From Polynucleobacter sp. AP-Kaivos-20-H2 (GTDB lineage Bacteria > Pseudomonadota > Gammaproteobacteria > Burkholderiales > Burkholderiaceae), in the NCBI RefSeq assembly GCF_018882215.1, contig NZ_JACVOX010000003.1, positions 62,001-126,000 on the forward strand: a stretch of 64,000 nucleotides of DNA, given 5' to 3'. The translations under genes were made by a program, and so were the position numbers. The notes under the pieces were generated by a model. That model ran no database searches and was not told the DNA's origin. It worked only from the letters and a program-made list of their open reading frames with translations. This document shows, piece by piece, positions 1 to 64,000 of this stretch; position 1 is the stretch's first letter, and each line of letters opens with the position of its first letter.

Positions 1-1
1 G

Positions 2-256
2 TCTTGGGTTTTGGCTTCCGCGGCCTATAACGCAGGCCCTTCGCGCTCAAAGGCTTGGCGGGAAAAATTATCTGGCCCTACAGAGGGCGCTATTTTTGCA
101 GAAACTATTCCGTTTACTGAGACACGTGTGTATGTGAAGAATGTGCTCTCTAATGCAAATTACTATTCATCGGTGATGAATGGTCAGCCACAATCTTTAA
201 AACAGCGCCTAGGTGTCATTACACCGAAGGCTGCTACTCAATCTGAACTTCCTTAA
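2..256 (+). CDS. Lytic murein transglycosylase, C-terminal fragment
   Basis: The reading frame is open from the window edge, so only the last 84 or so residues are present. They contain the AAYNAGPSR motif, a Trp-containing stretch, and then the acidic EGAIFAETIPFTETRVYVKN block. This block is characteristic of the SLT domain of soluble lytic transglycosylases (Slt70 family), which cleave peptidoglycan glycan strands in the periplasm to give 1,6-anhydromuramic ends. The first codon counted as a start by an ORF caller (TTG at 11) is internal, because coding continues upstream in frame. The catalytic Glu lies outside the window. Gene order with an NDUFA9-like gene and cca downstream is familiar in Burkholderiales. 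Confidence 0.85.
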   Translation, partial: SWVLASAAYNAGPSRSKAWREKLSGPTEGAIFAETIPFTETRVYVKNVLSNANYYSSVMNGQPQSLKQRLGVITPKAATQSELP

Positions 257-295
257 ACCACCAATGAATACTGCACTAAACAAAGAAAGCTTCCT

Positions 296-1204
296 ATGAA
301 ATATGACATTCTTCTAATCGGTGGCAATGGATTTGTGGGGCGAGTCATTGCTGCGCAACTTCAACTAGCAGGTTATTCCGTATTGGTTCCAACAGGCCAT
401 TTAGGCGCTGCACGTGAATTACGCATGTTGCCCAAGGTACATGTCGAAGAGGCTGATGTTCATGAGTTTGATGAGCTGCAGAGCCTTTGTGAGCGCATTA
501 AGCAAAATGGTGCCGTGATCAATTTGGTCGGAGTGCTGCACGATAAGCCTGCTCAGCCTTATGGAAAGGTATTTAAAGCTGCGCATGTAGAGCTGCCTAA
601 AAACATTATTACGGCAATGCAGCTCCATGGCTTAAAGCGCTATTTACATATGAGCGCATTGGGTGCCGACTCTCATGGCCCATCAATGTATCAGCGCAGC
701 AAAGGTGATGGCGAGGCTGCAGTCAAGGCCAGCAATTTAGATTGGACTATCTTTAGGCCTTCAGTCATTTTTGGTGCGCAGGATCAATTCATTAATTTGT
801 TTTCTAAGTTGACTAAGTTGTTTCCTGCTATGCCTTTAGCAAATTCCCAGGCGCAGTTTCAGCCGGTGAGCGTAGATGATGTTGCGGGTGCATTTGTTAA
901 ATCCTTATCGATGCCTCAAACAATTCGTCAGTCCTATGACTTGGTTGGCCCAACGGTTTACACCATGAAAGAGATTGTTGAGTTTGCTGCACGTAAGGCT
1001 AAAACCTCGTGCCTCATCATTCCTGTGCCTGCTTTTGTAGGCTATCTACAGGCATTGGCATTTGAATTCTTGCCCGGTCCTACATTGATGTCTCGTGACA
1101 ATATTGCCTCTATGCAAGTACCCAATACTTTGCCAGTGAATAGTGTTGATGCCTTGCCGGAAGTATTCAAAATGAGTCGTCGTAGCCTAGAGGGTATGCA
1201 GTAA
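296..1204 (+). CDS. Complex I NDUFA9-like NAD(P)-binding protein (atypical SDR)
   Basis: This 302-residue protein belongs to the atypical/extended SDR group. It starts with a Rossmann dinucleotide-binding loop, GGNGFVG at residues 9-15, and has a YQRSK (YxxxK) active-site-like motif about residue 135. The family resembles the mitochondrial complex I accessory subunit NDUFA9 and nucleoside-diphosphate-sugar epimerases; the bacterial substrate is unknown, and quinone or lipid-linked roles are only suggested. Its stop codon overlaps the start of cca by one base (TAATG), so the two genes are probably translationally coupled. Identity to the family is firm, function is not. Confidence 0.8.
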
Positions 1205-2334
1205 TGAAAATCTACGCAGTAGGCGGAGCCATTAGGGACACCCTCATGGGTTTGCCTGTGCACGACATTGATTATGTTGTGGTGGGCTCCAGCGTAGAAG
1301 AGATGGTTGCTAAGGACTTTCGTCCTATCGGCAAAGATTTTCCAGTGTTTTTGCATCCAGAGACGCAGGCTGAATATGCACTGGCGCGCACTGAGCGCAA
1401 GACTGGTAAAGGCTACAAAGGCTTTAACTTTTATGCCGACCCTTCTGTCACTCTGGAGCAAGACTTAGAGCGTCGTGATTTAACAATCAATGCAATGGCG
1501 CAAGAAGTGGGCGCTGATGGAAAGCAATTCGGCACCATTATTGATCCTTATAACGGCCAAGAAGATTTGGCTGCCAAAGTATTTCGTCATGTGTCAGATG
1601 CATTTGCAGAAGATCCATTGCGCCTCTTGCGCATTGCTCGCTTTGCTGCGCGCTTTCCTGAATTTAGTGTTGCTCCTGAAACGCTCAATGCTCTTAAGGC
1701 CATTGCTCAATCAGGCGAATTAAATGCCCTATCGGCAGAACGCATTTGGCAGGAATTAGCCAGAGGCTTAATTGCTTCTAAGCCGATGCGCCTGTTTCAG
1801 GTTTTATTGGATGCCGGTGCTGCCAGAACGATATTGGCGCCTTCATTGACCACCCAACTGTCTGAAGAGTCGTTTCGTGAAGAGCTCAACGCGTATTTTT
1901 CCTTAGCTGGAAATAGTATTGAAGAGCGCTGCGCAATTACGCTAATGAATTTACCTGCAAATGAAATTCGTTCATGGGCTGAATGTGTACGCATGCCAAT
2001 TGATGTGCGAGATTTCAGTGAAATATTTAGCGATCTTAGGGTCTTGATAAGCAAGTATCCCAATGCTTCTTATCAGGTGGTTGACGTTTTGAATTGGTTC
2101 AACCGTGCAGATGTTTGGCGTAAGCCAGATCGAGCACAAGCACTTTTGAATCTTGCGGATAAATTAGGAATGCCTGTTTCCCCTCTGATTAATGCAATGC
2201 GTACTACTCAAACTATCAATACAGCCGAAATTATTGCTGGCGTAGCTGCGGAAGATCGATCCAACGGCGAGCGGATTGGCAGCGCATTTGAGTCTGCCAG
2301 GTTGTCTGCAATTACTATGGCTCTAGCTTCTTAA
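1204..2334 (+). CDS. cca: CCA tRNA nucleotidyltransferase
   Basis: The enzyme adds or repairs the 3'-terminal CCA of tRNAs without a template. The class II nucleotidyltransferase head is clear: GGAIRD at residues 7-12, the metal-binding DxD pair (D21, D23) in HDIDYVV, the [10 protein letters not shown] motif near residue 90, and the flexible-arm segment [10 protein letters not shown] near 178. The protein has 376 residues, shorter than the 412-residue E. coli enzyme. The usual HD phosphohydrolase motif (HTL...HDLGK region) cannot be found in the C-terminal third, so it is likely an adding enzyme without the extra phosphatase activities. It is coupled to the preceding gene by a one-base overlap. 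Confidence 0.92.
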
Positions 2335-2343
2335 AACAAGCGT

Positions 2344-3531
2344 CTACAGCCTATTTCTGCCGCGTAAGCCTGGCAAATCTTCGATCACATATCCCGGCAG
2401 CAAACTTTCTAATTTCTTTGAAAATGCAAAAGCTTTAAAGAGTTCACCCATCTCGGCCTCGGACAACAGTTTTTGTAAAGAGTTAGAAATCGGTAGAAAA
2501 GTTTCTGGATCACTTGGGTCGCCAATTTCTAAAGCAATGTCACCAATACCTGCATCTAGTAGATAGGCGGCCTGGTTGGTAAGATACACATCATCTACAT
2601 TTTGAGCCAACGCGCTACGAGCAATTTGGGACCACTCAACGTGCGATGTTAAGTCGCAAAGACCAGGCAGATGAAATGGATCTTGAATTGCATGGTGGCG
2701 ATGGTGGGCCATTAAGGTGCCTTCAAGTCTTTGCGGGTGGTAGTACTCACTCTCAGGAAAACCATAGTCAAACGTGAGGAACAGGCCGGCATCTAAATGT
2801 TTAGCAACTTGTTGCATCCAGGCGTTTGCTGGCGTGTGTAGTTCGGTGACATAGCCTTCTGAGAAATTACCGCTGAGAAGGCTTTCAGGAAGTCGTGGTT
2901 GTTCGACTGGTGCACCCACTTTCCAAACGAGCTTGTCGTTTTCAAATGCAACACCGTACCAATACCAAAATCCATTTTGATAAATGATGGCATCACAAGG
3001 AATGGCATCAATCACTTCGTTGGCCAGAATGATGCCTTTGAAATTCTCAGGTAACCCCGTTAACCAATTGCATGGGGTCTTAAGATCGAGTTGTTCAACA
3101 GTATTTCTAATTCTTTCTTGTTGTCGCTGCGCTAAGTCTGGCGAAATTTCGATAATGTCGTAACGATCCAAATGAAAGCCAAGGTCATTCAGGCGGGTAA
3201 GTATTGAAGTAGCAAGCTTGCCTGTTCCAGCACCAAACTCCAAGATTTGAGTGGGCAGACCTTTTTCCTTTAGCCCCTCAAGTACCGGTAGGAGAGTTGA
3301 GCAAATGGCTGCGCCAAAGAGAGGGCTTAATTCAGGGGCAGTAGTGAAATCGCCGCCGGCACCTAGTTTATGAGCGCCAGCGCTGTAATAGCCCATCCTG
3401 GGCTCATATAAAGCCATCTCCATATAGCGAGAGAATGGCAGCCAGCCGCCCTTTAAGGCGATTTGAGAGGCTATTTTGGCCTTTAGAAGCGCACTATGCT
3501 CCGTTTCAAGGCTGGTCAAGGTAATATCCAT
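2344..3531 (-). CDS. SAM-dependent methyltransferase, MidA/NDUFAF7 family
   Basis: A 395-residue protein of the COG1565 (DUF185) family. The mitochondrial member NDUFAF7 dimethylates an arginine of a complex I subunit during assembly; in bacteria the target is not settled. Visible marks are the N-terminal GGWLPFSRYMEMALYEPRMG block followed by GYYS and GGDFTTAPELSPLFG, typical of the family. The SAM-binding loop EFGAGTGKL lies near residue 97. The gene runs convergently against cca with a 9-base gap and is divergent from folM with only 25 bases between start codons, so the two promoters must overlap each other or the genes. Confidence 0.85.
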   Translation of the reverse strand: MDITLTSLETEHSALLKAKIASQIALKGGWLPFSRYMEMALYEPRMGYYSAGAHKLGAGGDFTTAPELSPLFGAAICSTLLPVLEGLKEKGLPTQILEFGAGTGKLATSILTRLNDLGFHLDRYDIIEISPDLAQRQQERIRNTVEQLDLKTPCNWLTGLPENFKGIILANEVIDAIPCDAIIYQNGFWYWYGVAFENDKLVWKVGAPVEQPRLPESLLSGNFSEGYVTELHTPANAWMQQVAKHLDAGLFLTFDYGFPESEYYHPQRLEGTLMAHHRHHAIQDPFHLPGLCDLTSHVEWSQIARSALAQNVDDVYLTNQAAYLLDAGIGDIALEIGDPSDPETFLPISNSLQKLLSEAEMGELFKAFAFSKKLESLLPGYVIEDLPGLRGRNRL

Positions 3532-3556
3532 AGCTCGCTAGTCTAAGAGAATTTAA

Positions 3557-4378
3557 TTGAACCCTAGTTCAACGCCCCCATCCCAGCAAGGAAAAGCAGT
3601 TTTAGTGACTGGCGCCGCCAAGCGCCTGGGTCGAGAAATTGCCTTGCAGTTTGCCCGTCAGGGCTGCGATGTTGCCGTTCATTATGGGCGATCTGAGCAA
3701 GAGGCCCAAGAAACCATCAGAGAAATCGAAATGATGGGTGTGAAAGCCCAGGCTTTTCAGGCGGACTTGGCTGATGAGGCTGCCACTAAAGATCTTTTCT
3801 TGGCAGTCAGCAAGACATTTCCCAATTTGTCCTGCTTAGTGAATAGCGCATCTATCTTTGAATATGACCGCGCAAACTCTAATACCCCCTTGAGTGGAAA
3901 AAGTTTGCAAGACCATATACAGGTCAATTTAACCGCTCCAATTTTGCTATCTCAACTGATGTTTGAGTTTCAAAAAAGTAAGCCAAATACATCCGATGCG
4001 ATCTTAGCAGTGATTCCAGTAGTGATTCAATTACTAGATCAAAAGTTGATTAACCCTAATCCAGATTATTTGTCTTATACATTGTCTAAAGCGGCGTTAC
4101 TTTCTTCGGTTGAACTATTGGCAATGGATTTTGCGCCTCATCTAAGAGTGGTTGGATTGGCGCCCGGAATCTCTTTGCCATCAGGTGATCAAACAATGGA
4201 TGGTTTTTCTAAGGCTCATCAAATGACGCCGCTAGGTAGATCCTCATCGCCTGCAGATATTGCAAAGGCAGCCGTATTTTTGGCGGACTCTAGTGCCATC
4301 ACCGGAACCACCTTATATGTGGACGGTGGGCAACATTTATTGCCATCATCACGTGATGTGATGTTCAAAACTAATTAA
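3557..4378 (+). CDS. folM: Pteridine reductase / dihydromonapterin reductase-like SDR
   Basis: A 273-residue short-chain dehydrogenase. The cofactor loop reads TGAAKRLGREIA rather than the usual TGxxxGIG. This TGAAKRLG form and the following VHYGRS (NADPH-selecting Arg) are characteristic of pteridine reductases such as PTR1 and FolM. The catalytic YTLSK motif (YxxxK) is present near residue 174, and a C-terminal GTTLYVDGGQ completes the fold. It should reduce pterin or dihydrofolate substrates with NADPH. FolB follows after 24 bases, which supports a folate/pterin role. The start is a TTG with only a weak purine-rich tract (aagaga) before it; no ATG fits better. Confidence 0.78.
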   Translation: MNPSSTPPSQQGKAVLVTGAAKRLGREIALQFARQGCDVAVHYGRSEQEAQETIREIEMMGVKAQAFQADLADEAATKDLFLAVSKTFPNLSCLVNSASIFEYDRANSNTPLSGKSLQDHIQVNLTAPILLSQLMFEFQKSKPNTSDAILAVIPVVIQLLDQKLINPNPDYLSYTLSKAALLSSVELLAMDFAPHLRVVGLAPGISLPSGDQTMDGFSKAHQMTPLGRSSSPADIAKAAVFLADSSAITGTTLYVDGGQHLLPSSRDVMFKTN

Positions 4379-4402
4379 GTATTTTTAAAAAAGCAAATAT
4401 AT

Positions 4403-4798
4403 ATGCACGCCATTCTTTCTCACCCCGCCCTTCTTGACTGTCGCCGTTTATTTCTTCGCGACTATGAGATCTATATCAATATTGGCGTTCATGACTTTGA
4501 GAAAAAAGCAGAGCAGCGCGTCATCCTCAATGTGGACTTATATATTCCCCTTGAAATGAATACACCAACGAATGATCAGTTGGATGAAGTAGTGGATTAC
4601 GACTTCATGCGGGAAACCATTAAGGCTCGAGCCTCCCAGGGGCATATTCATTTGCAGGAAACCTTCTGCGACGACATTTTGACGGCAATGTTGCTCCACC
4701 CAAAGGTATTGGCTGCGCGTGTAAGTACGGCTAAGCCAGATGTCTATCCAGATTGCCACTCGGTAGGCGTTGAAGTATTTCGTATCAAGACTTCTTAA
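4403..4798 (+). CDS. folB: Dihydroneopterin aldolase
   Basis: FolB converts 7,8-dihydroneopterin to 6-hydroxymethyl-dihydropterin and glycolaldehyde in folate synthesis. The 131-residue protein shows the family pattern: an N-terminal strand LFLRDYEIYINIGVHDFEKK, in which the IGVHDFE(K)..Q segment binds the pterin, then Q-R-V-I-LNVDL, and a VVDYDFMRETI helix. The catalytic Glu/Lys region LQETFCDDIL and the C-terminal VSTAKPDVYPDC (K-P) end the fold. It follows folM by 24 bases and precedes ttcA by 23 bases, so co-transcription is likely. The N-terminal dozen residues before LFLRD are slightly longer than in E. coli FolB. Confidence 0.92.
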   Translation: MHAILSHPALLDCRRLFLRDYEIYINIGVHDFEKKAEQRVILNVDLYIPLEMNTPTNDQLDEVVDYDFMRETIKARASQGHIHLQETFCDDILTAMLLHPKVLAARVSTAKPDVYPDCHSVGVEVFRIKTS

Positions 4799-4821
4799 AT
4801 AGAATTTAGAAAAGAACTCTT

Positions 4822-5730
4822 ATGGGCGATATTCGTAAAGTTGTCTTCGAAGAAAACAAGCTAGAGAAAAAACTCTGCCGCTTGGTAGGTCAAGCTATTG
4901 GTGACTTTGGCATGATCGAAGAGGGCGATAAGGTCATGGTATGTGTTTCGGGTGGCAAAGATAGTTACGCCATGCTCGATATTCTGATGAAGCTGCATGA
5001 GCGAGCACCAATCAATTTTGAAATTATTGCGGTGAACTTGGATCAGAAGCAGCCTAATTTCCCGGCTGAAATTTTACCCAATTATTTAAAAAGTTTAGGT
5101 GTTCAGTATCACATCGAAGAGCAAGATACCTATAGCATTGTGAAGCGTGTGATTCCTGAGGGTAAAACCACTTGTGGATTGTGCTCACGCTTGCGCCGAG
5201 GTATTTTGTATCGTGTTGCAGATGAGTTAGGCGCAACGAAGATTGCTTTAGGCCATCACCGCGATGACATTCTAGAAACCTTGATGCTCAATATGTTTTA
5301 TGCGGGCAAGCTAAAAGGCATGCCACCCAAGTTGCGCTCAGATGATGACAAGCATATAGTGATTCGCCCCTTGGCATATGTCCCTGAGAAACTGCTTGAA
5401 CGTTATGCGGCAGATATGAACTTCCCGATTATTCCGTGTGATTTGTGTGGAAGTCAGCCCAATTTGCAGCGTCAGGCCATGAAAGAAATGCTGCGCGATT
5501 GGGAAAAGAAGTATCCGGGCCGGGTGGAGAACTTATTCCGCTCGATGCATCACATCGTCCCATCCCATTTGATGGATGGCGAAGCCTTTGATTTCAAAAA
5601 CTTGGAGATTTCCACCGAGTTGGCAGGGATTGCCGCTAAATCTTCTGGCGACAGGGCAATAGATGAGGCTGAATTGGATGAATTAGCCTGTGGAACCATG
5701 ATTCAGGCGACTTATAATCCCTCTCTATGA
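4822..5730 (+). CDS. ttcA: tRNA 2-thiocytidine(32) synthetase
   Basis: TtcA installs sulfur at C2 of cytidine 32 in certain tRNAs using ATP and an iron-sulfur cluster. The 302-residue protein has the PP-loop SGGKDS near residue 45, the first cysteine pair CGLCSR near 119 and the second CDLCGSQ near 210, which supply cluster ligands. The [12 protein letters not shown] block is also typical. Length matches E. coli TtcA (311). Its last four bases overlap the glmU start (ATGA), indicating translational coupling between a tRNA modification gene and a cell wall precursor gene. Confidence 0.95.
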
Positions 5731-7250
5731 ATATCGTCATTTTGGCTGCTGGGCAAGGAAAGCGGATGAAGTCTGCTCTACCCAAGGTCCTGCAAACTTT
5801 GGCAGGCAAGCCCCTACTGCAACACGTTCTCAATACCGCTCTTTCACTAGAAGATAAGAAGGCTAAGTCTGGCCCCGTTGTAGTGGTTGGTCATGGTGCA
5901 GCAGATGTAAAAACATTCTTGCTCAACACAAGCAAGGAAGATCCAAGCTTTGGCAAAGTAAGCACTGCGCTGCAAGCGGAACAAAAAGGAACAGGCCATG
6001 CGCTATTGCAAGCCTTACCTAAATTAGATGTTCAAGAGCCAACCTTAGTTTTATATGGTGATGTGCCGCTGACTACAAAAAAGACGCTGGCTAAATTAGC
6101 AAAGTTAGCTGATGGCGTCAGAGGACAAGACTCTGCATTAGCTTTACTGACACAGAACCTCAGCAACCCTACTGGCTATGGCCGCATCGTGCGCGATGCT
6201 GACGGCTCTGTAAAAGAGATTGTTGAAGAGAAAGATGCAACGCCAACGCAAAAATCGATTCAAGAAATTAATACCGGCATCATGGTATTGCCAACGAACT
6301 CATTGAAGAAATGGCTTAAGTCTTTACGTGCCAGCAATGCACAAGGCGAGTACTACTTGACTGATGTGATTGCCATGGCTGTTAAAGACGGCGTGCCGAT
6401 TCGCACAACGCAAGCTGATGATGAGTTCGAGACGATTGGTGTCAATAGTCGTGATCAACTCGCTGCACTAGAGCGTGTGCACCAACTTAATATTGCCAAT
6501 CAATTAATGGATGCAGGTGTATCCCTTGCTGATCCTGTGCGTATTGATGTACGTGGCACCTTAGAGTGCGGCACTGATGTGTCTATTGATGTGGGGTGCG
6601 TATTCGAAGGTTGTGTCACATTAGATGCGGGCACAAAGATTGGGCCATATTGCGTCATTCGCAATAGCGTGATTGGTAAAGGCGTTTCTATTCATGCATA
6701 TAGCCATGTGGACGGCGCAAAAGTGGGTAATCAATCATTAATTGGCCCTTATGCTCGTTTGCGTCCTGGCGCAGATTTATCAAACGATGTGCATATTGGT
6801 AATTTCGTAGAAGTGAAGAACAGCAAAATTGCTGCTAATAGCAAAGCAAATCATTTGGCTTATGTTGGCGACTCTATTGTTGGCTCACGAGTCAATATTG
6901 GTGCCGGCACCATTACTTGCAACTTCGATGGCGTTAACAAACACCAGACCATTATTGAAGATGACGTTTTCATTGGTTCGGATACTCAATTGGTTGCACC
7001 AGTGCGCGTTGGTCGTGGTGCCACATTGGGGGCTGGTACAACTCTGACTAAAGATGCGCCTGCCAATCAGCTCACAGTATCCAGAGCGAAACAAATTTCC
7101 TTGCAGTGGCAGCGCCCTGTCAAGCAAGAAAAGAAACCAGTCAAAAAAGTTGCTGCCAAGAAAGCAAGCCCTAAAAAAGTAACCGTAAAGACAGCTGTGA
7201 AGAAGGCCGTCAAGAAGACGATTAAGAAAACTGCAAAGGGTAAAAAATAA
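5727..7250 (+). CDS. glmU: Bifunctional GlmU (GlcN-1-P acetyltransferase / GlcNAc-1-P uridyltransferase) with Lys-rich tail
   Basis: GlmU makes UDP-GlcNAc for peptidoglycan and LPS. The N-terminal uridyltransferase carries [11 protein letters not shown] near residue 6 and the NTGIM motif near 190. The C-terminal half is a left-handed beta-helix of hexapeptide repeats, with the acetyltransferase signature [17 protein letters not shown] near residue 395. At 507 residues it is about 50 longer than E. coli GlmU (456). The excess is a C-terminal tail, residues 466-507, in which 19 of 42 residues are Lys, arranged as KKV/KKA/KKT repeats like histone H1 or AlgP. The tail is in frame, runs to one base past the glmS start (TAATG), and is not required for any known GlmU activity. 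Confidence 0.95.
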
Positions 7251-9082
7251 TGTGCGGTATTGTTGGCGCGGCCTCCCAAAAAAATATTGTTGATGTTTTG
7301 GTTGAGGGCTTGCGTCGCTTAGAGTATCGCGGCTATGACTCTTGTGGCTTTGCTCTGATTAATGGCGATGATGCTAAGCACCCAATCGAGCGTGCCCGCA
7401 CCACTGCACGTGTTTCTGAGTTGGCCGAGCAAGGCAAAGATTTCTTTGGCACCTTGGGCATTGCGCATACACGTTGGGCTACTCACGGCAAGCCAGATAC
7501 CCAAAATGCCCATCCTCATATTTCCAATGATTTGGTCGCTGTTGTTCATAACGGCATTATTGAGAATTATGAAGTTCTGCGTTCAGATTTAAAAGCCGCT
7601 GGATATGTATTTACTTCTGAAACAGATACTGAAGTTATCGCCCATTTAATTCACCAGCAATATGTGGCTAGTGGTCAAAAAGATATTGCGGCATCGGTAA
7701 GAGCGGCGCTTCCTAAATTACATGGCGCATACGCTATTGGCGTTATCTCTCAAGATAACCCGAGTACTTTAGTGGGCGCTCGTGTTGGTTCTCCTCTAGT
7801 GGTTGCCATTGGCGATCATGAGCACTTTTTGGCTTCTGATGCTTTGGCATTGGCAGGACGCGCTCATTCCATGATGTATTTGGAAGAGGGTGATGTTGCT
7901 GTTCTCAAGGCTGATTCCGTTGATATAGTTGATCAAGCTGGTAAGGTCGCTCAAAGAAATCTGAAGCCTATGCCAGCACAAGCTGACTCAGTTGATCTCG
8001 GCCCTTATCAGCATTACATGCAAAAAGAAATTTTTGAGCAGCCCAGGGCAATTGGCGACACGCTTGCTAATATCGCCGACTTTGGTCCTGAGCTATTTGA
8101 AGCAAAGCCAGAAGATTGGAAAGCTTTTGAGCAGATTTTAATATTGGCATGCGGCACAAGTTATTACTCCGCATGTGTTGCTAAATATTGGCTAGAAGAT
8201 ATTGCTGGTATTCCAACTCAAGTAGAAATTGCGAGTGAGTATCGCTACCGCACCACTGTACCCAATCCAAAAACACTCATTGTGGTGGTTTCACAATCTG
8301 GTGAGACGGCAGATACTTTGGCAGCATTACGTCATGCCAAGGGTTTAGGTCACCGGTTCACATTAGCAATTTGTAACGTAGCCAGTAGCGCAATGGTTCG
8401 TGAAACCGATTGGCATTTCTTGACTAAGGCTGGCGCTGAAATTGGAGTGGCTTCAACAAAGGCATTTACTACGCAGCTTTTAGCGCTCTATCTCTTAGCG
8501 GTTTCGATTGCTAAGCGCGATGGCAAAATTTCTCCTGAAAAAGAAAAAGAGTTACTTCGTGACTTACGTCACCTACCGAAAGCGCTTCATGCAGTACTAG
8601 CGCTTGAGCCACAAATCATTGCCTGGAGTGATGCTTTTTCTAAGTGTGAAAATGCCCTATTCCTTGGTCGTGGAATGCACTACCCAATTGCACTTGAAGG
8701 CGCATTAAAACTCAAAGAGATTTCTTATATTCATGCTGAAGCTTATCCAGCAGGTGAGTTAAAGCATGGTCCGCTTGCTCTAGTTACAGACAAGATGCCG
8801 GTTGTTACCGTTGCGCCAAATGACGTCTTATTGGAGAAGCTTAAATCCAATATGCAAGAAGTCAAAGCACGCGGTGGCAAGTTATATGTTTTTGCTGATC
8901 AAGATACCCATATCTCTAGCAGCGACGGCATCAATGTCATCAAGCTGCCTGAGCACTATGGCAACCTCTCACCTATCCTTCATGTAGTACCTCTTCAACT
9001 GTTGGCTTATCACACAGCCTGTGCGCGTGGTACAGACGTTGATAAGCCCAGAAATCTGGCAAAGAGCGTTACGGTCGAATAA
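7250..9082 (+). CDS. glmS: Glutamine--fructose-6-phosphate aminotransferase (isomerizing)
   Basis: GlmS forms glucosamine-6-phosphate from fructose-6-phosphate and glutamine, the entry step to UDP-GlcNAc. The 610-residue length matches the E. coli enzyme (609). The initiator Met is followed by CGIVGA, so Cys2 becomes the N-terminal nucleophile of the glutaminase domain. The [10 protein letters not shown] and HTRWATHG motifs belong to the same domain. Two SIS domains follow, with CGTSYYSA near residue 302 and [10 protein letters not shown] near 349, and the C-terminal ends with [12 protein letters not shown] as expected. It overlaps glmU by one base. No glmS ribozyme leader is possible, as upstream sequence is coding. 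Confidence 0.97.
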
Positions 9083-9134
9083 TTTTTCGCCTGTTTGACA
9101 TTCATCTAAAGGTATGAAAAAAATTCAGCAGATA

Positions 9135-9160
9135 AATCAGGGCTTTACGAAGCCCTGATT
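9135..9160 (+). terminator. Hairpin terminator after glmS
   Basis: A perfect 11-bp stem AATCAGGGCTT/AAGCCCTGATT encloses a TACG tetraloop (UNCG class). It starts 53 bases past the glmS stop and is followed by gcatttctg, a modest T-rich tract. It lies between glmS and the efflux operon, so it most likely ends the ttcA-glmU-glmS transcript. Confidence 0.75.
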
Positions 9161-9202
9161 GCATTTCTGTGTTCAAATAACTCTTGTAAAAGAGGATATT
9201 TG

Positions 9203-10750
9203 TTGCAACCCATGTTTCTATCGATGCCCCGTCTTTCAGGTTTGAAATTGCTTCCGCTAATTTGTGCGCTAGCTCTCTCTGCATGCGCAGTCGGCCCAGA
9301 CTTCAAGCAACCTAAAGCACCTAAGACCTCTTCCTATACAGAAACCCCTGTCGCCAAGAAACTCACTACTGCGCCTGGAGTGCCAGGTGGCACCGATCAA
9401 GAGTTTGTTGAGGGCGCAGATATAGAAGCGCAGTGGTGGGAACTTTATAAATCTCCTGAGCTTGATGCGCTGATTAAAAAAGCGCTTGAGCAAAATCCAA
9501 ATTTAGGTGCAGCTGATGCAGCATTGCGTGCTGCCCAAGAAAATGCCAATGCACAGATTGGTGGCCAATATTTTCCAGCAATTGGTGTTGGTGCAAACGC
9601 CATAAGACAGAAGCAGCCATCTGCCGTCTACGGCATGAATTATGGGACTGATACCTATAACTTGTACAACGCTACAGTCAACGTAACATATAAGTTGGAT
9701 GTTTTTGGTGGAGCTCGGAGAGCAGTTGAGGGTGCGCGCGCACAAGCAGAGGTTGCGCAGTTTCAATTAGAGGGTGCTTATCTTTCACTAACAGCTAATG
9801 TAGTGACGAGCGCTGTTAAAGAGGCCGCACTGCGAGCGCAGATGCAAGCTACAGAAGAAATCCTAAAAGCTCAAACGAATCTTGCCGAAGTAACTGAGAA
9901 GCAGTTAGTCATTGGTACAGTTTCTAAGGTAGACGTCACATCCCAGCGAACCTTGGTATCGAACTCTCAAGTGGATCTTTTTAATTACGAACGAAATCTG
10001 GCATTTGCGCGCAATCAATTAGCAGTGCTAGTAGGTGAGATTCCCAGCAATGCCAATATTGCCAAGTTTGATTTGGCCAATTTGCATTTGCCAGAGAAGC
10101 TACCTCTATCGGTACCTTCCAGCCTAGTACGGCAACGTCCTGATGTGCGGGCGGCTGAAGCCCAGTTAAAAGCTCAAAATGCTTTCGTAGGTGTAGCAAC
10201 GGCGAACTTATTGCCGCAATTTAATATCACGGGATCTATTGGTGCTGCCGCACTGACATCCAATGGACTGTTTGGTCCGAACTCTGCGTTATGGACTTTG
10301 GGTGGAGGCATCTTGCAGCCATTGTTTCAGGGTGGTCAGCTTTTGGCACAGCGTCGTGGTGCGATTGCTAATTATGAGCAAGCTGCTTTTCAATACCAAG
10401 CAACTGTCTTAAATGCATTCCAAGAAGTAGCCAATGCATTGCGCGCATTAGAGACTGGTGCGCAAGCACTCAAGGCAGCATCGGACGCAGAGCGTTATGC
10501 CTACGAAACTCTGGATTTAGTGCAGCAACAGTACAAACTCGGTACAGCCAGTTATTTAGCAGTGCTCTATTACCAAAATCAGTATCAGCAAGCAAAAGTG
10601 AAATCAGTTGCAGCACAAGCAACCCGCTTCTCAGATACCGCAGCTTTATTTGCAGCATTAGGTGGTGGCTGGTGGAATCGTGAGGGCCCTGCTTTTAAAC
10701 CAAAAGACATAGCGAACAAAGATCAAAATGAAACTTCTGGAACAAATTAA
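9203..10750 (+). CDS. RND efflux outer membrane lipoprotein (OprM/NodT family)
   Basis: This is the outer membrane channel of a tripartite RND pump. The N-terminus has a lipoprotein signal with lipobox LSAC followed by AVGPDFKQP, the classic start of OprM-type factors, then QWWELYKSPELD. The two duplicated outer membrane efflux domains follow, with the RPDVRAAEAQL motif about residue 310. The 516-residue ORF could begin at tandem TTG codons (9200, 9203), ATG 9212 or ATG 9224; the AGAGGA ribosome site at 9191-9196 is best spaced for TTG 9203, and all choices keep the signal peptide. The coding end overlaps the adaptor gene by 23 bases. Confidence 0.93.
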   Translation: MQPMFLSMPRLSGLKLLPLICALALSACAVGPDFKQPKAPKTSSYTETPVAKKLTTAPGVPGGTDQEFVEGADIEAQWWELYKSPELDALIKKALEQNPNLGAADAALRAAQENANAQIGGQYFPAIGVGANAIRQKQPSAVYGMNYGTDTYNLYNATVNVTYKLDVFGGARRAVEGARAQAEVAQFQLEGAYLSLTANVVTSAVKEAALRAQMQATEEILKAQTNLAEVTEKQLVIGTVSKVDVTSQRTLVSNSQVDLFNYERNLAFARNQLAVLVGEIPSNANIAKFDLANLHLPEKLPLSVPSSLVRQRPDVRAAEAQLKAQNAFVGVATANLLPQFNITGSIGAAALTSNGLFGPNSALWTLGGGILQPLFQGGQLLAQRRGAIANYEQAAFQYQATVLNAFQEVANALRALETGAQALKAASDAERYAYETLDLVQQQYKLGTASYLAVLYYQNQYQQAKVKSVAAQATRFSDTAALFAALGGGWWNREGPAFKPKDIANKDQNETSGTN

Positions 10751-12059
10751 GAACAAGCTCATTGCTTTGGTTCTTGCCTTGTGGGCATGGATGCAACGTA
10801 AAGCAATTAAATGGAAATTGCGTGAGAGAGCAATTGCTCTTTGGGAAAAGACCAAAGCCTTTTGGGCGCGCATGGGTCAGAAATGGCGCGGTACCAAGGC
10901 CCATGAAAAGCTCATGGCAATGGAGCCCTTGCAGCGCCGTATGACCATCATGCTTTGCGGTGTATTTTTATTATTGGGATTGATCTTCGCTTTCAATCAG
11001 CTCAAGACTTTCATGATTAAGCATTTCATCGCGGGCATGGGATTGCCTCCTGCAACGGTATCCACCATGGTGATTGCAAATACAGAATGGCAGCCTAAGT
11101 TAACTAGCGTTGGTAATGTGCGTGCATTTAGGGGTGTTGAGCTCAGCACGGAGATTGGCGGTTTAGTACAGACTGTGCCTATTAAGTCAGGTCAAGACGT
11201 TAAAGAAGGCGAACTCCTCATTAAATTAAATGATGCATCTGATGTAGCCCAGTTGAACTCTTTAAAGGCAGTGGCCGATCTAGCTAAAGTCATTAATGAG
11301 CGTGATAGACAGCAGTTAGCAATTCAGGCAATTAGTAAGAATGTATTTGATACGAGCGCTGCTGATTCCAAATCAAAACAAGCGCAGGTTGAGCAGCAAA
11401 CTGCTTTAGTGGCCAAGAAAAATCTCAAAGCGCCATTTAGTGGCCGGGTAGGTATTGTTTCTATCAATCCAGGACAGTATGTAAATCCTGGCGATAAGCT
11501 GCTAACGTTACAAACCTTAGATCCTATTTTTGTAGATTTCAACTTACCGCAAAACAATGCTGAACTCATTCAGGTTGGGCAGGAGGTTGTTGTGACCACA
11601 GATGCATTTAAGGATGCGAGTTTTACAGGCAAGATTACTGCTGTTAGTCCAAAGGTTGATACCAATACCCGCAATATTCAGGTTGAGGCGCAACTCGCTA
11701 ATCCGGATAAGAAAATTCTGCCGGGCATGTTTGCTAATGTGAATATCAAGCTGGGTGATCAAGTGAAATACCTGACCCTACCTCAGACGGCAGTTACTTA
11801 TAACCCGTATGGTTCGACCATCTTTATTGCTAAACCTACTGGCAAGAAAGATAAGCAAGGCAATCCAGCCCTTGAGGCACAACAGGTATTTGTAACGACT
11901 GGATTAACTCGTGGTGATCAAGTGGCCATTTTGAAGGGTGTTGATGAAGGCGCAACGGTGGTTACTAGCGGTCAGCTGAAGCTCAAGAATGGCACACCAC
12001 TAATTATTAATAACAAGGTGCAGCCAGCTAACTCACCTGATCCAAAGCCGCAGGAATAA
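10728..12059 (+). CDS. RND efflux periplasmic adaptor with basic N-terminal extension
   Basis: A membrane fusion protein bridging the inner-membrane pump and the outer-membrane channel. After one transmembrane helix (about residues 74-90) come the barrel-sandwich/lipoyl segments GLVQTVPIKSGQDVKEGELL and LKAPFSGRVGIVSINPGQYVNPGD, typical of the MexH/MdtA-like family, then the beta-barrel and membrane-proximal domains. The first 72 residues are odd: a cytoplasmic segment rich in Lys, Arg and Trp (W19, W21, W29, W39, W46, W53). An internal ATG at 10923 (MEPLQRR) would omit this. The ORF start overlaps the previous gene, and the long region would otherwise be an unusual 170-base gap, so I favour the long form. 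Confidence 0.88.
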   Translation: MKLLEQIKNKLIALVLALWAWMQRKAIKWKLRERAIALWEKTKAFWARMGQKWRGTKAHEKLMAMEPLQRRMTIMLCGVFLLLGLIFAFNQLKTFMIKHFIAGMGLPPATVSTMVIANTEWQPKLTSVGNVRAFRGVELSTEIGGLVQTVPIKSGQDVKEGELLIKLNDASDVAQLNSLKAVADLAKVINERDRQQLAIQAISKNVFDTSAADSKSKQAQVEQQTALVAKKNLKAPFSGRVGIVSINPGQYVNPGDKLLTLQTLDPIFVDFNLPQNNAELIQVGQEVVVTTDAFKDASFTGKITAVSPKVDTNTRNIQVEAQLANPDKKILPGMFANVNIKLGDQVKYLTLPQTAVTYNPYGSTIFIAKPTGKKDKQGNPALEAQQVFVTTGLTRGDQVAILKGVDEGATVVTSGQLKLKNGTPLIINNKVQPANSPDPKPQE

Positions 12060-12066
12060 ATAGCAG

Positions 12067-15000
12067 ATGAATTGGACTGACATATTCATCCGCAGACCAG
12101 TGCTCTCCATGGTAGTGAGTGCTCTTGTATTGATTTTTGGTTTGAAGGCAATTGGTTCTTTGCCTGTAAATCAATATCCGCAAACGCAAAATGCGGTTGT
12201 GACCATCACTACGGCATACTATGGTGCTGATCCTGAAACGATTGCTGGGTTTATTACTCAGCCTCTTGAGGCATCTATAGCTCAGGCGCAAGGTATTGAT
12301 TACTTATCTTCTGCCAGCGTGAGTGGAGTCTCCACTATTACTGCAACTTTGAAGTTGAACTATGACTCAAACGCGGCATTAACGCAGATACAGACTCAAA
12401 TTAGTGCGGTAAAAAATCAGTTGCCACCGCAGGCACAGCAACCTATCTTGACAGTACAGGTTGGCCAATCTACTGCTGCGATGTATATGGGTTTCTATAG
12501 TGATGACATCCCCAACAATGCCATCACTGACTATTTATTGCGTGTTGTAAAGCCAAAGCTGGATTCTGTTGAAGGGGTTCAGAATGCAGAGATCACTGGT
12601 GGACGTAAATTCGCCTTACGTGCCTGGTTGGATCGAGAGAAGATGGCCGGTCTTGGTGTGGGCGCCGATGATGTTTATAGTGCCATGTCAGCCAACAACT
12701 ACTTATCAGCAGTTGGAAGCACTAAAGGCGAGATGGTCTCGGTTGACTTGGTTGCTGGCACCGACTTGCATACCCTAGATGAGTTTCGCAAGTTGGTCAT
12801 TAAAAAAGATGGCGTGAATATTGTGTATTTAGACCAAGTGGCCAATGTCACTATGGGCTCTGAGGACTACAACACGAACGTTGCCTTTAGTGGCAAGAAG
12901 TCAGTATTTATTGCCATTAAGGTTGCACCACAGGCCAACCTATTGGATGTAGCGCAACGTGTTCGGGATGTGGTGCCAGATATTCAGAAGCAATTACCCA
13001 TTGGCATGACGGGCAAGATTGTTTATGACTCTACTAAATTTATTACCAGCTCCATTGATGAAGTGGTAACTACTTTAATAGAGGCCTTGGTGATTGTGAC
13101 TGTGGTGATCTACCTTTTCTTGGGTAGTGCTCGTGCGGTGGCTGTTCCAGTAATTGCAATGCCTTTATCGCTCATTGGCACTTTCTTCCTCATGCAAGTG
13201 CTGGGTTATTCAATTAATTTGCTTACACTTCTCGCTCTGGTCTTGGCAATTGGGTTGGTAGTGGACGACGCCATCATCGTGGTGGAAAACGTTGATCGTC
13301 ACATGAAAGAAGGTAAGTCACCACTAGAGGCATCTTTAATTGCTGCTCGCGAATTAGGCGGTCCTATTTTGGCAATGACGGTAGTGCTGATTGCAGTGTA
13401 TATCCCGATTGGCTTTCAGGGCGGTCTGACGGGCGCACTGTTTACTGAGTTTGCCTTTACTTTGGCTAGCGCTGTAGCTGTTTCAGGATTAATTGCCTTA
13501 ACACTCTCGCCCATGATGTGTTCTCGTATCTTTACAGAAGAGCAAGAGGCGTCACCTTTTGTGCAGAAGATTGATCGCATATTTGAGAAGGTGCATCACA
13601 GCTATCAAACTACACTGCGTGACTTGCTAAGCACTTGGCAGGTCATCATCGTGATGGGAGTTATATTGCTAGGGGGCGTAGCCTACTTGTACTCAACTGC
13701 GCGTGCTGAATTAGCGCCAACCGAAGACCAGGGCATTGTTTTGATGCAAGCATCAGGGCCTCCCAATAGTACGGTGACGCAAATGCAGACTTATGCAGAT
13801 CAAATCTACGCAATTGCTGCCGCAGAACCAGAATACGAACAGGCTTTTCAGATCACGAGTCCAACTTCGAGCTTTGGCGGTATCTTGCTGAAAGACTGGG
13901 GTGAGCGCAGTCGTAACGCAACCAAGTTCCAAGAAGATATGCAGCAAAAATGGAACTCCATTGCAGGCGCACGCGTTGCCGCCTTCCAATTTCCTGCCTT
14001 ACCAGGAGCACAAGGCTTGCCTGTGCAGGTGGTCATTAATACAACAGAATCTTATGCGGCGTTAAATGAAGTCTCACAAGCGGTGCTTGATAAAGCGCGC
14101 CGCAGTGGCAATTTCTTCTTCGTGGATTCTGATCTCAAGATTGATAAGCCACAAGATGTTTTAGAGATTGATCGAGAAAAAGTCGCTGCTCTAGGTATGA
14201 CTCAGCAACAAGTCGGTTCAGCCTTATCTGCTGCTTTAGGCGGTGGATATGTGAATTACTTCTCGGTGGCCGGACGCTCTTATCGTGTGATTCCACAAGT
14301 GAAGCAAGTGGATCGTCTTAATCCAGATCAAATATTGGATTACTACATCCGTACGCCAAGTGGCGCGATGGTTCAAGCACGCACTATTGCAACGATTAAA
14401 CAAAGAGTGGTGCCGCAGTCTATTAATCACTTCCAGCAATTGAATTCAGCAACGATCTCAGGTGTAAGCACACCATTTATTTCGCAAGCGGATTTATTGG
14501 AGTTCATGCGACAGACTCTGAAAGAGGTTGCACCTAATGGTTACACCATGGACTACGCAGGCCCTTCACGCCAGTTTATGGCTGAGTCTGGGGGCTTCTT
14601 AGTCACCATGTTCTTTGCGATCTTGATTGTGTTCTTGGTGCTCGCAGCTCAGTTTGAAAGTTTCCGGGATCCGATTGTGATTTTGGTTTCTGTGCCGCTA
14701 GCCTTATTTGGCGCCCTGATCTTTATTAATTTAGGATTCACGACCTTAAACGTTTATACCCAAGTTGGCCTAGTCACACTCATGGGCTTAATTAGTAAGC
14801 ACGGTATTTTGATCGTGGAGTTTGCGAATGAACTTCAGGAGGTAGGCCGCAGTAAGCTTGATGCCATCGTTGAAGCAAGTAGCGTCCGTTTGCGCCCGAT
14901 TTTGATGACAACTGCAGCAATGGTTTTAGGTGTACTGCCTTTAGTGATTGCCTCTGGGGCGGGTGCCGCAGGACGTAAATCGATGGGTATTGTGATTTTC

Positions 15001-15102
15001 ACTGGCCTTTCAATTGGTACGCTGTTCACACTCTTTGTAGTACCAGCAATGTACTTATTTATTGGCGCTGATCACCACGCCAAGAAATTTAAGCAGCAGT
15101 AA
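12067..15102 (+). CDS. RND efflux inner membrane permease (AcrB/MexB family, HAE1)
   Basis: A 1011-residue proton-driven multidrug pump subunit. It begins with the family-typical FIRRPVLSMVVSALVLIFG helix and VNQYPQ. In the transmembrane core it has the motif AIGLVVDDAIIVVENVDRHM near residue 395, holding the two Asp residues that relay protons. The C-terminal half repeats the fold, with GLISKHGILIVEFANEL and RLRPILMTTAAMVLGVLPL. Length is a little below AcrB (1049). Seven bases separate it from the adaptor. The three genes together form a complete tripartite system; substrate cannot be read from sequence, and no adjacent regulator gene is present. Confidence 0.96.
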   Translation: MNWTDIFIRRPVLSMVVSALVLIFGLKAIGSLPVNQYPQTQNAVVTITTAYYGADPETIAGFITQPLEASIAQAQGIDYLSSASVSGVSTITATLKLNYDSNAALTQIQTQISAVKNQLPPQAQQPILTVQVGQSTAAMYMGFYSDDIPNNAITDYLLRVVKPKLDSVEGVQNAEITGGRKFALRAWLDREKMAGLGVGADDVYSAMSANNYLSAVGSTKGEMVSVDLVAGTDLHTLDEFRKLVIKKDGVNIVYLDQVANVTMGSEDYNTNVAFSGKKSVFIAIKVAPQANLLDVAQRVRDVVPDIQKQLPIGMTGKIVYDSTKFITSSIDEVVTTLIEALVIVTVVIYLFLGSARAVAVPVIAMPLSLIGTFFLMQVLGYSINLLTLLALVLAIGLVVDDAIIVVENVDRHMKEGKSPLEASLIAARELGGPILAMTVVLIAVYIPIGFQGGLTGALFTEFAFTLASAVAVSGLIALTLSPMMCSRIFTEEQEASPFVQKIDRIFEKVHHSYQTTLRDLLSTWQVIIVMGVILLGGVAYLYSTARAELAPTEDQGIVLMQASGPPNSTVTQMQTYADQIYAIAAAEPEYEQAFQITSPTSSFGGILLKDWGERSRNATKFQEDMQQKWNSIAGARVAAFQFPALPGAQGLPVQVVINTTESYAALNEVSQAVLDKARRSGNFFFVDSDLKIDKPQDVLEIDREKVAALGMTQQQVGSALSAALGGGYVNYFSVAGRSYRVIPQVKQVDRLNPDQILDYYIRTPSGAMVQARTIATIKQRVVPQSINHFQQLNSATISGVSTPFISQADLLEFMRQTLKEVAPNGYTMDYAGPSRQFMAESGGFLVTMFFAILIVFLVLAAQFESFRDPIVILVSVPLALFGALIFINLGFTTLNVYTQVGLVTLMGLISKHGILIVEFANELQEVGRSKLDAIVEASSVRLRPILMTTAAMVLGVLPLVIASGAGAAGRKSMGIVIFTGLSIGTLFTLFVVPAMYLFIGADHHAKKFKQQ

Positions 15103-15120
15103 AAATGAAAGACAGGAAAA

Positions 15121-15783
15121 CTATTTAACGATATTGAGTTCTTTTTCAACAATCTCGTTAAAGCAAGTTTCATTTTCTAGGCGTTGCATCCAGGCATCGA
15201 TATTCTTAAGGGGTGCACGCTCACCAGTGTGCTGTGGGAAGGTTTGATTTAGAAGAATCCAACGACTGACACATAGAGCTAGAACAATATCTCCAGTCTG
15301 AAATTGATTGCCAGCACAATAGCTTTGCTTGGACAATGTTTGATCTAGTAATCCCAGTAGCCGATTAGTTTCTTGATATCCCTTGAGGATGGATTCGTAT
15401 TTACGATCTGCCTCTGGCGTTCTGGTGAGGCCCAGAAATGCAGTCCGAAGTGCTGGCCACATCGTGCCCAATTGCCAATCCATCCATTTCTCGGATTCGT
15501 ACTGAGTCTTAACATCTGCTGTAAAGCGCCCAGCCTGATCATGCTGACGGGCTAAGTAGCGCATGATGGTGTTGGACTCCCAAAGTACCAGACCCTCATC
15601 TTCAAGGGTGGGTACAAGCCCATTCGGATTCATTTTGAGAAATTCTGGCGTGTTATTGAGGCCAAATTGCAGGCCAGCATCAATCCGCTCAAAGTCTTTG
15701 CCTTCTTTGAGTCCAAGCTCGGCAAAGCACCACAATACTTTTTGAACGTTAATAGAACTTTTGCGACCCCATAAACGCATCAT
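15121..15783 (-). CDS. Glutathione S-transferase family protein
   Basis: A 220-residue cytosolic GST. The N-terminal thioredoxin-like domain has LWGRKSSINVQKVLW, where a Ser/Asn pair sits at the usual glutathione-activating position, then the cis-Pro loop GLVPTLED and the glutathione-binding WESNTIMRYLA. The all-helical C-terminal domain follows, with the N-capping-like QTGDIVLALCVSRW segment. The organism makes glutathione (gshA and gshB lie in this window), so a conjugation or isomerase role is plausible. The substrate is unknown. It runs convergently with the efflux permease gene, with 18 bases between them. Confidence 0.9.
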   Translation of the reverse strand: MMRLWGRKSSINVQKVLWCFAELGLKEGKDFERIDAGLQFGLNNTPEFLKMNPNGLVPTLEDEGLVLWESNTIMRYLARQHDQAGRFTADVKTQYESEKWMDWQLGTMWPALRTAFLGLTRTPEADRKYESILKGYQETNRLLGLLDQTLSKQSYCAGNQFQTGDIVLALCVSRWILLNQTFPQHTGERAPLKNIDAWMQRLENETCFNEIVEKELNIVK

Positions 15784-15811
15784 GGCATTTCCTTACAAAG
15801 ATGAATTGGTA

Positions 15812-16312
15812 TTAGCTGGCTTTAGTTTCTGTGAAATCGAGACCTACAAATTGGCTGCGCGCAAAAATGAGGGGCTCTCGTTCAGGATGATTTTTTAAGT
15901 TAATCACTTTGGCAACAATGATGTTGTGATCGCCACCTTTGTGAACACAAACAGTTTCACATTCGTAATAAGCTACACAATGATCAATCTGCGTAAGTCC
16001 GCTAGCAGCTAGCTTGTGATCAATTCCCTTGAATTGATCGGTCTTCACATTAGCGAAATGCATTGCCAAATTCTCTTGCGAGCGCTCTAGCACATGAATC
16101 AGATGTTTCTTGCCAAGCTCAACCCATGGCATCAGACGCGAATGCTTCTTAAGGCTCCAAAGAATGAGTGGTGGCTCGAGTGAGACAGTGTTGAAGGAGC
16201 TAATCGTAATGCCGTGAGAATTATTTTCTTCATCCAGGCAAGTGATAACAGTGACCCCAGTTGCAAATGATGCGAAACCTTTGCGTAGCTCTTGTGAAGT
16301 AAATGGGGTCAT
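15812..16312 (-). CDS. Flavin reductase family protein
   Basis: A 166-residue protein of the flavin reductase-like (FMN-binding split barrel) family, which supplies reduced flavin to partner oxygenases. The N-terminal RKGFASFATGVTVITC and ISSFNTVSLEPPLILWSL segments and the late GGDHNIIVAKVINL (GDHxI motif) are typical of HpaC/NtaB-like members. No monooxygenase partner is next to it; the neighbours are the GST downstream and a small lipoprotein upstream, all on the minus strand with gaps of 28 and 10 bases. The partner enzyme is therefore unknown. Confidence 0.88.
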   Translation of the reverse strand: MTPFTSQELRKGFASFATGVTVITCLDEENNSHGITISSFNTVSLEPPLILWSLKKHSRLMPWVELGKKHLIHVLERSQENLAMHFANVKTDQFKGIDHKLAASGLTQIDHCVAYYECETVCVHKGGDHNIIVAKVINLKNHPEREPLIFARSQFVGLDFTETKAS

Positions 16313-16322
16313 TAATCTTTAC

Positions 16323-16619
16323 TTATTTAACTTCAGCTTTTGCTGTAGCGGTCAGCGTTGTACCGGGAATGGGATTTAAAACTTCATTCTCTTCAGCTTT
16401 TACGCACTTGAAGCGATATTCTTTGCCTGCCTTGGATAGAAAGCTAGCACCTTCATAGAAATCATCCTGACAGGTCTTGGTAGCAAAATCCATGACATCC
16501 TGCGGTGCCGCGCTAGAGGTGATCAGGCGCATATTGCCCATGGACATATTAATTTGGGTGGAATAGCAGCCAGATAGCGCCAAGCCAGAAATCGTAGTTA
16601 ATAGTAGAATTTTTTTCAT
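16323..16619 (-). CDS. Small putative lipoprotein, unknown function
   Basis: A protein of 98 residues with a lipoprotein signal: MKKILLLTTISGLALSGC, lipobox LSGC, acylated Cys at residue 18. I chose the ATG at 16619 because it has a good TGGAGG ribosome site six bases upstream; an upstream in-frame start would add seven residues before the signal. The mature part has cysteines in TCQDDF and KCVKAEE that could pair. I do not recognise a family with certainty. It is co-directional with the flavin reductase gene 10 bases downstream, and diverges from the acrylyl-CoA reductase gene. Confidence 0.7.
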   Translation of the reverse strand: MKKILLLTTISGLALSGCYSTQINMSMGNMRLITSSAAPQDVMDFATKTCQDDFYEGASFLSKAGKEYRFKCVKAEENEVLNPIPGTTLTATAKAEVK

Positions 16620-16706
16620 GGAAACCTCCATAATCAGCAATGCTCGTTAGGATAAACCTATTAAGCAATTGCTGCGGGGAAATACCTCGTTCTAAAAGGA
16701 AGAGAC

Positions 16707-17690
16707 ATGTTTAAAGCAATATTGGTAAATAAGGATGATCAAGGGTATCGCGCAGAGTTAGCCCAAGTTGATGAGGCTAAGCTCCCAGAAGGTGATGTTC
16801 GCGTAAAGGTCCTATATTCCACCCTCAATTACAAGGATGGCCTGGCTATCACGGGTAAAGGCCCGGTAGTTCGCAGCTTCCCAATGGTGCCAGGCATCGA
16901 TTTTGCTGGGGAAGTGATGGAGAGCACCAGTTCCGACTTCAAGACTGGCGATATGGTGCTTCTCAACGGCTGGGGAGTTGGGGAAGGGCATTGGGGTGGC
17001 TTAGGCCAGCAGGCCCGTGTGAAGGCCGATTGGTTGATTCCGCTGCCCAAGGGGTTTACAGCTAAACAAGCATTAGCCATTGGCACCGCAGGTTATACCG
17101 CCATGCTCTGCGTCATGGCACTACAAAAGCATGGGCTTAAGCCAAGTGATGGTGAGGTTTTGGTCACCGGTGCTGCAGGTGGGGTTGGCAGCTTTGCCAT
17201 CACGCTTCTTAGCAAGCTCGGGTTTACCGTTGTCGCGAGTACTGGCCGTATGGCCGAAGCAGATTACCTGAAGAAATTGGGCGCAGCCGAAGTAATTGAT
17301 CGTGCAACTTTATCCGCCCCAGGTAAGCCCTTGGCAAAAGAGCGTTGGGCTGCGGTAGTCGATAGCGTAGGAAGCCATACTTTGGCTAATGCTTGCGCAC
17401 AGACCAAGAGCGATGGTGCAGTAGCCGCTTGTGGGCTGGCTCAAGGTATGGATTTTCCTTCAAGTGTTGCACCATTTATTTTGCGTGGCGTTACTTTGTA
17501 CGGCATTAATAGCGTGACTGTGCCACGTGCAAAACGCATTGCTGCCTATGAGCAGTTGAGTCAGTTAGTAGATCTGAAAACCTTAGATGAAATCTCTCAT
17601 GAGATCACGCTTGAGGAGTCGATCAAATACGCGCAAGAATTAATGGCAGGTAATGTACGTGGACGGTTGATTGTCGACGTCAATAAATGA
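16707..17690 (+). CDS. acuI: Acrylyl-CoA reductase (AcuI/YhdH family MDR)
   Basis: A 327-residue medium-chain dehydrogenase/reductase without the zinc sites of alcohol dehydrogenases. The opening with STLNYKDGLAITGKGPVVRSFPMVPGID, GEGHWGGLGQQARV and the NADPH loop VTGAAGGVGSFAI are highly characteristic of the YhdH/AcuI group, which reduces acryloyl-CoA to propionyl-CoA and thereby detoxifies a reactive thioester (for example from DMSP breakdown). A clear ribosome site (AAGGAAGAG) precedes the ATG. The family call is firm; physiological substrate here is inferred from family. Confidence 0.9.
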   Translation: MFKAILVNKDDQGYRAELAQVDEAKLPEGDVRVKVLYSTLNYKDGLAITGKGPVVRSFPMVPGIDFAGEVMESTSSDFKTGDMVLLNGWGVGEGHWGGLGQQARVKADWLIPLPKGFTAKQALAIGTAGYTAMLCVMALQKHGLKPSDGEVLVTGAAGGVGSFAITLLSKLGFTVVASTGRMAEADYLKKLGAAEVIDRATLSAPGKPLAKERWAAVVDSVGSHTLANACAQTKSDGAVAACGLAQGMDFPSSVAPFILRGVTLYGINSVTVPRAKRIAAYEQLSQLVDLKTLDEISHEITLEESIKYAQELMAGNVRGRLIVDVNK

Positions 17691-17710
17691 AAAAGAAATA
17701 AAGATTGGTA

Positions 17711-17887
17711 TTACTGCGGTGCTTGGGGTTTGCGACTTGGAAGTTGCGTCCAAACCTCAAGCTTCTCAGGATTCGTAAGATCTGACCAATCAGCAATTTC
17801 AGTCAAGGTACGATAGCAGCCACGACAGTAGCCATTTTCAGGATTAATGTCACACCAATTAATGCAAGGCGATGGAACTGTTGTCAA
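17711..17887 (-). CDS. DUF1289 domain-containing small protein
   Basis: A short Cys-rich protein of the DUF1289 family: PSPCINWCDINPENGYCRGCYRT followed by EIADWSDLTNPEKLEVW. The four cysteines (C-x3-C ... C-x2-C) probably bind a metal; function is unknown. A longer ORF reaches 17971 but its extra N-terminus is hydrophobic, atypical, and overlaps the divergent MBL gene. I therefore take the TTG at 17887, which has an AGG ribosome site about six bases upstream and gives 58 residues. It is convergent with acuI. Confidence 0.78.
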   Translation of the reverse strand: MTTVPSPCINWCDINPENGYCRGCYRTLTEIADWSDLTNPEKLEVWTQLPSRKPQAPQ

Positions 17888-17929
17888 AGCAAACCTAGAA
17901 GTAAAAAAATCAATCAATAACACTAAGCC

Positions 17930-19015
17930 ATGAATACTCAAAACAAAGCAAGCGCTGAAGCTGCAATTCATTATCCCTTAGGAGACGCTCTTCCGGAAGT
18001 GGGTAGCAGCATAGAGGTTGCGCCGGGTGTTCGCTGGATCAGAATGCGCCTGCCCTTTGCTTTAGATCACATCAATCTTTGGCTGCTGCGTGATGAAATT
18101 GATGGTGTTGCGGGTTGGACGATTGTGGACTGCGGTATTGCTAATGATGAGACAAGAGCCTCATGGGAGCAGGTGTTTGCTACTCAGCTTGAAGGCTTAC
18201 CAGTCTTGCGCGTGATAGTGACGCATATGCATCCTGACCATGTGGGTCTATCGCAATGGCTCTGTGAAAAATGGCATGTCCCCATGTGGATTTCCATGAC
18301 AGATTACTTAACTGCTCAATGGTTAAGTTGCAAAGAGGGTGGTGCTGCAGTTGGTTCACGCGCTGGCAGTGGTGGTTCTGCAGATCACTTTCAAAGACAT
18401 GGTTTAACGGGCTCAGAAGATTTAGAAAAAATTCGCGGGCGCTCCAATTACTACAGCAATATGGTTCCTGGAGTGACTCGTCAATATCGCCGCATTATTG
18501 ATGGTGAATTAATTGCAATAGGTGGTCGTACGTGGCAAGTCATTATGGGTTATGGGCATGCGCCTGAGCATGCTTCGCTGTTTTGTAAAGATCTTGGGGT
18601 GTTGATTTCTGGGGATATGTTGTTGCCTCGCATCTCTACCAATGTAAGTGTCTATGATGCAGATCCAGATGCAGATCCGCTAGGCTTATATCTTGACTCT
18701 ATTGAAAAATATTTAGTGTTGCCTGAGGGCGCATTGGTACTTCCTTCACACGGCAAACCATTTACTGGAATTAGGCCGCGTGTTGCGCAACTCAAAGCGC
18801 ATCATGATGATCGCTTGGCGGATACTTTGGCCGCATGTAAAAAACCGGCACATGCTAGGGAGATTGTGCCGGTTTTGTTTAAACGTGAATTAGATATTCA
18901 TCAACTCACATTTGCAATGGGTGAGGCTATTGCTCATCTGAATTACCTACTTCGTCGAGGAAAGTTGCATCGCCAGCTTTGCGAGGACGGCGTGTTGCGG
19001 TTTTCCGTGGTTTAG
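17930..19015 (+). CDS. MBL-fold metallo-hydrolase
   Basis: A 361-residue metallo-beta-lactamase-fold protein. The zinc motif THMHPDHVG (HxHxDH) is near residue 99, the next ligand His is in GYGHAPEHAS near 205, the bridging Asp in LISGDMLLPRIS, and the last His in LPSHGKPF near 285. The C-terminal ~70 residues form a winged-helix-like domain seen in the LACTB2-like subset. Possible activities include thioesterase, hydrolase or nuclease; none can be fixed from sequence. Its final 89 bases overlap phaM on the other strand, a larger convergent overlap than usual here. Confidence 0.9.
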   Translation: MNTQNKASAEAAIHYPLGDALPEVGSSIEVAPGVRWIRMRLPFALDHINLWLLRDEIDGVAGWTIVDCGIANDETRASWEQVFATQLEGLPVLRVIVTHMHPDHVGLSQWLCEKWHVPMWISMTDYLTAQWLSCKEGGAAVGSRAGSGGSADHFQRHGLTGSEDLEKIRGRSNYYSNMVPGVTRQYRRIIDGELIAIGGRTWQVIMGYGHAPEHASLFCKDLGVLISGDMLLPRISTNVSVYDADPDADPLGLYLDSIEKYLVLPEGALVLPSHGKPFTGIRPRVAQLKAHHDDRLADTLAACKKPAHAREIVPVLFKRELDIHQLTFAMGEAIAHLNYLLRRGKLHRQLCEDGVLRFSVV

Positions 19016-19385
19016 CACTAGTCGTTTTGGTCTTAGATTCTTCTTTGGGGGCGCTTGTTGAACTGGCCGCAGAGCCGGCTGCTGAGACAGCATCACCAAA
19101 GGATTTGAGTGCCATCATGGTGGCATGCTGAACTTCAAGACCCTGAATAGTCGATTTGAGGATGTTGAGGTTCAAATTGAGCCAGTTTTCAACGCTTTTA
19201 AGGTCTTTAATGCGCTTTTCTAGCTCATCTACATCCAAGCCAGGAAAAGCTGAAGCAAAGCCACCAGCAGCCATAGAGGCGTCTGCCGTAAAGGGGAACT
19301 GCCCAGCCTGACCTGCGGCACCTTGCCCCCACATTGTTTTAAACATATCTAGGCTTTGATTGAATTCTGGAATGGTTCCAAACAT
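18927..19385 (-). CDS. phaM: PhaM-like polyhydroxyalkanoate granule regulatory protein
   Basis: This resembles PhaM of Cupriavidus, which activates PHB synthase, binds DNA through a basic C-terminus and links granules to the nucleoid. The recognisable core is DVDELEKRIKDLKSVENWL, then NLNILKSTIQGLEVQHATMMALKSFG, a predicted coiled coil. The C-terminal third is Ala/Ser rich and then basic with KPRKTATRRPRK. I place the start at the ATG at 19385, which has a GGAG site seven bases upstream, rather than the TTG at 19421. Unlike typical PhaM, an acidic tail (LDEVGNSDEQ) follows the basic stretch; this tail is encoded opposite the end of the MBL gene. Confidence 0.78.
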   Translation of the reverse strand: MFGTIPEFNQSLDMFKTMWGQGAAGQAGQFPFTADASMAAGGFASAFPGLDVDELEKRIKDLKSVENWLNLNLNILKSTIQGLEVQHATMMALKSFGDAVSAAGSAASSTSAPKEESKTKTTSAKPRKTATRRPRKAGDATFLDEVGNSDEQ

Positions 19386-19459
19386 AGGGGCTCCGGGGTA
19401 AATGAAAAGTGGCTTTTCCAATAGAATAAGGGATTCTAGAGATTATCCCCGGTTTAACA

Positions 19460-20524
19460 ATGCAATCTAATGGTTTGTCCCAGCCCTATACCCGCGGTCA
19501 AAAGCTTCCCGAGCTTTTGAAGCAGCGCATCCTCATTTTGGATGGCGCCATGGGCACCATGATTCAGCAATACAAGTTAACTGAAGCCGACTATCGCGGT
19601 TTGCCGGGAAATACCCGATTTGCCGATCATCCTGGCGATATCAAAGGTAACAATGAGCTTTTAGTTTTGACTCAGCCGCAAATTATTAGCAAGATCCATG
19701 AGCAATATTTGGATGCTGGCGCAGACATTATTGAAACCAATACTTTTGGTGCCACCTCAGTGGCGCAAGAGGATTACAAGATGGCTGGCTTGGCTCGTGA
19801 GATGAATGAAGTCTCTGCCAAATTAGCGCGCGCAGCTTGTGAAAAATACAGCACTCCAGAAAGACCGCGTTTTGCTGCAGGCGCGATTGGGCCTACACCA
19901 AAGACGGCAAGTATTTCACCGGATGTTAATGATCCTGGCGCACGCAATGTGAGCTTTGATGTATTACGCGCTTCGTATCGCGAGCAGATTGAAGGATTAT
20001 TTGCGGGTGGCGTCGATTTATTTTTGGTTGAAACTATTTTCGATACGCTTAATGCCAAAGCTGCACTCTTTGCCCTCGATGAATTTTTTGAAGAGACCGG
20101 TGAGCGTTTGCCGGTAATGATTTCTGGAACAGTGACCGATGCATCTGGCCGTATTTTGTCTGGTCAAACAGTTGAGGCCTTCTGGAATAGTTTGCGTCAC
20201 ATCAAGCCACTCACCTTTGGTTTGAACTGCGCATTAGGTGCTGCTTTAATGCGCCCTTATATTGCAGAGCTAGCAAGAATTTGCGATGCGGCAGTGTCTT
20301 GTTACCCGAATGCGGGCTTGCCTAATCCGATGAGTGATACTGGCTTTGATGAGACCCCAGAAATCACTTCTAGCCTAGTAGATGGTTTTGCTAAAGATGG
20401 CTTGGTTAATTTAGTAGGTGGCTGCTGCGGCACGACACCTGATCACATTCGCGCAATTGCTAATGCGGTTGCTAAACGGAAGCCACGCGCTTTCTATCGT
20501 GAGAATGCGGAGGTATCAGCATGA
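19460..20524 (+). CDS. metH: Methionine synthase, homocysteine-binding half (split MetH, part 1)
   Basis: This 354-residue protein equals the N-terminal homocysteine S-methyltransferase module of cobalamin-dependent methionine synthase. [13 protein letters not shown] opens the barrel, and the zinc-binding cysteines are visible in GLNCALG and in the [12 protein letters not shown] motif near residue 325. In E. coli this module is fused to the rest of MetH. Here it ends and the next ORF starts with a four-base ATGA overlap, so the two halves should be made in equal amounts. Split metH is familiar in Burkholderiales. No ribosome site or B12 riboswitch is apparent in the short gap upstream. Confidence 0.93.
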
Positions 20525-23271
20525 GCACGATAGAGAAAAAAGCGATGCCAGCAATGAAGCTTTCTGGTCTTGAGCCATTTAACGTTACTGCTGATGTTGG
20601 CTTCGTCAATATTGGGGAGCGCACTAATGTCACTGGCTCCAAAGCATTTTCTAGAATGATTTTGAATAATCAATTTGATGAAGCGCTAGTTGTAGCGCGT
20701 CAGCAGGTTGAGAATGGCGCACAAGTCATCGACATCAATATGGATGAAGCGATGTTGGATTCTGAAGCGGCGATGACACGCTTCCTCAATTTGATCGCCT
20801 CTGAGCCTGATATTGCACGCGTTCCCATCATGATCGACTCCTCCAAGTGGAGTGTGATTGAAGCGGGTCTGAAGTGTATTCAAGGTAAGCCAATTGTTAA
20901 CTCGATCTCCTTAAAAGAGGGTGAAGAGTCTTTTAGAAAACAAGCACGTCTAATTCGTCGTTATGGTGCTGCTTCTGTAGTGATGGCTTTTGATGAGGTA
21001 GGGCAAGCCGATACCTTTAAGCGTAAGACAGAAATTTGTCAGCGCTGCTATGAGATTTTGGTCAATGAGATTGGCTTCCCAGCAGAAGACATTATTTTCG
21101 ATCCGAATATTTTTGCAATCGCTACTGGTATTGAAGAGCACGACAACTACGCTGTCGACTTTATTAATGCCACTCGCTGGATTAAAGAAAATCTGCCGGG
21201 CGCTAAGGTTAGTGGCGGCGTATCCAATGTGAGCTTCTCATTTCGCGGCAATGATCGTGTGCGCGAAGCGATTCATACGGTGTTCTTGTATCACGCCATT
21301 CAAGCTGGCATGGACATGGGTATTGTGAACGCTGGTCAGTTGGGTGTTTACGCTGATTTGGATCCTGAGTTGCGTGAGCGTGTTGAGGATGTTGTTCTCA
21401 ATCGCTTTAAAGAAAAAGATGGTAAGACACCGACAGAGCGTTTGTTGGACATTGCCGATCAATTTAAAGGTGGTGGCGCTAAACAGGTTGAGAACCTCGT
21501 TTGGCGTGAAGCCCCTGTACGTGAGCGTCTAACGCATGCCCTAGTGCATGGCATTACTACTTTTATTGAAGAAGATACCGAAGAGTTGCGCGCAGAAATT
21601 ATGGGCGCTGGCGGCAGACCTATTGAGGTCATTGAAGGCCCGCTGATGGATGGCATGAATGTCGTGGGCGACTTGTTTGGCGCTGGCAAGATGTTCTTGC
21701 CTCAAGTGGTCAAGAGTGCGCGTGTAATGAAACAAGCGGTTGCCATCTTGATTCCGTACATCGAAGAAGAAAAGCGCCAACATATTGCAGCAGGCGGCGA
21801 AGCCAAAGCTAAGGGCAAGATTGTCATGGCCACTGTGAAGGGCGACGTGCATGATATCGGTAAAAATATTGTGACTGTTGTTCTGCAATGTAATAACTTT
21901 GAAGTAGCCAATATGGGGGTGATGGTTCCTTGTGCAGAGATCCTCAAGCGTGCCAAAGCAGAGAATGCAGATATTGTTGGTTTATCTGGATTGATTACAC
22001 CTTCGCTAGAAGAAATGACTTATGTTGCGCAAGAGATGCAACGTGATGATTGGTTTCGCGAACGTCAAATTCCGCTGATGATTGGTGGCGCAACAACTTC
22101 GCGCGTTCATACAGCGGTAAAGATTGCCCCACACTACGATGGCCCTGTGGTGTATGTACCTGACGCATCCCGCTCAGTTTCAGTAGCTTCCAGCTTACTT
22201 TCTGATGAGAGTGCCAAGAAATTTATTCAAGATTTGCGCGATGACTATGTACGCATTCGTGAACAGCATGCTAATAAGAAGGCAGCACCAACGATTTCTT
22301 TAGAGGCAGCGCGCAAGAACCGCGAGATGATCGACTGGTCTGCTTATGTTCCAGAGAAGCCGAAGTTCATTGGCCGTCGTGTATTTAAAAACTTTGCACT
22401 GAGCGATATTGCTAAATATATTGACTGGACGCCATTCTTTCAGACTTGGGACCTTGCAGGTAAATTCCCAGCAATCCTGGATGATGAAGTTGTTGGTGTA
22501 GAAGCTCGCAAAGTATTTGCTGACGCCCAAGCCTTACTCGATAAACTGATTAAAGGGCAATGGCTACAAGCCGATGCAGTAGTTGCTTTCTATCCTGCTA
22601 ATACCGTTGGCGACGATATCGTTTTGTATAGCGATGAAGCACGTCAGCATCCTTTGTTTGTATGGCATAACTTGCGTCAACAATCCGAGCGTCCAGTTGT
22701 AGAGGGTGTACGCAGACCTAATCGTTGTCTGGCTGATTACGTTGCGCCAAAAGATTCTGGCGTTGCTGATTATCTGGGTTGTTTTGCAGTTACCACCGGT
22801 CATGGTGTTGAAAAGAAAGTGGCTGAGTTTCAGGCAAAGCACGATGACTACAGTGCCATTATGTTGAAGGCCTTAGCGGACCGATTGGCAGAAGCGTTTG
22901 CTGAACTCATGCACCATCGTGTTCGTACAGACTTATGGGGTTATGCAACAGACGAGATTTTGACCAATGATCAGATGATTAATGAGGAATACCGCGGTAT
23001 TCGTCCGGCACCTGGTTACCCAGCCTGCCCTGCACATGAAGTTAAGGAAGATTTATTGCGGGTAATTGGCTCTGAAGATATTGGCATGACTCTGACTGAG
23101 TCGATGGCCATGAATCCAGCTTCAAGCGTGAGCGGTTTCTATTTGGCTCATCCGGATGCGCGCTACTTTAATGTGGGTAAGCTATCGGATGATCAGGTTG
23201 AAGACTTGGCTAAACGCCGTGGTCAAAGTATTGAAGATACCCGTCGTCAGCTAGCGAGCTTGTTAGATTAA
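20521..23271 (+). CDS. metH: Methionine synthase, pterin/cobalamin/reactivation part (split MetH, part 2)
   Basis: A 916-residue protein with the remaining MetH modules in order. The pterin-binding domain starts with [16 protein letters not shown]. The cobalamin cap and Rossmann domain carry [13 protein letters not shown] near residue 440, whose His (DxHxxG motif) ligates cobalt, then [10 protein letters not shown]. The C-terminal SAM-binding activation domain contains [15 protein letters not shown] and [13 protein letters not shown]. Together with part 1 it transfers methyl from 5-methyltetrahydrofolate to homocysteine. The stop codon shares a palindromic TTAA with the convergent DUF1840 gene. 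Confidence 0.95.
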
Positions 23272-23585
23272 ACGCCCCACATAACGGGTTCGTCCTTGGC
23301 TTTGGACTGCTTCATCAGCTCCAGGAATGGGTAGGCTCGCTGTCCAAGGCGATCGGCCAGCTTAGGCTTCTCAGCGCCCTTCTCGGACTCGTCATTCGTT
23401 TTAGCCCGCTCCTCAAGATCTTTGAGGATGGCAGTTTCTAGAGCAGTGATGAGGTCTGGAAGTTGCTCAACGGTCAAGATTCCGCGAGGCTCCAGGGCGC
23501 GCCCCAAAATATCAAAAATTCGTTTAGTCAGATCCGCCAGCATGATGACATCTGGACCGGCCTTTGAGCGAAATTGATAGATCAT
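23268..23585 (-). CDS. DUF1840 domain-containing protein
   Basis: A 105-residue soluble protein matching the betaproteobacterial DUF1840 family. Features are the opening [16 protein letters not shown], then [18 protein letters not shown], and a C-terminal [11 protein letters not shown] with a terminal VMWGV. Function is unknown. It overlaps the metH part 2 stop by four bases in convergent orientation and is divergent from argS with a 35-base gap. Confidence 0.82.
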
Positions 23586-23620
23586 TTCGATAGCTTACCA
23601 CCTGATAAACTCACTTATCT

Positions 23621-25348
23621 ATGTTGTTAACCAATAAAAATCGTTTAATTGAAATGCTGAATACTGCACTTGCAGGCTTGGCTCAGGAACGCGACCTAGG
23701 GGAGGCTCCTACCCCCCGTTTGGAGCGTCGCAAGGCTGTTGACCATGGGGATGTCGCTTGTAATATCGCCCTTCAGCTAGCAAAGGCTTGGAAGCTAAAC
23801 CCGCGTGAGCTGGCACAGGCCTTGGTGGAGCGCTTGCAGCAGCAAGTAGGCTTTAATGAGCTGATTGCATCCTGTGACATTGCTGGCCCAGGCTTTATTA
23901 ATTTCCGCCTTAGCAATGCTGCTAAGACTGCTGTAGTTCAGGAGATCCTTTCTACGGGAACTCATTTTGGTGAGTCTGTGCAGGGAGGTCAGTCTGCGCC
24001 AAGCGCCATGATTGAGTTTGTCTCCGCCAATCCAACCGGCCCATTGCATGTAGGTCACGGTAGACAAGCAGCGCTGGGCGATGCCTTAGCCAATTTATTG
24101 GCTACCCAGGGAATCAAAGTTCATCGTGAGTTTTATTACAACGATGCCGGTGTGCAGATTGCGAATTTAGCCTTGTCTGTTCAAGCACGCTTACAGGGTT
24201 TGAAACCTGGAGATGCCAAGTGGCCTGAACAGGCATATAACGGCGAATATATTGCAGAGATTTCTAGCGCATTTAAAGTCTCACCAGAATTTAAAGATGA
24301 TCTTGAAGCTATTCGTCAATTTGCGGTTGCTTATTTGCGCAATGAACAAGACATTGATTTAAAAACTTTTGGTGTGAAATTTGATTGCTATTACTTAGAG
24401 TCCTCTTTATATACCGACGGTAGCGTTGCACAAATTGTTGGCGACTTACAAAGCATTGGCAAGACCTATGAATCCGAAGGCGCGCTCTGGTTGAAGAGCA
24501 CGGATGATGGTGACGATAAAGATCGTGTGATGCGTAAGTCAGATGGTAGCTTTACCTACTTTGTGCCTGATGTGGCGTATCACACCAGCAAGTGGAATCG
24601 CGGCTTTCAGAAAGTAATTAATGTGCAGGGTAGCGATCACCACGGCACCATTGCCCGTGTCCGCTCGGGCCTGCAAGGCGTAGCACAGAAGCGCGGTTGG
24701 GATATTCCTAAAACGTATCCAGAGTATGTGCTGCACAAGATGGTTACTGTTATGCGCCATGGTGAAGAAGTCAAAATTTCTAAGCGTGCCGGCTCATATG
24801 TCACTGTGCGTGATTTGGTGGAATGGTCTGGTGGCGTTACTCCAGAGATGACGTCTGAAGAGCGGGAGTTAGCTTTGCAGCGCGGTCGCGATGCTGTGCG
24901 CTTTTTCTTGATCTCACGTAAGGCAGATACCGAATTTGTTTTTGATATTGATTTAGCATTACAGCAAAACGATGAGAATCCAGTGTTCTACGTTCAGTAT
25001 GCGCATGCAAGAATTAATTCAATCTTGCAACAGTGGGGTGGACAAATATCAGATTTGGCTACGGCCGATTTATCGCTCTTACAAAGCAAAGCATCGGATC
25101 ATTTACTGCGTCGTTTGGCAGAATACCCAGAAGTTCTGACCGCTGCTGCCGAAGAATTAGCACCGCATGCCTTGGCTTTTTACCTGCGTGACTTAGCGGG
25201 CGATTTCCATGCCTTCTATAACGCAGATCGCGTCTTGGTTGATGATCAAAACTTAAAGCAAGCGCGTCTTGCATTGCTACTGGCAACCCGCCAGGTTCTG
25301 CAAAATGGCTTAAAAGTACTCGGGGTATCAGCGCCAATAAAGATGTAA
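23621..25348 (+). CDS. argS: Arginine--tRNA ligase
   Basis: Class I aminoacyl-tRNA synthetase that charges tRNA-Arg. The 575-residue protein has the ATP-binding HIGH equivalent in [18 protein letters not shown] near residue 140 and a KMSK-like loop [18 protein letters not shown] near 385. The C-terminal DALR anticodon-binding helices include [14 protein letters not shown] and the terminal LGVSAPIKM, the usual ArgS ending. The N-terminal add-1 domain is also present. It is followed by the SPOR-domain gene after 35 bases, an order common in Burkholderiales. Confidence 0.96.
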
Positions 25349-25383
25349 TGGCGAGGTATGAAGTGAAGATGTAAGATGAGGAA

Positions 25384-25971
25384 ATGATGAAAACACCGAA
25401 TCAACAAAACTCCCAATACGGCGGCACTATTCTCGGCTTTATTTTGGGTTTGGGCGTCGGCCTTGGAATCGCCTTTGTCATTGCCTTTTATCTTTCTAAA
25501 AATACCCCTCAAGAAAGACCGGGGATGCGTGCCCCAAGTCTGCCTTTGATCATTAAACCTTCTACAGCACCTGCTGAAGGTGAAGTAGGCGCTCCTGCCG
25601 AGCCAGTTGATTTAAATAAGCCGCTCCAGGGTAAATCACCAGCCCCTGCATCAACCGATCCAATTGGAGATTTGGTAAACGGCAAGAAAACTGCCGATAA
25701 GCCAGCGGATGCATCGCCTGCAAGCAAATCAGACGCCATTTATTTCTTGCAAGTGGGTGCGTTTACAAAGCGCGCTGATGCAGATGCGCAAAAAGCGAAT
25801 TTAGCAATCCAGGGAATTCAGGCTCAGCTTAGCGAAGTAACAAGTGACGGCAATACTCTCTGGCGCGTGCGGGTAGGCCCATATAACAGCGTTGATGAGA
25901 GCAACTCAGTACGAGATAAATTGAGTGGCATAGGACTTAAACCAACTTTAATTAAATCTAGCAAATCATGA
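25384..25971 (+). CDS. SPOR domain-containing protein (FtsN-like)
   Basis: A 195-residue bitopic membrane protein. A single transmembrane helix (about residues 18-38, GGTILGFILGLGVGLGIAFV) follows a short cytoplasmic tail, then a Pro/Ala-rich periplasmic linker, then a C-terminal SPOR domain (about 115-190) with YFLQVGAFTKRADADAQK and LWRVRVGPYNS. SPOR domains bind denuded septal peptidoglycan, so a role in cell division is likely, although FtsN itself is more distant. Two adjacent ATGs (25384, 25387) could start it; a GAGGAA site precedes both. It overlaps dsbA by four bases (ATGA). Confidence 0.88.
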   Translation: MMKTPNQQNSQYGGTILGFILGLGVGLGIAFVIAFYLSKNTPQERPGMRAPSLPLIIKPSTAPAEGEVGAPAEPVDLNKPLQGKSPAPASTDPIGDLVNGKKTADKPADASPASKSDAIYFLQVGAFTKRADADAQKANLAIQGIQAQLSEVTSDGNTLWRVRVGPYNSVDESNSVRDKLSGIGLKPTLIKSSKS

Positions 25972-26615
25972 TTTCATACAGCAAAAGATTCATTACTTTA
26001 TTAGCACTGCTTTTCTTAAGTGGCTTTGCTAGTGCACAAGCTCAAAAAATCGAAGAAGGCTTTGATTACCGCATATTGCCTGTTTCACAGCCGGTCGAAA
26101 CCAAAGGAAAAGTAGAGGTTATTGAATTCTTTTGGTACGGATGCCCCCATTGCTATGACTTTGAGCCAGAGCTCAGTAGCTGGGTAAAGCGCCAACCTAA
26201 GGATGTTGTCTTCAAAAGAGTCCCCGTAGCTTTCCGTGATGACTTCTTGCCCCATAGCCAAATGTATTACGCGCTCGAATCGATGGGCAAAGCTGATGCT
26301 TTAAATGAAAAAGTAATGTATGCAATGCATAAGGAAAATAAGCGCCTCTTAACGGAGACGGAGATTGCAGATTGGGTTGCGTCTCAAGGCATTGATCGTA
26401 ATACCTTCTTGGCAACCTATCGCTCTTTTGCAGTGGTGTCTAAAGCGCGTGCCGCTAAGCAATTAACCGAAGCCTATCGTATTGATGGCGTGCCGACGAT
26501 TGTGATGCAAGGCAAGTATGTGACATCACCATCTATTGCTGGGTCTAAAGCTAAAGCAATTGCAGTAATGGATTATCTAGAAGAGAAAATTCGTAAAGAC
26601 AAGTACAAGCAGTAA
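25968..26615 (+). CDS. dsbA: Thiol:disulfide interchange protein DsbA
   Basis: Periplasmic oxidoreductase that introduces disulfides into secreted proteins. The 215-residue precursor has a signal peptide (hydrophobic to about residue 22, ending SAQA). The thioredoxin fold carries FFWYGCPHCYDFEP, giving the CPHC active site near residues 61-64, and the cis-Pro loop RIDGVPTIVMQGKY. The long helical insertion typical of DsbA lies between. It is translationally coupled to the SPOR gene. Its partner DsbB is not in this window. Confidence 0.94.
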   Translation: MISYSKRFITLLALLFLSGFASAQAQKIEEGFDYRILPVSQPVETKGKVEVIEFFWYGCPHCYDFEPELSSWVKRQPKDVVFKRVPVAFRDDFLPHSQMYYALESMGKADALNEKVMYAMHKENKRLLTETEIADWVASQGIDRNTFLATYRSFAVVSKARAAKQLTEAYRIDGVPTIVMQGKYVTSPSIAGSKAKAIAVMDYLEEKIRKDKYKQ

Positions 26616-26629
26616 CCTCAAAATAGGTT

Positions 26630-26652
26630 GCTGCGTAATGCTTTAGCGCAGC
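26630..26652. terminator. Convergent hairpin between dsbA and the lipid operon
   Basis: GCTGCGTAA pairs with TTA-G-CGCAGC around a TGCT loop, a nine-pair stem with one bulged G. The following plus-strand bases (ttaaatttt) are T-rich. It fills the 37-base gap between two convergent stop codons and probably serves dsbA; on the other strand the T-tract (cctatttt) is weaker. Confidence 0.5.
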
Positions 26653-27429
26653 TTAAATTTTGACGAAGCGGCGCACAATCCAAAAGTAGATTGGGTAAGG
26701 CAAGATTCTCAGAAACTTTAAGAATCTTGTGAATCGCTTGGGGAAGTGAATATCGAATTCCCCCTTCTGAATACCGGTCAATATTTCGTTGGCTGCTTCC
26801 TCGGCACTAATTAAGGCTGGCATCTCAAAGTCATTTTTTGCAGTAGCCTCAGTAGCCACAAATCCTGGCGAGATCATGTGCACGCTGACTCCTGTCGGCA
26901 GCAAGTCGTAATATAAATTCTCGCAAAAGTTAATGATGGCAGCCTTACTTGGGCCATATGCCAAAGCTTTTGGCAGGCCGCTATACCCTGCAACGCTACC
27001 CACGATAGCAATATGTCCCGAGTGAGCCTTGAGCATCTCTGGCATCACTAATGCAACTGCTCTCATAGGCCCCAGAAGATTTGCATCGATTGTTTTTTCA
27101 GCAATCTTGAAATCAAAATAAGCTGCTCGCAATGGGGTGTATACGCCCGATACAAAGAGCAGGAGATCAATTCTGCCCCAAGCGTTCAAAATCGTTTTAT
27201 AGCCATCCTGGAGTTGCGCATCATCGGTAACGTCGATAGGAATGACTAGGCTTTGATCAATCGCTCCAGTGAGGGCAATTTCATTTAATCGTTCGGCTCT
27301 TCGGCTGGAAAGCGCTACTTTAGCGCCCTTGAGAAGAAGGGCTTGTGCACAAGCTTCGCCAATGCCGCTGGATGCGCCTATGACCCAGACTCTTTTGCCT
27401 GAGAAGTGATCTATTCCGCTTTGTTTCAT
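26653..27429 (-). CDS. SDR family oxidoreductase (lipid operon)
   Basis: A 258-residue classical short-chain dehydrogenase: cofactor loop GASSGIGEACAQAL near residue 18, NAG-like segment replaced by LFVSGVY, and the catalytic Ser...Tyr-x3-Lys in GSVAGYSGLPKALAYGPSKAA near 150. The C-terminus is hydrophobic and Arg/Phe rich (FLRILPYPIYFWIVRRF), suggesting membrane association. It is the last gene of a five-gene minus-strand operon, overlapping the cyclopropane synthase-like gene by four bases, so its substrate is probably lipid-derived. Exact reaction unknown. Confidence 0.85.
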   Translation of the reverse strand: MKQSGIDHFSGKRVWVIGASSGIGEACAQALLLKGAKVALSSRRAERLNEIALTGAIDQSLVIPIDVTDDAQLQDGYKTILNAWGRIDLLLFVSGVYTPLRAAYFDFKIAEKTIDANLLGPMRAVALVMPEMLKAHSGHIAIVGSVAGYSGLPKALAYGPSKAAIINFCENLYYDLLPTGVSVHMISPGFVATEATAKNDFEMPALISAEEAANEILTGIQKGEFDIHFPKRFTRFLKFLRILPYPIYFWIVRRFVKI

Positions 27430-28721
27430 ACGCCTAGCGCATCAGAAGATGCTGGTGATGGTTGATGACTCAGAGTGAATTGCACTACGTCGATATTACG
27501 CTCTGTAAAGCCGGCGGCGCAATACATGAGGTAGAAGTTCCAAAGACGTATGAATGCTTCATCAAAGCCAAGTTGACGTACTTCTTGCAGTTTTTGATTA
27601 AAGCTATCGCGCCATAAGCAAAGAGTTCTTGCGTAATCTCCGCCAAAAGCGAATTCATCATCTATTTGTAATCCAGCCTTAGCAGCGCTTGCTTTAAAGC
27701 TTGCTCTAGAGGGCAGCATGCCTCCAGGAAATACATACTGCTGAATAAAGTCAGTGTTGCGTCTGTAGCGATCAAAAAGATCCTCGGCAATTACAATCGT
27801 CTGGATGCAAGCTTTGCCGCCTGCCTTGAGGCAATGGGCAATTGTTTCAAAATATTCTGGCCAATGTTTCTCACCAACTGCTTCAAACATTTCGACAGAA
27901 GCAATACCATCAAATTTATCTTGGCAATCACGATAGTCCTGAAGGCGTACTTCAAATCCAGGAGGGTTAGCAATTTGACCTTGCACTGCTAATAAACGTT
28001 TCTCTGCAAATACTTTTTGCTCTGTAGATAGAGTTAGCCCAGTAATGGCTCTCTTGTTACGAAGAGACTCCTCCATAACGCCACCCCAGCCACAACCAAT
28101 TTCAAGTATGTGCTCTCCTGACGCAGTCTTTAAGGAGTCCAGAATGCGCCCAATTTTTGCGCGCTGTGCTCCAGCTAAGACTTGCTGATCACCTTCAGAA
28201 AACCAGGCGCTCGAGTAGCTCATCGTGGGATCAAGCCACAGCGTATAAAAAGCATTACCTAGGTCATAGTGCGCATGAATATTCTTGCGGCTTCCCGCTT
28301 TGCTGTTATCTCGCAACCAGTGTTTTAGACGGTAAAAAATCGACCCATACCAATTACCGTAAATGGCTTTTTCTAAGATAGTTCGGTTGCGTATGGCTAA
28401 TTCAAGCAGTGCTTTGAGGTCTGGAGTATTCCATTTACCTTGAATATAGCTCTCGGCAAAACCAATGTCTCCATGGGACATGATCTCTTTAAATACAGAC
28501 CATTCCAAGATATGAATTTCAGCATGCAATTGATCACTTTGAATACCAAACTCGCGCTTCTCGCCATTGGGAAGGGTAAGTTTTAAATGGCCGCTGCTGA
28601 GCTTCGTCAGAAGAGTTAGGAGTGCCTTAGCCTTAATTTGGTGTTGTGGCGAAGCGCTATCCCGCCCTTGCGGACGAGAAAAATTGAGTCTAGAGAGAAG
28701 GGATTGTCCTGGGCGATTCAT
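27426..28721 (-). CDS. Cyclopropane-fatty-acyl-phospholipid synthase-like methyltransferase
   Basis: A 431-residue SAM-dependent enzyme of the CFA synthase family, which methylates unsaturated acyl chains in membrane phospholipids. Clear features are HYDLGNAFYTLWLDPTMSYSSAW near residue 150, the SAM loop ILEIGCGWGGVMEES near 208, and FIQQYVFPGGMLPS near 320. Family members of this kind include true cyclopropane synthases and UfaM-like enzymes that place methyl branches. The context (FAD oxidoreductase, DUF1365, SDR) favours the second possibility. It has ATGA overlaps with both flanking genes. Confidence 0.88.
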   Translation of the reverse strand: MNRPGQSLLSRLNFSRPQGRDSASPQHQIKAKALLTLLTKLSSGHLKLTLPNGEKREFGIQSDQLHAEIHILEWSVFKEIMSHGDIGFAESYIQGKWNTPDLKALLELAIRNRTILEKAIYGNWYGSIFYRLKHWLRDNSKAGSRKNIHAHYDLGNAFYTLWLDPTMSYSSAWFSEGDQQVLAGAQRAKIGRILDSLKTASGEHILEIGCGWGGVMEESLRNKRAITGLTLSTEQKVFAEKRLLAVQGQIANPPGFEVRLQDYRDCQDKFDGIASVEMFEAVGEKHWPEYFETIAHCLKAGGKACIQTIVIAEDLFDRYRRNTDFIQQYVFPGGMLPSRASFKASAAKAGLQIDDEFAFGGDYARTLCLWRDSFNQKLQEVRQLGFDEAFIRLWNFYLMYCAAGFTERNIDVVQFTLSHQPSPASSDALGV

Positions 28722-29503
28722 CTGCTAACTTCAAGTTCTGGTGGTTTAGGCTTTGAGTGAAAGGGTACACCTTTTACCCATAATTTTATTGCTTGCCAAT
28801 GTATACGGAAAATGACACCCAAGCTCATTAATGGGTAGCGTAGTAGTGCCAGCATAATATTGGTACGACTGAGTGGGCGGCTGGTGCCGCTAATGCTGGT
28901 GTTAATAAGGGGTTGGCCGTCCTCATGAAGCTCAATGCGACAGACATTATTCTTGCCGCTACTACTATCTTGCGAAAATAAGAAGCGGAAATGGTAATCA
29001 CCACGTACCGCACAAAATGGTGAAACGTGAAATACCTTTTTACTACTAAGTGTTTCGCCCGAGTGCAACGCTTCACCCGAATCTTTGTGCAGTAAATAGC
29101 AATGACGCTCACCAAAGGTATTGTTAACCTCAGCCAGTACCGCTTGTACTTTGCCATCAGCGCGTGTGCAGATCCAAAAGCTCACGGGATTAAAGACATA
29201 ACCCAATACCCTTGGAAAAGTCTGAAGCCAAATTTCTCCATCGACAAGTTGCACATGATTGTCTGCAAGAATCTTTTCGATCCAAGCAAGGCTATTCGAT
29301 TCCCCTTGGCCATGGTCCTTATCAAAAAATGCACAGAGGCCCCAACGGTTATCGCTTAAGCCGTTCTGATTCAGTAAATTCGGGTTGGCACTGCGAGCGC
29401 GCATAGGAATGGAGATGGTAAACACTCCATAACCAAAGGCATTCCTAGCCGGCCTTAAGCGCTGGTGTTTTACTACTCCAAAGTTAATCTTGGCGCCTGA
29501 CAT
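28718..29503 (-). CDS. DUF1365 domain-containing protein
   Basis: A protein of about 261 residues of the DUF1365 family. It has KINFGVVKHQRLRPARNAF near the start and the conserved PRVLGYVFNPVSFWIC block near 108, followed by EVNNTFGERHCYLL. The family almost always sits with a FAD amine-oxidase-like protein and a CFA-synthase homologue, as here, but its biochemical role is not established. I take the ATG at 29503; the TTG one codon earlier adds nothing. It starts three bases after the preceding stop and overlaps the next gene by four bases. Confidence 0.86.
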   Translation of the reverse strand: MSGAKINFGVVKHQRLRPARNAFGYGVFTISIPMRARSANPNLLNQNGLSDNRWGLCAFFDKDHGQGESNSLAWIEKILADNHVQLVDGEIWLQTFPRVLGYVFNPVSFWICTRADGKVQAVLAEVNNTFGERHCYLLHKDSGEALHSGETLSSKKVFHVSPFCAVRGDYHFRFLFSQDSSSGKNNVCRIELHEDGQPLINTSISGTSRPLSRTNIMLALLRYPLMSLGVIFRIHWQAIKLWVKGVPFHSKPKPPELEVSR

Positions 29504-29506
29504 CAA

Positions 29507-30883
29507 CTACACATCTTGTTTGGTTTTAATCGGTTGTCGAATGCTTTCAATTAAAGCTTCTGCAACCAATTCTCCAGAGCGTAAACCATCCTCATGAAAT
29601 CCAAATCCCGTCCAAGCACCGCAATACCAAATGGAGGATGTACCTTGAATTAAGGGCAGCTCCTTCTGAGCTTGTATCGCACTCATATCAAAGACGGGAT
29701 GTGAATAGTGAATCTCTTGATGCACAAGTTTTGGATCTGGCTCTTCCGAGGGATTTAAGCTCACAATAATTTGGGTGTCTTGAAGTTGAGCTGGTAGAGG
29801 TTGCAGACGATTAATTAAGTAGTTAACGCTGACGTGTTGTTTTGTATTGGGTTTAGCGCCGGATTTAGCGGTGTAATTCCACGCAGCCCAACAACGTTTT
29901 ACATCTGGCAAGAAACGAATATCGGTATGTAATATTGCTCGATTCTTTTGGTATGGAACTGATGCCAGGATATTTCTTGATTGTTGGTCAATGCCATGAA
30001 CTAAATCTAATGTTTGGTCGCTGTGACAAGCCATGATGACTTCATCGAAATGGGCTGAGCCAGCTTGACTGATAACCTCAACTGGCCCGCCATCATGACC
30101 TGTATTTACTCTTAGGATGCATTCCCTTTTAATGGCCACTCCATATTTTTCTAGCGCTGTCACAAGGCGTTTTACATATTCTCGTGAGCCACCCTTGATG
30201 GTCAACCATTGCGGGCGATTTTGGATTTGCAAAAGGCCGTGGTTATGGCAGAAGCGCACCATGGTTTGAATAGGGAACTCGAGCATCTGTTCGACTGAAC
30301 AAGACCAGATGGCGCCGATCATAGGTAGAAAGTAATTCTCTTTAAAGCTTTGGCTAAAGCGGTGACGTTTTAAAAAATCGGCAATTTTTTCATCAGGCTC
30401 TTTGTATTGATGACCAGCTTCAATTTGGTCATGCGCTAACTGAGTGGCCAAACGATTAAAACGCATGATGTCATAGGCCATTCTCCAAAATGATGGAGAC
30501 AGGAGATTAGATCTTTGTCCAAAAAAAGAATTGATGTCGTTGCCAGCCCATTCAATCTTTTTCCCCGCCCCAGATTTGCTAGCGGTATCAATCGATACAG
30601 AAAAAGACATTTCTGAGGGGGCTACTGGTGCTTGAATTTCTTCGAATAAACGAACGAGACGTGGATAAGTCTTGCGGTTAAATACCAGAAACCCAGTGTC
30701 TATACCGTGTGTGATTTCATTTCCACCGATATTACAAGTGATGTCAACAGTATTGCTGTGGCCACCAATGTGATCGCCAGCTTCATATAAGGTAATTTCA
30801 AATTCAGGATGTTGTCTTAAGGCGTAGGCACAGCCTAATCCAGAGATGCCTGCGCCAATAATGGCAATTCTTTTTTTACTCAC
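29507..30883 (-). CDS. FAD-dependent amine-oxidase-like protein (possible fatty acyl desaturase)
   Basis: A 458-residue flavoprotein with the N-terminal dinucleotide loop IAIIGAGISGLGCAYALR and the second motif LYEAGDHIGGHS, as in protoporphyrinogen oxidase and phytoene desaturase relatives. The C-terminus holds a FAD-contacting segment, IWYCGAWTGFGFHEDGLRSG. In Rhodobacter a homologue next to a CFA-like methyltransferase takes part in making methylated unsaturated and furan fatty acids (from memory). That is the best guess here. It starts inside the gpx stop (ATGA overlap). Confidence 0.82.
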   Translation of the reverse strand: MSKKRIAIIGAGISGLGCAYALRQHPEFEITLYEAGDHIGGHSNTVDITCNIGGNEITHGIDTGFLVFNRKTYPRLVRLFEEIQAPVAPSEMSFSVSIDTASKSGAGKKIEWAGNDINSFFGQRSNLLSPSFWRMAYDIMRFNRLATQLAHDQIEAGHQYKEPDEKIADFLKRHRFSQSFKENYFLPMIGAIWSCSVEQMLEFPIQTMVRFCHNHGLLQIQNRPQWLTIKGGSREYVKRLVTALEKYGVAIKRECILRVNTGHDGGPVEVISQAGSAHFDEVIMACHSDQTLDLVHGIDQQSRNILASVPYQKNRAILHTDIRFLPDVKRCWAAWNYTAKSGAKPNTKQHVSVNYLINRLQPLPAQLQDTQIIVSLNPSEEPDPKLVHQEIHYSHPVFDMSAIQAQKELPLIQGTSSIWYCGAWTGFGFHEDGLRSGELVAEALIESIRQPIKTKQDV

Positions 30884-31449
30884 TGAGCTTTTTCTCCTAA
30901 AAGCTTTTCAATTTCATTTGTAATGCTGCTACTGGTGGGTTTGGTAACGCTTCCAAACGAATCAACCACATTACCATTTCGATCGATTAAATACTTATAA
31001 AAATTCCACTTTGGAGTTGTGCCAGTTTTAGCAATCAACATCTTAAATAGGGGGTTTGGGTTGCTGCCAGAAACCGTGCTCTTAGCAAACATTGGAAATT
31101 TTACGTCATAGGTGTTCTTGCAGAAATCGGCAATCTCTTTATTGCTACCAGGTTCCTGTTGTCCAAAGTCATTAGAAGGAAAGCCCAGAATGACAAAGCC
31201 TTGATCTTTGTATTTGGCGTAAATCTTCTCAAGACCTTCATATTGGCTTGTAAAGCCGCAAAAGCTGGCTGTATTTACTACCAATATGACTTTCCCTTGA
31301 TATTGGCAAAGGTTTTGCGGCGCTTCATCCTGTAAGCGAGGAAAAGTATGGGAGAGCAGAGGGCTACAAGTGGGCGCAGCATTGGCTAGCTGAAATCCAG
31401 ACAAGAATGCAAATAGCCCAAATAGGCAGTTCATTACAAAACGGGGCAT
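30880..31449 (-). CDS. Glutathione peroxidase, exported
   Basis: A 189-residue thiol peroxidase of the GPx family. An N-terminal hydrophobic signal (LFGLFAFLSGFQLANA, cleavage about residue 24) implies periplasmic location. The catalytic motif NTASFCGFTSQYEGLEK contains Cys in place of selenocysteine; GFPSNDFGQQEPGS and KWNFYKYLIDRNG supply the Gln and Trp of the tetrad. Such enzymes often use thioredoxin rather than glutathione. It is the first gene of the lipid-modification operon, which suggests removal of lipid hydroperoxides. An AAGGTG ribosome site precedes the ATG. Confidence 0.9.
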   Translation of the reverse strand: MPRFVMNCLFGLFAFLSGFQLANAAPTCSPLLSHTFPRLQDEAPQNLCQYQGKVILVVNTASFCGFTSQYEGLEKIYAKYKDQGFVILGFPSNDFGQQEPGSNKEIADFCKNTYDVKFPMFAKSTVSGSNPNPLFKMLIAKTGTTPKWNFYKYLIDRNGNVVDSFGSVTKPTSSSITNEIEKLLGEKAQ

Positions 31450-31541
31450 ATTGCACCTTTTTTATTCACGAGTGAGAAGCCAAGTCTAAGACATTCTGGC
31501 TAATATCGCTGGCCTCGCAAGAATGCCATTAATATTGGGTT

Positions 31542-32030
31542 ATGAGTCATTTGCCACCCCCCGCTTTTGAAGCAAAAGTCTGCTCACCAGAACAGCTTGC
31601 TACTCGCCTGGAAAATCTTCCTAGACCATTGGTATTTACTAATGGGGTCTTCGATATCCTGCACCGTGGCCATGCCAGTTATTTGGCCCAAGCCCGTGCT
31701 CTGGGGGCTAGCTTGGTGGTGGGCGTGAATTCTGATGCCTCAGTGAAGATGTTGGGTAAGGGCGATGACAGACCCATTAATTCAGAGGCTGATCGCCAGG
31801 CTTTATTGGCTGCATTGGAAAGTGTGGATATGACTGTGTTGTTTACCGAACAAACGCCAGTCAATTTGATTGAAAAAATTCGTCCTGATATTTACGTCAA
31901 GGGCGGTGATTACGATATTGACACTTTGGCAGAAACCCACCTGGTTAAAAGTTGGGGTGGTAAAGCAGTTGCGATACCTTTCCTATATGAGCGCTCAACT
32001 ACAAGCCTGTTGGGTAAGATCCGCTCTTAA
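31542..32030 (+). CDS. rfaE2: D-glycero-beta-D-manno-heptose 1-phosphate adenylyltransferase
   Basis: A 162-residue single-domain enzyme equal to the C-terminal half of E. coli HldE. It forms ADP-heptose for the LPS inner core. The nucleotidyltransferase motif is FTNGVFDILHRGHASYL (HxGH near residue 45), with GVNSDASVKMLGKGDDRP and the closing YERSTTSLLGKI (RSTTxLI-type ISSTE equivalent). The kinase half must be encoded elsewhere. Its stop shares TTAA with the convergent coaX stop. Confidence 0.92.
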   Translation: MSHLPPPAFEAKVCSPEQLATRLENLPRPLVFTNGVFDILHRGHASYLAQARALGASLVVGVNSDASVKMLGKGDDRPINSEADRQALLAALESVDMTVLFTEQTPVNLIEKIRPDIYVKGGDYDIDTLAETHLVKSWGGKAVAIPFLYERSTTSLLGKIRS

Positions 32031-32836
32031 AGGTTTTGCAGTAACCACGCCCAGGTACCGCGTAGTACTAATCCTTCGCTTACTTCCACGGCTTGCTTGA
32101 TTGGTAAATTAGTTTTTGTAATTTCTTGCGCTAGGACTTTGGCATTTCCGCCATCAAGCCAAATTTTTTCGATGGGAAGATTTAATTCTTTTGCATGCTG
32201 TACGCCATACAGAATTGCGCCAACTTGCGCTGCATCACAACCTCCAATGATTGCGTCATTAGTGGAGGATCCAAACCCATGATGTTCTGCGCGTGTAGCC
32301 AAGCCTAGCTGCGCAGTATTGTTTGCTAGACTTTCTTGCATTAATCCAAGACCGGGCAAAATCCATCCGCCGTAATGTACGCCGGTAGAACCCAGTAAAT
32401 CAATGGTAGTGGCAGTACCGGCATTCACAATCAAAGTGTTTTTGTTCGATAAAACGCGCGCCCCAATCAGTGCGGCCCAGCGATCTGCGCCGAGCTTGCT
32501 AGGATCTTGATACAGGCTACGCATCCCTACATAAGCACTATCCCCTTTGAGTTGCCTCCAGTCTAAATCACTCCATTGTGGAAATAGTGATTTGAGATTA
32601 GTGATTGCCTCTTGGCCAGCAACGCAGGCAAAGCCAATAGCTGCAGGCTTTGGTAAGGTTTTAGCAATATAGTCAGCCAACTCAGCTCGATGTTCTGCTG
32701 ATTGCAAAGACTTACTGCTAATAGAGCCTGAGTATGCCCATAACTTTTTTTGTTGAGCGCTAGGATTTTGTGTTGACTCCACAGCTGCCCACTTCAGGCG
32801 CGTATTACCAACATCAAAAAATAAATAAAGGCTCAT
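32027..32836 (-). CDS. coaX: Type III pantothenate kinase
   Basis: CoaX phosphorylates pantothenate in the first step of CoA synthesis and belongs to the ASKHA fold. The 269-residue protein starts with LFFDVGNTRLKWA (phosphate loop, DxGNT/SxxK), contains LGADRWAALIGA near residue 115 and NAGTATTIDLL near 140, then YGGWILPGL. These are the type III signatures. It overlaps the birA stop by four bases, an arrangement common in betaproteobacteria, where birA and coaX are sometimes fused. Confidence 0.94.
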   Translation of the reverse strand: MSLYLFFDVGNTRLKWAAVESTQNPSAQQKKLWAYSGSISSKSLQSAEHRAELADYIAKTLPKPAAIGFACVAGQEAITNLKSLFPQWSDLDWRQLKGDSAYVGMRSLYQDPSKLGADRWAALIGARVLSNKNTLIVNAGTATTIDLLGSTGVHYGGWILPGLGLMQESLANNTAQLGLATRAEHHGFGSSTNDAIIGGCDAAQVGAILYGVQHAKELNLPIEKIWLDGGNAKVLAQEITKTNLPIKQAVEVSEGLVLRGTWAWLLQNL

Positions 32837-33618
32837 GATTGAATCCGAAATGAGACATCACCTGCATGAATGGCGATGGTTTTGTTTTCTTGTTGCAATA
32901 GTAATGCCCCTACCTCATCCACACCTTTTGCAATGCCATGAATAGGATCCTGACCTGCGCCCGAAATACACACCGCTTGATCTCGATAGGCATCCCAACC
33001 CATCCAACGTTCTTTACAAGCCTTAAATCCATGCAGGTCAAATTCGGCAAGATTGTGTTCGAGTGAAGTAATCAGTTTGAGCCAGAGATATTCTGTATCA
33101 GGGAGTGATTTCGTCAGTTGAGCAAGTGAACCCACTTTCAGGCCAGTATCTAGATTTGCTTCAATTGCTTCTGGATTGCACAAGTTAATGCCAACCCCAA
33201 TAATCATCCAAGTAGGATCACCCGCTTTTGCTTGGCCGCCTTCAATAAGGATGCCGCCGAGTTTGTGCTTGTTCAGCAATAAGTCATTGGGCCATTTCAG
33301 TTGCAGGCCAGCCTCTTGAAGCGCTTTCTCACTTAGATTGCAAGCTTGTGCAACACCTTCTATCACTGCAAGACCAACTAATAAGCTGAGTCCGCTGAGT
33401 TCGGTTGGAGTTCTTTTAAATGGAAATGCGAGAGAGAAGCAAAGTGAGTCATCAGGGTTGGCTAGCCATGCTCGGCCTGCCCTGCCTTTGCCCGCAGTTT
33501 GCTTGTGGGCAATCCGAGCCACTGGATCAATGAGTTCCCCTGCACGCCAGCGACTCATCAGATCGTCATTGGTGGATCTAGTCTCAGTAACACGCTCAAG
33601 TATGCAATTTGCAGTCAT
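32833..33618 (-). CDS. birA: Biotin--[acetyl-CoA-carboxylase] ligase
   Basis: The 261-residue protein lacks the N-terminal winged-helix of E. coli BirA, so it is a monofunctional ligase that cannot repress biotin genes by itself. Visible motifs are TRSTNDDLM near residue 12, the biotinyl-AMP loop KQTAGKGRAGRAW near 40, LKWPNDLLLNKHKLGGILIE near 108, and GVGINL. A C-terminal SH3-like domain ends with the Ala-Ile-HAGDVSFR segment. It is divergent from the VanZ-like gene, with 37 bases between start codons. Confidence 0.93.
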   Translation of the reverse strand: MTANCILERVTETRSTNDDLMSRWRAGELIDPVARIAHKQTAGKGRAGRAWLANPDDSLCFSLAFPFKRTPTELSGLSLLVGLAVIEGVAQACNLSEKALQEAGLQLKWPNDLLLNKHKLGGILIEGGQAKAGDPTWMIIGVGINLCNPEAIEANLDTGLKVGSLAQLTKSLPDTEYLWLKLITSLEHNLAEFDLHGFKACKERWMGWDAYRDQAVCISGAGQDPIHGIAKGVDEVGALLLQQENKTIAIHAGDVSFRIQS

Positions 33619-33655
33619 TCCGCCATTGTAGAAAGGTCTGACCTAGAATTGTGGG

Positions 33656-34750
33656 ATGGATCAAAAAGATCAACGACCTCGGAAGCTGGTATGGCCACTA
33701 CAGGCTATGCCCTTAGCGAGGGCTATGAGCTTAAGCTACGCGCTTTTGATCATCTATGTAAGCCTGAACCCCTTTGACTTTGATTTTCAGAATGGGATCT
33801 CTGCTTGGGCGTGGTTGGATGCTCCGCTACCTCGCTTTATGACCCTATTTGATGTATCGGTCAATATCTTGGCTTATATTCCATTTGGATTTTTGGTGAT
33901 GTTTGCTGCCTATCCCCGTTGGCGTAACTACGTAGCTCTTGGAATTGCCCTTAGCTTGAGTGCGGCCCTGGCGCTAGGTGTAGAAACATTGCAGTCTTGG
34001 GTGCCTACTCGCATCCCGAGCCAGATGGACTGGTGGGCCAATATATTAGGAGGATTGCTAGGGGGCTTATTAGCCATTCCTCTAGGACCACAATGGCTTT
34101 CTGGAAGCGCAATTCGTCGGCGCTTTGATCAATGGTTTGGCCTTAATTGGGCAGCGTGTGCTCTATTTTTATTATTTCCCTGGTCACAAATTTATCCACA
34201 AAGCTCTTGGCTTGGTACGGGCGTATGGGGGCATGCCATATTTGGCTCGGTCGATTGGGGTACTGTGGTGATCAATCAGGTCATTCAAGAGGCGTTAATC
34301 ACCTCGCTATGCTGGCTTGGGGTGGCCCTGTTGCTCTCTCTGGGGTTTCGCACTAAAGCCCCCCAGTGGCGCATTCTCAATGGACTGCTTGGGCTAACTG
34401 TGATGGTGAAGACTCTATTTACCGCCCTTCAATTTGGCGCTGAGTTTAGTTTGATCTGGCTTACGGCTGGAGCTCTATGGGGAATGGTACTGGGCAGCAT
34501 CTTATTAAGATGGACGTTAAGGCTCAAGCAAATGACGAAGTTTTGGTTAGCTTTGATTTGCTTACTGGGAACCACAATAGCGGTTAATGTTTTGCCAGAC
34601 AATCCATATTTCATTCTGACGCTCAGACACTGGTATCAAGGGCGCCTATTGCACTTTAATGAGTTGATGCAATGGGTTTCCGTAGTATGGTTACCTCTGG
34701 CACTGACTTGGATGGTTCGAAGTGCTGTTGAATTTAAACCGAAACATTGA
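33656..34750 (+). CDS. VanZ family membrane protein
   Basis: A 364-residue polytopic membrane protein. Around residues 30-140 it fits the VanZ-like domain: YVSLNPFDFDF, DVSVNILAYIPFGFLVMFA, and ETLQSWVPTRIPSQMDWWANILGG. At least eight to ten hydrophobic segments can be seen. VanZ-like proteins have no agreed function (the original VanZ gives low-level teicoplanin resistance). The C-terminal half is an extra membrane region without a family I recognise. It is followed by the ferredoxin-like gene 16 bases later. Confidence 0.82.
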   Translation: MDQKDQRPRKLVWPLQAMPLARAMSLSYALLIIYVSLNPFDFDFQNGISAWAWLDAPLPRFMTLFDVSVNILAYIPFGFLVMFAAYPRWRNYVALGIALSLSAALALGVETLQSWVPTRIPSQMDWWANILGGLLGGLLAIPLGPQWLSGSAIRRRFDQWFGLNWAACALFLLFPWSQIYPQSSWLGTGVWGHAIFGSVDWGTVVINQVIQEALITSLCWLGVALLLSLGFRTKAPQWRILNGLLGLTVMVKTLFTALQFGAEFSLIWLTAGALWGMVLGSILLRWTLRLKQMTKFWLALICLLGTTIAVNVLPDNPYFILTLRHWYQGRLLHFNELMQWVSVVWLPLALTWMVRSAVEFKPKH

Positions 34751-34766
34751 TGAATATATTTTTTCT

Positions 34767-35075
34767 ATGAGTTTTTCACACCACCTGTTTTTTTGTCTTA
34801 ATCAGCGCGCCAATGGTGAAGATTGTTGCGATCAACATAATGCTTTTGCCTTGTTTGACTATGCTAAGAAGAGAGTGAAAGAGCTTGGCCTTGCGGGCCC
34901 AGGAAAAATTCGGGTGAATAAGGCGGGATGCTTGGATCGCTGTGCTGACGGCCCAGTCGTGGTTATCTATCCAGAGGGTGTTTGGTACACCATGGTTGAT
35001 GTAGATGATGTTGAAGAAATTATTCAGTCTCATTTGATCGAAGGGCGTCCAGTAGAACGCTTGCAATTAGCTTAG
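34767..35075 (+). CDS. Thioredoxin-like (2Fe-2S) ferredoxin
   Basis: A 102-residue thioredoxin-like ferredoxin. The four cluster cysteines are visible as HHLFFCLNQRANGEDCC and, later, KAGCLDRCADGPVVVIYPEG. The fold corresponds to the NuoE-like 2Fe-2S family. I start it at ATG 34767 (MSFSHHLFF), because an ORF start at 34722 lies within the vanZ-like gene and gives a non-conserved leader. The start has no strong ribosome site. Electron partner unknown. Confidence 0.82.
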   Translation: MSFSHHLFFCLNQRANGEDCCDQHNAFALFDYAKKRVKELGLAGPGKIRVNKAGCLDRCADGPVVVIYPEGVWYTMVDVDDVEEIIQSHLIEGRPVERLQLA

Positions 35076-35101
35076 CCATTAAAGAGAGTTGAAAGTTTTT
35101 T

Positions 35102-35815
35102 ATGAATAGCCGTACAAAAGTAATACAGATTGAAGGCATTGTTGGATCAATGGAAATGTCTATTGATCTGCCAGATGAATTAAAAAATGATCCTGCATTT
35201 GCTGTGCGTGGCTTGGCCCTCGTGGCACATCCCCATCCATTGATGGGTGGCACGATGGATAACAAGGTGGCTCAAACCATGGCACGTGCTTTTAACCAGT
35301 TGGGTTACGTCAGCGTGCGCCCAAACTTTCGCGGTGTAGGTGGAACTGAGGGTGTTCATGATGATGGTGTTGGGGAGTTAGAGGACTTGCTTCATGTAAC
35401 CGATTGGATGCGTACACCATCAAGTTGGAGTCAATTTGAAGCAACTGCGAATCAATCCTGGGTAGGAGATGCCAATACCCTGCCGCTAGTAGTTTCAGGT
35501 TTTTCTTTTGGAAGTTTTGTTGGTAGTCACTTAGTGCAGAGACTTTCAGACTTGGGTCGTTCGGCTGAGCGACTGGTGATGGTGGGTAGCGCTGCAGGCA
35601 AATGGACTCTGGCTCCAGTGCCCGCGGATACGATTTTGATTCATGGGGAACTGGATGAAACCATTCCCTTGCTTGATGTTTTAGATTGGGCGCGTCCGCA
35701 AGAGTTGACTGTGCAAGTAGTGCCTGGCGCAGATCACTTTTTCCATCGCCGCTTGCATTGCATTCGCAACATCATTACTGGCGCATGGTTGGGCATGCCA
35801 GACCATCGTAAGTAA
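35102..35815 (+). CDS. Alpha/beta hydrolase
   Basis: A 237-residue hydrolase. The family features are VAHPHPLMGGTMDNKVAQTMARA near residue 40, the RPNFRGVGGTEGVHDDGVGE oxyanion-hole region, the nucleophile elbow SGFSFGSFVG (Ser in GxSxG) near 138, IHGELDETIPL with the likely Asp, and GADHFFHRRL with the catalytic His. It resembles the COG2945 group of small hydrolases. Substrate unknown. It is 19 bases upstream of the DUF493 gene and likely co-transcribed with lipB-lipA. Confidence 0.88.
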   Translation: MNSRTKVIQIEGIVGSMEMSIDLPDELKNDPAFAVRGLALVAHPHPLMGGTMDNKVAQTMARAFNQLGYVSVRPNFRGVGGTEGVHDDGVGELEDLLHVTDWMRTPSSWSQFEATANQSWVGDANTLPLVVSGFSFGSFVGSHLVQRLSDLGRSAERLVMVGSAAGKWTLAPVPADTILIHGELDETIPLLDVLDWARPQELTVQVVPGADHFFHRRLHCIRNIITGAWLGMPDHRK

Positions 35816-35834
35816 TTAGAAATAGAAAGACTAT

Positions 35835-36101
35835 ATGGCCGAAGAAAAATCATTAATCGAGTACCCATCATTATTTCCTATCAAGGTCATGGGTAAAGCA
35901 AACCCAGAGTATCTTCCAGCGATAATGCATATTGCCAAACAATTTGATCCTACGTTTGACGAGAGCAAAGTGGAGCAACGTCCTTCTAAGGATGGAAATT
36001 ACCTCGGCATTACTTTACCAATTACTGCGACTAGCCGTGAACAGTTAGATGAGTTGTATAGAACCTTGTCCACTCATCCATTGGTTAGTATTGTTCTGTA
36101 A
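35835..36101 (+). CDS. ybeD: DUF493 (YbeD/HP0495) family protein
   Basis: An 88-residue protein of the DUF493 family: [15 protein letters not shown] at the start, a [14 protein letters not shown] strand in the middle, and [16 protein letters not shown] at the end. The fold is an ACT-like ferredoxin fold. In E. coli ybeD lies next to lipB, as here (8 bases upstream), and a role linked to lipoate is suspected but unproven. Confidence 0.9.
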
Positions 36102-36109
36102 TTGAATTC

Positions 36110-36754
36110 ATGTCGGTTTTAGTAAAACAATTGGGTTTAGCAGATTACGCCTCTACGTATGAGGCGATGAAACTCTTTACTAAAGAGCGTAACAGTGAAA
36201 CGCCCGATGAAATTTGGGTCTTAGAACATCCCCCTGTTTTCACTTTAGGTTTGGCAGGCGATGTGGGTAACTTGCATTCACCCAGCAATCAAATTCCACT
36301 CGTGCAAGTGGATCGGGGTGGAGAGATTACCTATCACGGGCCAGGCCAAATCGTGGTTTACCTTTTGCTAGATTTAAAGCGTCTAGGGATCTTTGTAAAA
36401 GAATTGGTCTCTCGTATAGAGCAAGCGCTGATAGATACTCTGGCCGATTTTGGGATTAAGGCTGAAAGGCATCCGGGGGCTCCGGGAATTTACGTCTCTC
36501 AGCAGTCAGGAGTGCCATCAGAATGGATTGGTGCTAAGGTGGCGGCCTTGGGCCTTAAAGTATCCAAAAGCTGCTCCTATCATGGTCTAGCCCTGAATGT
36601 CGCTACCGATTTAGAGGCCTTTCAGCGTATCCACCCCTGTGGGTATGAGGGTTTAAAGACAGTCGACATGCAAACCCTTGGGATCAAGGACAATATAGAC
36701 ACTATTAGCCAAAGGCTTTTGCAGCATTTACAAAAGCAACTGATGCCATCATGA
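36110..36754 (+). CDS. lipB: Octanoyl-[ACP]:protein N-octanoyltransferase
   Basis: LipB moves the octanoyl group from acyl-carrier protein to lipoyl domains. The 214-residue protein shows the family markers [15 protein letters not shown] near residue 45, [21 protein letters not shown] near 76, GAPGIYV, and the catalytic Lys-Cys pair in [24 protein letters not shown] near 145-160, followed by the [10 protein letters not shown] block. Its stop overlaps the lipA start by four bases (ATGA). Octanoate made here is sulfurated by the next gene product. Confidence 0.95.
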
Positions 36755-37761
36755 CCACAAATAAGCCTGACACCAAGACACCTATCGAGGCGCGCCAAGA
36801 CCTCAATTACGACGCATCACGTAAACAAAAATCAAGTGAGAAGACTGCGCGCATTCCAATCAAAATCATTCCTTTAACAGAGGTATTGAAAAAGCCTGAC
36901 TGGATTCGGGTGAAGGCGGCCTCTAATAATTCTCGCTTTTCTGAAATCAAAAAGATTTTGCGCGAGAACGAGTTAGTGACTGTTTGTGAAGAAGCCAGCT
37001 GCCCCAATATAGGTGAATGCTTTGGTAAAGGGACTGCCACTTTCATGATCATGGGTGATAAGTGCACTCGTCGTTGTCCGTTCTGTGACGTAGGTCACGG
37101 TAGACCAGATCCTCTTGATGCAAAAGAGCCTGCTAATTTAGCGCGTACTATTGCTGCGCTCAAACTGAACTATGTCGTTATCACTAGCGTGGATCGTGAC
37201 GATCTGCGCGATGGTGGCGCAATGCACTATGTCGATTGCATTTCTCAATCACGTGGACTCTCCCCGAATACCCGTATTGAAGTGTTGGTGCCTGATTTCC
37301 GTGGCCGCCTAGATAAAGCGTTAGATATTTTTGCTCAGCATGCGCCTAGTGGTTTGCCTGATGTGATGAATCACAACCTCGAAACAGTGCCACGTTTATA
37401 CAAACAGGCTAGACCGGGTGCAGATTATTTGCATTCTTTAAAGCTCTTGAAAGATTTTAAAGAGCGCTTTCCTCATGTCCCCACCAAAAGCGGCTTAATG
37501 GTGGGTCTTGGTGAAACAGATGAAGAAATCTTAGAAGTGATGCGCGATATGCGTGAGCACAATATCGACATGCTCACTATTGGTCAGTATCTTGCCCCGT
37601 CAGGACATCATCTACCTGTTACGCGTTACGTTCATCCCGACGTCTTTAAGATGTTTGAGGAAAAGGCGTATGAAATGGGCTTCTCTCATGCGGCTGTAGG
37701 TGCTATGGTGCGCTCAAGCTATCACGCAGATCAACAGGCGCATGGAGCTGGGGTTGTCTAA
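36751..37761 (+). CDS. lipA: Lipoyl synthase
   Basis: Radical SAM enzyme that inserts two sulfurs into octanoyl domains. The 336-residue protein carries the auxiliary cluster motif [12 protein letters not shown] (C-x4-C-x5-C) near residues 83-94 and the radical [11 protein letters not shown] (C-x3-C-x2-C) near 109-116. The C-terminal [10 protein letters not shown] supplies the conserved serine ligand of the auxiliary cluster. The N-terminal ~30 residues are charged and variable. It is translationally coupled to lipB. Confidence 0.96.
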
Positions 37762-38338
37762 AGGGATATTTAAAGCCGCCACCCTACTAGCGACTTTCAT
37801 TTTTCTGATTGCATGTAGTCCTAAATTAGATTGGCGTACAGTCCAAGCACCGCAAGAGAGATATACCGCTTTATTTCCTGGCAAACCAGACAAATTAGAG
37901 CGCCGCATTCCTTATCTTGATCAAGAACTTTTACAGACACTTGAAGCGGTAAAAATTGATGATGATATTTACTCGGTCAGCACTATCCAGTTGCGGGCCA
38001 ATCAAAGTGCCTCAATAAGTAAGTTACTTTCGCAATTACAGGCTAATTTAATTAATGGGACAAAAGCATCTGGTGGTGACGTCACTGTTGAGGATGCTTT
38101 TTATAAAACAGCAGATCGACAGCGTTTACCGATCAAAGATTATTTTCTGGATTTGAAATCCAACGGTAAATCGCAGCAACTTATGCGCGTTCGTTGGATT
38201 AATCGAGTTGCGCCGAATGGCGATAACTGGATTTATCAGATCTCAGTCTTGCATGCCAATCTAGGCACGGAGAGTGCAAACACTTTGTTGTCTAAAGAAG
38301 AGTATGAAAACTTCTTTAGTGATTTTTCTCCAGAGTAG
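37742..38338 (+). CDS. Putative lipoprotein, unknown function
   Basis: A protein of about 198 residues with a lipoprotein-type signal: hydrophobic [14 protein letters not shown], then SPKLDW, lipobox IAC. The mature part contains [30 protein letters not shown] and looks like a single soluble domain of unknown family. The ORF opens upstream at 37700 inside lipA. I choose ATG 37742; TTG 37754, with GGAG six bases ahead, is an equally good alternative. Either overlaps the lipA end by 8-20 bases. Confidence 0.68.
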
Positions 38339-38359
38339 TCTGAAGAGAAGATCATTTAA

Positions 38360-38614
38360 TTATTGTTTTTCTAGTGCAGCAACTTTAGCTTCAAGCGCCT
38401 CTAACTTTTCACGCGTCTTAGCAAGCACTTTGCTTTGAAGATCAAACTCTTCGCGCGTTACTAAATCCATTTTCTGAAATCCTTGATTCATCATGGCGCG
38501 TACATTCTTTTCAATCTCTTGAGCCGGCGAATTACGAATGGCATCACTAACTTTGTTTTGCATATCGTTTGCGATACGTTGGATTTGCTCGAGGATTTCG
38601 CCTGGTTTTTGCAT
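38360..38614 (-). CDS. ubiK: Accessory factor UbiK (BMFP family)
   Basis: An 84-residue helical protein of the membrane fusogenic BMFP/YqiC family. UbiK binds UbiJ and helps aerobic ubiquinone synthesis in Salmonella and E. coli. The pattern is an N-terminal amphipathic helix (LEQIQRIANDMQNKVSDAI) and a C-terminal coiled coil (LDLQ..VLAKTREKLEALEAKVAALEKQ), which trimerises. It is convergent with the lipoprotein gene and isolated upstream by the 263-base intergenic region. Confidence 0.88.
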   Translation of the reverse strand: MQKPGEILEQIQRIANDMQNKVSDAIRNSPAQEIEKNVRAMMNQGFQKMDLVTREEFDLQSKVLAKTREKLEALEAKVAALEKQ

Positions 38615-38877
38615 GATGAGGGTTCGCAGTTCTATTGAGAGTTGCAGAAAAGATACACATTCGTATTTTAAGTTGTATGCGTAAAACTGCCCAAAAAGGG
38701 GTTAAAACCCGAAAAATGCCCCATATTCACCCTTCAGGTGCAATATTTAGCACCAAAAAAGGGCATTTGCCTTATTTGGGGGATTTGTGACAAAGCCGTG
38801 AATTCCCAGGGATTCAATATCACCCCATGCAATAAGCATTCAACCCATTTTTTAATACAACCAGTAAGGAGTAGTTC
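38615..38877. promoter_or_regulatory. Intergenic region before porin-glnK-amtB with nested inverted repeats
   Basis: This is the longest gap in the window (263 bases). It is AT-rich and contains AAATGCCC (38713-38720) facing GGGCATTT (38761-38768). Nested inside is GGTGC (38738-38742) facing GCACC (38750-38754). The stretch AGCACCAAAAAAGGGCA (38749-38765) matches 13 of 17 positions of the NtrC site TGCACCAAAATGGTGCA as I remember it. I could not place a GG-N10-GC sigma-54 box. The promoter of the glnK-amtB operon should be in this gap because no other space upstream is available. Confidence 0.4.
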
Positions 38878-39714
38878 ATGAAAACTTTGCAAAAGACAGC
38901 AATCTCTGCGGTAGCAGTAACTTTGTTGGCAGGCCTCACAACTACAGTAGCTTTTGCTGCTGACGAACCAGCGGCGCCTGAAGTAAGCCCTATTACTGCT
39001 AACGTAACTGTAGTTAGTGATTATCGTTACCGTGGTATTTCTCAGTCAAACTTTAAGCCTGCCATTCAGGGTGGTTTTGATTACGCGCATGAAAGCGGTT
39101 TCTATATTGGTAACTGGAACAGCTCTATTAGCTGGATTTCAGACGCGGCAAGCGCTGGCGGTACCAAGAACGTATCTGCACCTATTGAAATGGACTTCTA
39201 TGCAGGTATCAAGAAAGAGTTGATCGGCGAAGGTTTTGCTTCAGACCTCGGAGTTTTGCAGTACTACTATCCGACTACTGGTTTACCATCTTCATATACC
39301 AACCCAAATACAACTGAGATCTACGCTGCTCAAAACTTTACATTTGGCCCGGTAACAGGCTTTGCTAAGTTCTCTTATGCTGTATCTAATACATTCGGAT
39401 TTGCAAATAGTAACGGTTCCTACTATCCGGATTTAACTGCAAACTATGACACGGGTATTTGGGGTCTAGCAGTTAATGCACACGTTGGCTATCAATACAT
39501 TGCCGGTCAAGCTGTTGTTAAAGGCGTTCCAACTGCGAATTACACAGACTGGAAGCTTGGTTTAACTAAAGACTTTGGCGGAGGCTTATCTTTAGCTGCA
39601 GCATATATTGGCACCAACGCAGCTAAGACTGGTAGCACCTATGCTTACCAAAGTCCATCAGGCAAAAACTTGGGTGGATCCACTGGCATCGTTTCACTTA
39701 CCAAAACTTTCTAA
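38878..39714 (+). CDS. TorF family putative porin
   Basis: A 278-residue outer membrane beta-barrel of the TorF/Gcw_chp family. A signal peptide ends near residue 27 (TVAFA|ADEPA). The mature protein begins with ANVTVVSDYRYRGISQS, the hallmark of the family, followed by alternating strands and a terminal Phe (VSLTKTF) as expected for BAM substrates. A strong AAGGAG ribosome site precedes the ATG. It lies 24 bases before glnK, which suggests nitrogen-linked expression and possibly uptake of ammonium or small nitrogen compounds. Confidence 0.88.
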   Translation: MKTLQKTAISAVAVTLLAGLTTTVAFAADEPAAPEVSPITANVTVVSDYRYRGISQSNFKPAIQGGFDYAHESGFYIGNWNSSISWISDAASAGGTKNVSAPIEMDFYAGIKKELIGEGFASDLGVLQYYYPTTGLPSSYTNPNTTEIYAAQNFTFGPVTGFAKFSYAVSNTFGFANSNGSYYPDLTANYDTGIWGLAVNAHVGYQYIAGQAVVKGVPTANYTDWKLGLTKDFGGGLSLAAAYIGTNAAKTGSTYAYQSPSGKNLGGSTGIVSLTKTF

Positions 39715-39726
39715 TTTCCACTCTGA

Positions 39727-40077
<351 letters not shown>

Positions 40078-40090
40078 AGAGAGGTTCAAA

Positions 40091-41575
40091 ATGTTAACTT
40101 GGATGAAACGACTCGTTGCTGGTGGTGCTATGGCTTTGGCCATTGGCGCTACTGGTGTAATGGTTACTTCGCCAGCGCATGCTGATGAAGTTAAAAAACC
40201 AGCTGTAACAGCTCCTGCTGCTACTCCTGCAGCTGCAGAACCTGCTCCTGTTCTTTGCTCTGAAAAGTGCAATAAAGGTGACACTGCTTGGATGATGGTC
40301 TGTACAGCATTAGTGCTGTTGATGACTCTGCCTGGCTTGGCGTTGTTCTACGGCGGTTTGACGCGTAGCAAGAACATCTTGTCTATCTGTATGCAATGTT
40401 TCATGGTCTTCTCTTTGATTTCAGTGCTATGGGCGATTTATGGCTATAGCTTTGCATTCACGGAAGGCGGAGCATTCATCGGTGGATTAGATCGTCTCTT
40501 CTTGGGCGGCATGAATCCAGACTCAGTAGCAGCAACCTTTAGTAAGGGTGTTGTGATTCCTGAGTATGTATTTATGGCTTTCCAAGCAGTGTTCGCAACG
40601 ATCACTTGCTGCTTGATCATTGGCTCTTTTGCTGAGCGCGCTAAGTTCTCTGCAATCCTGGTATTCATGGTGATTTGGTTCACTTTGAGCTACCTGCCAA
40701 TCGCTCACATGGTCTGGTTCTGGCCTGGTCCAGATGACATCAAAGATGCTGCATCACTCGAAGCAATTACTGCTCGTGCTGGTTGGTTGTGGCAAAAAGG
40801 TGTTCTCGACTTTGCTGGTGGTACCGTTGTGCATATCAATGCTGCGATCGCTGGTTTAGTGGGTTCCTTTGTAATCGGCAAGCGCATTGGTTACGGCAAA
40901 GAAGCAATGAAGCCACATAACTTAGTTTATGTAATGACTGGTGCTGCTTTATTGTGGTTCGGCTGGTTTGGTTTCAATGCTGGTTCAGCTCTTGAAGCAA
41001 ACGGTAGCGCTGCCTTGGCATTCGTGAATACTTATTTAGCTACTGCTGCTGCTGTATTGGGTTGGTCAGTTGCTGAGTGGGTTCTCAAAGGCAAGCCATC
41101 AATGTTGGGCGCTGCATCTGGTTGCGTAGCTGGTTTGGTTGCAATTACTCCTGCTGCTGGTTTCGTTGGCCCAATGGGCGCAATCGTAATCGGTGTCATC
41201 GCTGGCGTAATCTGCCTCTGGGGTGTTACTGGTCTCAAGAAGATTTTGGGTTCAGACGACAGCTTGGACGTGTTTGGTGTTCACGGCGTAGGTGGTATTA
41301 CTGGTGCATTGTTGACTGGTGTATTCGCTGACCCAGCTTTGGGTGGAACAGGTATCTGGGATTATGTAGCTAATGCAGTTGCTCCTGATTACTCTGTTGC
41401 TAGCCAATTGTGGATCCAAGCTCAAGGCGTAATTACCACTGTAATTTGGTCTGGCGTAGTTTCTTTCGTAGCCTTCAAATTGATCGATATCGTGATTGGT
41501 TTGCGCGTTAAGGAAGAAGAAGAGCGCGAAGGCTTGGATATCAGCTCACACGGCGAGACCGCTTACGAGTCTTAA
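40091..41575 (+). CDS. amtB: Ammonium transporter AmtB
   Basis: A channel for ammonium with about eleven transmembrane helices after a cleavable signal (ends SPAHA). The 494-residue protein has an Ala/Pro-rich spacer (residues 30-55) before the first helix. Conserved parts are LALFYGGLTRSKN, the first pore His in LPIAHMVW, GGTVVHINAAIAGLVGS, and DDSLDVFGVHGVGGITGALLTGVF. An upstream in-frame opening at 39920 is inside glnK; the ATG at 40091 has a GAGG ribosome site and begins the signal peptide. The GlnK partner is immediately upstream. Confidence 0.95.
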   Translation: MLTWMKRLVAGGAMALAIGATGVMVTSPAHADEVKKPAVTAPAATPAAAEPAPVLCSEKCNKGDTAWMMVCTALVLLMTLPGLALFYGGLTRSKNILSICMQCFMVFSLISVLWAIYGYSFAFTEGGAFIGGLDRLFLGGMNPDSVAATFSKGVVIPEYVFMAFQAVFATITCCLIIGSFAERAKFSAILVFMVIWFTLSYLPIAHMVWFWPGPDDIKDAASLEAITARAGWLWQKGVLDFAGGTVVHINAAIAGLVGSFVIGKRIGYGKEAMKPHNLVYVMTGAALLWFGWFGFNAGSALEANGSAALAFVNTYLATAAAVLGWSVAEWVLKGKPSMLGAASGCVAGLVAITPAAGFVGPMGAIVIGVIAGVICLWGVTGLKKILGSDDSLDVFGVHGVGGITGALLTGVFADPALGGTGIWDYVANAVAPDYSVASQLWIQAQGVITTVIWSGVVSFVAFKLIDIVIGLRVKEEEEREGLDISSHGETAYES

Positions 41576-41628
41576 TCGGTAGATTTACCCCTCACTGGGC
41601 GGCCCTGGTTGGTTGCCTAGTTTTCAGC

Positions 41629-41660
41629 GCGGGATCCTCGGATCCCGCGTCTTTCTTTTA
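41629..41660 (+). terminator. Rho-independent terminator after amtB
   Basis: GCGGGATC pairs perfectly with GATCCCGC around a CTCG loop (41629-41648), followed by gtctttctttta. GC-rich stem plus T-tract is typical of an intrinsic terminator, and it lies 54 bases past the amtB stop and just before gshA. Confidence 0.85.
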
Positions 41661-41679
41661 ATAATCTTACAATGGTGGA

Positions 41680-42978
41680 ATGGTTCCACATCTCATTACT
41701 GCACTCACCGGCCCTTTGCTCGAATTAGAGTCAAAGGTTCTAGAAGCGACCCCAACCATTGAGCGTTGGTTCAGGCTAGAGTGGCAAGAACATACTCCGC
41801 CTTTCTACTGTTCAGTCGATTTACGCAATTCTGGCTTTAAGTTAGCCCCAGTTGATACCAATCTTTTTCCTGGAGGGTTTAATAACCTTTCACCGCAGAT
41901 GTTGCCGCTTGCCGTTCAAGCTGCCATGGCTGCCATTGAAAAGATTTGCCCTGAGGCTAAAAACTTATTGCTGATCCCAGAGCGTCATACACGCAATACT
42001 TTCTATTTGCAGAACATTGCGCGCTTGTCTTCGATTTTGCGTCAAGCCGGCTTGAATGTTCGGCTGGGTACTTTCTCCGAAGAAATTAAGAAGCCAACCT
42101 GGATTGATTTGCCTGATGGCAATCGCTTATTGATGGAGCCGCTTTCTCGATTGGGTCTCAAGAAGCAACGCTTAGGTCTAAAAGATTTTGATCCTTGCTC
42201 GATTCTATTAAATAACGACTTATCCGCAGGCATCCCTCCGATTCTGGAGAATATTTATGAGCAGTACTTACTGCCAGGCTTGCACGCTGGCTGGCATGTG
42301 CGTCGTAAATCAAATCACTTTGCCGCATATGAAGAAGTGGCGAAGAAATTTGCCAAAGTAGTTGATATCGATCCATGGATGATCAACCCTTACTTTACTA
42401 GTTGCTCTAATATTAATTTCCATGAGCGCAAGGGCGAAGACGAACTTCAAACTGCTGTAGAGCAAGTCTTAAAAAAGACTGCCAAGAAGTACCGTGAATA
42501 CGGTATTAAAGAGAAGCCTTATGTCGTAGTAAAAGCTGATGCCGGCACTTATGGCATGGGCGTGATGGTAGTCAATGATCCCGCGCAGCTAAAGGGCTTG
42601 AATCGTAAAGACCGCAACAAGATGAGTGTAGTTAAGGAAGGCCTTGAGGTCAGCGATGTATTGATTCAGGAGGGTGTGTATACCTTCGAGAAGGTCAATG
42701 AAGCGGTTGCTGAGCCCGTGGTTTACATGATTGATCGTTACGTCATTGGCGGCTTCTATCGCGTTCATACTGACCGCGGTCCGGATGAGAATCTCAATGC
42801 TCCTGGCATGCACTTTGTGCCTCTAGCCTTTGAGCAAAACTCGATGCCCGATCTAGGGGCTAAGCCAGGTAGCGCCGCTCCAAATCGCTTCTATCTGTAT
42901 GGTGTAGTTGCTCGCTTAGCGCTGCTTGCTGCATCATTGGAGCTAGAGCGAACCGATCCCAATGCTGAAGCCGCATAA
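41680..42978 (+). CDS. gshA: Glutamate--cysteine ligase (proteobacterial ~430-residue type)
   Basis: First enzyme of glutathione synthesis. The 432-residue sequence belongs to the compact GshA type first seen in Acidithiobacillus and common in betaproteobacteria, rather than the 518-residue E. coli type. Markers are FYCSVDLRNSGFKLAPVDTNLFPGGFNNL near residue 45, LIPERHTRNTFYLQNI near 104, VVKADAGTYGMGVMVV near 285 (ATP-grasp-like), and GGFYRVHTDRG. The start ATG follows shortly after the amtB terminator. gshB follows after 28 bases. Confidence 0.92.
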   Translation: MVPHLITALTGPLLELESKVLEATPTIERWFRLEWQEHTPPFYCSVDLRNSGFKLAPVDTNLFPGGFNNLSPQMLPLAVQAAMAAIEKICPEAKNLLLIPERHTRNTFYLQNIARLSSILRQAGLNVRLGTFSEEIKKPTWIDLPDGNRLLMEPLSRLGLKKQRLGLKDFDPCSILLNNDLSAGIPPILENIYEQYLLPGLHAGWHVRRKSNHFAAYEEVAKKFAKVVDIDPWMINPYFTSCSNINFHERKGEDELQTAVEQVLKKTAKKYREYGIKEKPYVVVKADAGTYGMGVMVVNDPAQLKGLNRKDRNKMSVVKEGLEVSDVLIQEGVYTFEKVNEAVAEPVVYMIDRYVIGGFYRVHTDRGPDENLNAPGMHFVPLAFEQNSMPDLGAKPGSAAPNRFYLYGVVARLALLAASLELERTDPNAEAA

Positions 42979-43006
42979 ATAAATCACCAATCTCTCAATA
43001 GAAATA

Positions 43007-43948
43007 ATGAACCTTCTTTTTATTGCAGACCCCCTTGAATCTTTTAAGATTCAAAAAGATTCCACACTCGCAATGATGCGAGCAGCGCAAGAGGCGGGAC
43101 ACCACTTGTGGTTTTGTCAAAGTCGCAATGTGTTGTGGAGAGATAATTTTGTGGTGGCTGATTGCCAGTCTTTGGTCATTAAGCCCAGCTCCACGAACTG
43201 GTTTGAGTTGGGTGAGATTGAGTCTCGAACACTCAAGTCTTTTTCTGCTGTGCTTATGCGCACAGACCCTCCTTTTGATATTGAATACCTTAATACCACT
43301 TGGTTGTTATCTGCTGCAGTACGTCAGGGCGCGAAAGTATTTAACGAGCCGAGTGCTGTTCGAGATCATTCAGAAAAACTGTCTATTACAGAGTTTCCAG
43401 AACTGATTCCGCCTACCTTGGTCACGCGTGAATTAGCTGCAGTAGAGCTTTTTCATCAGGAACATCGCGATATCGTGATTAAGCCCTTAGATGGCATGGG
43501 CGGAATGGGTGTATTTAGGGTTGGGGCTGATGGCTTAAATCTTGCTAGCATCGTAGAAACGCTTGGTGAGAATGGCGCAAGAACCCTGATGGTTCAACGC
43601 TTTCTGCCAGAAATTGCCCAGGGCGACAAACGGGTGCTTTTAATTGGCGGAGAGGTAGTGCCATTTGCTCTAGCTCGCATTCCGCAGGGTAGCGAAATTC
43701 GGGGTAATTTAGCTGCGGGTGGCAAAGGCGTAGCGATGCCTTTAACTGAGACCGAAAAAAGGATTGCTGAAAAATTAGCCCCTGTTTTAAATCAGCGTGG
43801 ATTATTCTTAGTTGGGTTGGATTTAATCGGCGGTTATCTTACTGAAATTAATGTGACGAGCCCTACTTGTTTTGTAGAAATTACTGACCAAAGCAACTTT
43901 AATGTTGCGCAATTTTGGTTGGCAGCTTTAGAGAAAGCATTGGCATAA
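43007..43948 (+). CDS. gshB: Glutathione synthase
   Basis: ATP-grasp ligase joining glycine to gamma-glutamylcysteine. The 313-residue protein has LFIADPLESFKIQKDSTLAMM at the start, VLMRTDPPFDIEYL near residue 85, KPLDGMGGMGVFRV near 161 (glycine-rich loop), GNLAAGGKG near 229, and the terminal GLDLIGGYLTEINVTSPTC metal site. Length equals E. coli GshB (316). It leads directly, two bases later, into the PTS EIIA gene. Confidence 0.95.
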   Translation: MNLLFIADPLESFKIQKDSTLAMMRAAQEAGHHLWFCQSRNVLWRDNFVVADCQSLVIKPSSTNWFELGEIESRTLKSFSAVLMRTDPPFDIEYLNTTWLLSAAVRQGAKVFNEPSAVRDHSEKLSITEFPELIPPTLVTRELAAVELFHQEHRDIVIKPLDGMGGMGVFRVGADGLNLASIVETLGENGARTLMVQRFLPEIAQGDKRVLLIGGEVVPFALARIPQGSEIRGNLAAGGKGVAMPLTETEKRIAEKLAPVLNQRGLFLVGLDLIGGYLTEINVTSPTCFVEITDQSNFNVAQFWLAALEKALA

Positions 43949-43950
43949 AT

Positions 43951-44373
43951 ATGACTGGAATTGTCATCGTTGCTCACACACCGGTTGCCAGCGCAATGCT
44001 GGGGTTTGCTGAGCATACTTTTGGTGTATTGCCTGAGCGTGTTCGAGCAGTGGATATTCCTCCTCATGAAGATACCAAGGCAAGCTTTGATCGCGTGATG
44101 AAGGCTGCTTATGGTGTGAATACAGGCAACGGCGTTTTAATCCTGACAGATGTGATGGGCGCAACCCCTGCTAATGTGGCTTGCAAGCTAGAGGCCTTGG
44201 GCCCTTTATCGGGATTGAATGCGCCTGTCATTGTGCTGGCTGGATTAAACCTACCTATGCTGATGCGTTGCATTTCTCATCGTGGAGAAAATCTGGAAGA
44301 GTTAGCGCAAAAAGCGCTTGCTGGTGGACAGAATGGCATCTTGCGCTTAGGTGCAAAAGTAAATCAAGAATAG
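43951..44373 (+). CDS. PTS EIIA component, mannose/fructose type
   Basis: A 140-residue EIIA-Man domain. The phosphoacceptor His is in GIVIVAHTPVASAMLG (His9 or so), and GVLILTDVMGATPANVA carries the second family motif. Start chosen at 43951, two bases after the gshB stop, since the ORF opening at 43915 lies in gshB. No EIIB or EIIC permease gene is adjacent, so this EIIA probably takes phosphate from HPr for regulation rather than sugar transport. Targets are unknown. Confidence 0.9.
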   Translation: MTGIVIVAHTPVASAMLGFAEHTFGVLPERVRAVDIPPHEDTKASFDRVMKAAYGVNTGNGVLILTDVMGATPANVACKLEALGPLSGLNAPVIVLAGLNLPMLMRCISHRGENLEELAQKALAGGQNGILRLGAKVNQE

Positions 44374-44390
44374 ATAAGGGCCAGCACACT

Positions 44391-44660
44391 ATGCCTTCGG
44401 TAGAAATCGAAATCATCAATAAATTAGGCTTGCATGCGCGCGCCTCTGCCAAGCTATCTCAATTAGCTGCTCAGTTTCCTTGTGAAATATTTTTGTCACG
44501 TAATGGGCGTCAAATTAATGCGAAAAGCATTATGGGTGTGATGATGTTAGCGGCCGGTATCGGCAGCACTGTGACTCTCGAGACTGTTGGAGAAAAAGCA
44601 GATGAAGCTATGCAGGCACTCACCGCCTTAATTAATGACCGATTTGGCGAGGGCGAGTAA
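44391..44660 (+). CDS. ptsH: HPr phosphocarrier protein
   Basis: An 89-residue HPr. The active His15 is in NKLGLHARASAKL and the regulatory Ser46 is in NAKSIMGVMMLA, the site used by HPr kinase, so dual phosphorylation is possible if hprK is present elsewhere. The ATG at 44391 fits the family start (MPSVEIEI); a longer in-frame opening begins inside the EIIA gene. The gene lies between EIIA and EI with gaps of 17 and 5 bases. Confidence 0.95.
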   Translation: MPSVEIEIINKLGLHARASAKLSQLAAQFPCEIFLSRNGRQINAKSIMGVMMLAAGIGSTVTLETVGEKADEAMQALTALINDRFGEGE

Positions 44661-44665
44661 ATAGT

Positions 44666-46417
44666 ATGACTTTTGCATTGCACGGCATTCCAGTATCGAA
44701 AGGCATTGCCATTGGCAAGGCGGTACTGATTTCTCGTGCGGCATTAGAAGTCAGTCATCACTTGATTGAAGCTGGCAAAGAAGAGGCTGAAGCACAAAAG
44801 CTATTAGATGCATTTGATCAGGTTCGCCTAGAGCTTGAGCAATTGCGTCAAGGATTGCCAAAAGATGCGCCGCAAGAGATGGCGGCATTCTTAGATGTGC
44901 ACGGCATGATATTGGCGGACCCAGCATTAGCTGAGAAGCCCATTAAACTCATTCGCACGCAACGCTTAAATGCGGCATGGGCTTTAACCACTGAGCTCAA
45001 TGATCTTCTGGAGCAGTTTGCAGATATTGAGGATGCGTATTTAAAAGAGCGCGCCAATGATATTCGGCAAGTTGCTGAACGCGTGATTAAGGCTTTAAAT
45101 GCACAGAAAAAAGATCCATTAAACGATGCCAATTTTTTGCCAACCAGCGATATTGGTGTTGAGTCAATTATTGTTGCTCACGATATTGCACCACACGACA
45201 TGCTGCGTTTTAAAGAGCATGCTTTTACTGGATTCGTAACGGATCTGGGGGGCAAGACCTCTCATACGGCTATCGTGGCGCGCAGCATGGAAATACCTGC
45301 GGTAGTTGGTGTGCGCCATGCCAGCGAAATGATTCGTCATGGCGATTGGTTGGTGCTAGATGGCGATCGAGGAGTTGTAGTAGTTGCCCCAGATGAGCAG
45401 CTGCTAGCCGAATATCGCAAACTACAAACTCAGGTGCTTAAAGAAGCCCGTAAGCTCCAACAGTTGAAGCATGCAAAAACAGAAACAGCCGACCGTGTTG
45501 AGATTGAGTTGTTTGCCAATATTGAATTGCCAGAAGATGCTATTCAGGCGGTGAAGTTGGGTGCTGTAGGGGTTGGTTTATTCCGTTCTGAATTTTTATT
45601 CATGGACCGTAAGCAGGCTTTGCCAGATGAAGAGCAGCAATATCAAGAATATCGTCGCGTAGTCGATTTAATGCATGGCTTACCTGTCAACATCAGAACG
45701 ATTGACGTTGGTGCAGATAAGGCATTGGGCGGCGGTGGCGATATTTCTCAAACAGGCACATCACCACTGGGCTTGCGGGCGATCCGCTGGTCTTTAACAG
45801 AGCCTGAAATATTTTTAACGCAGCTCAGAGCAATCTTGCGTGCATCAGCCCATGGTCAAGCGCGCATCATGATTCCCATGTTGGCGCATGCTAAAGAGAT
45901 CGATGAAACATTTAGACTGATTGAAAAAGCCAAACAACAATTGCATCAGCGTGGCAAAGCATTTAATCCGAATATTCAAGTTGGCGCAATGATTGAGATT
46001 CCGGCCGCTGCTTTAGTCTTGCCTTTGTTTATTAATCGATTCGATTTTCTTTCTATTGGAACGAATGATTTAATTCAGTACACGCTGGCGATTGATCGCG
46101 CAGATCATGCAGTTGCCCATTTATATGACCCATTGCATCCAGCGATATTGAATTTATTGGCCAATATCATTGAGCAAGCTAAACGTGCCAATGTACCTGT
46201 GGCTGTTTGTGGCGAGATGGCTGGTGATCCTGCATTAACCAGGCTATTGCTTGCCTTGGGCTTAACGGATTTCTCAATGCACTTCAGCCAGTTATTGCTG
46301 GTCAAGCGGGAAATTCTTCAGGCCAATGTCGGCTTGTTAAAAGCCCGCGTTGCTAGGGTCTTGAAAGCATACGAGCCAGAAGAGCAGGCAAAGGCTCTAG
46401 AGCGACTGCTGTCTTAA
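44666..46417 (+). CDS. ptsI: PTS enzyme I (phosphoenolpyruvate-protein phosphotransferase)
   Basis: EI takes phosphate from PEP and passes it to HPr. The 583-residue length is close to E. coli EI (575). The phosphorylated His sits in DLGGKTSHTAIVARSMEIPA near residue 198; the PEP-binding barrel has GLFRSEFLFMDR, the Mg-binding FLSIGTNDLIQYTLAIDR near 455, and the catalytic Cys in VAVCGEMAGDP near 510. Five bases separate it from ptsH. It is convergent with the moeB-like gene. Confidence 0.96.
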   Translation: MTFALHGIPVSKGIAIGKAVLISRAALEVSHHLIEAGKEEAEAQKLLDAFDQVRLELEQLRQGLPKDAPQEMAAFLDVHGMILADPALAEKPIKLIRTQRLNAAWALTTELNDLLEQFADIEDAYLKERANDIRQVAERVIKALNAQKKDPLNDANFLPTSDIGVESIIVAHDIAPHDMLRFKEHAFTGFVTDLGGKTSHTAIVARSMEIPAVVGVRHASEMIRHGDWLVLDGDRGVVVVAPDEQLLAEYRKLQTQVLKEARKLQQLKHAKTETADRVEIELFANIELPEDAIQAVKLGAVGVGLFRSEFLFMDRKQALPDEEQQYQEYRRVVDLMHGLPVNIRTIDVGADKALGGGGDISQTGTSPLGLRAIRWSLTEPEIFLTQLRAILRASAHGQARIMIPMLAHAKEIDETFRLIEKAKQQLHQRGKAFNPNIQVGAMIEIPAAALVLPLFINRFDFLSIGTNDLIQYTLAIDRADHAVAHLYDPLHPAILNLLANIIEQAKRANVPVAVCGEMAGDPALTRLLLALGLTDFSMHFSQLLLVKREILQANVGLLKARVARVLKAYEPEEQAKALERLLS

Positions 46418-46433
46418 TTATTTAGTGCGTTGC

Positions 46434-47186
46434 CTAGTGGGCTGAGCCGCATACCGAGCACTCGGAATTACGGCTAATACGGATTTCATCGATTTGGGTC
46501 GTGCGCCCATTCCAGAGCAACATGCGGCCCACCAAGGACTCTCCAAAACCAATTAATACCTGCAGCGCTTGAGCGGCTTGCATGGCTCCAATGATCCCTA
46601 CTAGAGGCGAGAAGATGCCCATGCTGGAGCAACTGACTTCTTCAAATACTTCATCTGGAGAAAAGATGCAGGCATAGCATGGTGAGCTTGGATTTCGCAG
46701 ATCAAAGACGCTCACTTGACCATCAAACTTGAGAGCAGAGCCTGAAACCAATGGAATTTGATGTTTAACGCAGGCAGCATTAATCAGGTGTCTGGTTGAA
46801 AAGTTATCTGTGCAATCGAGAACAACATCAACGCTTGGCAGTAGTTCAGCTAATAACGAAGCTGTGGCTTTAGCCTGAATAGTTTCAATCTGAATACTGG
46901 AGTTAAGACCTTGTAAAAATTCTTTTCCTGACGCCACTTTGCTTTTCCCAATACTACTTTCGGTGTGCATGATTTGGCGCTGCAAATTGGTGAGTTCTAC
47001 CTCATCGTGATCCATCAGGGTAATGTGGCCTACTCCTGCTGACGCTAAATAGGGTGCTGCAGCGCTGCCTAAGCCGCCGCCGCCGATGACTAATGCATGT
47101 GATTGGAGAAGCTTCTCTTGGCCAGCAACATCAATCTCGTCAAGCAGCAAGTGCCTTGAGTATCGAAGTAACTGCTCGTCATTCAT
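46434..47186 (-). CDS. moeB: HesA/MoeB/ThiF family adenylyltransferase
   Basis: An E1-like enzyme that adenylates the C-terminus of a ubiquitin-fold sulfur carrier (MoaD or ThiS). The 250-residue protein contains RYSRHLLLDEIDVAGQEKLL, the nucleotide loop VIGGGGLGSAAAPYLASAGVG near residue 33, DHDEVELTNLQRQIMH, and two zinc CxxC pairs, CYACIF near 172 and CSVCGSAH at the end. No rhodanese domain is fused. MoeB versus ThiF cannot be settled from the sequence. It follows ctpA in the minus-strand gpmA-ctpA operon. Confidence 0.88.
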   Translation of the reverse strand: MNDEQLLRYSRHLLLDEIDVAGQEKLLQSHALVIGGGGLGSAAAPYLASAGVGHITLMDHDEVELTNLQRQIMHTESSIGKSKVASGKEFLQGLNSSIQIETIQAKATASLLAELLPSVDVVLDCTDNFSTRHLINAACVKHQIPLVSGSALKFDGQVSVFDLRNPSSPCYACIFSPDEVFEEVSCSSMGIFSPLVGIIGAMQAAQALQVLIGFGESLVGRMLLWNGRTTQIDEIRISRNSECSVCGSAH

Positions 47187-47210
47187 GTGCCAGCCGCAGA
47201 GATTAAAAGA

Positions 47211-48644
47211 TTATTCGAGCTTGGATGAAGAGCGCTTCACAGGCTGGCCATTAATAAAGGCTACTGCCTGAGAAAGCATGAAGTCATCTGCACTACCTAG
47301 TTCAGGCGGTTTCTTATTTTTATCCTTCTCTTTTTCTTCAGGAGTCTTCTTGGCATTTTTCTCTTCAATGCGCTGCAACTCTTCGAGGCGACGTTGTTCA
47401 CGATCTTTAATCAACTTATCTTCAGCAGATTGCTTATTGCGTAAGTGTTTCTCGCTATCGATCTCGCGAGTGATTAAGACATCATCTGGATCGCCATCTT
47501 TATTTTGATCAACTGGAATATCTGGTTTCACACCAAAAGCCTGAATCGACTTGCCACTTGGGGTGTAGTAATAAGCGGTAGTAATCTTCAGTGCTGAATC
47601 ATTGGTCAAAGGACGAACGGTTTGGACAGAGCCCTTACCAAAGGTCGTTTTTCCAATAATGGTTGCGCGTTTATAGTCCTGGAGTGCGCCAGCCACAATC
47701 TCAGAGGCTGATGCGGAATAAGCGTTAACCAAGACCACCATAGGCAATTTCTTAAACATCGCCGGAACACCCGCCAAAGGATCGCCAGACTCATTTAGAC
47801 GGTACATCGCTGGGTTTGCATTAAATACCTGTTTTGAATCTGGGGACTGGCCTTTAGTAGAGACAATGACTGCATCAGCAGGCAAGAATGCTGCAGCTAC
47901 ACCCACAGCTCCTTGTAATAGACCGCCGCCATTGTTGCGCAGGTCAAGAATGATGCCTTTGAGCTTTGGATCTTGATTGGCGATATCAGTCAATTTTTTA
48001 GCAAGATCAGGAACGGTGCGCTCTTGAAAGCTAGTGATGCGTACCCAAGCAATATCGTTATCCAGAATTTTTGTTTTGACGGATTGAACTTTAATTTCTG
48101 CACGCGTGATCGTTACTGGAAAGCTACGCTCTTCACTCTTACGAAATACTGTCAACGTAATTTTGGTTCCAGGAGTGCCGCGCATAGTGCGCACAGCTTT
48201 GTCTAGAGACATGCCGCGTACTGGTTTGTCATCAAGGCGTGTGATGAGATCTCCAGCTTGAAGGCCTGCGCGAGCAGCAGGACTATCTTCAATTGGATTG
48301 AGTACTTTAACTACACCATCTTCAGAAGTGATTTCAATGCCAAGTCCAGCAAACTTTCCAGAAGTCATCTCTTGCATCTCTGCAAAATCTTTTTTATCTA
48401 AGAAAGTGGAATGTGGATCAAGACTGCTCACCATTCCTTTAACAGCATCTGTTAGTAGTTGCTTATCTTCTATGGGCTCAACATATTCACGCTTAATTTG
48501 GGCAAAGACATTGGAGAGCGTACGCAGCTCATCCAGTGGGAGCTGGGCGCCTTGCTGGGCAGTCGCGGAGAGCTGGATCGTGGCTGCTACGCCGGCAATA
48601 AGGCCAACGGTTATTAGGGCGAAATTCTTTAGAAATTGGCGCAT
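47211..48644 (-). CDS. ctpA: S41 family C-terminal processing peptidase
   Basis: A 477-residue periplasmic serine protease. An N-terminal signal/anchor (ALITVGLIAGVAATIQLSA) is followed by a PDZ domain (about 90-180, FAGLGIEITSEDGVVKV...GLQAGDLI). The S41 catalytic Ser is in VNAYSASASEIVAGALQD near residue 310, with the Lys in IIGKTTFGKGSVQT. The C-terminal 60 residues are highly charged (KKTPEEKEKDKNKK). Its role is cleavage of C-termini, often of peptidoglycan hydrolases. It is 12 bases downstream of gpmA. Confidence 0.94.
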   Translation of the reverse strand: MRQFLKNFALITVGLIAGVAATIQLSATAQQGAQLPLDELRTLSNVFAQIKREYVEPIEDKQLLTDAVKGMVSSLDPHSTFLDKKDFAEMQEMTSGKFAGLGIEITSEDGVVKVLNPIEDSPAARAGLQAGDLITRLDDKPVRGMSLDKAVRTMRGTPGTKITLTVFRKSEERSFPVTITRAEIKVQSVKTKILDNDIAWVRITSFQERTVPDLAKKLTDIANQDPKLKGIILDLRNNGGGLLQGAVGVAAAFLPADAVIVSTKGQSPDSKQVFNANPAMYRLNESGDPLAGVPAMFKKLPMVVLVNAYSASASEIVAGALQDYKRATIIGKTTFGKGSVQTVRPLTNDSALKITTAYYYTPSGKSIQAFGVKPDIPVDQNKDGDPDDVLITREIDSEKHLRNKQSAEDKLIKDREQRRLEELQRIEEKNAKKTPEEKEKDKNKKPPELGSADDFMLSQAVAFINGQPVKRSSSKLE

Positions 48645-48656
48645 ATCTCTTTTGCT

Positions 48657-49346
48657 TTAATCCAAATAAAAGTGTTGAATAGGTTTGAGGTTGTCATCTA
48701 ACTCATAAACAAGTGGCACACCATTAGGTACGTTCACTTCCATGATGTCTTCGTCAGACATTTGATCTAAATACTTCATGAGTGAACGAATACTGTTGCC
48801 GTGTGCTACTAGTAAAACGCGTTTGCCAGCCTTGAGCGCGGGTGCAATAGATTCATTCCACAAGGGTAATACTCGCTCAACGTTATCTTTTAAGCATTCA
48901 CCCAAAGGAATGTCGGAAGGATTGAGCTTTGAATAACGGAGATCATTTTTAGGATGACGTTCATCATCATGCTCAAGTAGCGGTGGACGCACGTTATAGG
49001 AGCGACGCCAAATATGAACTTGTTCATCGCCATATTTAGTTGCTGTTTCAGCTTTATTCAATCCAGTGAGCGCGCCATAGTGACGTTCATTTAAACGCCA
49101 ACTATGAACAACAGGAAGCCACATCAAATCCATGGCATCTTGAACGTGCCAAAGAGTGCGAATTGCACGCCTTAAAACGGAGGTATAGGCGATATCAAAT
49201 TCATAACCTGCTTTTTTGAGGTTTGCGCCTGCTGCAATGGCCTGTTCTGCGCCTTTAGGGGTTAAGTCGACGTCCGCCCAGCCAGTGAAGCGGTTTTCAA
49301 GGTTCCAGGCAGATTCGCCATGACGAATAAGGACAAGTTGTTTCAT
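48657..49346 (-). CDS. gpmA: 2,3-bisphosphoglycerate-dependent phosphoglycerate mutase
   Basis: Glycolytic enzyme interconverting 3- and 2-phosphoglycerate through a phosphohistidine. The 229-residue protein begins [25 protein letters not shown] with the active RHG, then [15 protein letters not shown], the conserved [17 protein letters not shown] near residue 87, and [17 protein letters not shown] with the second His near 183. It is divergent from yibN with only about 20 bases between starts. Confidence 0.95.
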
Positions 49347-49368
49347 AGAGCCATTCTATAATCCGGTG

Positions 49369-49782
49369 ATGAACTTTCTCACGCAAATTGATAATTTAGC
49401 GCTTATTGCCCTGTTGTTGGTTTCAGGCATAGCGCTTTTCCTACCCTCATTATCTACGCTTATTGGCGGAAAAGGCTTATCGCCTACCGAAGCGACGATT
49501 TGGATTAATCGTCGCAAAGCCTATGTTTTGGACCTGCGCTCGGAGGAGGCCTTCAAAGTTGGTCATCTGCCTGGTGCCAAATTGGCCAATGCCGCTGGTT
49601 TGACCGCGGCTATTGAAAAGCTCAAGCTCGATCGCAAGCACCCAGTGGTCTTGGTTTGTGAAACTGGCACCCAGTCACGCAAACTCGTGGCCGAAGCTCA
49701 AAAGCTGGGCTTTGCCGAAGTAGGCGCCTTAGATGGCGGTGTCCAGGCTTGGAAAGCAGCAGCGCTGCCTTTAGTGAAATAA
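49369..49782 (+). CDS. yibN: Rhodanese-like protein YibN
   Basis: A 137-residue membrane-anchored rhodanese domain protein. One N-terminal helix (LALIALLLVSGIALFLPS) precedes the rhodanese fold, with VLDLRSEEAFKVGHLPGAKL and the loop VLVCETGTQSRKLV holding the candidate active Cys near residue 97. Gene order yibN-grxC-secB-gpsA is the same as in E. coli. Starts GTG 49366 and ATG 49369 are adjacent; I use the ATG. It may act in sulfur transfer or membrane protein biogenesis; the exact role is open. Confidence 0.88.
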   Translation: MNFLTQIDNLALIALLLVSGIALFLPSLSTLIGGKGLSPTEATIWINRRKAYVLDLRSEEAFKVGHLPGAKLANAAGLTAAIEKLKLDRKHPVVLVCETGTQSRKLVAEAQKLGFAEVGALDGGVQAWKAAALPLVK

Positions 49783-49792
49783 GGAAAAATCG

Positions 49793-50047
49793 ATGCCTCC
49801 AGTAACAATGTATAGCACCCAAGTTTGCCCTTACTGCGTCATGGCGGAAAAGTTGCTGACTAAAAAAGGCGTTGCTAATCTCGAAAAGATTTTGATTGAT
49901 CGTGATCCGGCCCAGCGCGAAATAATGATGACACGCACTGGCCGCCGCACTGTTCCACAAATCTATATAGGTGACACGCATGTTGGTGGTTATGACGACT
50001 TAGTGGCATTAGATCGGGCTGGAAAGCTTGATCCCTTATTAGCTTAA
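49793..50047 (+). CDS. grxC: Glutaredoxin 3
   Basis: An 84-residue class I glutaredoxin. The active site CPYC is at about residues 12-15 ([11 protein letters not shown]), the cis-Pro loop is [12 protein letters not shown] near 50, and the glutathione-binding [10 protein letters not shown] follows. It reduces disulfides and glutathionylated proteins using glutathione made by gshA/gshB in this window. It begins 10 bases after yibN and precedes secB by 28 bases. Confidence 0.95.
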
Positions 50048-50075
50048 TAGATTAAACATACAAAGAAAGTTAGCA

Positions 50076-50588
50076 ATGACTGAAAAATCCCCAGCACCTC
50101 AGGCAAGTGCCGAGCAAGCTAAAGAACCTGGATTTCGTATTCAGCGAATTTACTTAAAAGATGTATCTCTTGAGCAACCAAATGCTCCGCAGATTTTGTT
50201 GGTTGCGTCTGAGCCACAAGTGCAGGTTGAGATTGATATCTCCGTTGCACCCTTAAGTGAAGGTATCTTTGAGGTGGCCCTTAGTTCCACTGTGACTGCG
50301 AAAGTCGACACCAAAGTACTGTTCTTGGTAGAAGCAAAACAAGCCGGCATCTTTGAATTTAGCAATATTCCGGTGGAGCAAATTGACCCCATGCTTGGTA
50401 TTGCTTGCCCAACGATTCTGTATCCGTATTTGCGTTCAAATATTGCCGACATTATTAGTCGCGCAGGCTTCCAGCCAATTCATTTGAATGAGATTAATTT
50501 CCACGCCATGTACGAACATCGTTTGATGCAAGCTCAACAAGAAGCTGCCGCTAAGGATAGCGCTGCCGCTGAGAGCAAGCCTCACTAA
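50076..50588 (+). CDS. secB: Protein-export chaperone SecB
   Basis: SecB keeps preproteins unfolded and delivers them to SecA. The 170-residue protein contains [20 protein letters not shown] near residue 18, the central [56 protein letters not shown], and a C-terminal Ala/Lys-rich tail of the usual type. Slightly longer than E. coli SecB (155) because of both tails. Position between grxC and gpsA is conserved. Confidence 0.96.
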
Positions 50589-50612
50589 GCTCAACGAGCG
50601 AGCCCACAGATC

Positions 50613-51635
50613 ATGAAAGTGACACTGCTTGGTGCTGGCGCCTGGGGAACGGCGATGGCTGCACAAGCAGCTCGCTTTCTCCAAGAAGGTGATGTTGTTT
50701 TATGGTCTCGTAGTAAACAACAGTTAAAAGAAATCGAAGAGAGCGCTGAAAATCGCGCTTATCTTTCAGGGATTCAGTTGCCTGCAAACCTCAAGTTTGA
50801 AAGCGACTTCTCTACTGCTATCAAAAGACTTTCTAGCGATGATTTATTAGTCATTGCTACACCAATGTCAGGGCTTTCAGAAACAATCGACCAAGCTTTA
50901 AAGATTGCTGAGCACCCACTCAATATTATTTGGCTTTGCAAAGGGCTTGAGCCGAATACCGCCTTATTGCCCCATCAGGTAGTAGAGCGTGAGAGCAAGA
51001 TGCATTCTCATGGAATAACGCATTCATATGGCGCCTTATCTGGCCCAAGCTTTGCGCATGAGGTTGGTGAAGGTATGCCTTGCGCTTTAACCGTTGCTAG
51101 CAAATCTCCCAAGTTATGTGAAGCAGTGCAGACCGCTTTCCATCACGGCAATATGCGCGTGTATTCAAGCGATGATTTAATTGGTGTGGAATTGGGTGGG
51201 GCAATTAAGAATGTCTTGGCGATTGCTGCAGGTATTGGTGATGGCTTAGATTTAGGTCTGAACGCACGCGCTGCTGTTCTCACACGCGGTTTAGCAGAGA
51301 TGATGCGCATTGTGAAAGCCGCAGGCGGTAAATCCGAAACTTGTATGGGTCTAACTGGGGTTGGGGACTTGATCTTGACTGCCACTGGAGATCTATCGCG
51401 TAATCGGCGCGTTGGCCTTGAGCTTGCTGCTGGTAAGTCGCTGCCTGAGGTTCTTGCCAGTCTTGGTCACGTTGCTGAGGGTGTACTTTGTGCAGAGGCG
51501 GTTGGCGACTTAGCAAAACGCCTAGGAGTTGACATGCCGATTACTGCGATGATGGGTGAAGTGCTCTCTGGAAAATTGAACCCGCATGATGCTGTTAAAA
51601 AACTCATGGGGCGCGATCCTAAAATCGAATCGTAA
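50613..51635 (+). CDS. gpsA: Glycerol-3-phosphate dehydrogenase [NAD(P)+]
   Basis: Reduces dihydroxyacetone phosphate to sn-glycerol-3-phosphate for phospholipid synthesis. The 340-residue protein opens with VTLLGAGAWGTAMAAQAA (dinucleotide loop), then WLCKGLEP, ALSGPSFAHEVGEGMPCALT, GVELGGAIKNVLAIAAGIGDGLDLG with the catalytic Lys near residue 197, and GLTGVGDLILTATGDLSRNRR. Length matches E. coli GpsA (339). It runs convergently with trmL, as the last gene of the yibN operon. Confidence 0.96.
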   Translation: MKVTLLGAGAWGTAMAAQAARFLQEGDVVLWSRSKQQLKEIEESAENRAYLSGIQLPANLKFESDFSTAIKRLSSDDLLVIATPMSGLSETIDQALKIAEHPLNIIWLCKGLEPNTALLPHQVVERESKMHSHGITHSYGALSGPSFAHEVGEGMPCALTVASKSPKLCEAVQTAFHHGNMRVYSSDDLIGVELGGAIKNVLAIAAGIGDGLDLGLNARAAVLTRGLAEMMRIVKAAGGKSETCMGLTGVGDLILTATGDLSRNRRVGLELAAGKSLPEVLASLGHVAEGVLCAEAVGDLAKRLGVDMPITAMMGEVLSGKLNPHDAVKKLMGRDPKIES

Positions 51636-51657
51636 TTACAGCATCTGGGTCAATTTG

Positions 51658-52128
51658 TTATTGACCACCAGCAAGGCCATTCTGCCGCCATGCTTCATAC
51701 ACAACGATTGCTACAGTATTTGATAAGTTAAGACTGCGACTGCTATCTTGCATCGCTAGGCGCATACGATTCTCATTCGGAATGGAGTCTCTGACTTCAT
51801 CCGTAATGCCTTTAGTTTCAGAACCAAATACGAAGTAATCATCGGGCGCGTATTTGCCTTCATGAAACTTTCCTGAGCCCTTGGTGGTCAATGCAAAGAG
51901 ATGTTGGGGATCGGGTTGCTCATCCTTTAAAAACTCTTCCCAATTTTTATGGACTTTGACTCGTGCAAACTCGTGATAGTCCAAGCCCGCTCTACGCAAC
52001 TTGGCATCTTCCATTGGAAATCCAAGCGGCTCAATTAAATGTAGCCTTGCTCCGGTATTGGCGCACAAACGAATAATGTTGCCTGTGTTGGGCGGGATTT
52101 CTGGTTCGAATAAAACGATATTAAACAT
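51658..52128 (-). CDS. trmL: tRNA (cytidine(34)-2'-O)-methyltransferase
   Basis: A 156-residue SPOUT methyltransferase modifying the wobble base of certain tRNA-Leu. It has the full family set: FNIVLFEPEIPPNTGNIIRLCANTGARLHLIEPLGF at the start, DYHEFARV, FVFGSETKGI near residue 100, and the knot MRSLNLSNTVAIVVYE variant (SSRSLNLSNTVAIV). E. coli trmL (yibK) also lies close to secB-gpsA. It is followed upstream by comF with an 10-base gap. Confidence 0.94.
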   Translation of the reverse strand: MFNIVLFEPEIPPNTGNIIRLCANTGARLHLIEPLGFPMEDAKLRRAGLDYHEFARVKVHKNWEEFLKDEQPDPQHLFALTTKGSGKFHEGKYAPDDYFVFGSETKGITDEVRDSIPNENRMRLAMQDSSRSLNLSNTVAIVVYEAWRQNGLAGGQ

Positions 52129-52138
52129 GTAGCATTCT

Positions 52139-52882
52139 TTAGATTGGTCGCGCAGCTCTGAGTAGGACCCAGTTTATTACGCGAGATACACCATTGTCCT
52201 TCAGAACGCGCGCAATTTCATTAAGAGTTGCGCCGCTTGTCATTACATCATCAAACACAATCACAGTCTTGTTAGCGAGCTGCTGAATATAACGATCTTC
52301 AACGTAAAACATTCCCTGAATGGCTAGCTGGCGATTACTCAAGGTGCTTCCGGCTTGGTGCTTTGCATAATGATGACGCTGCAGCATATAAGGTGATTTT
52401 TGAATATGCCCTCCACACCGAATCTGTTTAGCTATTTCCCAGCTTTGATTGAAACCACGCTGTGCTAACTTCTCAATACTGAGCGGCACTGGCAGTAAAT
52501 AATCAGCAGAGATATCTTCAAGCTCCTTACTAAGAAGTAAGTTCCATGTTCTGCCAAGGGCATTAGCAAATGCAATGCGTTTTTGATACTTCAATTCATG
52601 TAGTGGAGTTTGTAGCAATCCATCGTAGCGATCTAAGCAATAAGTTTCATCAAAGTAGGGCCTCAAGGTTTGGCATTGCATGCAGCGTTGCTGTGCAATT
52701 TCTGAAGCCTGAAGTGTTATGCCGCATTGGTAGCAGCATTGATAGTTCAATAAACCTTCATCTCGTAATTGATTGAGACAACGATCGCATAGGGATGATT
52801 GCTGGAACCCCTGACAAGCAATACATGCTGTGGGCAAAAGTTGTTCACAAATGGCTTGAAAAATGGTCTCAGGAAATCGCAT
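52139..52882 (-). CDS. comF: ComF family phosphoribosyltransferase-like protein
   Basis: About 247 residues. The N-terminal part has paired cysteines, CIACQGFQQSSLCDRC and CCYQCGITL...RCMQC, consistent with two zinc ribbons. The C-terminal part is a type I phosphoribosyltransferase fold with the PRPP loop VIVFDDVMTSGATLNE near residue 210. Homologues are needed for DNA uptake in natural transformation (ComF, GntX). A TTG at 52906 could extend it by eight residues and would abut the bioC start; the ATG at 52882 is preferred. Confidence 0.88.
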   Translation of the reverse strand: MRFPETIFQAICEQLLPTACIACQGFQQSSLCDRCLNQLRDEGLLNYQCCYQCGITLQASEIAQQRCMQCQTLRPYFDETYCLDRYDGLLQTPLHELKYQKRIAFANALGRTWNLLLSKELEDISADYLLPVPLSIEKLAQRGFNQSWEIAKQIRCGGHIQKSPYMLQRHHYAKHQAGSTLSNRQLAIQGMFYVEDRYIQQLANKTVIVFDDVMTSGATLNEIARVLKDNGVSRVINWVLLRAARPI

Positions 52883-52905
52883 GGGGCGCTGAGTATACTG
52901 AGTCA

Positions 52906-53703
52906 ATGACCCAGCCCCTTAGATGGTTACAAGACGAAATTGCAGATCGCATGCTGCAGAAATTAGATATCGTTAAGCTTGATGTAAAAGACATCTTAGT
53001 GGTGCCCGATTTTGCTGGTAAGCATTTAGATACGCTCGCTCAGCGCTATCCAAAGGCGCGCATTTTCAGCATCACCGAAAAAGGTGTCTCAGGATTTCAA
53101 ATGTGGCGTACTAAGGCGATGAGCAATTGGCGATCTGCATTTTCTAGTAATGCTAGCCCCTTGGCCAGTTACACCTCATCTGGAAGATTCGATATTCCTG
53201 ACAATTCTGTTGATTTAGTGTTTAGCGATCTTTTGTTGCAGGATTTGCCTGATCCTAAGCATTTCTTACAGGAGTGTTGGCGTGTTCTGCGCGAGGGCGG
53301 CTTAATCACATTTAGCTATTTGGGCCCCGATACCGGAAAAGAGTTGCGCGCCTTAGAGCTTCCGGACGTAAAGCTGAAGAATTTATTAAGCCCTTGGGAT
53401 ATGCACGATATGGGAGATGCTTTGCTTGGGGAGCGGTTTTCTGATCCTGTAATGGACATGGAGTACCTCACTTTGGATTACGAGAAGCCTGCTTTATTGC
53501 TGGCTGATATGAGTGCGCTGAAATTGATACATTCCATCCCTCCCAAAGCGATTGAAAAAGAGGTTTTGTCCCAAAAAATCACCTTAGAGTTAGTTTATGG
53601 ACATGCCTGGGCCCTTGGAAAGCACCTTGCAAAGGCAAAGGACAACATAGCCTATTTTGATGCAAATCAAATTGTGCGCAAGACTAGGTCAGATTCTGCC
53701 TAA
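52906..53703 (+). CDS. BioC-like SAM methyltransferase with degenerate motif I
   Basis: A 265-residue protein of the class I methyltransferase fold, resembling malonyl-ACP O-methyltransferase BioC in VDLVFSDLLLQDLPDPKHFLQECWRVLREGG and ITFSYLGPDTGKELRALE. The usual glycine-rich motif I (LDLGCGxG) is replaced by ILVVPDFAGKHLDTL near residue 32, keeping only one Gly, which makes SAM binding questionable. The ATG at 52906 fits the family start; a longer ORF begins inside comF on the other strand. Start codons of comF and this gene are 23 bases apart. Confidence 0.75.
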   Translation: MTQPLRWLQDEIADRMLQKLDIVKLDVKDILVVPDFAGKHLDTLAQRYPKARIFSITEKGVSGFQMWRTKAMSNWRSAFSSNASPLASYTSSGRFDIPDNSVDLVFSDLLLQDLPDPKHFLQECWRVLREGGLITFSYLGPDTGKELRALELPDVKLKNLLSPWDMHDMGDALLGERFSDPVMDMEYLTLDYEKPALLLADMSALKLIHSIPPKAIEKEVLSQKITLELVYGHAWALGKHLAKAKDNIAYFDANQIVRKTRSDSA

Positions 53704-53765
53704 GTGTAAGTGCTTACTATCATTTAAACCTCGACCAAGATTGGTTCAAGCTGAGTTATCCCTGT

Positions 53766-53794
53766 TTGTTCTTGTGCCTAATTAACCCTATAAT
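53766..53794 (+). promoter_or_regulatory. Candidate sigma-70 promoter of the cox operon
   Basis: TTGTTC (53766-53771) and a perfect TATAAT (53789-53794) are separated by 17 bases. They lie about 90 bases before the coxB ATG in the 179-base gap after the BioC-like gene. The match at -10 is complete and at -35 is three of six. No other strong element is seen in that gap. Confidence 0.5.
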
Positions 53795-53882
53795 CACGGC
53801 TGAATGTATTGGCTTGAGACCGTTTTTTGGGCATTTTGTGGCATTTTTGCTGCTTTGCTCACGACAATAAACAGAGAATAAG

Positions 53883-55037
53883 ATGAATTTATTTGGAAAA
53901 GTCACTAGGGCTTCGCTCTATTTCGTAGTTGCTTTTGGCACTGCTTTTGCTCATGCAGCAGAGAATATGCCTGGTGGCCCAGCTGTTAATCAGCTAAATT
54001 TCGCGCCTCCTGCTACCAAAATCATGCAAGAGATCCATTGGTTGCATTGGATGATGTTGGTCATTTGCGCAGTGATTTTTATTGGCGTTTTTGGGGTGAT
54101 GTTTTATTCCATCTTGAAGCATCGCAAATCATTGGGTCACAAATCAGCTTCTTTCCACGAGAGCACGACTGTTGAAATTATTTGGACAGTTATTCCATTG
54201 TTGATTGTTATCGGCATGGCATTGCCAGCAACAAAAACTGTTGTGGCAATGAAAGACACTACTAACTCTGACATCACTATTAAGACCACCGGCTATCAGT
54301 GGAAGTGGGGTTATGACTACATCAAGGGTGAGGGTGAAGGCATCAATTTTATTTCGACTTTGGCTACATCCCGAGAGGCAATCAATAACTTAGCACCTAA
54401 GTCAGATACTTATCTGATGGAAGTAGATAACGAAATGGTTGTGCCAGTTGGCAAAAAAATTCGTTTGATCACTACTGCTAACGACGTTATTCATGCTTGG
54501 ACTATCCCAGCGTTTGGCGTAAAGCAAGATGCGATACCAGGCTTTGTTCGTGACACCTGGTTTAGAGCCGACAAGATTGGTACTTTTCGCGGTCAGTGTT
54601 CTGAGCTTTGCGGTGCAGAGCATGCCTTCATGCCTATCGTTGTGAGAGTAGTTTCACAAGAGGATTACACCGCTTGGGTTGCTGAGAAGAAAAAAGCAAT
54701 GGGTGCAGGTGGTGGTGATCCGTCTAAGGTTTACACCCTGGAAGAGCAAAAAGAGCGTGGCGCAAAAGTATATGCAGCTAATTGCGCAGCTTGTCACCAG
54801 CCGAATGGCAAAGGTGCTGGGGCATTCCCTGCATTGGATGGCAGCAAAGTGGTTAATGGACCTAAAGCAGGCCAATTTAATATTTTGCTGAACGGTAAAA
54901 ATGCAATGCCGAAGTGGGCAGGCGTACTTTCCGACGGAGATATCGCAGCCGTAATTACTTATACCCGCAATTCGTGGGGTAATAAAACCGGCGAAGTGAT
55001 TCAGACCCAAGAAATTATTACCGCACGCGGCCAGTAA
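53883..55037 (+). CDS. coxB: Cytochrome c oxidase subunit II with fused cytochrome c domain
   Basis: A 384-residue caa3-type subunit II. Order: signal peptide (to about residue 26, AHA|AE), two membrane helices (about 48-70 and 95-115), and a cupredoxin domain with the CuA ligands in FRGQCSELCGAEHAFMPIVV near residues 235-250. A C-terminal mono-heme cytochrome c follows, with CAACHQ near 300 and distal Met in KNAMPKWAG. The fused cytochrome accepts electrons from soluble carriers. It is the first gene of the oxidase cluster and is followed by coxA after 42 bases. Confidence 0.96.
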   Translation: MNLFGKVTRASLYFVVAFGTAFAHAAENMPGGPAVNQLNFAPPATKIMQEIHWLHWMMLVICAVIFIGVFGVMFYSILKHRKSLGHKSASFHESTTVEIIWTVIPLLIVIGMALPATKTVVAMKDTTNSDITIKTTGYQWKWGYDYIKGEGEGINFISTLATSREAINNLAPKSDTYLMEVDNEMVVPVGKKIRLITTANDVIHAWTIPAFGVKQDAIPGFVRDTWFRADKIGTFRGQCSELCGAEHAFMPIVVRVVSQEDYTAWVAEKKKAMGAGGGDPSKVYTLEEQKERGAKVYAANCAACHQPNGKGAGAFPALDGSKVVNGPKAGQFNILLNGKNAMPKWAGVLSDGDIAAVITYTRNSWGNKTGEVIQTQEIITARGQ

Positions 55038-55079
55038 ATCAGATTAACTAATACAGATAAAACGAAACCGGAGTAATCC

Positions 55080-56699
55080 ATGAGCACAGTCTCTACAACC
55101 CACGACCACGCACACGATCACGCGCATGATGATCACACGCCACACGGATGGCGTCGTTGGTTATTTGCAACCAACCACAAAGACATCGGTACGATGTATT
55201 TGATCTTCTCGTTTATTAGCCTGTTAGCCGGCGGCACGATGGCCTTGGGAATTCGTCTGGAATTATTCCAGCCTGGTTTACAGTTCTTCCGCCCTGAGTT
55301 CTTTAATCAGCTAACAACCATGCATGGTTTGGTAATGGTGTTCGGCGCGATCATGCCGGCATTCGTTGGCTTCGCAAACTGGATGGTGCCTTTGCAAATT
55401 GGTGCATCTGATATGGCGTTTGCTCGTATGAATAACTTTAGCTTCTGGATTCTTCCAGTGGCTGCAACATTGCTTTTAAGTTCATTCTTAGTTCCTGGCG
55501 GCGCGCCTGCTGGCGGTTGGACAATCTACGCTCCATTGACCTCGCAAATGGGCCCTGGTATGGACATGGCTATTTTTGCCCTCCATTTATTAGGTGCGTC
55601 TTCCATCATGGGTTCGATCAACATCATCGTGACCATTTTGAATATGCGCGCTCCTGGTATGACTTTGATGAAGATGCCAATGTTCTGCTGGACTTGGTTG
55701 ATCACTGCTTACTTATTGATTGCGGTAATGCCTGTATTGGCTGGCGCAATTACGATGGTTTTAACTGACCGTCACTTTGGTACTTCATTCTTCTCTGCAG
55801 TTGGCGGCGGGGATCCGGTTATGTTCCAGCATATTTTCTGGTTCTTTGGGCACCCAGAGGTTTACATCATGATTCTTCCAGCATTTGGAATCGTTAGTGA
55901 AATCGTTCCTGCTTTCTCCAGAAAAACATTGTTTGGTTACAGCTCAATGGTTTACGCAACATCGTCTATTGCGATCTTGTCATTCATTGTTTGGGCTCAC
56001 CATATGTTTGCAACTGGTATGCCGGTAACTGGCCAGTTGTTCTTCATGTACGCAACGATGTTGATCGCTGTACCAACTGGTGTAAAGATTTTTAACTGGG
56101 TTGCAACCATGTGGAAAGGTTCAATGACCTTTGAAACTCCAATGTTGTGGGCTATTGGCTTCATCTTCGTATTTACGATGGGTGGCTTTACTGGCTTGAT
56201 CCTGGCATTGGCGCCAATCGATATTGGTTTGCAAGATACCTACTATGTTGTAGCGCACTTCCACTATGTGTTGGTAGCGGGTTCATTGTTTGCTATGTTC
56301 GCCGGCTTCTACTACTGGTGTCCTAAGTGGACCGGTCGCATGGCTAATGAAACTCGCGGCAAGATCCACTTTTGGACTTCCATGATTTTCTTTAACATCA
56401 CATTCTTCCCAATGCACTTCTTGGGCTTAGCAGGCATGCCACGTCGTTATGCCGACTACCCTACTCAGTTTGCTGATTTCAATTTAATTGCTTCAATCGG
56501 CGCTCTAGGCTTTGGATTATCGCAAGTGTACTTCTTGTTCTGTGTAGCATTACCTGCTTACCGTGGTCATGGTGAGAAGGCTCCAGCCAAGCCTTGGGAC
56601 GGTGCTAAGGGTTTAGAGTGGACTGTGCCTTCACCAGCTCCACACCACACCTTTGAAACTCCTCCAAGTGCTGAGCAGTTACGTGAAGCAGGAATTTAA
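55080..56699 (+). CDS. coxA: Cytochrome c oxidase subunit I
   Basis: Catalytic subunit with heme a, heme a3 and CuB, twelve membrane helices in 539 residues. Marks are the His-rich N-terminus ([16 protein letters not shown]), heme a ligand in [15 protein letters not shown], CuB ligands in [17 protein letters not shown] (H-x3-Y crosslink) and [12 protein letters not shown], and heme a3/a ligands in [17 protein letters not shown] ribosome site precedes the ATG. Its last bases overlap a small assembly-protein ORF in another frame. Confidence 0.97.
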
Positions 56700-56814
56700 T
56701 ACGTCCCCTAAACAAGCCCTAGCTGCGAATAATCGTCGCTTAGGGCTGATTCTTTTGAGCGTTGCCGTAGTCTTTTTTATTGGCATTGTGATGAAGTGGA
56801 GCGTTTTGGGTTAA
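56683..56814 (+). CDS. Cytochrome oxidase small assembly protein-like
   Basis: A 43-residue ORF that begins at a GTG inside the coxA 3' end and ends 15 bases before ctaG. The translation contains [20 protein letters not shown] followed by [11 protein letters not shown], one transmembrane helix after a basic segment. Small single-helix proteins of this pattern occupy the same slot in many betaproteobacterial cox operons and are annotated as small assembly proteins. The start is uncertain: an earlier in-frame codon or GTG 56683 both overlap coxA. Confidence 0.72.
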
Positions 56815-56829
56815 TCCCACTTTGCCTAT

Positions 56830-57414
56830 ATGACCGTGACTTATTCTGCAAATCGCCAAATCTTAATGAAGCTACTTATTGCTTCAGTCATGATGTTTGG
56901 CTTTGGTTATGCCTTGGTTCCTATGTATAAAGCCTTGTGTGAGGTTACTGGGATTAATGTTGTAACGAGTAAAAATGACTATGGTGTCAGAGCCTTCAGC
57001 CCAAATAGGGTTGGTAATACCCAGGTTAACTATGCACGTACGGTGACGATTGAGTTTGACTCTAATAGCCGAGGCCCGTTTACTTTCAAACCAGTAAAGA
57101 ATTTTTTAGAAGTGCATCCTGGTGAAATGACTGAGATTGTTTATGAGGTTACCAACAATCAGAATCGCCCAGTGCGAGCACAGGCAATACCAAGTTATGC
57201 GCCTAAAAGTGCTACAGAGTTTTTTACAAAGTTAGAGTGTTTTTGTTTTCAAGAGCAAACCCTAGCGGCAAATGAAACAAAGAAGATGCCGGTAGTTTTT
57301 GTGATCGATGCGGGTTTACCGGATGATGTGAAAACCATTACTTTGTCGTATACCTTCTTTGAGCTGGGCATGGGTGGTACACCACCTGCACCAAAGTCAA
57401 AGGTGGTGTCGTGA
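56830..57414 (+). CDS. ctaG: Cytochrome c oxidase assembly protein CtaG/Cox11
   Basis: Copper chaperone that delivers CuB to subunit I. The 194-residue protein has one N-terminal helix (LIASVMMFGFGYALVPMYKALCEVTG, with the conserved Cys) and a periplasmic immunoglobulin-like domain. The copper-binding cysteines are in KLECFCFQEQTLAANE (CFCF motif) near residue 138, followed by MPVVFVID. It overlaps the DUF2970 gene by four bases (GTGA). Confidence 0.95.
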   Translation: MTVTYSANRQILMKLLIASVMMFGFGYALVPMYKALCEVTGINVVTSKNDYGVRAFSPNRVGNTQVNYARTVTIEFDSNSRGPFTFKPVKNFLEVHPGEMTEIVYEVTNNQNRPVRAQAIPSYAPKSATEFFTKLECFCFQEQTLAANETKKMPVVFVIDAGLPDDVKTITLSYTFFELGMGGTPPAPKSKVVS

Positions 57415-57605
57415 AGAAAAAAAGTAGTTTTATGCAGTCTATGAAAGCCGTGATGTGGGGCTTTTTGGGCGTGCGTAAACAATCAGGTTTGCAGGAAGAT
57501 GTAGCTTCACTCAGTTTTGTTCACATTATCATTGCAGGTGTTGTTGGCGCCTTGATTTTTATGGGTGTTCTCCTGTTGATAGTGAAAGCAGTTGTGTCCC
57601 AATGA
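57411..57605 (+). CDS. DUF2970 domain-containing protein
   Basis: A 64-residue membrane protein starting at a GTG that overlaps the ctaG stop. The order MQSMKAVMWGFLGVRKQSGLQED then one hydrophobic helix (VHIIIAGVVGALIFMGVLLLIVK) matches the DUF2970 family, which is found between cox11 and coxC in betaproteobacteria. Function unknown, presumably oxidase assembly or stability. Confidence 0.85.
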   Translation: MKKKSSFMQSMKAVMWGFLGVRKQSGLQEDVASLSFVHIIIAGVVGALIFMGVLLLIVKAVVSQ

Positions 57606-57634
57606 TTATTTTTTGATTGAATAGAGAGAATAAG

Positions 57635-58489
57635 ATGTCATCCAATTCAAACCCATACTATTTCGTCCCTGGACTATCTAGGCATCCTGCCATGGCCGCC
57701 GTCGGCTTAATTGCATTTGGCGCTGGTATGTCTGGCTGGGTAAATCACACTTCTTGGGGCGGCGCCCTGAGCTTGGTTGGTGTGGCATGGATTCTGTTTG
57801 TGCTCTATCACTGGTTCGGAGATACGATTGCTGAATCCAATGCTGGTAAGAATGGTATCAACGTTGATATTTCTTATCGTTGGTCAATGGCTTGGTTCAT
57901 CTTTTCAGAAATCATGTTCTTTGGTGCATTCTTTGCGGCCCTCTTTTACGCACGCAATATTGCAATGCCTTGGATGGGTGACGTTACGAGCAAATTACTT
58001 TGGCCTAATTTCCAGGCTGTTTGGCCAAATGATGGTCCTGCTGGATTGGTTGAGAAATTCACAACCATGGGCCCTTGGCCGGTTCCAACCATCAACACAT
58101 TGTTGTTGCTAAGCTCTGGTGTGACTATTACTATTGCTCACCATGCATTGGTAGAGAACCACATGAAGAAAGCCATTATTGGCTTGGCTGCAACTGTTGG
58201 CCTGGGCTTTATCTTCTTGTGTTTCCAAGGCTACGAGTACTACCATGCCTACCATGAGCTTAATTTGAAGCTCACATCAGGTATCTACGGCTCTACATTC
58301 TTTATGTTGACTGGCTTCCATGGTTTCCACGTATTCCTTGGTGGCACTATGCTGGCGATCGTATTGCGCCGTATGATTCGTGGCGACTTTACTGCTAAAC
58401 ACCACTTTGCTTTTGAAGGCGCTGCTTGGTACTGGCACTTCGTTGACGTAGTCTGGCTTGGTTTGTACATCGCTGTTTACTGGATGTAA
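57635..58489 (+). CDS. coxC: Cytochrome c oxidase subunit III
   Basis: A seven-helix membrane subunit of 284 residues. Key parts are YYFVPGLSRHPAMAAVGL at the N-terminus, WFIFSEIMFFGAFFAALFYAR near residue 88 (with the conserved Glu), GVTITIAHHALVENH, and the last helix GAAWYWHFVDVVWLGLYIAVYW. The ATG at 57635 has an AGAGAGAA ribosome site; a TTG six codons earlier is less likely. A palindromic terminator follows ten bases past the stop. Confidence 0.95.
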   Translation: MSSNSNPYYFVPGLSRHPAMAAVGLIAFGAGMSGWVNHTSWGGALSLVGVAWILFVLYHWFGDTIAESNAGKNGINVDISYRWSMAWFIFSEIMFFGAFFAALFYARNIAMPWMGDVTSKLLWPNFQAVWPNDGPAGLVEKFTTMGPWPVPTINTLLLLSSGVTITIAHHALVENHMKKAIIGLAATVGLGFIFLCFQGYEYYHAYHELNLKLTSGIYGSTFFMLTGFHGFHVFLGGTMLAIVLRRMIRGDFTAKHHFAFEGAAWYWHFVDVVWLGLYIAVYWM

Positions 58490-58498
58490 GTTGAATAA

Positions 58499-58528
58499 AA
58501 ATCGGGGCTTTAAAGCCCCGATTTGTTT
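58499..58528. terminator. Bidirectional terminator after coxC
   Basis: A 26-base perfect palindrome (58499-58524), AAATCGGGGCTTT joined directly to its complement, with flanking A- and T-runs (aaaa before, ttgtttta after). It lies between coxC and the opposing DUF2909 gene, so it can end transcription from both sides. Confidence 0.85.
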
Positions 58529-58555
58529 TAGCACTCTTGTTGTGTGCGGTAACGG

Positions 58556-58768
58556 TTAGTTTGTTCCCACCCTGATGCCAGTAGCCTCAATGAGGCCAAA
58601 GTAGTGGGCTAGCAGAATTCCTAAAAATAGCGCGACGGATAACCCAATGCGTAGCATCAGTGAATGAACCATGCGGGAACTATTTCCCCTATCTTTCATC
58701 ATGTAATAAAGAGCCGATCCTAAGCTAAAAACAATCATTAGTAGGACAATAGGAATAATCCACTTCAT
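58556..58768 (-). CDS. Twin transmembrane protein (DUF2909 family)
   Basis: A 70-residue protein with two hydrophobic helices (about residues 3-22, IIPIVLLMIVFSLGSALYYM, and 40-60) separated by a basic loop KDRGNSSRMVHSLMLR. This is the DUF2909 pattern, found in cox clusters of betaproteobacteria on the opposite strand. Function unknown. Its start codon is only 14 bases from the SURF1 start, on the other strand. Confidence 0.82.
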   Translation of the reverse strand: MKWIIPIVLLMIVFSLGSALYYMMKDRGNSSRMVHSLMLRIGLSVALFLGILLAHYFGLIEATGIRVGTN

Positions 58769-58782
58769 CTCAAATCCCTCAA

Positions 58783-59571
58783 TTGAATAAGCTGTTTTTT
58801 GCCCTCGTTGCCAAGCGCATAGTTGCTACTTTATCAGCCTTGCTGGTGATTGCGATCGGCTGTGGCGCTGGGGTCTGGCAACTGAGCAGGGCTAACACCA
58901 AAATTGCCTTAGCAGCAAATTTACAGGCCCGCCAACAAATGCCGATCTTAAGTGCCAATGCCATACCATGGACTTTGGAAGAGGCTAGTGAACGTCGTAT
59001 GATTGCTCGTGGGCGATATGTTCCCGAGGCAGCAGTTTGGCTGGATAACAGGCCAAGACCTATTCCTCCTGTTGGTAGCGCCACTGCACAGTCCGGCTTT
59101 TACCTGATGATGCCTTTGAGGTTGGAAGGGAAAGATGAGGTTCTTTGGGTGAATCGGGGTTGGGCGCCGCGCAATAATGAAAATCGCGAAACCCTCCCAC
59201 CCGTGCAAACTCCAAACAAGGTAGTCAATATTGAAGGCGTTGTATTTGCTCATCCCGGGAAAGTCTATGAGCTTGGGAGTAGCAAGATTTCTGCCGATGT
59301 AAACAAACCAAGAATTGAACAAAATTTTGATTTAACAGCTGAAGGCAAGTTACATGGTTGGAGTCAAGCGCCCTTTATCTTGCGTGAGATTGAGGTTGGC
59401 ATAGAGGATGGCTTAATCCGTGATTGGGCACCTCTGACAACTGGGGTCGATCGCCATTATGCTTATGCATTCCAGTGGTTTGCTTTGGCTTTTGCTGGAT
59501 TTTTATTTTGGTTGCTAAGTGGCCTGCGGCAATATAAACGACAGGGATTAGTGAATGGGGATCAAGAGTGA
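58783..59571 (+). CDS. SURF1 family cytochrome oxidase assembly protein
   Basis: A 262-residue protein with an N-terminal helix (about 14-30) and a C-terminal helix (about 225-245) flanking a periplasmic domain, the SURF1 layout. Motifs are GVWQLSRANTKIALAANL, RGRYVPEAAVWLDNRPR, VLWVNRGWAPRN and HYAYAFQWFALAF. SURF1 helps insertion of heme a into subunit I. The start is a TTG at 58783 without a good ribosome site; no ATG is available before the first helix. It overlaps the next gene by four bases. Confidence 0.9.
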   Translation: MNKLFFALVAKRIVATLSALLVIAIGCGAGVWQLSRANTKIALAANLQARQQMPILSANAIPWTLEEASERRMIARGRYVPEAAVWLDNRPRPIPPVGSATAQSGFYLMMPLRLEGKDEVLWVNRGWAPRNNENRETLPPVQTPNKVVNIEGVVFAHPGKVYELGSSKISADVNKPRIEQNFDLTAEGKLHGWSQAPFILREIEVGIEDGLIRDWAPLTTGVDRHYAYAFQWFALAFAGFLFWLLSGLRQYKRQGLVNGDQE

Positions 59572-60224
59572 GTGATAAAGAGTTATTAATTCCAGCTTCA
59601 CAGGTGGATGCATCTGCGATTAATGCGCGTACGCGTCGTGGCCGCATTCAGATGTTGTTGTTATTGCTGGCTTGTGCCTCACCAGTTCTCGCTTCTTACT
59701 TTGCTTATTATGTGATTAAACCTGAGGGTGGAAAAACCAATTTCGGAACGCTCGTATATCCAGCGCAAGAGTTCAATGCGGCGTGGCTTGATACTCCACT
59801 CCAGGGTAAATGGACTCTCTTGGTAGCTCGTCCAGCTGGCGAATGTCACATCAAAGATGAGAAATGTATTGAAGCTTTATTTCTGATGCGCCAAACCAAA
59901 GTTGCTATGGGTAGAGAAAGTGGACGCTTGCAGTTGATCTGGGTGAATACCGATGGCAAGCCTGTTGACCCTGAAGTCCTAAAGATTTATGACGAAAAGA
60001 CGGCGGGGCTTAAGGTGCTTACATTGCCTTCCGACCCAAAGAAAAGGACTGAATTTGAGGCTTGGTTAAATAAAGAGGGTGTAGGACAGGAAATTCAGTT
60101 GATTGACCCAAGTCCTGCCAAGATGATGTATTTCCCAGTGACAAATTCTCCTAAAGAATTTTCTAGTATGAAGAAAGACTTGGAAAAGCTTCTGAAGTTA
60201 AATCACAAGGGCGAAAGTTTGTAA
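59568..60224 (+). CDS. Membrane-anchored thioredoxin-like protein of the cox cluster
   Basis: A 218-residue protein starting at GTG (overlapping the SURF1 stop). One helix (about residues 25-45, IQMLLLLLACASPVLASYFAYYV) is followed by a domain with KWTLLVARPAGECHIKDEKCIEALFLMRQ and RLQLIWVNTDGKPVDPEV, which reads as a thioredoxin-like fold related to SCO proteins. The cysteines are spaced C-x6-C instead of the SCO copper motif C-x3-C. It is probably an assembly factor; the family is seen in the same place in relatives, but its role is not defined. Confidence 0.7.
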   Translation: MSDKELLIPASQVDASAINARTRRGRIQMLLLLLACASPVLASYFAYYVIKPEGGKTNFGTLVYPAQEFNAAWLDTPLQGKWTLLVARPAGECHIKDEKCIEALFLMRQTKVAMGRESGRLQLIWVNTDGKPVDPEVLKIYDEKTAGLKVLTLPSDPKKRTEFEAWLNKEGVGQEIQLIDPSPAKMMYFPVTNSPKEFSSMKKDLEKLLKLNHKGESL

Positions 60225-61345
60225 TGCCCAGTCTGATTTTATTTCTGGAGCTGGCGGCCATCGCTATTGTTTTTGCTGGCCTACCGCTCTTCTTCATTTG
60301 GAAAAAGCCTGGCTATAGCTTGTTGCAAAAACTTAATTGGGTTTTGGTCTTTATGACCTTTGACCTAATTGTATTTGGTGCATTTACACGTCTCACTGAC
60401 TCTGGGCTGGGCTGCCCTGATTGGCCTGGATGCTACGGTACTTCGAATCCTTTTCATGCACTTGGCGACATTCAGCAAGCTGAGAGCGCCTTGCCGACTG
60501 GGCCTGTAACGGTCATTAAGGCTTGGATCGAAATGATTCATCGCTACTTAGCTATGACAGTAGGTACATTGATTTTAGTGCAAGTGGCTATTGCATTTTC
60601 TGAACTGAAGTCCTTAGGAAAAAAGCCTTTGTTCGGTAGCTTGGGATTGCTCTTATTAGTTTGTGTTCAAGGCGCCTTTGGTGCTTGGACTGTCACCCTG
60701 AAGTTGCAGCCAATCATCGTTTCGATTCATTTGATGTTGGCCTTAGTGTTATTGGCCTGCTTAACAGCGTATGCGCAGCAGTCATGGGAGACCAAGTCCT
60801 CTGCTATTCGCACCATTCGGGTACGACCGCTTTCTGCGCAACTCCTCACCCTTTCTTTTATAGTTTTATTCATACAGGTTTTCCTAGGCGCATGGGTGAG
60901 TACCAATTACGCAGTACTAGCCTGTCCTGATTTCCCAACCTGTTTGGGAAGTGCTTGGCCTGAGACTAATTGGAGTGAGGGCTTTACTCTCTGGCGTCAA
61001 TTGGGGCTCAATGCTCAGGGAGAATTTATCTCCCCTGCGGCCCTGCAAACAATCCACTGGGCACATCGCCTCTTTGCCATGCTGGTATTGCTTGTACTTG
61101 GGACCCTGGGCTGGAGAGCGCTTGCGCTGGCAACCCCAGTTCTAGCAGGCCTTAGTCAAGTGGCTAAGCTATTGCTCGGAGTGCTTTTATTGCAAGTCAT
61201 CACTGGTATTTCTAATGTGGTGTTTCAGTGGCCGTTATTGGCGGCTTTATTGCACACTGCTGGCTCTGCGGCTTTGGTATTCTGTTTGGTCAGAATGAGC
61301 TATTGGGCATCTTGGAAGCCTTTCATTCAAAAGAAGATGGCGTAA
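60224..61345 (+). CDS. ctaA: Heme A synthase (COX15/CtaA)
   Basis: Converts heme O to heme A. The 373-residue protein has about eight membrane helices. [22 protein letters not shown] near residue 48 carries the conserved Cys pair. Conserved histidines, likely heme ligands, are in [37 protein letters not shown] and [11 protein letters not shown] second [11 protein letters not shown] mirrors the first. It overlaps the preceding gene by one base (TAATG) and is two bases before ctaB. Confidence 0.93.
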
Positions 61346-61347
61346 AT

Positions 61348-62241
61348 ATGAGCGACTCTAAAACAAGCGCATCAGTGGCTATGCCACGTTGGCGTCAATA
61401 TTGGGTTTTAACTAAACCCAGAGTGACTCAGCTCGCCGTTTTTTGTGCAGTGATTGGTATGTTCTTGGCGACGCCTGGCATGGTTCCGTATCCAGTGCTA
61501 TTTGGTGGCATTGTAGGTATCTGGCTTTTAGCTAGCGCTGCATTTGCAGTGAACTGCTTGATTGAGCAAGCCGTTGATGCCAAGATGAAGCGTACTGCTT
61601 GGCGTCCATCAGCCACCGGCGAAGTCACACCTTTTCATATCATTATTTTCTCAATTGTTCTGGGTTCACTTGGAATGGTTATTTTGTGGAATTTCTGTAA
61701 TCCATTAACAATGTGGCTAACGCTTGCTACCTTTGTTGGTTATGCAGTCATCTATACCTGGTTACTAAAGCCTGCCACGCCGCAGAATATTGTGATTGGC
61801 GGTTTATCCGGTGCGATGCCACCAGCCTTGGGTTGGGCTGCAGTGACTAATACGCTTTCTGCAGAAGCCTGGCTTTTGGTTCTGATTATTTTTGTGTGGA
61901 CTCCTCCACATTTCTGGGCACTGGCTTTGTATCGTCGCGATGACTATGTTCAATCGGGCTTACCAATGTTGCCAGTGACTCATGGAGAGCGTTTTACACT
62001 TCTGAATATCGTTCTCTATACCCTCATATTGATTGCAGCTACGATGCTGCCTTATATCTATGGCATGAGCGGTATGGTGTATTTAGTTTCGGCAATCATC
62101 CTGGGCTTAATGTTCCTGGCCTATGTCATTGCTTTGTTTATTTCCTATAGCGATGCTTTAGCCAAAAAGACCTTCCGCTTTTCTATTACCTATCTTTCGC
62201 TTCTGTTTGCAGCGCTTTTGATAGACCATTATTTCCTCTGA
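61348..62241 (+). CDS. ctaB: Protoheme IX farnesyltransferase (heme O synthase)
   Basis: A UbiA-type prenyltransferase of 297 residues that makes heme O from heme B and farnesyl diphosphate. [21 protein letters not shown] opens the first helix; the prenyl-diphosphate motif is [20 protein letters not shown] near residue 70, where the first Asp of NxxxDxxxD is Glu. Later [23 protein letters not shown] and [18 protein letters not shown] are typical. The start at 61348 follows ctaA; the earlier opening is within ctaA. Heme O passes to CtaA. Confidence 0.93.
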
Positions 62242-62248
62242 GAGTCAT

Positions 62249-62833
62249 ATGAATTTTTTGCGCATTTGCTTTTTAGCAATTCTTTGTTTTGTATTGACTG
62301 CTTGCAGCCCAAAGCCAGAGTTTAAAAATATTGATATCACTGGCAGCACTGCTTTTGGCAAAGACTTTAGTTTGGTGGACCCTGATGGCAAGGTCAGGAC
62401 CTTGGCAGACTTTAAGGGCAAAGTGGTAGTGATGTTTTTTGGTTATACCCAGTGCCCTGATATTTGCCCAACAACCTTAACTGAAATGCAGCAAGTCATG
62501 ACGCTCTTGGGGCCTCAGTCCGATAAGGTGCAGGTGCTTTTTGTCACCGTAGATCCTGAGCGCGATACCGCAGAGATTCTCAAGCAGTACGTCCCTGCGT
62601 TTGATCCTCGTTTCTTGGGTTTGCGTCCCGCAGATGAGGCGGCTTTGGAAAAGGTGGCTAAAGACTTCAAGATTTATTACAAGAAAGTTCCAGGATCTAA
62701 GCCAGGCTCTTACACCATGGATCACACCGCGGGTAGCTATGCATTTGATCCTGAGAGTCATCTACGTTTATATATCAAGCACGTTCAAGGTCCAGAGACC
62801 TTGGCGCATGATTTGAAAGAACTGCTGAAGTAA
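62249..62833 (+). CDS. SCO1/SenC family copper chaperone
   Basis: A 194-residue lipoprotein: signal ILCFVLTAC with lipobox LTAC. The thioredoxin-like domain has the copper motif FGYTQCPDICPTT (C-x3-C) near residue 72 and the third ligand His in MDHTAGSYAFD near 160. SCO proteins help load CuA in subunit II. It is the last gene of the cox cluster, seven bases after ctaB, and convergent with rpoH. Confidence 0.94.
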   Translation: MNFLRICFLAILCFVLTACSPKPEFKNIDITGSTAFGKDFSLVDPDGKVRTLADFKGKVVVMFFGYTQCPDICPTTLTEMQQVMTLLGPQSDKVQVLFVTVDPERDTAEILKQYVPAFDPRFLGLRPADEAALEKVAKDFKIYYKKVPGSKPGSYTMDHTAGSYAFDPESHLRLYIKHVQGPETLAHDLKELLK

Positions 62834-62840
62834 AAAGTTT

Positions 62841-62863
62841 GCAGCTTAAGCTAATTAAGCTGC
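62841..62863. terminator. Hairpin between SCO and rpoH
   Basis: GCAGCTTAA pairs with TTAAGCTGC around a five-base GCTAA loop. The right arm overlaps the rpoH stop codon. The plus-strand side has no clear T-tract, and on the minus strand a T-run (aaacttttta) follows, so it fits better as an rpoH terminator. It may serve both. Confidence 0.5.
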
Positions 62864-63778
62864 TTGCAACAGGCCGCGCATCTTTTTGAGAGCAGCCGTT
62901 TCAATTTGGCGAACACGTTCTGCTGAGATGCCATATTCATCGGCTAGGTCATGCAGTGTTTTAGTGCCATTGCCTTCGGCATCCATAGCTAGCCAACGAG
63001 ATTGCACAATATTGCGACTACGCTCATCTAAAGCCATCAGTGCTTGGTCTAGTTTGGGACCTTGCAAGGCATCTGCTTCGGCGCTGGCAATGCGAGCAGT
63101 AGGCTCTTGTGAGTTATCCGCCAACCATTGAATAGGGGCGTAAGCAGATTCATCATCGCTGTCATCACCTTCTAAAGCGACATCACCACCAGCAAGGCGC
63201 ATTTCCATTTCTTTAACATCAGAACCTTTGACATCCAGTGCTTTAGCCAAGGCTTCAACTTCACTAGGTGTAAGTGCACTTAATGTAGGTTTATTGCTAC
63301 GTAAGTTAAAGAATAATTTGCGTTGTGCTTTAGTAGTTGCGGTTTTTACTAAGCGCCAATTCTTGAGAATGTACTCGTGAATCTCTGCTTTGATCCAGTG
63401 GATTGCATACGACACTAAACGTGCACCATTATTTGGGTCATAGCGTTTAACGGCTTTCATCAAGCCAATATTGCCTTCTTGAATTAAGTCAGCATGCGGG
63501 ATTCCATAGCCAAGATATTGGCGAGCAACAGAAACTACTAAGCGTAAATGAGAGAGCACTAAGGTTTTAGCGGCATCGACATTTTCAGTACGACGAAATT
63601 CCTGCGCAAGATGTAACTCTTCTGCAGCACTAAGCATTGGCACGCGATTAACGTACGAAATGTATGAATCGAGAGTGCCAACCCCAAGTGTTGGCAGCAT
63701 CGGAAATGCAGACGCCGACGCAGTCTGCGCGACTGGCAGCGTTTGCAAATTCGGATTGTCGGATTTCTTTTGAACCAT
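62855..63778 (-). CDS. rpoH: RNA polymerase heat-shock sigma factor (sigma-32)
   Basis: Sigma-32 directs transcription of chaperones and proteases. The 307-residue protein shows region 2 in LVLSHLRLVVSVARQYLGYGIPHADLIQEGNIGLMKAVKRYDP, the promoter-melting VSYAIHWIKAEIHEYILKNW, the RpoH box QRKLFFNLR near residue 155, and region 4.2 DLADEYGISAERVRQIETAALKKM. It is about 20 residues longer than E. coli RpoH, mostly an N-terminal Ala/Pro-rich segment. It follows ftsY, and a CIRCE operator lies 36 bases upstream. No strong ribosome site is seen, so translation control is possible. Confidence 0.96.
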   Translation of the reverse strand: MVQKKSDNPNLQTLPVAQTASASAFPMLPTLGVGTLDSYISYVNRVPMLSAAEELHLAQEFRRTENVDAAKTLVLSHLRLVVSVARQYLGYGIPHADLIQEGNIGLMKAVKRYDPNNGARLVSYAIHWIKAEIHEYILKNWRLVKTATTKAQRKLFFNLRSNKPTLSALTPSEVEALAKALDVKGSDVKEMEMRLAGGDVALEGDDSDDESAYAPIQWLADNSQEPTARIASAEADALQGPKLDQALMALDERSRNIVQSRWLAMDAEGNGTKTLHDLADEYGISAERVRQIETAALKKMRGLLQAA

Positions 63779-63799
63779 TTTTTGTATAAATTAGGTGTT

Positions 63800-63829
63800 A
63801 ATAGAGATCCATTTTAGCACTCTTGTCAA
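63800..63829 (-). promoter_or_regulatory. Candidate sigma-70 promoter of rpoH
   Basis: On the minus strand a perfect TTGACA (63824-63829) is followed after 18 bases by TCTATT (63800-63805), or after 17 by CTCTAT. The -35 box falls within the spacer of the CIRCE operator. Transcription would start about 63792-63794, giving a leader of roughly 15 bases before the ATG. Confidence 0.6.
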
Positions 63830-63840
63830 GAGAGTGCTAA
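63814..63840 (-). promoter_or_regulatory. CIRCE operator (HrcA site) upstream of rpoH
   Basis: TTAGCACTC (63814-63822), nine bases, then GAGTGCTAA (63832-63840): an exact match to the CIRCE consensus TTAGCACTC-N9-GAGTGCTAA bound by the repressor HrcA. It sits between the ftsY stop and the rpoH start, overlapping the -35 box, so bound HrcA would block transcription of rpoH. The hrcA gene itself is not in the window. Confidence 0.93.
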
Positions 63841-63868
63841 TGGTTTTAATGACCTGTAAGCTATTGAT

Positions 63869-64000
63869 TTAATTGAACAATTCAGATGAATATTGCCCTG
63901 CTGTGAAGGGGGCTAAATCTTCAATCCCTTCGCCCTTACCTAGGGCTAGGACAGCGGGTTTCGGGTCATCTTGTAGGGTGTGGGCTAGAGCGCAGATCAC
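63869..64000 (-). CDS. ftsY: Signal recognition particle receptor FtsY, C-terminal fragment
   Basis: The frame is open to the window end, giving the last 43 residues. They read LALGKGEGIEDLAPFTAGQY with a terminal SSELFN, matching the closing GxGExxxDLxPF motif of FtsY, the SRP receptor GTPase that docks nascent membrane proteins. The upstream GTPase domain is outside the window. An ftsY-rpoH neighbourhood is also known in gammaproteobacteria (ftsYEX-rpoH), which supports the call. Confidence 0.82.
   Translation of the reverse strand: MICALAHTLQDDPKPAVLALGKGEGIEDLAPFTAGQYSSELFN

Follow-up and report, generated by a model that had tools for sequence, protein, structure and literature searches.

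A CIRCE operator that overlaps the predicted promoter of the heat-shock sigma factor gene rpoH in Polynucleobacter and in most of its relatives

The heat-shock sigma factor gene rpoH of Polynucleobacter sp. AP-Kaivos-20-H2 is preceded by a perfect CIRCE, the operator of the repressor HrcA. Comparison with related genomes suggests that this operator and the rpoH promoter are, very probably, one and the same piece of DNA and that HrcA represses rpoH. Such a gating of rpoH by HrcA, already proposed in a sequence-only reading of this DNA, is well supported by inference, because the genome carries hrcA and because the arrangement is kept in most of the relatives sampled across the order and is usually gone where hrcA is gone.

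The window, i.e. the whole stretch of 64,000 nucleotides that was analysed, contains a single CIRCE match with up to three mismatches (shuffle mean 0.05). In a motif scan of these 64 kb, this match fits the HrcA/CIRCE operator pattern TTAGCACTC-N9-GAGTGCTAA, a 9-9-9 palindrome, with mismatches at 0 of 18 positions, as the sequence-only reading had stated. It sits upstream of a heat-shock gene, in the 90-bp gap that separates rpoH (start at 63778) from ftsY (stop at 63869), two genes of the minus strand, and overlaps a conserved extended -10 of the predicted promoter. The features of the region are listed in Table 1. At the other end of rpoH, a terminator-like stem is found on the minus strand (62841-62863; within chance), and the convergent gene beyond it reads as SCO1/SenC-like, with no family match over cut-off.

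Table 1. Features at the rpoH locus, in window coordinates
Feature	Position	Strand	Remarks
rpoH, heat-shock sigma factor sigma-32, 307 aa	62855..63778	-	PRK06596 and TIGR02392 (rpoH_proteo), both above cut-off
Extended -10, TGCTAAAAT, fused to right CIRCE arm	63811..63819	-	TG 63819-63818, hexamer 63816-63811; conservation and promoter scan
CIRCE operator	63814..63840	-	perfect palindrome; in rpoH direction TTAGCACTC-TCTTGACAA-GAGTGCTAA; kept upstream of relatives' rpoH
TTGACA in CIRCE spacer	63824..63829	-	window's genus only
Possible weak -35, TTAGCA, from left CIRCE arm	63835..63840	-	18 nt before -10; promoter scan
End of ftsY, co-directional upstream neighbour	63869..64000	-	TIGR00064 over cut-off; gene runs past the window

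The genome, which measures 2.27 Mb and has a completeness rating of 100%, carries one hrcA gene, an open frame at C7:281591-282583 that scores 298 bits against a cut-off of 197. It contains two CIRCEs with at most one mismatch, the one at rpoH and one, with one mismatch, upstream of groES, this gene being identified by reading the ORF downstream of the site; two further matches have three mismatches. The genome-wide scan found no CIRCE with up to three mismatches before hrcA. From the sites with at most one mismatch, the predicted HrcA regulon of this genome consists of groESL and rpoH. Among the 120 genomes sampled in the family, 88 carry two sites with up to two mismatches, 15 carry three or four, seven carry one and ten carry none.

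The conservation of the rpoH site was examined in 256 genomes, 117 from the family (120 sampled) and 139 from the other families of the order (146 sampled); the stretch read in each comprised the start of the rpoH match (90 bases) and the 500 bases before it. Three family genomes were dropped, as G003 and G027 matched only as well as other sigma factors do and G005 not at all; outside the family, G125, G149, G163, G242 and G243 had no RpoH-level match, and G199 and G251 were cut by a contig edge. Within these 500 bases, 107 of the 117 family genomes carry a CIRCE with up to two mismatches, and so do 118 of the 139 from other families; 43 of the 48 families include at least one genome that carries it. 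The reversed motif, used as a control over the same stretches, never fell below five mismatches. Outside the order, at the class level, a CIRCE with up to two mismatches was found at 24 of the best 29 loci from 65 non-own genomes; three of these 29 have more than four mismatches, and T30 (see below) is kept in 24 of the remaining 26. The order and the class presumably correspond to Beta- and Gammaproteobacteria, with which the titles of the records from a scan of public genomes are consistent.

The presence of the site mostly follows that of its predicted regulator. With up to four mismatches allowed, 229 of the 256 genomes have both site and hrcA, 21 have neither, three have the site only and three hrcA only (250 concordant); with up to two mismatches, the figures are 222, 21, three and ten (243 concordant). 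In these counts, the G202 remnant with stops, which is below cut-off, was taken as an absent hrcA, and the contig-end fragments of G057 and G239 as present. For the counts with up to four mismatches, the Fisher p is ~1e-24. Since this p-value ignores shared ancestry, the safer number is that of the six groups in which genomes that lost both stand beside genomes that keep both (g8, g11, g21, f4, f25 and f34); the loser of f34 retains a remnant with five mismatches. The three genomes with a site and without hrcA are G170 and G260, both drafts 84% complete, and G028, which keeps a site with two mismatches in a genus where three other members lost both. Conversely, hrcA is found without an rpoH site in G008 and G029, which belong to one genus, and in G019, whose RpoH is divergent. 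The genus of G008 and G029 (loci L157 and L154) keeps hrcA, has no CIRCE at rpoH and gives no RpoE match. In a member of the window's genus, hrcA (G094:C1:359664-360587) has an internal TGA while its rpoH CIRCE is intact, which reflects either a recent loss or a sequencing error.

Beyond CIRCE itself, the 232 aligned rpoH sites share one strongly conserved feature, A29 and T30, found together in 207 of them. With three bases downstream, the right arm forms an extended -10, TGCTAANAT, whose T30 is kept in 230 of the 232 sites although it lies outside CIRCE. The only sigma-70-like match between 62700 and 64000 is TTAGCA-18-TAAAAT with TG, drawn from both CIRCE arms (63840-63811); one match compares with a shuffle mean of 2.3, and the promoter assignment rests on the conservation of the -10 because the scan taken by itself is not beyond chance. 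In 49 of the 232 sites, G replaces A at position 3 of the left arm, which brings it closer to TTGACA, and T25 of the -10, its mirror position, is invariant; in total, arm mismatches number 90 on the left versus 32 on the right. In eight hand-picked remnants from genomes without hrcA, the left arm is more mismatched in six, less in one and equally in one, a comparison that is illustrative and biased, as seven of them were anchored on the -10 (the eight are G028 and seven of the 24 site-less genomes with an extended -10 match, and the homology of the -10 match of G171 is doubtful). T30 is missing at 12 of the 13 groESL CIRCEs identified among 34 loci, a set of low diversity with seven from one genus and four from another, and these CIRCEs follow, by eye, a sigma-32-like promoter. 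The groESL site of the window's own genome (L002) is the same operator with one mismatch, but it is not the -10: it lies after a sigma-32-like promoter, CTTGAAA ... TATATAAT (by eye). As judged from these alignments, the rpoH promoter that is conserved among relatives is the operator itself, with its extended -10 in the right arm, and rpoH transcription would start around 63804. The overlap of operator and promoter claimed by the sequence-only reading is retained, with its promoter element moved from TTGACA to the right arm.

TTGACA is indeed present in the spacer (63829-63824, minus strand), where the sequence-only reading took it for the -35. Of the 232 sites, the 11 from the window's genus all have it and the 221 others all lack it; it may be an addition specific to this genus. 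It was rejected as a general conserved -35, being restricted to the genus and lacking a matching -10 while TGCTAANAT is conserved instead. A promoter of this kind in the window's genus, with a -10 some 17-18 nt downstream (CTCTAT or TCTATT) and a -35 blocked by HrcA, would draw on a perfect hexamer kept in 11 of 11 genomes and on a downstream CTAYT-like stretch that, by eye, is largely kept in the genus. It is nevertheless unlikely, as the consensus scan found no sigma-70 -10 hexamer (at least four of six positions, with A at position 2) 16-18 nt downstream of TTGACA, and as the other sites lack TTGACA while nearly all have TGCTAANAT. An autoregulation by sigma-32 through CTTGACA was also discarded, since no CCCCAT-like -10 was seen by eye at the usual spacing.

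Two further explanations would deprive the site of its role as a DNA operator of rpoH. CIRCE has been reported to affect stability in other mRNAs, and the palindrome, terminator-like on the plus strand (two such structures in the region versus a shuffle mean of 1.3), could act in the rpoH mRNA as a hairpin governing stability or termination. However, a transcript driven by a -10 within the right arm would start downstream of CIRCE, the terminator score concerns the strand opposite rpoH, and an RNA hairpin would not require that the site be mostly lost with hrcA, all of which makes this explanation highly improbable. There is equally little to be said for a decorative relic at rpoH in bacteria whose HrcA works at groESL: the site is missing from three genomes that bear hrcA, but 100 of the 117 family genomes have both arms perfect at all 18 positions despite variable spacers and flanks, and alignments of relatives' sites likewise show constant arms between differing spacers and flanks. 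Control of rpoH by HrcA binding to its promoter remains the preferred reading.

In many relatives, the rpoH CIRCE is accompanied by another element. Among 107 family sites, 72 have GGAACTT with up to one mismatch within the 40 bases before CIRCE, versus a shuffle mean of 4.1 and 10 for the reversed motif; in the other families, 84 of 125 sites have it, versus 5.3 and 4, respectively. When 73 family sequences are aligned on GGAACTT (60-nt search range), TCTAA follows 16 bases later, directly before CIRCE, with letters kept at 56-82%. Of the 78 sites of other families with this -35 close by, 44 show a distance of 16 bases, and 18 one of 17, from GGAACTT to the left-arm TC; the continuation TNA into the spacer is found in 51 of these 78 sites versus 14 of the 47 without GGAACTT (p 2e-4). 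This arrangement of GGAACTT and TCTAA or TCTNA resembles the consensus of sigma-E promoters. Overall, the sigma-E-like GGAACTT precedes the rpoH CIRCE or lies within it in around two thirds of relatives' sites (L036-L291, L321-L439), and TCTNA often follows at 16 bases; the window's genus has neither this element nor an RpoE over cut-off. In one genome without hrcA (G232, L223), a different palindrome, AGGCACT-N9-AGTGCCT, lies upstream of rpoH after a GAACTT element.

The sigma-E/CIRCE composite occurs at no fewer than 119 places in public genomes, and among the 119 listed, 116 have an rpoH-like gene on the same strand within 500 bases, as called by a tblastn search in which RpoH of the window served as query (median identity 52%, minimum 37%); in the other three, the sequence ends within 187 bases. 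Among the matches listed are records of Nitrosospira, Sulfuritalea, Halothiobacillus, Methylomonas, Dyella, Haliea and Sedimenticola. The window itself has no GGAACTT with up to one mismatch in the 60 nt upstream of CIRCE, and its genome has no RpoE over cut-off (best match 26.7 bits versus 236), so that both parts of a sigma-E-dependent rpoH promoter are missing. In the family, 70 genomes have both RpoE and the element (up to one mismatch, 40 nt before CIRCE), two the element only, 16 RpoE only and 19 neither (p 1e-9); a stricter definition that includes the -10 gives 65, one, 23 and 28 for the 117 genomes. In the other families, the corresponding numbers are 81, three, 36 and five, and the association is not significant (p 0.11). 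Five genomes show the element without RpoE: G051, whose RpoE match contains a TGA; G086, whose element is weak (gcaactt); G155, whose RpoE is split over contig ends; and the drafts G151 and G238, 92% and 86% complete. It is slightly more likely than not that, in Betaproteobacteria and many Gammaproteobacteria, rpoH is controlled by a single composite of 45-60 bases, which serves at once as HrcA operator, vegetative extended -10 and sigma-E promoter and integrates three signals. This would be an ancestral design of the class, reduced in opposite ways, by loss of HrcA in Escherichia coli and of sigma-E in the window's genus.

The two classical heat-shock circuits of bacteria, one repressed by HrcA and the other activated by sigma-32, are usually described side by side. 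A 2003 study by Permina and Gelfand, which by its title concerns beta-proteobacteria, may already name rpoH among the targets of HrcA. A literature search that covered few subscription papers found no data on transcription start, binding or mutants for the rpoH site, no description of a fused -10 or of a sigma-E/CIRCE composite, and one statement of a CIRCE at rpoH, a prediction for Geobacter. In E. coli, the P3 promoter of rpoH is a sigma-E promoter, and the GGAACTT elements of relatives suggest a similar sigma-E drive of rpoH; the window's genome, with neither an RpoE over cut-off nor a GGAACTT element, differs from E. coli in this respect. According to PMC545781, E. coli has no HrcA/CIRCE regulon. 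In the same source, a perfect CIRCE is predicted at -51 upstream of rpoH in Geobacter sulfurreducens, which also has a CIRCE at groESL, and the window's genome resembles it in both respects, its own perfect CIRCE lying shortly upstream of rpoH. Among the species in the table of PMC545781, G. sulfurreducens is the only one listed with an rpoH CIRCE, and the passages on this site do not describe the promoter; this species also has a CIRCE at hrcA-grpE-dnaK-dnaJ, whereas in the window's genome none precedes hrcA.

Taken together, the regulation of rpoH could be pictured as follows. In other bacteria, it is established that HrcA is inactivated when unfolded proteins occupy GroEL. By analogy, HrcA bound to CIRCE would cover the extended -10 (TGCTAAAAT) and hold rpoH transcription at a low level. 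With GroEL engaged by unfolded proteins, HrcA would become inactive, the promoter would open and sigma-32 would rise. The groESL operon would then be induced by two routes at once, the release of its own CIRCE and its sigma-32-like promoter (by eye), and HrcA, sigma-32 and groESL would form a feed-forward loop closed by GroEL. We infer the binding of HrcA, the repression and the dependence on GroEL at rpoH from this analogy.

If this is true, the HrcA circuit would feed the sigma-32 circuit through a site that is kept over most of the order and is also found beyond it, and a repressor linked to GroEL would set the level of the sigma factor in these bacteria. The joint losses of site and hrcA would offer ready natural experiments. 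If the composite reading is also true, chaperone load (through HrcA), envelope stress (through sigma-E) and the housekeeping polymerase would meet at a single site.
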